From: Candidatus Binatia bacterium | GTDB lineage: Bacteria > Vulcanimicrobiota > Vulcanimicrobiia > Vulcanimicrobiales > Vulcanimicrobiaceae | Assembly (NCBI GenBank): GCA_035541935.1 | Contig: DATKMJ010000009.1 | Location: 1-32,547, forward strand | Reading direction: 5' to 3' | Length of the DNA stretch: 32,547 bases | Shown: positions 1 to 32,547 of the stretch, piece after piece | Layout: each line of letters opens with the position of its first letter | Numbering within the stretch: the first letter of the stretch is position 1 | Position numbers and translations under genes: made by a program | Notes under the pieces: generated by a model | The model's database searches: none | What the model was told of the DNA's origin: nothing | The model's input: the letters and a program-made list of their open reading frames with translations, nothing else

Positions 1-142
1 GCGCGTCGGGTTCGACGTTCTGGCCGGCCTTCGTCGCGACGACGCCTTCGACGCTGACGCGTCCCTCCATGATGAGGCTGCGCGCCTGCGAGCGCGTGAT
101 TCCGCCGCGATCCGCGACGGCGGCGTCGAGCCTAACTTTCAG
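1..142 (-). CDS. tlyA: TlyA-family rRNA 2'-O-methyltransferase, N-terminal part (runs off the window)
   Basis: Only the N-terminal S4 RNA-binding domain is visible. It reads LKVRLDAAVADRGG followed by ITRSQARSLIMEGRVSV, then a K-A-G-Q-N-V segment, matching the start of the TlyA family (RLD..L..RG...SR..A..LI..G.V.V.G....KAG..V). TlyA methylates cytidines of 16S and 23S rRNA using SAM; the methyltransferase domain lies outside the window. It directly follows xseB, its usual neighbour in Firmicutes-like clusters. No ATG, GTG or TTG precedes the homology. The likely start is a CTG that overlaps the xseB stop (CTGA). An S4 protein of the RluB type would look similar, but the spacing and context favour TlyA. 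Confidence 0.72.
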   Translation of the reverse strand, partial: MKVRLDAAVADRGGITRSQARSLIMEGRVSVEGVVATKAGQNVEPDA

Positions 143-396
143 AAGGGAATCTCGTCTTCGCTCTCGTCGGCCTGGTTGCGATCGGCCGCGTCGCGGGGCT
201 GCGGCTCGGCCATCGCCTCGTCAATCTGCGCTTGCGCGCTCTTGAGCAGCGCCTCGCACTCGCGGGCCAGCACTTTGCCCTCTTTGAACAGCTCGGTCGC
301 GCGGTGCAGCTCGACCGTCCCGCCTTCCAGCTCCTTGACGATGGCGTCGATGCGCGCGAGCTTCTGCTCGAAGGTCTTCGGTAACCGGTCGCTCAT
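139..396 (-). CDS. xseB: Exodeoxyribonuclease VII small subunit
   Basis: This 85-residue protein has the usual length and form of XseB: FEQKLARIDAIVKELEGGTVEL, then a second helix (LFKEGKVLARECEALLKSAQAQID), and an acidic disordered tail. XseB binds as several copies to XseA to form exonuclease VII, which degrades single-stranded DNA in both directions into oligonucleotides. The start was set at the ATG that overlaps the xseA stop (ATGA), which gives a normal N-terminus; the frame stays open upstream but that part is only shadow. The gene is probably coupled to xseA in translation and is followed directly by tlyA. Confidence 0.93.
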   Translation of the reverse strand: MSDRLPKTFEQKLARIDAIVKELEGGTVELHRATELFKEGKVLARECEALLKSAQAQIDEAMAEPQPRDAADRNQADESEDEIPF

Positions 397-1661
397 TCTG
401 CGTGCACCGATTCCACGCGTGCGGCAAACGTCCCGCGGCGCACCTGCGCGGCCACGGCGTCGCCGGGCGTCAGCGTCGCCGCGTCGTGCACCGCGATCCC
501 GTCCTTCGTGACGATCGCGTAGCCACGCTCGAGCGGCCTCGTCGGATCCTCTGCGTCGAGCGCGCCCTCGCCGCGCCGTAGCCGCAGCAACGCCGACTGC
601 AACGCGCGCTCGCCGGCGCGCGACAGCTCTCCGTCGGCACGAACGAGACCCACGCGCCAGGCACCGACGCGCGCGGCGGGGCTGAGCAGATCGATGCGGC
701 GCTCGAGCGCGCGCGTGCGCTCGGCGCAGCGCGAGATCGACCTTCGAGCCGCGTGCTCCAGCCGAAGCACCGCCGGAGCCGACGCGCCGGCTTTTGTCGC
801 GAGGAGCGACCGGTAACCGCGCGAGAGCGCGGCGCGGAGCGTTCGCACGCGCTCGAACGCGCGCAGCCACTCCTGCGAGAGATGCACGGCTGCCGCGGTC
901 GGCGTCGCGAGCGCGAGATCGGCGACCTCGTCGGCGAGATGCCGGTTCTTGAGGTGCCCGAGCGCGGTAACGACGGGATGCGGCGATCGCAGAATCGCCC
1001 GCACGACCGGCTCGAGGTTGAAGGTCAGGCGATCGTCGCTCGATCCGCCGCCGCGCGTGAGCACGACGACGTCGGCCCGCGCTCGCGAGGCCTTGTCCAT
1101 CGCCTCGGCAACGTCGATCTCCGCGCCCTTCCCCTGAACGCGCGTGGCGAAGAAGAGAATCTCGACGTGCGGTGCATCCGCGCGCATCCGTCCTTCGAAG
1201 TCGGCGCGGGCGTCGTCGTCGCTCGTCACGAGCGCGACGCGGCGCGGGAACGCCGGAATCTCGCGCTTTCTCGACGGATCGAAGGCGCCTTCCGCGCGGA
1301 GGCGCACGCGCAGCTCCTCGATCTGCGCGGCGAGCTTGCCCGCGCCGACGAGCGTGATCGTTAACGCGCGCAGCTGGTACGTCGAGCGATTCGGCCGGAT
1401 CTCGATGCTGCCTTGCGCCCGCACCGTCAACCCCTCGCGAATCTCCGGAAAGCGCCGCGCCTCGCTGGCGAACGAGAAGCAGCCCAACACCGCTTCGCCC
1501 TCTTTGAGCGTCAGGTTGAGATTGCCGTCGCCCCAGCGCCGGATCTCGGTGATCTCGCCGACGATCGCGATGCGCTGTAACCGCGTGTGCCGCGAGATCA
1601 TCACGGCGAAGCGGCGAGAAAACTCGCCGACCGAGAGTTCGAGGACGCCGTCGTCGTTCAC
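393..1661 (-). CDS. xseA: Exodeoxyribonuclease VII large subunit (unusual active-site motif)
   Basis: A protein of 422 residues with an N-terminal OB fold (about 1-100, including ELSVGEFSRRFAVMI and IVGEITE), then the ExoVII catalytic core with RVALVTS, VQGKGAE and the RGGGS loop (about 203-207), and a helical C-terminus. The large subunit is the nuclease of the ExoVII complex. The GTG start lies 4 bp after the upstream gene's stop and gives the expected beginning (VNDDGVLELSV). Odd point: the segment normally reading GHExD near residue 235 reads GHLKN here, replacing the glutamate and the aspartate. The rest of the fold (LADEVADL..ATPTAAA) aligns without a gap. The family call is firm; catalytic competence is uncertain. 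Confidence 0.93.
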   Translation of the reverse strand: MNDDGVLELSVGEFSRRFAVMISRHTRLQRIAIVGEITEIRRWGDGNLNLTLKEGEAVLGCFSFASEARRFPEIREGLTVRAQGSIEIRPNRSTYQLRALTITLVGAGKLAAQIEELRVRLRAEGAFDPSRKREIPAFPRRVALVTSDDDARADFEGRMRADAPHVEILFFATRVQGKGAEIDVAEAMDKASRARADVVVLTRGGGSSDDRLTFNLEPVVRAILRSPHPVVTALGHLKNRHLADEVADLALATPTAAAVHLSQEWLRAFERVRTLRAALSRGYRSLLATKAGASAPAVLRLEHAARRSISRCAERTRALERRIDLLSPAARVGAWRVGLVRADGELSRAGERALQSALLRLRRGEGALDAEDPTRPLERGYAIVTKDGIAVHDAATLTPGDAVAAQVRRGTFAARVESVHAE

Positions 1662-1665
1662 GAGC

Positions 1666-3786
1666 TTACGGCGGCGCGTCGGAGGGTGACGCCGAGGGCG
1701 ACGGCGGCTGCGAGGGCAGCGGCGAATCGGTGGCCTGCGCCGGAATCGCGTCGGGCGGGCTCGCATACGCGGGTGGGACCGTCGGCTGCGGGAGCGCCGC
1801 GGCCGCGCGTTGCACCGCTTCGTCTTCCTCCGCGTATGCGTCCATCGGCTTCCCGCACGAATCCGCTTCGGTTCCCTTCAGATAGTACTCGCGGCCGTGG
1901 CCGCAGTTGAGCTTTGCGACCTCGTCGGAGGGGAACGGAAAGTCGTGCGGCGGCGTACCCGCGAGCGCGGCCTTCATGAAGCGCGCCCAGATCCGCGCGG
2001 GAATGTTTCCGCCATACGACTCGACCATCGGCCTGTAGTCGTCGTTGCCGAGCCATACCGCGGCGACGAGGTCGGGCGTGTAGCCGACGAACCACGCGTC
2101 GCGGAAATCCGAGGTCGTGCCGGTCTTGCCGGCCGCGGGGCGTCCGATCACGGCATTCGGGTATCCCGTGCCGTGCTTAATCACGTCCTCGAGCATCGAG
2201 GTCATGATATATGCCGTCCCAGCGCTCACGACGTCGTTCGCCTGCGGAAAGCGATTGTCGAGCAGAACGCCGCCGAGCGAGTCCTTGACGAGGCGAAACG
2301 GCGTCGGATCTACGTGCAATCCTTGATTCGCGAGGGTGGAGTAGCCGCTGGCCTGATCGAGGACGGAGACGACCGACGATCCGAGCGCGAGCGAGAGGTT
2401 CGCTTCGAGCGGCGCGGTGACGCCCATCCGATGCGCGTAATCGATCACCCGATCGAGGCCGACGCGGTCGGCGAGCTTTACCGCGACGACGTTGCGCGAG
2501 AGCGTCAATGCCTCGCGCAGCGTGATCGCCCCGATGTAGCGATGATCGTCGTCCTGCGGCGACCAATAGGTGCCGTCGCCCATCGGGTAACTCACCGCGG
2601 TATCGTCAATGATCGTCGAGGCCGGCATGCCGGAATCGATCGCCGCCGTGTAATCGTAGATCTTGAACGACGAACCCGGTTGGCGCAGCGCCTGCCACGC
2701 GCGGTTGTACTGATTCGCTAGGGAGAACCCCGCGCCGCCGACCATCGCGAGAATCTCACCGGTCGAGGGACGCAGCACGACGATCGCCGCCTGATGCGCT
2801 CCGATGCCCTCGGCGATCGCCTGCCCCACGCCCCACGTGACGGCCTCCTGCGCGAGCTGCTGCATGCGCGTATCGAGCGTCGTGTAGACTTGCATCCCGC
2901 CCTGCTCGACCGCGCTGTCGCCGAAGAGGCGCTGCAGTTGCGCGATCGCGTAGGTCGTGAAGTACGGATACCGGTAGCCCTGCAGCCCCGAGGGCTGCGG
3001 CGGGATCAGCCCGAGCGGACTTTGGTAGGCAAGCTCGGCGTCGCCGCGAGTGATGTAGCCGCTCTCGACCATCCGGTCGAGAACGTGGCGCTCGCGGTCG
3101 CGCGCGAGGTCGAGGTTCGCGAAGGGCGAGTAATCCGACGGCGCGGCGACGATGCCGGCGAGCATCGCAGCCTGCGCGAGCGTCAGCTTCTCGACGCCGT
3201 GCCCGAAATACGTGTGGGCGGCCGCATCCACGCCGTAGGCGCCGGCGCCGAGATAGATAATGTTGAGGTAGCGCTCGAGGATCTCGTCCTTCGTGTAGTA
3301 GCGCTCGATCTCGACCGCAAGCAGCGCCTCTTGCACCTTGCGGGAGATCGAGACCTCGTCGTTGAGGAAGAGCCGCCGCGCCAGCTGCTGCGTGATCGTC
3401 GAGGCGCCCTGGAACTGCTGATGCGTCAGGTCGGCGAACGCGGCGCGCACGATGCTGCCGAAGTCTACGCCGTGGTGGACGTAAAAATTGTGGTCTTCGT
3501 TGGCGATGAAGGCCTGACGCACCATGACGGGCACGCGCGAGATCGGAACCCAGACGCGATTCTCTTTGTAGACCGCGGCGAGTTGCGTACCGTCGCGGGC
3601 GAAGATGCGCGTCGAACTGGCCGGCTGATAATCGGCCATCCGATTGATGTCGGGGAGGTTGCGCGCGTACGAGGCGACCATGCCCGCCACCGATCCCAGC
3701 GTGAAGAGGACGAGCATCAGCAGCGCGATTCCGATGCCGCGCGCGATGCGTCCGGCTCGGCCGACCTTACGTTTTTGCGTTGACAA
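1666..3786 (-). CDS. Bifunctional penicillin-binding protein 1A (transglycosylase/transpeptidase)
   Basis: A class A PBP of 706 residues. It has a short basic cytoplasmic tail, one membrane anchor (about 18-40), and a GT51 domain with catalytic E97 in NEDHNFYVHHGVD and GASTITQQLARR (127-137). The transpeptidase domain has the motifs SSFK (active serine 372), SRN (430-432) and KTGTT (554-558). The C-terminus is a Pro/Ser/Ala-rich low-complexity tail of about 45 residues. It polymerises lipid II and cross-links peptidoglycan on the outer face of the inner membrane. The start is TTG, overlapping the nusB end by 20 bp; no better start lies near. It sits between nusB and xseA, which is not its usual place. 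Whether it equals PBP1a or another class A paralogue cannot be told. Confidence 0.95.
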   Translation of the reverse strand: MSTQKRKVGRAGRIARGIGIALLMLVLFTLGSVAGMVASYARNLPDINRMADYQPASSTRIFARDGTQLAAVYKENRVWVPISRVPVMVRQAFIANEDHNFYVHHGVDFGSIVRAAFADLTHQQFQGASTITQQLARRLFLNDEVSISRKVQEALLAVEIERYYTKDEILERYLNIIYLGAGAYGVDAAAHTYFGHGVEKLTLAQAAMLAGIVAAPSDYSPFANLDLARDRERHVLDRMVESGYITRGDAELAYQSPLGLIPPQPSGLQGYRYPYFTTYAIAQLQRLFGDSAVEQGGMQVYTTLDTRMQQLAQEAVTWGVGQAIAEGIGAHQAAIVVLRPSTGEILAMVGGAGFSLANQYNRAWQALRQPGSSFKIYDYTAAIDSGMPASTIIDDTAVSYPMGDGTYWSPQDDDHRYIGAITLREALTLSRNVVAVKLADRVGLDRVIDYAHRMGVTAPLEANLSLALGSSVVSVLDQASGYSTLANQGLHVDPTPFRLVKDSLGGVLLDNRFPQANDVVSAGTAYIMTSMLEDVIKHGTGYPNAVIGRPAAGKTGTTSDFRDAWFVGYTPDLVAAVWLGNDDYRPMVESYGGNIPARIWARFMKAALAGTPPHDFPFPSDEVAKLNCGHGREYYLKGTEADSCGKPMDAYAEEDEAVQRAAAALPQPTVPPAYASPPDAIPAQATDSPLPSQPPSPSASPSDAPP

Positions 3787-4165
3787 CGGCGCTGAGCACT
3801 CCGTTGACGAAACGTCCGGAGTCCTCGGTCGAGAAACGCTTCGCCAGCGCGACCGCTTCGTTGATCGCGACGGCCGGCGGCGTCTCCGGACGGCAGTGCA
3901 GCTCGAATGTAGCCATTTCCAATAAGAGCCGGTCGATCGTAGGCAGGCGTTCGATCGCCCAGCCCTCCAGGAGCGGCGTCACGACGCGATCGGCCTCTTG
4001 TGCGTATTCGAGCGTGCCCAGCGCGAGTTCCTCGACGAAGGCTCGCTGTTCCGCATCGGCGTCCTCACCGACGATCTCGCTGACCGCCTCGCGCGGCTCG
4101 CGGCTTCCGATCGCGACGGAGTAGAGCACCTGCAGCGCCTGTTCGCGCGCGACGCGGCGAGTCAT
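3767..4165 (-). CDS. nusB: Transcription antitermination factor NusB
   Basis: A 132-residue all-helical protein of typical NusB size. It starts MTRRVAREQALQVLYS, has the IDRLLLEMATFEL helix, and ends with the family signature AINEAVALAKRFSTEDSGRFVNGVL. NusB pairs with S10 (NusE) at boxA RNA to prevent premature termination in rRNA operons. The ATG overlaps the accC stop (ATGA). The accC-nusB-(PBP)-xseA order is the common Gram-positive cluster with a PBP inserted. Confidence 0.96.
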   Translation of the reverse strand: MTRRVAREQALQVLYSVAIGSREPREAVSEIVGEDADAEQRAFVEELALGTLEYAQEADRVVTPLLEGWAIERLPTIDRLLLEMATFELHCRPETPPAVAINEAVALAKRFSTEDSGRFVNGVLSAVVNAKT

Positions 4166-5550
4166 CGCCGCGCCGCCCGCGCCGCCGGCGCCGCCGCGCT
4201 CTTCTCACGCAGCGATGCGAGATAGTTCGGCATGAACTCGACGTCGTAGCGCCCTTTTCGGAATGCGGGTGCGGCGAGGATCTCGAGGCAGACGCCGATC
4301 GTCGTACTGACGCCCTCGACGAGCGTCTCGCGCAGCGCGCGCTCCATCCGCGCGATCGCGACGTCGCGCGTGTCGCCGAACGCGACGACCTTGGCGATCA
4401 TCGAGTCGTAGTACGGCGGAATGGACGCGCCGGCATAGAGGTGCGTGTCGACGCGGATTCCGGGCCCGCCCGGGAAGACGAGTTTCGAAACCGTCCCCGC
4501 GGCGGGCGCGAAGTTGTTACGGGGATCTTCGGCGTTGATCCGGCACTCGATCGCGTGGCCTCGCGAGGCGAGGTCGCGCTGGACGTAGCCGAGCTGCTCG
4601 CCCGAGGCGATGCGAATCTGCTCCTTGACGAGATCGATGTTGTAGACCATCTCGGTGACGGGATGCTCGACCTGAATTCGCGTGTTCATCTCCATGAAGT
4701 ACGCGTCGTCGCCCGCGACGAGAAACTCGATCGTCCCCGCGTTCGTGTACCCGACCCCGCGCGACGCGCGCAGCGCCATCTCGTGGAGCTTGTTGCGCGT
4801 CCGGTCGTTGAGATTCGGGGCGGGCGTCTCTTCGATGAGCTTCTGATGCGCGGGTTTCTGAATCGAGCAGTCGCGCTCGCCGAGGTGAACGATGGTTCCG
4901 AACTCGTCGCCGAGCACTTGCACCTCGACGTGGCGCGGCGAGCGAATCAGCCGCTCGGCGTAAACGCGCCCGTCCTTGAAGCTCGCCTCGGCTTCCGCGG
5001 TCGCTCCCGCGAAAGCCCGCGGCAACTCGCTCGCGTCGTTGACGACGCGCATGCCGCGCCCGCCGCCGCCGGCCGTCGCTTTGAGCAGGAGCGGATAGCC
5101 AATCTTCTTCGCCGCGTCGCGCGCCTCTTCGACCGAGCCGAGCACTTCGCTGCCCGGCGTCGTCGGCACGCCGGCCTCGCGGACGACGCGCTTCGCCGAT
5201 GCCTTGTCGCCCATGAGCGCGATGACGCTCGGCTTCGGCCCGATGAACGTGAGCCCGTGATCGGTGCAGATCTCGGCAAAGCGCGAGTTCTCCGCCAAGA
5301 AGCCGTAGCCGGGATGGATCGCATCGCAGTTGGTGACGAGCGCGGTCGAGATGATGTTCGGAATGTTGAGATACGAGCGGCCCGCCGGACCCGGACCGAC
5401 GCAGAAGGCTTCGTCGGCCTGGCGCACGTGCAGCGAGTCGCGGTCCGCCTCGGAGAAGATCGCGACCGTGCGAACGCCGAGCTCTTGGCAGGCCCGGTTG
5501 ATACGGAGCGCGATCTCGCCACGATTGGCGATCAATACCTTGCGAAAGAT
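4162..5550 (-). CDS. accC: Biotin carboxylase subunit of acetyl-CoA carboxylase
   Basis: About 460 residues of biotin carboxylase: IANRGEIALRI (N-terminal domain), HPGYGFLAEN, the ATP-grasp glycine loop KATAGGGGRGMR, ERDCSIQKPAHQKLIEE, and the catalytic EMNTRIQVEHPVTEM. It carboxylates biotin on the carrier protein with ATP and bicarbonate in the first step of fatty-acid synthesis. The reading frame upstream of the first usable codon (TTG at 5535) encodes FRKVL, the conserved AccC beginning. I therefore extended the gene to an ATC codon at 5550, which has a GGAG 8 bases before it (5559-5562). The TTG has no well-placed Shine-Dalgarno. The start is thus unproven. The gene lies just after the FolK/AccB-like fusion. 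Confidence 0.94.
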   Translation of the reverse strand: MFRKVLIANRGEIALRINRACQELGVRTVAIFSEADRDSLHVRQADEAFCVGPGPAGRSYLNIPNIISTALVTNCDAIHPGYGFLAENSRFAEICTDHGLTFIGPKPSVIALMGDKASAKRVVREAGVPTTPGSEVLGSVEEARDAAKKIGYPLLLKATAGGGGRGMRVVNDASELPRAFAGATAEAEASFKDGRVYAERLIRSPRHVEVQVLGDEFGTIVHLGERDCSIQKPAHQKLIEETPAPNLNDRTRNKLHEMALRASRGVGYTNAGTIEFLVAGDDAYFMEMNTRIQVEHPVTEMVYNIDLVKEQIRIASGEQLGYVQRDLASRGHAIECRINAEDPRNNFAPAAGTVSKLVFPGGPGIRVDTHLYAGASIPPYYDSMIAKVVAFGDTRDVAIARMERALRETLVEGVSTTIGVCLEILAAPAFRKGRYDVEFMPNYLASLREKSAAAPAARAARR

Positions 5551-5551
5551 G

Positions 5552-6448
5552 TCAGCCGCTCCGTGCGATCAGAAAGAGGGGTTGGCCGTACTCGACCGGC
5601 GTTCCGTCGGCGACGGGCATCGAGACGAGGCGGCCTGCGCCCATGCTGTGCACCGGCGTGCGAATGCCGAGCGCCTCGATGTAACCCAGCTCGCGGTCGG
5701 GCTCGACGAGATCGTCGACGATCGGCGCGGGACGGCTCAGATGAAAGATTCCGACGAGATCGGCTTTGACCGAGTCGACCCGCGCGGCCGTCGCACCAGC
5801 CGTCGCCGGTTCGGCCGCCGCGCGCTCGCGACGATTCGCGGGGATGCCGGCCACCTCGATCTCGTCGCCCTCGCGAGCGATTCGCACGCGCACCGCGTCG
5901 GTCTCCGCGAGAAACTGCGCGAGCGCACGTACGCGTTCGGCCGCGTCGAGCGATCGTTCTTCCGGCATGGTCGTTACGAGTTCGCGCTCGACGGCGACGA
6001 CCCCCGCGAGCTCCGACGAATCCAACGCGTCGCGCAGCGGTTCGAAGCGAGCGTCTACCTCGGCCAAGGGAACGAGCACGAAAGCGCGCTCGCGCAGACG
6101 CGGATGCGGAACCTGTAAGCCGTCTTCGTCGACGCGCAGGTCGTCGTAGAGCAGCAGATCGAGGTCTACGACGCGCGGCCCCCAGCGTTCGCCCGGCACT
6201 CTCCCCATCGCCCGCTCGATCGTCTGCAGCCGCTCGAGCAACGCGCGCGGCGTCAGCCGCGTCTCCACGACGGCGACGGCGTTGACGAACGCGGGTTGAT
6301 CGCGCACTCCCCACGGCTGAGTTTGAAAGAGCGACGATCGCGCGACGACCGCTCCCGCGCCGCCGAGCGCGGCGATCGCGCCTTCGACCGTCGCGATTCG
6401 ATCGCCGAGATTCGCGCCGATGCCGACGTAGGCGCGATGCGCCGTCAC
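5552..6448 (-). CDS. folK: FolK fused to an AccB-like biotinyl domain lacking the acceptor lysine
   Basis: One open frame of 298 residues. Residues 1 to about 150 are 6-hydroxymethyl-7,8-dihydropterin pyrophosphokinase: AYVGIGANLGDR, TQPWGVRDQPAFVNAV, then GPRVVDLDLLLYDD and PHPRLRERAFVLVPL. It makes the pyrophosphate ester used by FolP. Residues 161-298 resemble AccB, the biotin carboxyl carrier protein: an N-terminal helix (RVRALAQFLAETD) and strand (VRVRIAREGDEIEV), a linker, VKADLVGIFH, and a C-terminal hammerhead ending GTPVEYGQPLFLI. Where AccB has EAMKM, this reads EALGI, so Gly261 replaces the biotinylated lysine. Start is GTG overlapping the folB stop. An internal ATG (5968) could yield the second domain alone but has no clear ribosome site. 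Its place before accC is that of accB. Confidence 0.9.
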   Translation of the reverse strand: MTAHRAYVGIGANLGDRIATVEGAIAALGGAGAVVARSSLFQTQPWGVRDQPAFVNAVAVVETRLTPRALLERLQTIERAMGRVPGERWGPRVVDLDLLLYDDLRVDEDGLQVPHPRLRERAFVLVPLAEVDARFEPLRDALDSSELAGVVAVERELVTTMPEERSLDAAERVRALAQFLAETDAVRVRIAREGDEIEVAGIPANRRERAAAEPATAGATAARVDSVKADLVGIFHLSRPAPIVDDLVEPDRELGYIEALGIRTPVHSMGAGRLVSMPVADGTPVEYGQPLFLIARSG

Positions 6449-6813
6449 GAACGCGCCGTGTAGGCCGGATTGCCGCGCGCGAGCGTTATCGAAGGCGTCG
6501 CGCCCCCGAGGATGCCCGGCTTGCCGATCGTGATCTCGGCGGCGGCGACGCGCCGATCCTCGAAGACGATCTCGAGCAGCGAGGCCGCGAGCCGTTCGAG
6601 CAGCGCGTGCGACTCGGTCCCGACCGCGCGCACGATCCTTTCGTGAAGCGCCGCGTAATCGAGCGTCTGCGAGAGATCGTCGCTGCGCGCGGCGGCGCTC
6701 AGGTCAATCTCGACGCTGAGGTCTATCGCAAACGGCTGGCGCCGCTCGCGTTCGCCTGCGTCGGCGCCGTGGCGCCCGTACGCACTGATGCCGCGCAGCG
6801 TTATTCTGTCCAT
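6445..6813 (-). CDS. folB: Dihydroneopterin aldolase
   Basis: A 122-residue protein of normal FolB length: MDRITLRGISAYGRHG at the start, TLDYAALHERI and the ERLAASLLEIVF helix (the catalytic region contains the conserved glutamate), ending AEITIGKPGI. FolB cleaves dihydroneopterin to 6-hydroxymethyl-7,8-dihydropterin and glycolaldehyde, the substrate step before FolK. The ATG was chosen because it gives the canonical N-terminus. It overlaps the end of folP by 13 bp, and its stop overlaps the folK GTG. Confidence 0.93.
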   Translation of the reverse strand: MDRITLRGISAYGRHGADAGERERRQPFAIDLSVEIDLSAAARSDDLSQTLDYAALHERIVRAVGTESHALLERLAASLLEIVFEDRRVAAAEITIGKPGILGGATPSITLARGNPAYTARS

Positions 6814-7628
6814 CGTTGCGGCCTCCAACCGCGCACGACCGCGTCCGCCACCGCGATCGCGTCGCGCGCCGCGGCGACGTCGTGAACGCGAACGACGTCG
6901 ATGCCGGCGCGAACGGCGAGCGCGGTCGTCGCAACCGTGCCGTAGACGCGATCGGCCGGCTCCCGCCCGGTGAGCTTGCCGATCGTGGACTTGCGCGAGG
7001 CTCCGATCATCGTCGGAAATCCGAGCGCGACGAGGCGCTCGAGCGATCCGAGCACCTCGAGGTTCTGATCGGCCGTCTTTCCGAAGCCGATGCCGGGATC
7101 CAGGACGATGCGCTCGCGCGCGATGCCGCGCTGCATCGCGCGCCGCGCGCACTCGTCGAGATAGCGCAGCACCTCGTCCATCACCGGGACGTCGTACCGC
7201 GTCGTCGCCTGGTTGTGCATCGCGACGACGGGCATCGAGAGCTCGGCGGCGACGTCGAGCAGTTCGTCCGAAGCGCCCCAGACGGAGTTGACGGCGTCCG
7301 CGCCCGCGGCGCGCGCGGCGCGCGCCACCTCGGGCTTATACGTGTCCACCGAGATCGGCGCGTTCGGAAGCTGCGAACGAATCGCCGCGATGACCGGCGC
7401 GATCCGCGCGATCTCGACGGCGGCGGCGACCGGGCGATGACCGGGGCGCGTCGACTCGCCGCCGACGTCCAAGACGTCGGCGCCCGCCTGCCATTGCGCT
7501 ATCGCGTGGCGCGCCGCCTCGGCGGGCGTCTCGATTCCGTCGCCCGAGAACGAGTCGGGCGTCACGTTGACGATCGCCATGACGTAGGTGCGAGCGCCCC
7601 ACGTCAGACCATCGAAAGCACGTACCAT
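6801..7628 (-). CDS. folP: Dihydropteroate synthase
   Basis: A 275-residue TIM-barrel enzyme with the full set of DHPS motifs: AIVNVTPDSFSGDG, DVLDVGGESTRPG, ISVDTYKPEVA, the AVNSVWG strand, DPGIGFGKTADQNL and GASRKSTIGKLTG. It condenses p-aminobenzoate with hydroxymethyldihydropterin pyrophosphate and is the sulfonamide target. The chosen ATG (MVRAFDGLTWG) places about 16 residues before the first motif, normal for the family, and overlaps the folC end by 25 bp. It forms a folate block with folC, folB and folK. Confidence 0.95.
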   Translation of the reverse strand: MVRAFDGLTWGARTYVMAIVNVTPDSFSGDGIETPAEAARHAIAQWQAGADVLDVGGESTRPGHRPVAAAVEIARIAPVIAAIRSQLPNAPISVDTYKPEVARAARAAGADAVNSVWGASDELLDVAAELSMPVVAMHNQATTRYDVPVMDEVLRYLDECARRAMQRGIARERIVLDPGIGFGKTADQNLEVLGSLERLVALGFPTMIGASRKSTIGKLTGREPADRVYGTVATTALAVRAGIDVVRVHDVAAARDAIAVADAVVRGWRPQRWTE

Positions 7629-8926
7629 TCGCGCAATCCCGCGACGACGAACGTGGAGCCGGTGACGACGACGACGTCGTCTATCTCGGCCGTCCGCCTC
7701 GCGACCGTCACCGCCTCGATCGGATCGCGGACCGCGCGCCCCCACGTGCGCAGCGACTGCGCCATCGCCGCGAGACGCTCGGGCGCAATCGCTCGCCGCC
7801 CTCTCGCTTCGAACGAGGTGAAGGTGAACGTCGAAGGGAGCGAGGCGAGCGCCTCCACGATTCGCAGCGCGTCCTTGCTCTCTCCGATCGCGACGACGTA
7901 GTGGACGCGGCGCCCGGGAAAGCTCTCGCGCAGCGACGCGACGAGCGATTCGGCCTTCTCCGCGTTGTGCGCGATGTCGAAGACGACGACGGGATTTCGC
8001 GAGACGAGCTCCATGCGTCCGGGGATCGTCAACTGCGCGAAGCCGCGGGCGATCGCCTCGAGACTCGGCCGCAGCGCCGCACCGAGTTGGTCGAGCACCG
8101 CGACTGCCGTCGCCGCGTTCGCCCGCTGAAAGACCCCCAAGACCCCAAGCCGGAGCGAGAAAGCTCCGCGCGCGCACTCGACGTGCAGCACCTGCTCGCC
8201 GAAACGCTCGCTCTCGCCGGCGCGGACGCGCACGCTCTCGGCGACGCGCACGACGGGCGCGCCGACCTCGGCCGCGTAGCGCTCGATCACCGCGCTCGCA
8301 GCCGGCGGAACCGCAGCGACCACGAGCGGCACGCCGGCCTTCGCGATTCCCGCCTTCTCGAGCGCGATCTCCTCGATCGTATCGCCGAGCACGTCGGTGT
8401 GATCGAAGCCGACCGAGGTGATCGCCGCGACCTGCGGCTCGACGACGTTGGTTCCGTCGAGGCGGCCGCCGAGGCCGACCTCGATGACGGCTACATCCAC
8501 GCGCTCCTGCGCGAAGTAGAGAAACGCCAGCGCGAGCAAGGTTTCGTAATAGGTGGGGCGTCCGAATCGGGCCGTCGTCCGTTCGATGGCGGGAGTCATC
8601 GCGTCGAGCACCGCCGCGAAGCGATCGGGCGCGATCGCGGCGCCGTCGATGCGGGCGCGCTCGGTCATCGAACGAAGATGCGGCTTCGTGTGGAGCCCCG
8701 TCTTGCGGCCGGCGGCGCGCAGCGCGGCGGCGATCATCGTCGCGGTCGAGCCTTTACCGCTCGTTCCGCCGACGTGAATCGTCGGATAGGCGAGATGCGG
8801 ATCGCCGAGCTCGCTCAGGAAGGCGCGGATCCGGTCGAGCTTGTACGAAGTGCGCCGCGAGACGACTTCGTCGATCGTGCCGAGCAGATAGGCCTCGGCC
8901 TGCTCGTACGTCGCGATTGGGTTCAT
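7604..8926 (-). CDS. folC: Folylpolyglutamate synthase / dihydrofolate synthase
   Basis: 440 residues of the Mur-ligase superfamily. The N-terminal domain has the P-loop VGGTSGKGSTATM, then HTKPHLRSMTERARIDG, the signature EVGLGGRLDGTNVV and SVGFDHTDVLG. The C-terminal domain contains GRMELV and FDIAHNAEKAESL. It adds glutamate to dihydropteroate and/or extends polyglutamate tails of folates. The ATG overlaps the mog stop (ATGA). Whether both activities are present cannot be told from sequence. It leads the folate block folC-folP-folB-folK. Confidence 0.95.
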   Translation of the reverse strand: MNPIATYEQAEAYLLGTIDEVVSRRTSYKLDRIRAFLSELGDPHLAYPTIHVGGTSGKGSTATMIAAALRAAGRKTGLHTKPHLRSMTERARIDGAAIAPDRFAAVLDAMTPAIERTTARFGRPTYYETLLALAFLYFAQERVDVAVIEVGLGGRLDGTNVVEPQVAAITSVGFDHTDVLGDTIEEIALEKAGIAKAGVPLVVAAVPPAASAVIERYAAEVGAPVVRVAESVRVRAGESERFGEQVLHVECARGAFSLRLGVLGVFQRANAATAVAVLDQLGAALRPSLEAIARGFAQLTIPGRMELVSRNPVVVFDIAHNAEKAESLVASLRESFPGRRVHYVVAIGESKDALRIVEALASLPSTFTFTSFEARGRRAIAPERLAAMAQSLRTWGRAVRDPIEAVTVARRTAEIDDVVVVTGSTFVVAGLREWYVLSMV

Positions 8927-9405
8927 CCGTCGGCGACTCGATCGGCGAGCAGCTCGAGGGCGTGCGGGAGCACCGGCAGAATCACGTCGAGCGACTCCGC
9001 GACGGCCCGCGGGCTTCCCGGCAGGTTGACGATCAGCGTGCGATCGCGGACGCCGGCCATCGCGCGCGAGAGCATCGCGCTCTTGACGTGCGCGATCGAC
9101 GCGGCGCGAATCGCTTCTGCAATGCCGGGCACTTCGTAATCCACGACCGCCGCCGTCGCCTGCGGCGTCCGGTCGCGCGGGCCGAGGCCGGTGCCGCCGC
9201 TCGTGATGACGAGATCGGCCGCTCTGGAGTCGGCGAGATCGATCAACTCGGCTTGAAGCGCGGCCGGATCGTCGGGGAGCACGCGCTCGCGTACGATCTC
9301 GTAGACGCCGCCGAGCAGCTCTTTCATCACCGGAATGCACGCGTCGGCGCGGCGTCCGGCCGCGGCGCGATCCGAGAGAACGATCAGCGCGGCCTTAAAG
9401 CTCAC
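8923..9405 (-). CDS. Molybdopterin adenylyltransferase-like protein (MoaB/Mog family)
   Basis: A 160-residue MoCF-fold protein: ALIVLSDRAAAG at the start (family S-D/S-R-x-x-x-G), then the signature ITSGGTGLGPRDRTPQAT and the C-terminal IVNLPGSPRAVAESL. Members bind molybdopterin and adenylate it before metal insertion. The start is a GTG overlapping the moaC stop (GTGA). The frame stays open upstream but that sequence lacks the family pattern. The neighbour moaC supports a role in molybdenum cofactor synthesis. MoaB and Mog cannot be separated with confidence here. Confidence 0.9.
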   Translation of the reverse strand: MSFKAALIVLSDRAAAGRRADACIPVMKELLGGVYEIVRERVLPDDPAALQAELIDLADSRAADLVITSGGTGLGPRDRTPQATAAVVDYEVPGIAEAIRAASIAHVKSAMLSRAMAGVRDRTLIVNLPGSPRAVAESLDVILPVLPHALELLADRVADG

Positions 9406-9881
9406 GCGCCACGCGCGCGGTCGAACGGGCCGCTCTTTCCGCCGCGTTTGCTGACGAGGCGCACCGCTTCTACGGTGATGGATTTGTCGAGCGCTTTCGA
9501 CATGTCGTAGATCGTCAGCGCCGCGATCGCGGCCGCGACCATCGCCTCCATCTCGACGCCGGTGCGCGCGCTCGTTCGCGCCTCGGCTTCGACGCAGAGC
9601 GCGCCGTCGCGCTGCCAATCGAACCGGACGTCTACGCTGCTCAGCGGTATCTGGTGCGCGAGCGGAATCAATAGCGCCGTCTGCTTCGCGGCCGCGATGC
9701 CGGCAATCTGCGCGGCCACGAACGCATCGCCTTTCGGCAGCGTTGCCGCCTGCAAGGCCTTGCGCGCGGCGGGACTCATGCGCACGAGCGCTTGCGCGCG
9801 AGCCGAGCGCGCCGTCACCTTCTTGGCGGAGACGTCGACCATCGCGACGCTGCCGTCGCGCGCGACGTGGGTCGGTCTCAC
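9402..9881 (-). CDS. moaC: Cyclic pyranopterin monophosphate synthase
   Basis: 159 residues with the MoaC pattern: MVDVSAKKVTARSARAQA, then IAGIAAAKQTALLIPLAHQIPL, the glutamate-rich ARTSARTGVEMEAMVA, and the catalytic C-terminal part MSKALDKSITVEAVRLVSKRGGKSG. MoaC turns the MoaA product (3',8-cyclo-GTP) into cyclic pyranopterin monophosphate in Moco synthesis. The GTG that overlaps the preceding stop (GTGA) gives the usual short lead of about 14 residues before DVS, so I preferred it to the longer frame. Coupled to mog downstream. Confidence 0.94.
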   Translation of the reverse strand: MRPTHVARDGSVAMVDVSAKKVTARSARAQALVRMSPAARKALQAATLPKGDAFVAAQIAGIAAAKQTALLIPLAHQIPLSSVDVRFDWQRDGALCVEAEARTSARTGVEMEAMVAAAIAALTIYDMSKALDKSITVEAVRLVSKRGGKSGPFDRARGA

Positions 9882-10066
9882 CGGGGCGCGCTCTGGAACC
9901 GGGCCCAGATCAGGCAGAGCAGCGCGAGAGTCCACAGGACGACGAGGTGCGTGACGTGATGGGGATGCGCCGTTCCCGACTCGGTGAATAGGTTGAGTCT
10001 CCCCATCCCGTACAGGATGCCGGCGACGAAGAAGACGACGGCCAAGACGATCGCGACGACTCTCAT
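9878..10066 (-). CDS. Small two-helix membrane protein of unknown function
   Basis: 62 residues: an N-terminal hydrophobic helix (about 2-20, VVAIVLAVVFFVAGILYG), a short polar loop rich in histidine (GTAHPHHVTH, about 31-40), and a second hydrophobic helix (41-55). I recognise no family. It is likely to be a real gene because its ATG overlaps the uppP stop and its own stop overlaps the moaC GTG, so it fills the gap exactly. A role cannot be assigned. The histidine cluster faces the inter-helix loop; metal binding would be speculation. Confidence 0.72.
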   Translation of the reverse strand: MRVVAIVLAVVFFVAGILYGMGRLNLFTESGTAHPHHVTHLVVLWTLALLCLIWARFQSAPR

Positions 10067-10923
10067 GTGATCAGCCCCTTTCGAGCGAGGAACAAACAGA
10101 TTGCGCCGACGACGACGCAATACCATCCGAACGGCCGCAGATCGTTCGACCGGAAGTAACGCGTCAGAAAGGCGACCGAGAGATAGGCGGCGACGCCGGC
10201 CAGGATGCCGCCGAGTATCGCCTGCACCAAGACGACGTGCGCGCCGGGCGCAAAGAGCTTCGGCACCTCGAGCAAACCGGCCGCGAGAATGACCGGCGTC
10301 GCGAGCAAAAACGAGAATCGCGCCGCGTCCTCGTGGTCGAGGTCGCAGAGCAGGCCGGCCACCATCGAGATGCCCGAGCGCGAAATCCCAGGGAGCAGCG
10401 CGAAGGCCTGGGCGACGCCGATCGCGAGGCTGGCCGGATAACTCAGCGCTTCGATCGGCTCGGAACCGCGGCCGGTCGCACGTTCCTGACGGCGGCGCAA
10501 CGCCTCGCCCGCGAACATCACGAGGCCGTTGACGAAGAGAAAGGCCGCGGCCGGCGCCGGCGAGCCGAAGAGCCGCCTGACCGGCGCTTCGAAGATCAAC
10601 CCGAGTATTCCGACGGGAATCGTCGCGACGACCAGCCGCCACCCGAGCCGCTCGTCGGCGCTATCGCCAAGCTTGCCGCGGACGACGCTCGCGACGAGCG
10701 CGCGCGCGATCGCATACCATTGCGCGCGATAGAAGATCAGGAGCGCGAGCGCGGTGCCGAGATGGAGCACGACGACGAAGGCGAGAAACGACGGGCTCGA
10801 CCGGTTCACGTTCTGCCAGTGCAGGACCGCGGGAACCAAGATCGTGTGGCCGAGGCTCGAGACCGGAAAGAGCTCGCTGACGCCCTGCAATACGGCGAGC
10901 GCGAGCGCTTGCGCGAGCGTCAC
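10063..10923 (-). CDS. uppP: Undecaprenyl-diphosphatase
   Basis: A 286-residue polytopic membrane protein (about eight helices) of the UppP/BacA family. It has the first signature LQGVSELFPVSSLGH near the N-terminus and the second, LLPGISRSGISM, near residue 180. It dephosphorylates undecaprenyl pyrophosphate so that the lipid carrier can be used again for peptidoglycan and surface glycans; high dosage gives bacitracin resistance. Start is GTG, 4 bp after the tonB stop. It is the last member of the exbBD-tonB group and the first of the coupled run into moaC. Confidence 0.95.
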   Translation of the reverse strand: MTLAQALALAVLQGVSELFPVSSLGHTILVPAVLHWQNVNRSSPSFLAFVVVLHLGTALALLIFYRAQWYAIARALVASVVRGKLGDSADERLGWRLVVATIPVGILGLIFEAPVRRLFGSPAPAAAFLFVNGLVMFAGEALRRRQERATGRGSEPIEALSYPASLAIGVAQAFALLPGISRSGISMVAGLLCDLDHEDAARFSFLLATPVILAAGLLEVPKLFAPGAHVVLVQAILGGILAGVAAYLSVAFLTRYFRSNDLRPFGWYCVVVGAICLFLARKGLIT

Positions 10924-10927
10924 GGTC

Positions 10928-11533
10928 TCACCACGCGACGAACTTCACGCTAAAATTATACGCGCTTGCAACGGGTTTGCAATCGTGCAAGGCGGGCGAG
11001 TAGCGCGCGTCGCGCGCCATCGAGACGGCGACGAGATCGAGCGACGAGTCCCCGCTGCTCTGCTTCACGCTCGCATCGGTCACTTGACCCGTGGCGTCGA
11101 TCGCCACGTTCACGACGGTGGTGCCGCTCGCTCCCGAGGCGCGAGCATCCACGGCAATCTGCGGCGGGGGCGGCGTCTCGAGGACCGCCGCATCGGCGTT
11201 TGCCCGAACGCACCCGTTCGCGGTTGCGGCGGGCTGCGGCGTTGCCGTCGGCGCCGGGCTCTCCGCGGAACTTCCGCTCGATGCCGGCCCGGGGCCGGTG
11301 CTCGCAATGGGTTTTGCCGAACTGACGACGCGGGGCGACGGCGTTCGTTTCGGGCGCGGCGGCGGTGTGGGCACCTTCGTCACGGCGATCGTCGCCGGGC
11401 GATGCTCGATCGAGACGACCTCGGCTTGATTCTCAGGCGTCGGCTGCGGCGGGTGGAGAATGAACGCGACGATGAGATGGACGAGCAGCGAGAGCGCAAA
11501 CGCAATAAGGAGCAGACGCGGAGCGCGTTTCAT
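10928..11533 (-). CDS. TonB-family energy transducer (second copy)
   Basis: 201 residues in the usual TonB layout: a short cytoplasmic tail, one membrane helix (about 7-27) containing S15xxxH19, the ExbB/D-contact pattern, a Pro/Lys-Arg-rich periplasmic stretch (about 50-105), and a C-terminal TonB domain (GTTVVNVAIDATGQVTDASV, SSLDLVAVSMARDARYSP, ending YNFSVKF). It would pass proton-motive force from ExbBD to outer-membrane receptors. Cys108 (before ANADA) and Cys185 (DCKP) bracket the domain and are matched in the neighbouring TonB. Which receptors it serves is unknown. Confidence 0.88.
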   Translation of the reverse strand: MKRAPRLLLIAFALSLLVHLIVAFILHPPQPTPENQAEVVSIEHRPATIAVTKVPTPPPRPKRTPSPRVVSSAKPIASTGPGPASSGSSAESPAPTATPQPAATANGCVRANADAAVLETPPPPQIAVDARASGASGTTVVNVAIDATGQVTDASVKQSSGDSSLDLVAVSMARDARYSPALHDCKPVASAYNFSVKFVAW

Positions 11534-11563
11534 GGCTCATTGCGCGCGGCGGGGCCGGTACGC

Positions 11564-12277
11564 CTAATCGGGCTGGAAGTCGACGCGGAAGAGATAGTCA
11601 CCCGTCGTCGGCTGGCAGTCCACGAGTTTCGGCGCGTACGTCGATTCGCGCGCCGCGCGCAGGGCTGCCTGATCGATCGACATGTTGCTCGAGGTCTTGT
11701 AAATCTTCGCGTTGACGAGGTTGCCGCTCGGGCCGACCGTCACTTCGACCTGGACGGTGACTTCGCCGAGCCCGAGATCTTTTGCCGACTCGGGATACTC
11801 GGCTTGCGCGGCGTTCGTCACCGTCGCGTCGACGTTCGGATTCGGGCACGCCGGTTTCGGAGTTCCGGCCGCCGGCGCCGCGGTGCCTTCGCCTGCGGGC
11901 TTGCCTTCCTCGCTGCCGGTCTTTGGCTGCGCGTGGGTGTCCTCGACCGTTCCCGACGCCGCGTGGCTGTGCTGCTGCACGAGATTGACCTTCAACTTCG
12001 GTTGCTCGACGGGCTGTTTCGGCGGCGGCGTCGCCTGCGGATTCGGCGTCGGCGTCGGCGGGGGCGTCGGCGTGGGCGGCGGCGGGGTCGGAATGCGCAC
12101 CTTGATCTTGCGCGTCTGCGAGATCTTCTCGACCTCTTGCTCTTCGTGGTGCTGCGCGAAGTTCGGCATGACCGAACCGATCACCAAGTGCACGATCAAC
12201 GAGATCACGAAGGCCACGCCGATAAAGCTTCGGACCCGTTCCCCGGTCGTGATGTACGGTGATCCGCCCTTTGCCAT
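11564..12277 (-). CDS. tonB: TonB-family energy transducer (first copy)
   Basis: 237 residues: a cytoplasmic tail of about 17, a membrane helix (18-36) with S26xxxH30, a rigid Pro-Thr-rich spacer (TPPPPTPTPPPTPTPNP, 64-80), a polar region, and a C-terminal TonB domain (VTVQVEVTVGPSGNLVNAKI, IDQAALRAARESTYAP, DYLFRVDF). It probably works with the adjacent ExbB and ExbD proteins in energising outer-membrane transport. Cys144 and Cys221 flank the domain as in the second TonB 30 bp downstream. The start lies 3 bp after the exbD stop. Confidence 0.9.
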   Translation of the reverse strand: MAKGGSPYITTGERVRSFIGVAFVISLIVHLVIGSVMPNFAQHHEEQEVEKISQTRKIKVRIPTPPPPTPTPPPTPTPNPQATPPPKQPVEQPKLKVNLVQQHSHAASGTVEDTHAQPKTGSEEGKPAGEGTAAPAAGTPKPACPNPNVDATVTNAAQAEYPESAKDLGLGEVTVQVEVTVGPSGNLVNAKIYKTSSNMSIDQAALRAARESTYAPKLVDCQPTTGDYLFRVDFQPD

Positions 12278-12280
12278 CGC

Positions 12281-12706
12281 TTACTGCGTCACACCTTCGG
12301 GCGTGCCTTGCACGTGGTTGGCGAGACCGAAATCGGTGAGGTTGACGGATTTCGCCGCGTCCATCAACTGCAGGATGATGCCGTAGGTGGCCTTGGGATT
12401 CGCCTTGATGATGACGCTCTTGAACTTATGGTCGGTCGCGTCTTGGAGCTGACCGAACGCGGCCTTCGCGTCGGCGATCGAGACTTGATTCGAGCCGATC
12501 TGAATGTGGTCGTTCTCGTCGACCATGACGACGATCTGCGACGGCTGCACTTTCTCTTTGTTGTAGGCGTCGGGCAGCTTCGGCTCTTTGGTAACCGATG
12601 CGAGAATGATGAAGATGATGAGGAGAACCAACAACACGTCCGTGAACGGGGTGATGTTGATCGTCGACATTACCTCATCTTCGCCACCGCCGGTGGAAAC
12701 GGCCAC
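12281..12706 (-). CDS. exbD: ExbD-type biopolymer transport protein (copy 2)
   Basis: 141 residues with one membrane helix that follows the ExbD signature NITPFTDVLLVLLIIFIILA; the aspartate in TDVL is the proton-conducting residue of the family. The periplasmic domain (IVVMVDENDHIQIGSNQV through GIILQLMDAAKSVNL) is typical. It forms the proton channel with ExbB. The GTG start has a strong GGGAGG site at 12717-12722. The next gene encodes TonB. Confidence 0.92.
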   Translation of the reverse strand: MAVSTGGGEDEVMSTINITPFTDVLLVLLIIFIILASVTKEPKLPDAYNKEKVQPSQIVVMVDENDHIQIGSNQVSIADAKAAFGQLQDATDHKFKSVIIKANPKATYGIILQLMDAAKSVNLTDFGLANHVQGTPEGVTQ

Positions 12707-12723
12707 GTTCGTTAAACCTCCCT

Positions 12724-13134
12724 TTACGAGGTGACGAAGCCGACGTCTTCGAGGCCGGCCTGCTTCGCCGCGTCGAGGATGCGAATGATCACGCCGTACG
12801 GAGCCTTCGCGTCGGCAACGACCGCCACGTGATGGCGCGGCTTCTTCTTCGACACGTCGTACATCACGCGGTAGACGCCGGTCGTATCCGTGCGGACGCC
12901 GTCGACGAAGATCACGCCCTTATTGTTGACGTCGACTTCGATGTCGTTCTTGTTCTTGTGCTCGGTCGAGCTGTTGGGGTTCTTGTTCGGCAGCTCTTTC
13001 TCGAAGCCGGGCGGCGCGACGAGCGCGGCGAGGATCATGAAGATGATCAGCAGGACCAACAGCACGTCCGTGAACGGCGTGATGTTGATCTCCGCCATCA
13101 CCTCTTGGTCTTGCTGCGACGAGAGGAGCGACAC
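12724..13134 (-). CDS. exbD: ExbD-type biopolymer transport protein (copy 1)
   Basis: 136 residues: EINITPFTDVLLVLLIIFMILA (membrane helix with the conserved aspartate) and a periplasmic domain ending YGVIIRILDAAKQAGLEDVGFVT. It differs from the second ExbD by an Asn/Lys-rich insert (NKNPNSSTEHKNKNDIEVDV). Two different ExbD proteins next to one ExbB suggest a mixed ExbD pair in the motor or use in separate complexes; this is inference. The start is GTG. It follows exbB by 25 bp. Confidence 0.92.
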   Translation of the reverse strand: MSLLSSQQDQEVMAEINITPFTDVLLVLLIIFMILAALVAPPGFEKELPNKNPNSSTEHKNKNDIEVDVNNKGVIFVDGVRTDTTGVYRVMYDVSKKKPRHHVAVVADAKAPYGVIIRILDAAKQAGLEDVGFVTS

Positions 13135-13159
13135 GATCGAGCCCTCCGGGTACCTTTAC

Positions 13160-13837
13160 TTACGCGCCGGCCTTGGTCGGCTGATACAGGTCCGTCGGAA
13201 TCGGTGCGCCGGTGTTGTGGAAGTGCAGCATCTCGGCGAGCTGGTTGGCGGCAACGATCATCTCTTGGTTATAGTTCTTGATCCGCGACTTGAAGAAGTT
13301 GAAGAAAACCACTGCGATGACGGCGATAATCAGACCGGTCGCCGTGGTGATCAACGCTTCGGAGACGCCTGCGGCAACGACGGCCGGCGTCGAGTTGCCC
13401 TTCAGAGCGATGTCTTGGAAGGCCCGGATGATGCCGAGCACCGTTCCGAAGAGACCGACGAAGGGGGCGATGACGGCGATCGTGCCGATGATCGCCAGGT
13501 TGCGTTCGAGCGAGTTCAAGTGCTCCATCAACGCGATCGAGAGCGCGTCGGTGATGTCGGCGCGATTCTTCTCTCCGCGGCGAAGCCCGAACTCCAGGAT
13601 CCTCGGAAGCATCCCTCGGTTCTTCTTACAGACGTCGATCGCGCCGTTGAGGTCGTCCGACGAGACCTTCGCTCCGATCTGACGCAGCAGACCCTTGGTG
13701 TCCGAGTGCTGCATCTGAAAGAAAACGAGGCGCTCGATGACGACCGCGAGGCCCACGATCGAGATGAGCAAGAGCAGCCACATATCCCAGCCGCCCTGCT
13801 GCATGAGACCCATAAATCCGGAAAACACGGCGTTCAC
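13160..13837 (-). CDS. exbB: MotA/TolQ/ExbB-type proton channel protein
   Basis: 225 residues with three membrane helices: about 18-36, and a pair near 115-135 and 160-185. It has the family core APFVGLFGTVLGIIRAFQDIA and the last helix SEALITTATGLIIAVIAVVFFN. It is the pentameric base of the ExbBD motor in the inner membrane. The GTG start is preceded by GGAGGG (13840-13845). The gene heads exbB-exbD-exbD-tonB-tonB. TolQ is possible from sequence alone, but two TonB genes and no tolA or pal argue for ExbB. Confidence 0.93.
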   Translation of the reverse strand: MNAVFSGFMGLMQQGGWDMWLLLLISIVGLAVVIERLVFFQMQHSDTKGLLRQIGAKVSSDDLNGAIDVCKKNRGMLPRILEFGLRRGEKNRADITDALSIALMEHLNSLERNLAIIGTIAVIAPFVGLFGTVLGIIRAFQDIALKGNSTPAVVAAGVSEALITTATGLIIAVIAVVFFNFFKSRIKNYNQEMIVAANQLAEMLHFHNTGAPIPTDLYQPTKAGA

Positions 13838-13925
13838 GACCCTCCACTGGCGATTGTTCCGCGGCGACCTGCCGCCCCGTGAGGGCGAGCCATTGGCCTA
13901 CCCCCGTCTAAAGTCCTGTTGCAGT

Positions 13926-14030
13926 TAGGAAGGTCTGATTTACTCCGCCTCATCGTCCCTCGGGCCTCATGTACCGTCGTAAACTTCGGCCTTCGGCTCC
14001 TCGATCCGGAGTAGATCAGTCCTTCCTTAG
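13926..14030. other. Large imperfect inverted repeat in the gap before exbB
   Basis: The arms at 13926-13947 and 14009-14030 (pairing core TACTCCG/CGGAGTA and GGAAGG/CCTTCC) match at about 19 of 22 positions and enclose about 60 bases. On the plus strand the right arm is followed by TTAGTTTT, so it could act as a terminator or the 3' end of an RNA on that strand. On the minus strand it would be a folded element between the TonB_C-TPR gene and exbB. The loop contains GCCTCAT twice (13947-13953, 13964-13970). I do not recognise a known riboswitch. The rest of the gap (13838-13925) holds the exbB ribosome site and GC-rich sequence with no promoter I can defend. Confidence 0.5.
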
Positions 14031-14032
14031 TT

Positions 14033-15403
14033 TTAGCCTCCCGGTGGGGCGGAAGCGCCGCCCTTCAGGTTATTTTTGACGAACGTTTCGATCTGCAGCG
14101 CGAGCGCGTCGTCGCCCTCCGCTCTGGCTTGCTGGTCGGCCTTGTCGAGCGCAGCGGACGCCTTGGTCTTCGTACCGTCGTCGTGACTGGCAGCCCATTG
14201 CCCGGTCAACGCTATCCCCTCGGCGAAGTTCGCGGCCGCGTCGTTCGGTTTGATGGCGAGCGCCTTATCGGCATATGCTTGCATCTGTTTGTAATCCGGT
14301 TTCGCGCTCCGTGCTACTGCAAACGCTGCAAGGGTGTTCGCTGTGACGGAGATGCTCGGGTCGCCGAGGGCGGCTGCTTGGTCGAAGTCGGCCAGCGCCG
14401 TCGTCGTATCCTTGGCTTCGACCGCCGCGTTGCCGGCCTTGATCAGGCTCGCGCCCATGGATTGGGCGCCGGCCGTGCTGTTCGGGTCGAGTTGCTTGAT
14501 CTGCGCCGCCATCGTTTGCGCGCCGGCCGTGTCGTGATTGGCCAGGTAGGCCTGCATCAGTTCGGCGTCGATGTTGATCTTCGAGGCCGTCGGAATCTTC
14601 GGATCGGAGGCCGCCGCGCTCTGCGCGGCCTTCAGCGATGCGAGGGCCGCCTCGTTGTCGCCGTTGGCGAGTTGCGCGACGCCGAGCGCGAAGCGCGAGT
14701 TCGAGTTCGGCTCGAGCGCCATCGCTTTGTTTGCGTAGGCGAGCGCCCCGGTCGGGTTGCTCTGCGCCTCCTTCACGGCGGCGGCTGCAAAGCTTCCGGC
14801 CGCGGCGGGCTTGAATTGCGTTCCGATCGTGCCGACTTTATCGAAGGCCGACGCCGCGGTCGCAAAGTCGTTGCTGTCGTACGCCGCGATGCCGAGCATC
14901 TGGCGCAGCGAGTCGTCGCCCGGCGAGTTGAGGAGTTCCGCTTGCGCCTTCGCTTTCGCGGCCGAGTAATCGCCCTTGCGAATCAGCGCGGCCACTTGAC
15001 TCGCCGCCGCGCTCTGCGCGCCCGACGGAACGCTGCTGCCTTCGCTCGCCGCGTTCGCAACCGACTTTCCGTTGAACTTCAGCGTGAAGTCGTAGAACGA
15101 GACGACCGGCGTCGTGCCGCGATGCGCCGGCCGATAGGTTGAGTTCTGCGCGAGGTCCATCGCCGCGTCGTTGTCCGCGGGATTGGTCGAACGTATCACC
15201 TTAATCGCCTTGTGCGTGCCGTCGGCATTGACTTGAACCTGCACGACGACGGTGCCGCTGCCGGCGATCGGTTTGGTGGTCTTACCTTGCGCGATCAGCT
15301 TTGCCGGAACGAATTCGTTGGCGTACTGCGCGAGCGCCGGGAGTGCGGCGAACGCAACGAGCGCGGCCGCGACCGGCGCGACGATTCGAAAGCGAGTCTT
15401 CAT
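14033..15403 (-). CDS. Secreted TonB_C-TPR repeat protein
   Basis: 456 residues. A signal peptide (1 to about 25, ending ALPALAQ) is followed by a TonB C-terminal-like domain (about 45-112: GTVVVQVQVNADGTHKAIKV, AAMDLAQNSTYRP, FYDFTLKF). Then comes a long Ala-rich helical array of TPR-like repeats (about 130-440), with units such as SPGDDSLRQMLGIAAYDSNDFATAASAF and PDYKQMQAYADKALAIKPNDAAANFAEGIAL. It has no membrane anchor or proline spacer, so it is not a normal TonB. It is probably a periplasmic or envelope scaffold. Its place before exbBD-tonB suggests a link with that system, but the function is unknown. The ATG overlaps the rluB stop on the other side (ATGA). Confidence 0.82.
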   Translation of the reverse strand: MKTRFRIVAPVAAALVAFAALPALAQYANEFVPAKLIAQGKTTKPIAGSGTVVVQVQVNADGTHKAIKVIRSTNPADNDAAMDLAQNSTYRPAHRGTTPVVSFYDFTLKFNGKSVANAASEGSSVPSGAQSAAASQVAALIRKGDYSAAKAKAQAELLNSPGDDSLRQMLGIAAYDSNDFATAASAFDKVGTIGTQFKPAAAGSFAAAAVKEAQSNPTGALAYANKAMALEPNSNSRFALGVAQLANGDNEAALASLKAAQSAAASDPKIPTASKINIDAELMQAYLANHDTAGAQTMAAQIKQLDPNSTAGAQSMGASLIKAGNAAVEAKDTTTALADFDQAAALGDPSISVTANTLAAFAVARSAKPDYKQMQAYADKALAIKPNDAAANFAEGIALTGQWAASHDDGTKTKASAALDKADQQARAEGDDALALQIETFVKNNLKGGASAPPGG

Positions 15404-16149
15404 GAGAGTTTGGTACGAGGCGATTGCGCCGTCGGCCTGCGGTGGCGTTCGAGCGCCGCGCGCTCTCTGACGGTGAGCGGCCGAACGTGGCCGGCGGCCA
15501 AGCCGCCGAGCCGCAACGGCCCGAAGCGCGTCCTGGTGAGCTCGAGCACGGGGTGGCCCAGCGCCTCGAACATCCGGCGCACTTGGCGATTGCGTCCCTC
15601 GTGGATGGTCACGTCCACGACGCTGCGATCGCGCCGCACGGCGACGACGCGCACCTTCGCGGCCGCGGCCCGCGCGTCGTCGAGCGTGACGCCCCGGTTC
15701 AAACGGCGCACGTCCTCCGCGGAGAGCCGGCCGGCGATCTCCGCTCGATAGGTCTTATCGACGCCGAAGCGCGGATGGAGCAGACGGTGGGCAAGTTCGC
15801 CGTCGTCGGTGAGCAAAAGCGCCCCCGACGTCTGGTAATCGAGGCGACCGACCGGAACGACGCGCGGCCGGCCGGCGATGAGGTCGGCGACGGTGCGCCG
15901 CCCCTGCGGGTCGTGCATCGTCGTCACGACGCCGAGCGGCTTATTCAGTAAGAGATAGGTGGCTTCGGCCGGCGGTTCGACGAGTTTCGCGTCCACCTCG
16001 ACGCGATCGCCGGGGCGCACGAGGGTTCCCAGCATTCGAACGGTGCTGCCGTTGATGGAGACGCGGCCGGCGGCGATCAACTCGTCGGCGCGCCGTCGCG
16101 CCGCTACGCCGGCCTGCGCCAGGTATCTGTTGAGCCTAGTACTTTCCGT
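15400..16149 (-). CDS. Pseudouridine synthase of the RluB/RsuA family (start uncertain)
   Basis: An S4 domain (RLNRYLAQAGVAARRRADEL, then IAAGRVSINGS) followed by the RsuA/RluB catalytic domain: YLLLNKPLGVVTTMHDPQGRRTV, the active-site block VPVGRLDYQTSGALLLTDDGELAHRL, and VTIHEGRNRQVRRMFEALGHPVLEL. It isomerises a uridine in 23S (RluB type) or 16S rRNA. The first usual start codon (TTG at 16080) would remove the first third of the S4 domain. Homology goes upstream past the rho stop. Possible near-cognate starts are CTG (16122) and ACG (16149); I used the latter because only it includes RLNRYL. The rRNA site cannot be fixed from sequence. Confidence 0.87.
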   Translation of the reverse strand, partial: TESTRLNRYLAQAGVAARRRADELIAAGRVSINGSTVRMLGTLVRPGDRVEVDAKLVEPPAEATYLLLNKPLGVVTTMHDPQGRRTVADLIAGRPRVVPVGRLDYQTSGALLLTDDGELAHRLLHPRFGVDKTYRAEIAGRLSAEDVRRLNRGVTLDDARAAAAKVRVVAVRRDRSVVDVTIHEGRNRQVRRMFEALGHPVLELTRTRFGPLRLGGLAAGHVRPLTVRERAALERHRRPTAQSPRTKLS

Positions 16150-17446
16150 TGTCCTCGTACCCGCGATTCATCGAGAGCGCTTCCTTGGTGACGGACTGCA
16201 GGAACTCTTCGTTCGTGCGAGTCTGCGCCATCTTATCGAGGATGATCTCGGTGATGTCGCCGGTATTGAGCACCGCGGTCGCGCGACGCAGCATCCAGAT
16301 CTTGCGCATCTCGTCGGGCGAGAGCAGCAGTTCTTCGTGGCGCGTGCCGGACCGCTTGATGTCGATCGCCGGGAAGACGCGCGATTCGGCGAGCTTGCGG
16401 GTGAGGTCGATCTCCATGTTGCCGGTGCCTTTGAACTCTTCGAAGATGACGTCGTCCATCTTCGAACCGGTCTCGATGAGCGCGGTCGCGATGATCGTGA
16501 GCGAGCCGCCCTCTTCGATCTTGCGCGCCGCGCCGAAGAAACGCTTCGGCTTATGGAGCGAGGCCGTGTCGAGGCCGCCCGAGAGCGTGCGTCCCGAACT
16601 GGCGACGGTTTGGTTGTAGGCGCGCGCGAGCCGCGTGATCGAGTCGAGGAGAATCACGACGTCCTTGCCGAGTTCGACGAGACGCTTGGCGCGCTCCATC
16701 GTCAATTCCGCGACCGTCGTGTGGTTCTCGGGATGCTCGTCGAACGTCGAGGCGACGACGTCGCCGTCGATCGTGCGCTGCATATCGGTGACCTCCTCGG
16801 GACGCTCGTCCACGAGGAGCGCGATGATGTGCGCGTCCGGATGGTTGATCGAGATCGAGTTCGCGATGTTCTTTAGAAGGGTCGTCTTGCCGGCTTTCGG
16901 AGGCGAGACGATGAGGGCACGCTGCCCTTTGCCGATCGGCGAGAAGAGATCGATGACGCGCGTCGAGAGCTGCGTCGAGCGCACCTCGAGCTTGAAGCGC
17001 TCTTGCGGGTAGATCGGCGTTCCTTTTTCGAAGGTGCGCCGTCCCTTGATCGCTTCGGGATCCAGATCGTTGACTTTATCGACGCGAATGAGGCCGAAGT
17101 ACTTCTCGCTCTCTTTCGGCCGGCGCGCTTGGCCCTCGACCATGTCGCCGCGCCGCAGTTCGAAGCGCCGGATCTGCGTCTGGCTGACGTAGATGTCGTC
17201 GTTGCCGACGTAGTAACCGGCTCGGCGTAAGAAGCCGTAGCCCTCGGGGAGAATGTCGAGGATCCCGCTCGCCATCTCGATGCCGGAGCGCGCGATCTGC
17301 GCCTGCACCAGCTGCGCGACGATCTCGTCCTTCTTCAGTTTGGCGGGGTTAGCGATCTCGACTTCGAGTTCTTTCGCGAGATCCAACAGCTCGGTCTTCG
17401 TCTTCTCGTTCAGTTGCGCTTCGCCGATGATCGGCGGCACTTCCAC
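16136..17446 (-). CDS. rho: Transcription termination factor Rho
   Basis: 436 residues from a GTG start: the Rho N-terminal helical domain (TKTELLDLAKELEVE), the RNA-binding cold-shock fold (SGILDILPEGYGFLR, DIYVSQTQIRRFELRRGDMV), then the RecA-type ATPase with P-loop SPPKAGKT (181-188), LLVDERPEEVTDM, VILLDSITRLARAYN, GGLDT (Q/R-loop region) and the C-terminal SGTRHEELLLSPDE. It is a hexameric RNA translocase that ends transcription. The frame remains open upstream of the GTG for 36 codons to a CTG at 17554 and encodes an arginine-rich stretch (GRRRRSRRRHHFPQ), so the true N-terminus may be longer. Followed by rluB with overlap. Confidence 0.96.
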   Translation of the reverse strand: MEVPPIIGEAQLNEKTKTELLDLAKELEVEIANPAKLKKDEIVAQLVQAQIARSGIEMASGILDILPEGYGFLRRAGYYVGNDDIYVSQTQIRRFELRRGDMVEGQARRPKESEKYFGLIRVDKVNDLDPEAIKGRRTFEKGTPIYPQERFKLEVRSTQLSTRVIDLFSPIGKGQRALIVSPPKAGKTTLLKNIANSISINHPDAHIIALLVDERPEEVTDMQRTIDGDVVASTFDEHPENHTTVAELTMERAKRLVELGKDVVILLDSITRLARAYNQTVASSGRTLSGGLDTASLHKPKRFFGAARKIEEGGSLTIIATALIETGSKMDDVIFEEFKGTGNMEIDLTRKLAESRVFPAIDIKRSGTRHEELLLSPDEMRKIWMLRRATAVLNTGDITEIILDKMAQTRTNEEFLQSVTKEALSMNRGYEDNGKY

Positions 17447-17699
17447 CTGCGGCAGTTGATCGTGATAGACTCCCGGGTGCTGCGGGAAGTGATGACGGCG
17501 GCGTGAGCGCCGGCGGCGTCCTCGATCTTGGTTGGGGCGATGTTCGGTTTGCAGAAGAGTAATCTCTCTCTAGGTTCGTTCGCGCCAAGCTTCGACGATC
17601 GAGGGCGAGGCGGGGCTGCCGTCGCGATCAGACCGGGGGCGGGAACGTGAGGATGTCAATAGGGCGTCGCGGGCTGTCAATAACGACGGCACTCGCAAC
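17447..17699 (-). promoter_or_regulatory. Long 5' leader of rho
   Basis: About 250 bases lie between the predicted transcription start and the annotated rho GTG. The middle part (about 17520-17560 on the minus strand) is C- and A-rich and poor in G, with CAAACCGAACATCGCCCC, the kind of sequence Rho itself binds. Rho autoregulates through its leader in enterobacteria; such control here is inference. Part of this leader (17447-17554) may instead be coding, as an N-terminal extension of Rho. Confidence 0.4.
17654..17682. repeat. Two TGTCAATA direct repeats 21 bp apart in the rho leader
   Basis: TGTCAATA occurs at 17654-17661 and 17675-17682 (TATTGACA on the minus strand). The 21-bp period equals two turns of DNA, which would put two protein sites on one face. 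They lie about 20-45 bases downstream of the predicted rho start point. Each contains a perfect -35 hexamer (TTGACA), but I find no -10 at the right distance, so operator sites are the alternative reading. Confidence 0.4.
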
Positions 17700-17705
17700 G
17701 CCCAC

Positions 17706-17734
17706 ACTATAGCACAGGGCAACGGGGGGTTCAA
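17706..17734 (-). promoter_or_regulatory. Sigma-70-type promoter for rho
   Basis: On the minus strand: -35 TTGAAC (17729-17734), a 17-base spacer, -10 TATAGT (17706-17711), with TG one base before the -10 (extended -10). This matches the consensus in 9 of 12 bases at ideal spacing. The -35 overlaps the stop codon of the glycosylase gene, which allows rho its own transcription start. Confidence 0.65.
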
Positions 17735-18330
17735 GCCAGGTTCAAGCGAGAAGGTCCGCTGACGTAGGGGCTCCCAGCGGCATAGAACCGCAGTCGACGC
17801 TCCGCAGCCGATGTGACGCCGATGCGAGGACTGCGGCGCACGCGCATCGGTTGCTTGCCCGCATCGCCCAGCCAGAGACGCTTGTCGGCGAAGAGATCGA
17901 CCCCGTCGAGCGCGCGATCGATGTCGAGCGCGCTGCAGAGCCGGCCCGGACCGCGACAAAGGTCGCGTTCTCGATCGGTTTCGCGTCGCGCTTGCATGAT
18001 CGGGAGACCGTGGATCGGCTCGAGCGCGCGCACGAGAACGCCGGCTCCCTCGCCGTCGCGCTCGCTCGAGAGATTGAAACAGTAATACATGCCGTAGATC
18101 AGATAGACGTAGGCGCGATGCGGCGGACCGAAGAGCGTCGCATTGCGGCGGCTCTTCCCGTTAAAGGCGTGGCAGGCGGGATCTCCCGGAAGGTAGGCCT
18201 CGGTCTCGACGATTCGCCCGGCAACCCTGCCCTGCGCGCTCTCGCGCACGAGGATGCGGCCGAGCAATGCGCGCGCCAGCGGCTCCGTCTCGATCGGTAG
18301 ATCCCCCGGCGTAAGCCGGGCGAGCTTCAT
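17731..18330 (-). CDS. 3-methyladenine DNA glycosylase (AAG/MPG family)
   Basis: 199 residues of the alkyladenine glycosylase family: LARALLGRILVR, the catalytic stretch GRIVETEAYLPGDPACHAF (glutamate activates water), then the intercalating YVYLIYGMYYCFNLSSE, GAGVLVRALEP and CRGPGRLCSALDID. It removes alkylated purines such as 3-methyladenine and hypoxanthine and begins base-excision repair. The ATG overlaps the stop of the upstream RNase H-like gene (ATGA), so both should be made together from the SOS-box promoter. This would be damage-induced repair; the regulation is inferred from the box. Confidence 0.94.
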   Translation of the reverse strand: MKLARLTPGDLPIETEPLARALLGRILVRESAQGRVAGRIVETEAYLPGDPACHAFNGKSRRNATLFGPPHRAYVYLIYGMYYCFNLSSERDGEGAGVLVRALEPIHGLPIMQARRETDRERDLCRGPGRLCSALDIDRALDGVDLFADKRLWLGDAGKQPMRVRRSPRIGVTSAAERRLRFYAAGSPYVSGPSRLNLA

Positions 18331-18752
18331 GCAGCCAGGTTCAGCGCCACTTCGGCTCGCGCCCTTTGCGTGAGCTCGTCGGTGGAACCCGCTTGCACGC
18401 TAAATGCTGCGAGCGAGTTGAGAGAGCACCGCAGGCCGACGTACGCGAGCGCAAGGCGTTCGGAGACGCCGTTGCCGGTGGTAACCTCGTTCGCGAAGTC
18501 GGCGTCGCCGAGGACGAAACGCAGACTGCGAAGGCCGCGCTTCGAGAGGGCGCGCACGATCGCGGTGAGAGCGGCGTATCCGATAGCCCGCTCGCACGGC
18601 GCGCGTTTGCCGATACGGAAACCGACCCGCAACAGGCGGCGCGATCGGGGGCCGGTCAGCCGCGCGTAAGCGAGCCCGTTGCCGCGCTCGTCCGCCGCGT
18701 AGCCGACCGATGCCTCGACGGCCGAATCCGTACCACCCCTGGTCCTTGCCAT
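18327..18752 (-). CDS. Uncharacterised RNase H-like protein in an SOS operon
   Basis: 141 residues with no family I can name with certainty. The pattern resembles RNase HI-type folds: ADERGNGLAYARL (possible first aspartate D21), CERAIGYAALTAIVRALSKRG (E54), RFVLGDADFANEVTTG (D83 or D85), and TDELTQRARAEVA (D125). These could form a DEDD metal site, in the order and rough spacing of RNase H. No helical handle or HBD is present. The ATG has AGAGGT 7 bases upstream (18760-18765) and a short leader from the SOS-box promoter. It is translationally coupled to the DNA glycosylase. A nuclease role in damage repair is a hypothesis. Confidence 0.75.
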   Translation of the reverse strand: MARTRGGTDSAVEASVGYAADERGNGLAYARLTGPRSRRLLRVGFRIGKRAPCERAIGYAALTAIVRALSKRGLRSLRFVLGDADFANEVTTGNGVSERLALAYVGLRCSLNSLAAFSVQAGSTDELTQRARAEVALNLAA

Positions 18753-18772
18753 TTCATCGACCTCTTGCTCCT

Positions 18773-18802
18773 ATTTTAAATCGAACGTATGTTCGAGGTC
18801 AA
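18773..18802 (-). promoter_or_regulatory. Promoter of the RNase H-like/glycosylase operon
   Basis: On the minus strand: -35 TTGACC (18797-18802), an 18-base spacer and -10 TAAAAT (18773-18778), each one mismatch from the consensus. The start point would be near 18766, leaving a leader of about 14 bases with a ribosome site. The spacer is almost wholly filled by the SOS box. Confidence 0.7.
18781..18796. promoter_or_regulatory. LexA (SOS) box
   Basis: TCGAACGTATGTTCGA is a palindrome with perfect 6-base arms (TCGAAC/GTTCGA) around four bases. It fits the Mycobacterium form TCGAAC-N4-GTTCGA exactly and the Bacillus form CGAAC-RNRY-GTTYG. It lies between the -35 and -10 of a good promoter, where bound LexA would block RNA polymerase. 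No lexA gene is in the window. Confidence 0.85.
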
Positions 18803-19956
18803 GCAATGCAAGCCGGTCGGATCAGGCTTTCGTAGACCCCGAGGATGCGGTCGAGTTGGGCCGCCACCGAGAAGCGCCGCGCGGCCTCGCGGGCCGCCCG
18901 GGCGGCTTCGTCCGGTGGCCCCTCGGGCATCGCCTCGAAAGCGGCGGCGAAGGCCTCGGGCGCCGCCGCGACGAGACTGCCCGCCTCCCCGAGGACGTCG
19001 CGGTTCTGCGGGCACTCCGCCGCGATCACCCGGAGCCCGGCCGCAAGCGCCTCGGCCAAGACTAGCCCCTGCGTCTCGGTCGTGCTCGACATCGCGAACG
19101 CATCGGCGCTCGCGTAAAGATCGGGTAACTCGTTCTGCGAGACGAAGCCGAGGAAACGCGTGCGATCCGCCACGCCCAGCGCGGCGGCGCGCGCCTCGAG
19201 ATCGGCGCGGGAAGGTCCGTCGCCGGCGACCGCGAGTTTCAGCCTTTCGTCGCGTGCGGCGGCGAGCCCGGCGAGCAACAGCTCGACGTTCTTCTCCTTC
19301 GCGAGACGGCCGACGGAGAGGATCAGGCGATCGCCGGGCTCCGCGCCCGCGCGCAGACGCAGCGCTGCGTTGCGTCGTCCCGCGCCGAACGCCGCGACGT
19401 CGATGCCGCTCGGCACGACCTCGATGCGCGCGGTGACGCCGATCTCGCGGAGCCGATCCGCCATCGCCGGCGTCGGAACGACGACCGCGTCGGCGAGATT
19501 GGCAAAGGCGCGGGTCAACTGTGACGCGGCATACTGCGTCGCGCGCCGTTCGAACGGAACGTAATGCGCGTACGCTTCGAGCTGCGTGTGATACGTATAG
19601 ACGAGCGGCATGCCGTAACGGCGCGCGTACCGCGCACCCATCCATCCCGTGACGAACGGCGAGTGCACGTGGACGAGCGATAATCGTTTGATGACGCCGT
19701 TGAGATTGCGTCTGCTCACGAGCGGGAGCGTCAGGCGGTAGGCTGTGCTCGTCGGCAACGGAAGCGACGGCATTCGAAAGACCGGACCATCGGCTTCCTC
19801 GTAGCCGGGCATCCGCGGGGCGAAGCAATACACATCGTGACCGCGGCTTCGCAGGCCGGCCGCGAGCGTCTCGACCGACGCCACGACTCCGTTGACGACC
19901 GGGCGGTAGATCTCGGTGAAGAACCCGATCCGCAGACGCTCCATTCGAAGCCTCAT
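18799..19956 (-). CDS. GT4-family glycosyltransferase
   Basis: 385 residues of two Rossmann-like domains (GT-B fold). N-terminal half: RIGFFTEIYRPVVNGVVASV, HVHSPFVTGWMGARYARRYGMPLVYTYHT. C-terminal half: ILSVGRLAKEKNVELLLAGL, VAGDGPSRADLE, RFLGFVSQNELPDLYASADAFAMSSTTETQGLVLAEALAAGLRVIA (nucleotide-sugar site with E-x7-E). It resembles the PimB/MgtA/glycolipid group that transfers sugars to lipids at the membrane. Acceptor and donor are unknown. The first ATG has AGGAG 4 bases upstream (19961-19965), which favours it over the internal ATG at 19944. Probably a single-gene transcript, divergent from the 3D-protein gene. Confidence 0.88.
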   Translation of the reverse strand: MRLRMERLRIGFFTEIYRPVVNGVVASVETLAAGLRSRGHDVYCFAPRMPGYEEADGPVFRMPSLPLPTSTAYRLTLPLVSRRNLNGVIKRLSLVHVHSPFVTGWMGARYARRYGMPLVYTYHTQLEAYAHYVPFERRATQYAASQLTRAFANLADAVVVPTPAMADRLREIGVTARIEVVPSGIDVAAFGAGRRNAALRLRAGAEPGDRLILSVGRLAKEKNVELLLAGLAAARDERLKLAVAGDGPSRADLEARAAALGVADRTRFLGFVSQNELPDLYASADAFAMSSTTETQGLVLAEALAAGLRVIAAECPQNRDVLGEAGSLVAAAPEAFAAAFEAMPEGPPDEAARAAREAARRFSVAAQLDRILGVYESLIRPACIA

Positions 19957-20020
19957 TTCGCTCCTCGCGCGCCGGAGCCCGGCGAGAGGAACACCCTTCC
20001 GCTCTGCGACTTAGAACATA

Positions 20021-20049
20021 TTCGGGGCTCGAAAAGGGTATGGTATAGT
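20021..20049 (+). promoter_or_regulatory. Extended -10 promoter for the 3D-protein/ksgA unit
   Basis: TATGGTATAGTG contains the -10 TATAGT (20044-20049) with TG one base upstream. A weak -35 (TTCGGG, 20021-20026) lies 17 bases before. The -10 is identical to that of rho, which supports both calls. Confidence 0.55.
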
Positions 20050-20242
20050 GCGCGAGTTACTAGATGAGCCTGCCGGTAAGGATAGTAAGCAGGCTATCAG
20101 CGCTGGCGTTAGACCGGATCCGTCATCCCGCGGCCGCGTACGCCGCTTCCTCCAAACCATACGACCCGCTCGCCATCGTTCGCTCTCTGCGCGGTGTAGA
20201 TCGCAGCCTTGAGGCGGGTCGAGAGAAGAAAGGAACATCGGG
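20050..20242 (+). promoter_or_regulatory. Structured 5' leader of the 3D-domain protein
   Basis: About 190 bases. Near the 5' end AGCCTGC (20067-20073) pairs with GCAGGCT (20089-20095). Within the loop GATA (20081-20084) can pair with TATC (20095-20098), giving a pseudoknot or two competing hairpins. I do not recognise a known riboswitch; the c-di-AMP class often precedes cell-wall hydrolases but its conserved bases are not evident. The leader ends with AGGA (20231-20234), 8 bases before a TTG start. An ATG frame of 60 codons inside it has atypical codon use and is probably not a gene. Confidence 0.4.
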
Positions 20243-20923
20243 TTGATAGGACGTCTCCTGAGCGCCGCATTCGTCGTCGCCGTACTCAGCATCAATTGGG
20301 CCGCAGCCGCTCCGGCCTCGGATCCCGTCACGCACGTGACGTGGCACTCCGACGGCACCCTGACCTGGGAACGGGTCGAGCGCCGCCCGATTCGCCCGGC
20401 GACGATCCATCGGCTGTCCGACGGCATCGAGCTCGGACGCTCGAAGGTCGTCGCGGCCGGAACGAACGGCGTCATGGAAGTCCGCGTCCGCTACGCACAG
20501 CGTAACGGCGGCCCGGTGCACCAATCCGTTCTCTCGAAGACCGTCATTCGCGGCGCGCATCCGCGCGTCGTCGCCGACGGAATTGGCAATGCCTCGCTCG
20601 CGGCCTTCGAGGCGCACGGCATCACGCACATGGGCCTCGTCGTACGCGGCGCGATGCAGATGCTCGCGACCGCATACACCGCCGACTGCGCCGGATGCGG
20701 CGGCATGACGGCGCTCGGCCGGCGCGCCGGATACGGGATCGTCGCGGTCGATCCGCGCGTGATCCCGCTCGGAACGCGGCTCTACATTCCCGGCTACGGC
20801 CTCGCGGTCGCCGGCGATACCGGCGGCGACATCGTCGGCCGGCGCATCGATCTCGGCTTCGACTCACTGCGCGGCGCCGTGCTCTTCGGCCGGCGCGACA
20901 TCACGGTCTATCAGCTCAAGTAG
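20243..20923 (+). CDS. Secreted G5/3D-domain cell-wall protein (YabE-like)
   Basis: 226 residues: signal peptide or membrane anchor (about 4-24), a G5-like segment (about 45-115), and a C-terminal 3D domain with MLATAYTADCAGCGGMTALG, the three aspartates D170 (AVDPRVIPLGT), D192 (AGDTGG) and D203 (RIDLGF). The 3D fold is a double-psi barrel found in resuscitation factors, YabE and MltA-type lytic enzymes, and probably cuts peptidoglycan glycan strands. A TTG start is chosen on its Shine-Dalgarno site. In Bacillus yabE also lies just upstream of ksgA (with rnmV between), as here without rnmV. Cell-wall remodelling is inferred. Confidence 0.86.
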   Translation: MIGRLLSAAFVVAVLSINWAAAAPASDPVTHVTWHSDGTLTWERVERRPIRPATIHRLSDGIELGRSKVVAAGTNGVMEVRVRYAQRNGGPVHQSVLSKTVIRGAHPRVVADGIGNASLAAFEAHGITHMGLVVRGAMQMLATAYTADCAGCGGMTALGRRAGYGIVAVDPRVIPLGTRLYIPGYGLAVAGDTGGDIVGRRIDLGFDSLRGAVLFGRRDITVYQLK

Positions 20924-20937
20924 CGTAGAATAGCGGG

Positions 20938-21768
20938 GTGTCCACTCCGCGCCGCCTGCTCAAGCAATTCGGAATACGCCCGCGCAAGCGTTACGGCCAG
21001 AACTTTCTGGAGAACGCCGGCGCCGCGCGCGCCGTCGCGCGCCTCGCACTCGAGGGCGCCGCCGCGCAAACCCCCGTCTTCGAAATCGGCGCCGGAACCG
21101 GCGCGCTGACGCTCGCGCTGCTCGAAGCCGGTGCGAACGTCACGGCACTCGAGGTGGATCCGGCGCTCGTCGCGGTGCTTCGCTCGCAAGAGGAACTGGC
21201 GCGCGCCGAGATCCTCGAAGGCGACGCGCTCGAGTTCGATTATCGAGCGTGGGCGGCCGGCCGGCGATGGCGCGTCGCCGCTAACTTGCCCTACAACGTG
21301 GCGACGCCGGTGATGCTGCGCCTCATCGAGATGGAGGATGGCCCGGAGACGCTGACCGTCACGATTCAGAAAGACGTCGCGGATCGTCTCGTTGCGAAAC
21401 CCGGAACCGCCGCGTACGGCAGCCTCTCCGTCGCCGTGCAATACGCGATGATCGTGGAGCCGGCGTTCGCGCTCTCGCCCGGATCGTTCTATCCCGCGCC
21501 GAAGGTCGAGTCGAGCGTCGTCCGGGTCGTTCGCCGCGAGCGCCCCGCCGTTCGCCCGCGGGACGTCGCCGTCTTCTGGAAGGTCGTGCGCGGCGCGTTC
21601 GCGTACCGGCGCAAAACGCTCGCGAACTCGCTCGCGCTCGCGCTCGGCATGAGTCGCGAGAAGATCGCGCGGGCGATGACGCGCTGCAACCTCTCTGCGG
21701 AGCTTCGTGGTGAACGACTCGACCTCGACGACCTCGCCCGTTTGGCCGACGAGCTGGCCGAAGAGTAG
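20938..21768 (+). CDS. ksgA: 16S rRNA (adenine1518/1519-N6) dimethyltransferase
   Basis: 276 residues: RKRYGQNFLENAG (KsgA start), SAM-binding VFEIGAGTGALTLALLEAG, the acidic residue in TALEVDPALV, the catalytic motif VAANLPYNVATP (NLPY), IQKDVADRLVAKPG, and FYPAPKVESSVVR in the C-terminal part. It dimethylates two adjacent adenines of helix 45 late in 30S assembly. GTG start, 14 bp after the 3D-gene stop, so likely co-transcribed. Confidence 0.96.
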   Translation: MSTPRRLLKQFGIRPRKRYGQNFLENAGAARAVARLALEGAAAQTPVFEIGAGTGALTLALLEAGANVTALEVDPALVAVLRSQEELARAEILEGDALEFDYRAWAAGRRWRVAANLPYNVATPVMLRLIEMEDGPETLTVTIQKDVADRLVAKPGTAAYGSLSVAVQYAMIVEPAFALSPGSFYPAPKVESSVVRVVRRERPAVRPRDVAVFWKVVRGAFAYRRKTLANSLALALGMSREKIARAMTRCNLSAELRGERLDLDDLARLADELAEE

Positions 21769-22453
21769 TTTCACGGGTTTTTGGACCTGGCTGCTCGCCG
21801 GGTTCGTCGCGTTCCTCTTCGTTCTCGCCTTCGTCGCCGGTCTGAAGACGAGCCGCATCCCCGCGGTGACGCCGCTCGAGTTCGACTTCCTCATCGCGTT
21901 CCAGTTCGTCGTCGAAGGAATCTTGCTCGTCCTCGTCCTTCTCGCGCTCCCGCCGCTTTCGAAATTCAGCCTGCGCGAGTTGGGCTATCGCATGCCGAAC
22001 CGATTGGCGATCGGGGTCGCGCTGCTCGGGGCGGTCGCGATGGCGATCGTCGCGAACGGCGGCGCCTCGCTCATCGATTACCTCGCCCACAGCCAGCATC
22101 AGCAAGATATCGTGCAGATCTTCAGGGAGCTGCACGACCCGACGACGATCGCGATCTTCGCGGTCTTCGCCGTCATTTTCGCGCCGTTCGCCGAGGAGAC
22201 GTTCTTTCGCGTCTTCTTCTTCAATCTCGGGCTGCGCTACGGCGGCTTCTGGGCCGGAGCCGTTCTCAGCGGCGTGCTCTTCGGAATGGCGCACGGCGAT
22301 CTCTACGCCGCGCTGCCGCTCGCGCTCGGCGGCGTCGTCCTCTGCGCGGTCTACTACAAGACGCGCAACGCGATCGCGCCGATGATCTCGCACGCGCTCT
22401 TCAACACGCTCTCGATCGTCGCGCTCCTCGCGGCGCCGAAGCTCACCCAGTAA
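21707..22453 (+). CDS. CPBP-family intramembrane metalloprotease
   Basis: 248 residues with about six to eight membrane helices and the CPBP (Abi/Rce1) motifs: EETFFR (163-168), the second motif with H196 (LFGMAHGD), and H229/N233 (ISHALFN). Such proteins cleave membrane substrates or act in envelope stress and bacteriocin immunity; the target here is unknown. The first available start (GTG at 21707, or the next GTG at 21710) overlaps ksgA by about 60 bp and adds a polar lead of about 22 residues. No other ATG, GTG or TTG lies before the first helix. It ends 11 bp inside the convergent glycosyltransferase gene. Confidence 0.88.
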   Translation: MVNDSTSTTSPVWPTSWPKSSFTGFWTWLLAGFVAFLFVLAFVAGLKTSRIPAVTPLEFDFLIAFQFVVEGILLVLVLLALPPLSKFSLRELGYRMPNRLAIGVALLGAVAMAIVANGGASLIDYLAHSQHQQDIVQIFRELHDPTTIAIFAVFAVIFAPFAEETFFRVFFFNLGLRYGGFWAGAVLSGVLFGMAHGDLYAALPLALGGVVLCAVYYKTRNAIAPMISHALFNTLSIVALLAAPKLTQ

Positions 22454-23543
22454 GCGTCCGCGCCGCTTCGATGACCGGTTCGGCGCCGATCGTCAGCGTA
22501 TCGAGGTAGACGATCCGGTGGCGCAACGAGGGCGGCTTCGTCCTCGTCGCGGGGCGTTTGTGGAAGCGGCGGTCGCGCACGTAGCGCCCGACGAGATGCA
22601 TCGCAGAGCGATTCGGTTCGTCGTACCAATCCGGATGGTGCGAGAGCCAGAGGCCGATCGTGGGAATGCCGCCGCGCGCGATCGTGAAGTGCAGCGGCCC
22701 GGCCGGAATTCCGACGAAGAGGTCCACGCGCATGAGCAACGCCTTGTAGACGCGAGCGAAGGGTTCGCCGAGATCGTTGAAGAGCGCGCGAAAACCCGCG
22801 ACGCCCTCGCCGAGATCCTCGTCGTCCATCGAGACGAAGCACCACCGATCCGACGCGCGGCGCATCGCCGCGACGAACTCGCGCGCCTCGGAGCCGTCGC
22901 CCCAGTTCTTACGCGCGGCCGTGACGCCCGTGCGCGAGATCACCCCGACGCGCATCTCCGGCTCGGCGAACTGCGCGAGCCGCTGTTCGACCAGCCGCAG
23001 CGTCTCGGGATTGGGTGCAAACTCGATCGCGTTCGCGAGCGGCAGCGAGAGGTCGAGCGTGCGCAGCCGCGGCTTCGGAACGAGCAGCCGCGCGAGGTTG
23101 CGCGCCTTCGTGTGAAACGGATAGGCCCTGCGCCCTTCGGTCTCGGGATAGTCGGTCCAGAGCAGTGCGTCGGGACCGAAGCGCACGACGTTCCCGGCGA
23201 GCGGCGACGGAACCGCGAGCTCGAGCCGTTGGCCGTTGCACCGCCGCAGCTCGAGCCCGAGATTCGCAGCGCCGAACTCCGCACCGTCGCCCGGCGGCAG
23301 CGAGCCGCTGAAGAGCGGCGCGAGTGCCGCGCTCTCTTCGGCGAGGCTCACGTAATCGTCGCCGAAGCGCGTGATCGCGTAGGCGTTCGAGGGCTCGAGC
23401 AACGGAACGACGTTGCCGAACGTAACCCAGTCGCCCAAACCGTGAGGCCAGTAGACAAGGACGCGGCGGTTGCGCAACGCTGCGAAGCGTCCGCGATCCT
23501 CGCGCATCGCGGGCAGCGCCAGGCGCGTGAGGCCGTCGTTCAT
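22443..23543 (-). CDS. GT9-like (heptosyltransferase-type) glycosyltransferase
   Basis: 366 residues. The N-terminal VLVYWPHGLGDWVTFGNVVPLLE and the C-terminal DLFVGIPAGPLHFTIARGGIPTIGLW resemble ADP-heptose:LPS heptosyltransferases (family GT9), where the DSGPxH motif is here IPAGPLH. The middle (DLSLPLANAIEF, VGVISRTGVTAARKNWG) is divergent. It may add a sugar to an outer-membrane or exported glycan. The ATG overlaps the DUF2079 stop (ATGA), and the gene ends the GT4-DUF2079-GT9 unit. Family assignment rests on a few motifs. Confidence 0.72.
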   Translation of the reverse strand: MNDGLTRLALPAMREDRGRFAALRNRRVLVYWPHGLGDWVTFGNVVPLLEPSNAYAITRFGDDYVSLAEESAALAPLFSGSLPPGDGAEFGAANLGLELRRCNGQRLELAVPSPLAGNVVRFGPDALLWTDYPETEGRRAYPFHTKARNLARLLVPKPRLRTLDLSLPLANAIEFAPNPETLRLVEQRLAQFAEPEMRVGVISRTGVTAARKNWGDGSEAREFVAAMRRASDRWCFVSMDDEDLGEGVAGFRALFNDLGEPFARVYKALLMRVDLFVGIPAGPLHFTIARGGIPTIGLWLSHHPDWYDEPNRSAMHLVGRYVRDRRFHKRPATRTKPPSLRHRIVYLDTLTIGAEPVIEAARTLTG

Positions 23544-24769
23544 CGCAGCGGCACGCCGCCGCAGACCCGCTGCGGCGCGCTTCCCGCGAGGCTCGAAAAG
23601 AACGCCCGCGCATCGGTGTCGTACGCCGGGCAGTTCGGAAAGTTCGGATCCGGGTGCGGATCGAGGCGGACGTTCGCGTTGGCGGCGGCGACCGCCCAGA
23701 CGCCCTCTTCCCCGCGGCGAATCGTCGTCGCTTCGCCGCTGCCGCGGAGCGCCGCGGCGCGCGCGTAGGCGCTCCAATCGACGACGTACGGCCAGCGGCC
23801 CGGGCGCAGCACCGTCTCGTTGAAGAGCAGCGCGACGACGACCGCGCACGGCACGAGCGCGCGCGCGAAGCGCACATCGCGCGCGACGCCGAAGGCGGCC
23901 GCGACGGCGGTGGCGGCGAGCAGCGGCGCGATATAGTGCGAGCCGATGCGGCTCGGCTCGTAGTTCCAGGGTCGCATGAAGACGATCTCCGCCAGCAGCG
24001 GTGCGCCGAGCAGAAGCCGGCGCCCGATCGCCAACGGCGAGAACGCGAACGGCGCGAGGAGCAAGAGCACCATCGACGCCTTGCCGGCCGCGTCGAAGAC
24101 CTGCAGCGAGTAGCCCGGATCGTTCGGGCGCACGCCGAGCGCGCGTTCGAACGTCCAGAAGCCGACGCAGTTCGCCGTCGCCAGAACGCAGAGCGCGAGC
24201 CCGGCCCGGCGATCCCACCAGAGCGCGCACGCCGCGCCGAACCAGAGCACGAAGAGAATCTGATCCTCCTTGAGCCCCATGAGGAGTTGCGCGAAGATCA
24301 GCGCCCCCCAATACGAGCGGCGCGCGATCGCGAGCGCGCCGCCGAACGCGAGCGCCGGCACGAAGACGTTCTCGGAGAAGTTGTCGTAGGCGAGCCCCTG
24401 CGCGGACGGCGTCAGCAGATAGGCGATCGCGAGCAGGTTCGCGGTGCGCGGCTCCAAGCCGGCCGCGCGCGCGAGGAGCGCGAGCGGGATCGCGGCGACC
24501 GCAACCGCGAGCGTTTGCACGATCACGAGCGTCTCGGCGCGCGGCGCGATCGCGACGAGCGGAACGAGCGCGCCGAGCACCCAGGAGTCGTGCACCTGAA
24601 AGTGGTTGCGCCACTCGCCGTAATTCCACGACGACCCGTGCTGCAAGTTGACGAGCGTCTGCAGATACGTGCCGAGATCCGCGCCGTACCGCAGCGCGTA
24701 GAGCTTGTTGAGGTCGAGCGCGACGTAGACGAGCGCGAAGACCGAGGCGGCTACGTAGGTTGCTCGCAT
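23540..24769 (-). CDS. DUF2079 polytopic membrane protein
   Basis: 409 residues with about nine to ten hydrophobic helices. The N-terminus (DLGTYLQTLVNLQHGSSW, WRNHFQVHDSWVLG) and the region YDNFSENVFVPALAFGGALA followed by GLKEDQILFVLW match the DUF2079 pattern (DLGxFDQ..., H.DP/S, KEDxxL). The C-terminal part is periplasmic. Related proteins look like GT-C lipid-linked sugar transferases, in which an early acidic residue is catalytic; the activity of DUF2079 itself is not known to me. It overlaps the upstream GT4 gene by 19 bp and is coupled to the GT9-like gene, which suggests one glycan pathway. Confidence 0.82.
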   Translation of the reverse strand: MRATYVAASVFALVYVALDLNKLYALRYGADLGTYLQTLVNLQHGSSWNYGEWRNHFQVHDSWVLGALVPLVAIAPRAETLVIVQTLAVAVAAIPLALLARAAGLEPRTANLLAIAYLLTPSAQGLAYDNFSENVFVPALAFGGALAIARRSYWGALIFAQLLMGLKEDQILFVLWFGAACALWWDRRAGLALCVLATANCVGFWTFERALGVRPNDPGYSLQVFDAAGKASMVLLLLAPFAFSPLAIGRRLLLGAPLLAEIVFMRPWNYEPSRIGSHYIAPLLAATAVAAAFGVARDVRFARALVPCAVVVALLFNETVLRPGRWPYVVDWSAYARAAALRGSGEATTIRRGEEGVWAVAAANANVRLDPHPDPNFPNCPAYDTDARAFFSSLAGSAPQRVCGGVPLR

Positions 24770-25830
24770 CGCTCAGACCAGACGCGATTGACGATCGCGC
24801 GCAGGCGTTCGACGAATTGCGCGGGCGAGAAGCGTTCGGCGTGAGTCCGCAGCCGGGCCGCGTCGAACTTCGACTCGTCGAACGAGCGGAGCACGGCCGC
24901 GAGCGACTCGGCATTCGGCTCGTCGAAGAACGCGCCGGTCTCGTTCTCGACGATCGTCTCGAGGGCGCCGCCGCGCCGGTACGCGATCGCCGGACGCCCC
25001 GCCGCCGCCGCCTCGAGCGGCACGAGACCGAAGTCCTCCTCGCCGGGAACGACTGCGGCGCGCGCCTTTCCCATCAGTTCGTCGAGCAACGCATCGGAGA
25101 CGTAGCCGAGCATCGTCGTCGTCGTACCCCGCGCCAGTTCGCGCAACGACGCCTCCGCCGGGCCGGTGCCGGCCACTAAGAGCGGCACGCCCGCCATCGC
25201 CGCTCCCGCGATCGCGAGCTCGATGCGTTTGTACGGCAGCAAGCGCGATGCGACGATAAAGTACCCGCCGTCGCCGCGGCCGACCGTGAAGCGCTCGAGA
25301 TCGACGGGACAGTGGAGCACGTCGCTCTCCCGCCCGTAATACGTGCGAATCCGTTGCGCGACGTTCTGCGAATTCGCGACGAAGCGGGTCGGGCGCTTCG
25401 CCGCCTCGCGATCCCACGCGACGAGGCGTTTGAGCAGCGGGCGCGCCGGCGCCGGAACGTATTCATCGGACGCGAACGTAAAGCGGCTGACGGTGTTGAT
25501 ATAGCAGACGTGAACCGCGTCCGGCGGAACGCGGACGCCTTTCGCCCACGCGGTCGTCGAACTGACGATCGCATTGTATCCGGTGAAATCGAAACGCTCG
25601 AACGCCCGCGGATAGAACGGCGCGAGCGCGCGGAAGCCGCGGTTTGCGAAGGGAATGCGCGCCAAGTACGACGTGCGAACGCGGCTCGCCGGAAAGACGT
25701 CGCCGAGAAGCCGCTCGTCGTAGAGCGCGGTGTAGATCGGCGCCTCGGGCCAGGCCTGCGCGAAGCGCGCGAAGACGCGCTCGGCACCGCCGCGCTGGTT
25801 CAGATAATCGTGAACGAGCGCGACCTTCAC
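24751..25830 (-). CDS. GT4-family glycosyltransferase (WbaZ/mannosyltransferase-like)
   Basis: 359 residues of GT-B fold: MKVALVHDYLNQRGGAERVF at the start, VSSTTAWAKGVRVPPDAVHVCYINT, FVANSQNVAQRIRTYYGR, then the C-terminal domain YFIVASRLLPYKRIELAI, VAGTGPAEASLREL and VPGEEDFGLVPLEAAAAGRPAIAYRRGGALETI (E-x7-E sugar-nucleotide site). It resembles O-antigen and capsule mannosyltransferases of the WbaZ type. GTG start without an obvious Shine-Dalgarno, 6 bp after the M16 gene. First gene of the GT4-DUF2079-GT9 unit. Confidence 0.88.
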   Translation of the reverse strand: MKVALVHDYLNQRGGAERVFARFAQAWPEAPIYTALYDERLLGDVFPASRVRTSYLARIPFANRGFRALAPFYPRAFERFDFTGYNAIVSSTTAWAKGVRVPPDAVHVCYINTVSRFTFASDEYVPAPARPLLKRLVAWDREAAKRPTRFVANSQNVAQRIRTYYGRESDVLHCPVDLERFTVGRGDGGYFIVASRLLPYKRIELAIAGAAMAGVPLLVAGTGPAEASLRELARGTTTTMLGYVSDALLDELMGKARAAVVPGEEDFGLVPLEAAAAGRPAIAYRRGGALETIVENETGAFFDEPNAESLAAVLRSFDESKFDAARLRTHAERFSPAQFVERLRAIVNRVWSERCEQPT

Positions 25831-25836
25831 TCTGGC

Positions 25837-27132
25837 TTAGTCTTGCAAGCTGGTCCCGCGAGGCAGCACGAGCGCGATCGTCGGATTGCCGAGATAGATG
25901 CGCGCGACGCGCTGCACGTCCGCCGGCGTCGTCGCCGCGATCGCCGCCAGCGCGCGGTCGACGAAATCGGGCGAGGCGCTCTCGCGCGAGAAGACCGCCG
26001 CGAGCCAGGCGCGCGTCTCCAAGGTCGTCGCGTCGCCGGCGAAATCGCCGGCCGCCTCGGCCTTGAACTCTTCGATCGAGCCCTGCAGCCGCGTCGCGGC
26101 GAGCACGCCGACGATCGAGAGCGCGGTCGCAAAGGCGCGGCTCGGATTGCCGATCAATCCGCCGTTGACGTAGAGCACGAGCGTCGGCGGCGCGCGGTCG
26201 TACGCGTAGACCGCGCCGACCGATCGCGACGCGAACGTGGGCGTCACCACGCCGGGCACTTGCGCGATGTCGGAGAGCGTGCGGCGAAGGAAGGCCGCGA
26301 GCACGAGCATCGGGCCGAAATCGTTGCCCGATACCGTCGGCGCAGAATACTGCGCGATCAGCCACGGCGACGAGATGTCGCGGTGCGCGACGATCTCGCG
26401 CGTCGAGCCGGTCAATTTTGGAACGTGCACGACGACCGGCGACGTCGTTCCCGGCGGGAGCGCGGCGGCCAGCGTCGCGAGCGCATCGGCCGGAAGCGTG
26501 TCGAGCCGCCCCGCCGCGCTGACGAGCACTCCGCCGCGGCGGTAGTAGGCCCGGTAGAACGAGCGCACGTCGCTTGCGAAAATCTGCGCGAGCGAGGCCG
26601 GCGTTCCCAACTCGGGGAGCCCGGCGTTCGCCTGCGGCGACGATGCGGCGTTGAGCATGTCGAGGCCGACTTGCAGCGCCACCTGCTGCCCCTGCGCGAT
26701 CTGCGCGACGAGCGCGGCACGCGCATCGCGCACCGTGGGAGGCGAGAAGTCCGGCGCGGCGAGCGCCGTGCGGAAGAGATCGAGCACCGTGGGCGCGTCG
26801 CCGGCGAGCGCTTCGACGTAGAACCGCACGTCGGAGGGATCGACGTTGAAGCGAACGGAGCCGCCCCTGGCCGCAACTGCATCTTCGAGCGCGACGCCGC
26901 CAATCGGCGTCTTGAGAATCGTCTCCGCCGTCAGCGCGGCGAGGCCGTTCTGCTTCAGCGTCTGGCGATCGAGCCCGGCGCGTACGACGAGCGCGACGCC
27001 GACGAGCGCTGCATTGCCGTCGGATTGACGCAGGATCGTCGTTCCGCCGGCATTCTCGCTGCTCGGCGCCGGAACGGCGCCCAGCGACGTCGCGACGACC
27101 GCGGCCAGCGCGAGGAGCGCGAGCGGCCTCAT
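25837..27132 (-). CDS. M16-like protein without the zinc-binding motif (second of pair)
   Basis: 431 residues with a signal peptide (1 to about 21) and two M16-type domains. The place of the catalytic HxxEH reads GLAALTAETILK (63-74), so none of the zinc ligands is present. The later parts (SFYRAYYRRGGVLVSAAG, and PTFASRSVGAVYAYDR) are typical of the non-catalytic partner in periplasmic M16 pairs. It should be a structural or chaperone-like half of a dimer. ATG overlaps the previous stop (ATGA). No function can be named. Confidence 0.82.
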   Translation of the reverse strand: MRPLALLALAAVVATSLGAVPAPSSENAGGTTILRQSDGNAALVGVALVVRAGLDRQTLKQNGLAALTAETILKTPIGGVALEDAVAARGGSVRFNVDPSDVRFYVEALAGDAPTVLDLFRTALAAPDFSPPTVRDARAALVAQIAQGQQVALQVGLDMLNAASSPQANAGLPELGTPASLAQIFASDVRSFYRAYYRRGGVLVSAAGRLDTLPADALATLAAALPPGTTSPVVVHVPKLTGSTREIVAHRDISSPWLIAQYSAPTVSGNDFGPMLVLAAFLRRTLSDIAQVPGVVTPTFASRSVGAVYAYDRAPPTLVLYVNGGLIGNPSRAFATALSIVGVLAATRLQGSIEEFKAEAAGDFAGDATTLETRAWLAAVFSRESASPDFVDRALAAIAATTPADVQRVARIYLGNPTIALVLPRGTSLQD

Positions 27133-28439
27133 TGCGGCGGCTCTTTCTGCGGCTGGGAAGCGATCAGATCGACGACGACCGGCTTGCCGATGTACTTGCG
27201 AACGACGTCGGCAACGTATTGCGGATCGAGATCGCGCACCGACCGCTCGTAGGAGCCGCTGGCGATGCCCGGCGCGTACTGCACGTTCCCTTCGACGGTG
27301 TACCAGCCGAGGTTATCGGCGCGTTCCTGCGGCGTCTGCGTGTCGGTCGCGACGTGGTAGAGAAAGGCTTCGCGCGCGGCCTCGAACGATTGCTTGTCCA
27401 TCGGTTCCTGCAACGTGCGCAGCGCGTCGAGCACGCTCTCCTCGGTCTGCTTCTCGCGCTCGCCGCCGATCGTCACGACCATGACGCCGGGATCGTGCAG
27501 CGTGATGAACTGTCCGGTCACGAACGTGTCGCCCCGCGATCGGTCGATCGCCTTCGTAACGACGCCGGTGCGTTCGCGGAAGAGATAATCCGCGACAAAA
27601 TCCAGCGCGGTTGCGGCCTTCTCATCGGAGATCGGCGGGCCGACCCACGCGAGCCCGACGCCGTCGACCGACCCCGTCGTCGTGCTCGACTTCGCCGGCT
27701 GCGCCAGTGGCGAGTCGTACGGCGAGTCCATCGCGCCGTTACCGCCTCCATCGGTGACGGCAGTGATGCTCGACGCGTCGACGTTGCCGGCCAGCGTCAG
27801 CACCGAGTTCTCGGCGCGAAACGCGCGCTTCGCAAAAGCGCTGACCTGTTCGGTCGAGACGCTCGTCAGTTGCGAGATCGAGGTCGGCAGCGGCGGATAG
27901 TGCGCGGGACCGCTCGCGAAGATCTGCCCGAAGAGGAGATCGTGCAGGGTCGAGTCCGACTCGTAGCGCTGCTGCACGCCGAGTACCGCCGCGTTCGCTC
28001 TCGCGGTCTTCATGGCCGTATCGTCGAGCGCCGGCGCGTAATAGGCGGCCGTCATTCCCGCGACGACGCGGCGCGCCGCCGACGCCGGCACGATCGCCGC
28101 GATGCCGACGATATCGGGATAGACTTCGATGTTCAACTGGCCCCCGAGCGAGTGAACGAGCGCGTAGAGCGACTTGCCGCTCGGGAGCGGCGCGACTGCG
28201 GCGGCGGTTGCAGCCAGGTTCGAGATGCCGGGCGTCGCGTTGTCGAAGCCCGCGCCCGGAGCGCGGAACCACAGCGCGATCGCCGCGGCCCCCACGGTCG
28301 GATCGGAATCGAGGACGTACGAGCCGCCGCGCGGCAGCGTGCCGACCTGCTGCGCCATCGCGCTGCGCGCGGGTTGCACGCAAAGCAAGACCGCAGCGAC
28401 GGCAAACGTCGCGGCCGCTCGCGCAGCTCGCCCGATCAC
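27129..28439 (-). CDS. M16-like protein without the zinc-binding motif (first of pair)
   Basis: 436 residues with a signal peptide (about 1-29, ending SAMA) and M16 architecture: YVLDSDPTVGAAAIALWFRAPG, YALVHSLGGQLNIEVYPDIVGI, FAKRAFRAENSVLTLAGNV and the second half with the R/Y region FLYHVATDTQTPQERADNLGWYTV. The expected HxxEH is replaced by SNLAAT within GISNLAATAAAV (71-82). In most tandem M16 genes one partner is an active peptidase; here neither appears to be. GTG start overlaps the ftsH stop. It is probably exported to the periplasm. Confidence 0.82.
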   Translation of the reverse strand: MIGRAARAAATFAVAAVLLCVQPARSAMAQQVGTLPRGGSYVLDSDPTVGAAAIALWFRAPGAGFDNATPGISNLAATAAAVAPLPSGKSLYALVHSLGGQLNIEVYPDIVGIAAIVPASAARRVVAGMTAAYYAPALDDTAMKTARANAAVLGVQQRYESDSTLHDLLFGQIFASGPAHYPPLPTSISQLTSVSTEQVSAFAKRAFRAENSVLTLAGNVDASSITAVTDGGGNGAMDSPYDSPLAQPAKSSTTTGSVDGVGLAWVGPPISDEKAATALDFVADYLFRERTGVVTKAIDRSRGDTFVTGQFITLHDPGVMVVTIGGEREKQTEESVLDALRTLQEPMDKQSFEAAREAFLYHVATDTQTPQERADNLGWYTVEGNVQYAPGIASGSYERSVRDLDPQYVADVVRKYIGKPVVVDLIASQPQKEPPQ

Positions 28440-30355
28440 GCGGGTTCCGGGGAGATGTTCGGCGGGAGACGCGAGGGCTTCTCGGTTCGCTTCTCTTCCG
28501 CAACGGGACGCTCGGCCGGCGCGTCCGGCGACGCGGCCGCTTCGGCGCCGCTATTGCGATCGAAGGGACGATCTTCGAGGATCGCCCTGACCTCTTCGGC
28601 CTCGACCGTCTCGTACTCGAGCAGCGACGCGACCATCCGTTCGAGTTTCTGCCAGTTCGTACTGAGGATCTCTTTGCCGTTCGCGTAGCACGACTCGATG
28701 ATGGATCGCACCTGGGCGTCGATCTTGCTCGCGACCTCTTCGGAGTAGTTACGCTCGTCGCCGAAGTCGCGGCCGAGGAAGACCTGATGCGCGCCGCGTC
28801 CGTACTGAATCGGGCCCAAGTCGCTCATGCCGTACTGCGTCACCATCCGGCGCGCGAGTTCGGTCGCCTTCTCGAAGTCGTTGCTCGCGCCGGTGGTCAC
28901 GTCGCCGAACTTGATCTCTTCGGCGAGCCGTCCGCCGAGCGCCATCGTGATCTGCGCGATGAGTTCCTCGCGCGTCACCTGATAGCGGTCGTCTTCCGGG
29001 AGCGACCACGTGAGGCCGAGCGCCATGCCGCGCGGGATGATCGTCACCTTGTGAATCGGATCGGACTTGTCGAGCAGGCCGCCGAGGATCGCGTGACCCG
29101 ACTCGTGATATGCGGCGATGCTCTTTGCCTTCGCCGACATGACGACGGATTTGCGCTCGGGGCCGACCATCACGCGATCGATCGCCTCGTCGCAATCGAT
29201 CATCTCGATGACGTTCTTATTGCGTCGCGCGGCGAGCAGCGCCGCTTCGTTCAACAGATTCTCGAGATCGGCGCCCGAGAAGCCCGGCGTGCGCTTGGCG
29301 AGCGTCTGGAGCGAGACTTCCTTGCCGAGCGGCTTGTTGCGCGCGTGAACCTCGAGGATCTTCTCGCGTCCCTTGAAGTCGGCGCGGTCCACGATGACCT
29401 GACGGTCGAAGCGGCCGGGGCGCAGGAGCGCGGGGTCGAGCACGTCGGAGCGATTCGTCGCGGCGATCAGGATGACGCCGGTGTTCTGATCGAAGCCGTC
29501 CATCTCGACGAGCAATTGGTTGAGCGTCTGCTCGCGCTCGTCGTGACCGCCGCCCAAACCGGCGCCGCGCTGCCGTCCGACCGCATCGATCTCGTCGATG
29601 AAGACGATGCACGGCGCGGATTTCTTCGCTTGATCGAAGAGATCGCGCACGCGCGACGCGCCGACGCCGACGAACATCTCGACGAAATCGGAGCCGGATA
29701 TCGAGAGGAACGGCACGCCCGCCTCGCCGGCGATCGCGCGCGCGAGCAGCGTCTTGCCGGTTCCGGGCGGGCCGAGCAGCAAGACTCCCTTGGGAATGCG
29801 CGCGCCGAGCGACTGGTACTTCTTCGGATACTTCAAGAAGTCGACGATCTCGGCGAGCTCCTCTTTCGCCTCGTCGACGCCCGCGACGTCCGCGAAGGTA
29901 ACCTTCGGACGATTCTCCGAGAGCATCTTCGCGCGCGAGCGTCCGAACGAGAGCGCCTGACTGCCGCCGCTCTGCGCCTGGCGCAGGATGAAAAAGAGCA
30001 GGAGCACGGTGATCGCGAGCGGTCCGAGCGTCATGAGACTCGAGAGCAAGCCGGTGTTCGATTGCTGATCGAACGAGATCGCGCCGCTCTTGACGCGCTT
30101 GTAGACTTCGTCCACGAACGTCTGATCGACGTTCGGCACGGCGACCGAGTACTTCGTTCCGTTCGCGAGGTCGCCGACCGCGTTCAGGCCGGTGGCGTGG
30201 AACGACTGAACTTGACCGGCTTCGAGCTTCTGATAGAAGGCCCCGTAGTCGAGGCGCGTCTCACCCTCGCTTGGTTGAACGAAGCGTTCCACGATGATGA
30301 AGACGGCGATGACCGCCAGGATGATGAGGATGATCGACCGGAGATGTTTGCTCAC
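28436..30355 (-). CDS. ftsH: ATP-dependent zinc metalloprotease FtsH
   Basis: 639 residues: two membrane helices (about 7-23 and 106-124) around a small periplasmic domain, the AAA+ module with Walker A GPPGTGKT (195-202), pore loop FVEMFVG, Walker B VFIDEID (251-257) and the SRH arginines (LRPGRFDRQ), then the M41 protease with HESGH (417-421). It unfolds and degrades membrane and short-lived cytosolic proteins. GTG start. The order tilS-hpt-ftsH is widely conserved. A possible own promoter lies within hpt. Confidence 0.97.
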
Positions 30356-30362
30356 GTTGTGG

Positions 30363-30896
30363 CTAGACCGTTTGACCCTCTCGTAGCTCGGCTAGGTAAG
30401 GGAGATTGCGATAGACTTCCTTATAGTCCAAACCGTAACCTATAGCAAAGACGTTCGGGACGGTTACGCCCCGGAAATCTATCGCGACCTCCACCTCCCG
30501 CCGCGCGGGCTTGTCGAAGAGAACGCAGGTCCTCAACGTCGAGGTCCGTCGCCCCCTAAAGTGATTCTTCAGGAACGCTAGCGTCACTCCATTGTCGGCG
30601 ATCGCATCGGCCAGCAGCAGGTTCTGACCGCGCACCGGCAGCGTGCAATCCATCGCCAGACGAGGGGCGCCCCCGGCGCTCCCCGCCGCCCCGTACCGTT
30701 CGACGCACACGTAATCCACCATGATCTCGTTTGGACCGTCCGGCTGCCGGCCGAGCGCGCGCGCCAGGTCGGCGGTCAGGCAGATCGCTCCTTTCAACAC
30801 CCCGACGAGAAGTAGCGGTTGCCCTCGATACGCCTGCGCGATCTCAGCAGCCAAGCGCTCGATAGTTACCTGGATCTCCTCGGGCGACAGGATCAC
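30363..30896 (-). CDS. hpt: Hypoxanthine phosphoribosyltransferase (altered PRPP motif)
   Basis: 177 residues: ILSPEEIQVTIERLAAEIAQAYRG, LLLVGVLKGAICLTADLARAL, LFDKPARREV and the C-terminal VFAIGYGLDYKEVYRNLPYLAEL, all typical of Hpt, which makes IMP/GMP from PRPP and a purine base. The PRPP loop, normally EDIIDTG, reads DAIADNG (97-103): the catalytic-base aspartate is kept, but the second acidic residue is Ala98 and the threonine Asn102. The GTG was chosen because it overlaps the tilS stop (GTGA) and gives the family start. The last 35 codons contain several A/T-rich codons rare elsewhere in the window. Confidence 0.92.
   Translation of the reverse strand: MILSPEEIQVTIERLAAEIAQAYRGQPLLLVGVLKGAICLTADLARALGRQPDGPNEIMVDYVCVERYGAAGSAGGAPRLAMDCTLPVRGQNLLLADAIADNGVTLAFLKNHFRGRRTSTLRTCVLFDKPARREVEVAIDFRGVTVPNVFAIGYGLDYKEVYRNLPYLAELREGQTV
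30420..30448 (-). promoter_or_regulatory. Possible ftsH promoter inside hpt
   Basis: On the minus strand TTGCTA (30443-30448), 17 bases, then TATAAG (30420-30425), giving 9 of 12 consensus bases. It falls in an A/T-rich run of codons in the hpt end, unlike the surrounding GC-rich coding sequence. The start point would be about 60 bases before the ftsH GTG. Confidence 0.35.
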
Positions 30897-31780
30897 TTCC
30901 TCGTTATACCGGCGATCGAACCGCGTTCGATTCTCAGAGCGACCCCAGGCTTCATTAGAAACGTTCCGGTCCGCCCCGCTTCGAGAGCGCGGACGGCGGC
31001 CTCGACGTGACGGAAATCTATGTCGCGCAGGTCGTCTTCGCGCGAGAGTTCCTCGCGCACAGAGCGGCGCAGCTCGGCACGCTCCGTCGCGTCCCCCTCG
31101 TGCGCCGCGACCTCGGCCGCGCGCGCGACCGCGGCGTCGAGCCCGGGGAAGAGCGGGCGCAGCGCCTCGAGCGCCTCGCGCACGGCGTTGCGCCGGAGCG
31201 ACATCGCCGCGTTGCTCGGATCTACCGCGTAGGGCAGCGCGAGCGCGTGGCAGTAGGCGCGCAGCGTCTCCGACGGCAGCGCGATGAAAGGCCGGACGAG
31301 CTCTATCCCCGGCGCGAGCGCGCGGCGCCCGCGCATCCCGCGCAGCCCTTCGAGTCCGGCGCCGCGCAGCAGCGCGAGCAGAACGGTCTCGCTCTGATCC
31401 TCGGCGTGGTGCGCGGTCGCGATCGCTCCGCATCCCCGCCGCTCCGCCGCGGCGACGAGCGCGGCGTACCGCCCCTCGCGCAGTCGCGCTTCGCCCGCGC
31501 CGCCTGCTTCCAGCGCAAGCACCTCGACCGGCATGCCGAACCGAGCGCCGATCTGCAGGACGACGCACTCGTCTTGCCATGCCGAGGCTCGCAGCCCGTG
31601 ATTGACGTACGCCGCCGCAACGCTCAGATGCATCCGTTTCGAGACCGCCTGCAGCGCCGCCGCAAGCGCGACCGAATCCGGACCCCCGCTGCAGGCGACG
31701 AGCACGCGCTCTCCGCGCGCGAGGCTCCCGCTCTCTTCGAGCGCCCGCTCGACGTCGCGCTCGGGGTGCGCGCCCCTCAC
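30893..31780 (-). CDS. tilS: tRNA(Ile)-lysidine synthase
   Basis: 295 residues, a short TilS: the PP-loop VACSGGPDSVALAAAL, AYVNHGLR, the HHAEDQSETVLLALLRGAGLEGLRGM motif, RPFIALPSETLRAYC and YAVDPSNAAMSLRRNAVRE. It attaches lysine to C34 of the tRNA that reads AUA, changing the codon specificity and aminoacylation to isoleucine. The GTG overlapping the smpB stop (GTGA) gives a compact start; the longer frame upstream is shadow of smpB. Next comes hpt, as in many bacteria. Confidence 0.95.
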   Translation of the reverse strand: MRGAHPERDVERALEESGSLARGERVLVACSGGPDSVALAAALQAVSKRMHLSVAAAYVNHGLRASAWQDECVVLQIGARFGMPVEVLALEAGGAGEARLREGRYAALVAAAERRGCGAIATAHHAEDQSETVLLALLRGAGLEGLRGMRGRRALAPGIELVRPFIALPSETLRAYCHALALPYAVDPSNAAMSLRRNAVREALEALRPLFPGLDAAVARAAEVAAHEGDATERAELRRSVREELSREDDLRDIDFRHVEAAVRALEAGRTGTFLMKPGVALRIERGSIAGITRK

Positions 31781-32235
31781 GACCGGCGCACGTGCCTGGC
31801 GATCTCGCGCTCGACGTCGCGCTTGGCGGCCGCCTCGCGCTTGTCCCACATCTTCTTGCCCCGCGCTACGCCGAGCTGCACCTTCGCGATCCCGCGCGTG
31901 AAATAGAGGCGCAGCGGCACGATCGTCAGCCCCTTCTCGGCGACCCGGCCCTGCAGACGCGCGATCTCTTCCTTATGAAGGAGCAGTTTGCGCGGGCGAG
32001 TCGGCTCCGCGTTCGAGAAGCTCCCCTGCCGATACGGTTGCACGTGCATCCCCATCAGCCACGCCTCGCCGCCCCGAAAGCGCGCGTACGCCTCGCTCAG
32101 GCTCGCCCCGCCGGCCCGGATGGACTTCACCTCGGTCCCGGTCAACACTAACCCTGCCTCGACCGACTCAAGGATGTGGTACTCGTGGCGCGCGCGGCGG
32201 TTGTCGATCGCCGGCGACGCATTCGGCGCCTTCAC
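31777..32235 (-). CDS. smpB: SsrA-binding protein SmpB
   Basis: 152 residues of normal SmpB length: NRRARHEYHILESVEAGLVLTGTEVKSIR, the core SLSEAYARFRGGEAWLMGMHVQPY, RPRKLLLHKEEIARLQGRV and the basic C-terminal tail (GVARGKKMWDKREAAAKRDVERE). It binds tmRNA and brings it to stalled ribosomes for trans-translation. GTG start overlapping the stop of the thioesterase gene (GTGA). No tmRNA gene (ssrA) is seen in the window. Confidence 0.96.
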   Translation of the reverse strand: MKAPNASPAIDNRRARHEYHILESVEAGLVLTGTEVKSIRAGGASLSEAYARFRGGEAWLMGMHVQPYRQGSFSNAEPTRPRKLLLHKEEIARLQGRVAEKGLTIVPLRLYFTRGIAKVQLGVARGKKMWDKREAAAKRDVEREIARHVRRS

Positions 32236-32547
32236 GACTGAATGAACGGGTTGCGGCGGTCGTCCGCGGCCTCGAGCCTGCCGCGCGAGACGAAACTCCC
32301 CTCCGCCCTCGCGAGCAACTCGCCGTCCGCGCCGACGATGCCGGCTTCGACGCCGAGGACGTTGCGGCGCTGCCAGGTGACGCGGCCGCGCACCTCGATC
32401 GGCGCTTCGAGCGGCACCGGCTTGCGAAAGCGCACGCTGACGCTCGCGGTGACGCCGCGATGTCCCGCGTAGCCGGCTGCGTGCGCCATCGCCTCGTCGA
32501 GCAGCGCCATCACGATGCCGCCGTGGGCGATGCCGCGCCAGCCTTGA
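32232..32547 (-). CDS. PaaI-type hotdog thioesterase (5' part outside the window)
   Basis: The frame stays open to the window edge and encodes GWRGIAHGGIVMALLDEAMAH, the signature of PaaI/YigI hotdog thioesterases (HGG and the catalytic acidic residue on the central helix), then VRFRKPVPLEAPIEVRGRV and a final strand. About 104 residues are visible, and the N-terminus is cut off. Internal GTG and ATG codons near 32513 would give a product missing the active-site loop and are rejected. It cleaves an acyl-CoA thioester of unknown identity. The stop overlaps the smpB GTG. Confidence 0.85.
   Translation of the reverse strand, partial: QGWRGIAHGGIVMALLDEAMAHAAGYAGHRGVTASVSVRFRKPVPLEAPIEVRGRVTWQRRNVLGVEAGIVGADGELLARAEGSFVSRGRLEAADDRRNPFIQS

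Follow-up and report, generated by a model that had tools for sequence, protein, structure and literature searches.

An accC-linked AccB paralogue without the biotinyl-lysine, a candidate non-catalytic subunit of acetyl-CoA carboxylase in several bacterial phyla

We report that the gene directly preceding accC in a 32,547-nucleotide stretch of DNA from a member of the Eremiobacterota (the window) encodes an AccB-like domain, here designated X, in which glycine takes the place of the biotinyl-lysine. X represents a real AccB-like family, with a confidently modeled barrel and under purifying selection. The linkage of this family to accC, the absent lysine, the presence of a second AccB in the same genome, and the repeated loss of the lysine are established by the data below. 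On balance, we consider it probable that X is a lysine-less AccB paralogue serving as a non-catalytic, assembly-aiding subunit of acetyl-CoA carboxylase. With the same moderate confidence, we propose that several phyla employ a dedicated non-biotinylated, AccB-derived subunit beside AccC, having repeatedly lost the biotinyl-lysine in convergence with the BADC proteins of plants.

X forms the C-terminal part of a fused open reading frame, whose features and neighbors in the window are as follows.

5552 to 6448, minus strand: fused folK::X open reading frame, GTG start, TGA stop, 298 amino acids
5555 to 5968, minus strand: X, AccB-like domain without biotinyl-lysine, residues 161–298 of the fused frame
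5663 to 5677, minus strand: EALGI in place of EAMKM, within X
5666 to 5668, minus strand: codon of Gly261, in the biotinyl-lysine's place
6053 to 6430, minus strand: FolK (HPPK) domain, residues 7–132 (PF01288, 1.6e-39; TIGR01498, over cut-off)
4162 to 5550, minus strand: accC, biotin carboxylase (TIGR00514 equivalog, over cut-off)
5559 to 5562, minus strand: GGAG, Shine-Dalgarno-like, 8 nt before the most likely accC start, ATC
3767 to 4165, minus strand: nusB (PF01029, 1.1e-31)
6445 to 6813, minus strand: folB (PF02152, 1.1e-25)
6801 to 7622 (start approximate), minus strand: folP region, dihydropteroate synthase, an open reading frame with the MAIVNVTPDSF motif

In minus-strand order the genes run folP, folB, folK::X, accC, nusB, a penicillin-binding protein gene, and xseA, with a Mur-ligase-family gene, probably folC, preceding folP. 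A preliminary description of this DNA had given the coordinates of the fused frame correctly, naming no strand, and had placed X in the accB position ahead of accC and nusB, an arrangement borne out by the TIGR00514 and PF01029 matches. The FolK portion is a complete domain of the TIGR01498 family (142.5 bits, cut-off 54.1), and its conserved motifs are invariant in the alignment of fused orthologues.

Searched on its own, X scores 14 bits against the Pfam Biotin_lipoyl model, under the cut-off of 22.1, and 28.7 bits (1.6e-6) against the TIGR00531 model of BCCP, under the cut-off of 115.2. A profile built from 32 relatives of X and searched against PDB chains returned E. coli AccB as its top match (4hr7_B; 6e-29, residues 24–176), in an alignment that runs from the N-terminal region through to the end and sets the biotinyl-lysine column opposite the G of EALGI. 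The barrel is confident in an AlphaFold2 model of X (block means of at least 93 from residue 61 on), and the top fold matches of this model in the PDB are the biotinyl domain of E. coli AccB (1bdo) and Arabidopsis BCCP1 (9a87). AlphaFold2 applied to the whole fused protein gave a model of low confidence (mean pLDDT 51), which we left out of our conclusions. X thus has the architecture and fold of AccB, as judged by profile (4hr7_B) and model (1bdo), with a helix-strand N-terminus, a variable linker, and a biotinyl barrel in the same order and, like AccB, a place before accC. It differs from AccB/BCCP in lacking the lysine that a functional carrier bears in its (E)AMKM hairpin, in a "thumb" shorter by about five residues (SPDAKAF in E. 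coli), in falling far under the TIGR00531 cut-off, and in coexisting with a canonical AccB in the same genome. The preliminary description was therefore right to see an AccB-like domain without the biotin lysine; the gap-free alignment it claimed holds for the motif, where EALGI replaces EAMKM ungapped, but not for the domain overall, which misses the thumb residues.

Within the Eremiobacterota, the X profile has a match in 138 of 149 genomes (E ≤ 0.001), some of the weaker ones being canonical AccB instead. We read the residue at the lysine column in 92 distinct accC-linked copies from this phylum, and 85 lack lysine, with G in 69, R in 7, N in 7, and S in 2. The seven K copies belong mostly to one other family of the same class and carry a motif unlike a biotinylation site (GYIEALKVRTPV). 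All accC-linked copies read from the window's GTDB family and order have glycine, within the motif (Y/F)(V/I)E-x-LG(I/M)R, of which there are few variants; this recurrence removes the worry, raised in the preliminary description, that a sequencing error had erased a lysine. Several more positions of the barrel (V, G, R, E, L, F) are likewise fixed across 63 LG-type sequences, a set chosen by the LG motif, so that invariance of the motif itself there is not independent evidence. No alternative lysine is conserved among these 63 (best column, 35 of 63), and we rejected a biotin site shifted to another lysine of X on this ground. Among the closest same-genus pairs of X, dN/dS is 0.13–0.31. A further family of the phylum, f9 (G060–G063), apparently lacks X and has no clear canonical AccB.

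The preliminary description had predicted that a functional AccB must lie elsewhere, and the window's genome (2.41 Mb, listed as 99% complete) indeed encodes a separate lysine-bearing AccB, with the motif EAMKL, at G000:C67:36507-36932. AccA is encoded on C39 of the same genome (3e-130). Three biotin carboxylases were counted in a PF02785 census, two of them each fused to an EAMKM domain of its own; because the window's AccC is the only stand-alone one, it presumably loads the lysine-bearing AccB made elsewhere. Across the phylum, AccB copies unlinked to accC carry EAMK in 10 of 10 cases and in 27 of 27 further parsed loci, three more loci being unparsed by the pattern. About 126 of the 149 genomes have an evident canonical AccB, with a best E under 1e-20, and those without one are mostly, not always, incomplete drafts.

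Lysine-less relatives of X were also found in an Armatimonadota, an Elusimicrobia, and an unplaced bacterium, and genomes of Eremiobacterota, Armatimonadota, Elusimicrobiota, and the small phylum of "bacterium isolate Yes70-31" (L140; 19 genomes) typically carry two AccB-like genes. The X profile matches in 198 of 201 Armatimonadota genomes, about 173 of which have two or more matches at E ≤ 1e-6; the lysine column of 52 accC-linked copies, sampled partly by similarity to X and hence biased in their proportions, holds K in 25, G in 15, R in 7, and N, S, D, or H in 5 together. Several Armatimonadota (L227, L228, L229, L231) have a short gene between the AccB paralogue and accC that by eye resembles a pseudopilin or small membrane protein. 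Exactly two AccB-like matches occur in 77 of 80 Elusimicrobiota genomes, and the lysine is missing from 11 of 35 accC-linked copies and kept in 24. Most genomes in the phylum of L140 (L140/L276/L278-L282/L283-L302) have two AccB-like genes; four of seven accC-linked copies lack lysine, with G or D there in several members. As a control, 35 genomes drawn from about 20 other phyla typically have a single full-length AccB, and lysine is present in 65 of 65 accC-linked AccBs of about 20 other phyla. We counted at least 21 changes of lysine state on a tree computed with the motif columns left out; many of its branches are weakly supported, so this number is approximate, but several losses fall inside well-supported clades, for example those to R and Q in the accC-linked clade of Elusimicrobiota. 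By these sequence comparisons, an accC-linked, lysine-less AccB spans the window's phylum and recurs in at least three further phyla.

We propose that X is an ancient paralogue of AccB, no longer biotinylated, which would act as a non-catalytic subunit of the heteromeric acetyl-CoA carboxylase. Made beside AccC and retaining the N-terminal helix-strand segment and barrel of AccB, X most likely binds AccC, the biotinylated AccB made elsewhere, or both, and may help to build the AccC-AccB complex and set its stoichiometry, as plant BADC does. The N-terminal part of E. coli AccB is needed for AccC binding, and its counterpart is retained in X. Linkage to accC is no proof of binding; both physical binding to AccC or AccB and a role in assembly over one in inhibition are what we infer. 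The accC-linked copies that retain lysine in Armatimonadota (25 of 52) and Elusimicrobiota (24 of 35) count against a subunit role, and as some accC-linked copies keep it, loss of the lysine would be unnecessary for a role shared by all of them and could be incidental.

X might instead be a competitive inhibitor that displaces biotinylated AccB on AccC and so lowers carboxylase activity. Its fold and accC linkage would suit a decoy unable to carry CO2, and such a model exists for plant BADC, where it was the original one, as cited in PMC11926652. The same paper argues against the inhibitory model for BADC, and a fixed order directly before accC across the phylum is more what one expects of a constitutive subunit than of a tunable inhibitor; we regard inhibition as unlikely, if a serious contender. 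Less probable still is that X is a redundant former carrier drifting under weak constraint, its barrel retained only as a passive, non-regulatory filler in the AccC complex. The many substitutes for lysine across lineages (G, R, N, S, T, D, Q, H) and its retention in some of them would suit drift, but dozens of genomes in the window's family and order share an unvarying LG(I)R region, and the dN/dS values for X speak of constraint.

The fusion to FolK appears to be a separate matter. In the window's genus, X would have become joined in frame to FolK through loss of the folK stop codon. By a FolK motif test, at least 13 of the 16 loci from this genus have FolK and X in one open reading frame, the other three not being callable. 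Outside the genus, X is mostly free-standing before accC, often right after the folK stop; several loci have no folK nearby, and folate genes were not found beside X in the loci of other phyla. Because the fusion is mostly confined to one genus and X is mainly free-standing elsewhere, it looks like a local accident befalling a phylum-wide gene. All nine fused orthologues aligned keep Met161, the first residue of X, at the position where free-standing genes begin, which makes an internal start plausible; free X may additionally be made from the ATG at 5968. The genome encodes a second FolK/HPPK domain (G000:C34:19899-20285, corresponding to L014:5900-6286, minus strand; PF01288, 1.3e-25), so the fused FolK is possibly not its only one.

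The functional tie to folate synthesis that the preliminary description drew through FolK found no support in these comparisons, since the in-frame fusion is largely restricted to one genus. Of the two traits whose conservation in relatives it had made the measure of its reading, Gly is kept in the family and order, but the fusion is typical of the genus only; the lysine-less domain itself is retained in the great majority of accC-linked copies in the phylum (85 of 92). A folate-linked regulator, in which the fused FolK would detect precursors of folate and thereby control acetyl-CoA carboxylase, would accord with the fused frame in this genus and its folP-folB-folK neighbors; with X free-standing in most relatives, folK sometimes absent nearby, and a second HPPK in the genome, we consider it very improbable. 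The possibility that X is a pseudogene or arose through misassembly, to which its score under the Pfam cut-off might point, is already refuted by its open frame, purifying selection, and conservation through the phylum, which also uphold the earlier judgment that the domain is not decaying, and we give the idea practically no weight.

We also analyzed the junction between X and accC. The codon aligned with the initiator Met of AccC in the window is ATC (5550-5548, minus strand), and no ATG, GTG, or TTG lies between it and the upstream in-frame stop. The codon at this aligned position in 92 distinct Eremiobacterota loci is ATG in 28, GTG in 25, ATT in 18, ATC in 10, TTG in 6, GTT in 2, and another codon in 3. 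The 28 loci with ATT or ATC cluster in the window's family, its genus included (L017-L041, others), and have a Shine-Dalgarno-like site 8–9 nt upstream and, mostly, no nearby canonical in-frame start. A frameshift joining AccC to X was rejected, as the spacing from the stop of X to the start of AccC is too variable and a non-AUG start fits the frames better; RNA structure across the junction did not exceed that of shuffled sequences (z = 0.16). From the alignment, the ATC at 5550-5548 is most likely the accC start, and the pattern suggests that an AUU/AUC start is conserved in the window's family. AUU and AUC starts are rare in bacteria and known for infC, and such a start, if true, would reduce translation of AccC relative to X.

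Plant BADCs are AccB relatives without a biotinylation motif that bind biotin carboxylase and BCCP; their role is disputed, with some favoring an inhibitor and others an assembly "glue," and they have been called unique to the plant enzyme (PMC11926652). By description, X may be likened to them, as it too is a lysine-less AccB relative coexisting with a true, biotinylatable AccB, and it differs in being bacterial, accC-linked, and recurrent in several phyla. With the lysine absent, a functional AccB elsewhere, and conservation in relatives, the BADC-like carboxylase subunit envisaged in the preliminary description is plausible by analogy. Non-catalytic "glue" subunits are also found in certain bacterial acyl-CoA carboxylases (PMC11926652). 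The role proposed for X, a non-catalytic helper of carboxylase assembly, would resemble theirs. These are the epsilon subunits of actinobacteria, small proteins unrelated to AccB, whereas X is an AccB paralogue. Our literature search, with most subscription journals outside its coverage, found no paper on a lysine-less bacterial BCCP, and one on a Chloroflexus carboxylase (PMC11077971) does not concern such a protein. Together, our findings point to a non-catalytic enzyme subunit that has gone unrecognized and whose kind has until now been described in plants alone.

One caution is that the accC-linked gene in these phyla should not be annotated as a biotin carrier. At acetyl-CoA carboxylase, carbon becomes committed to fatty acids, and teaching presents the bacterial form as a four-subunit enzyme; if our reading is true, a conserved fifth, pseudo-carrier subunit over whole phyla would alter that picture. 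Bacteria that naturally carry this protein with or without the lysine would also offer simple systems for testing assembly versus inhibition as the role of BADC-type proteins.
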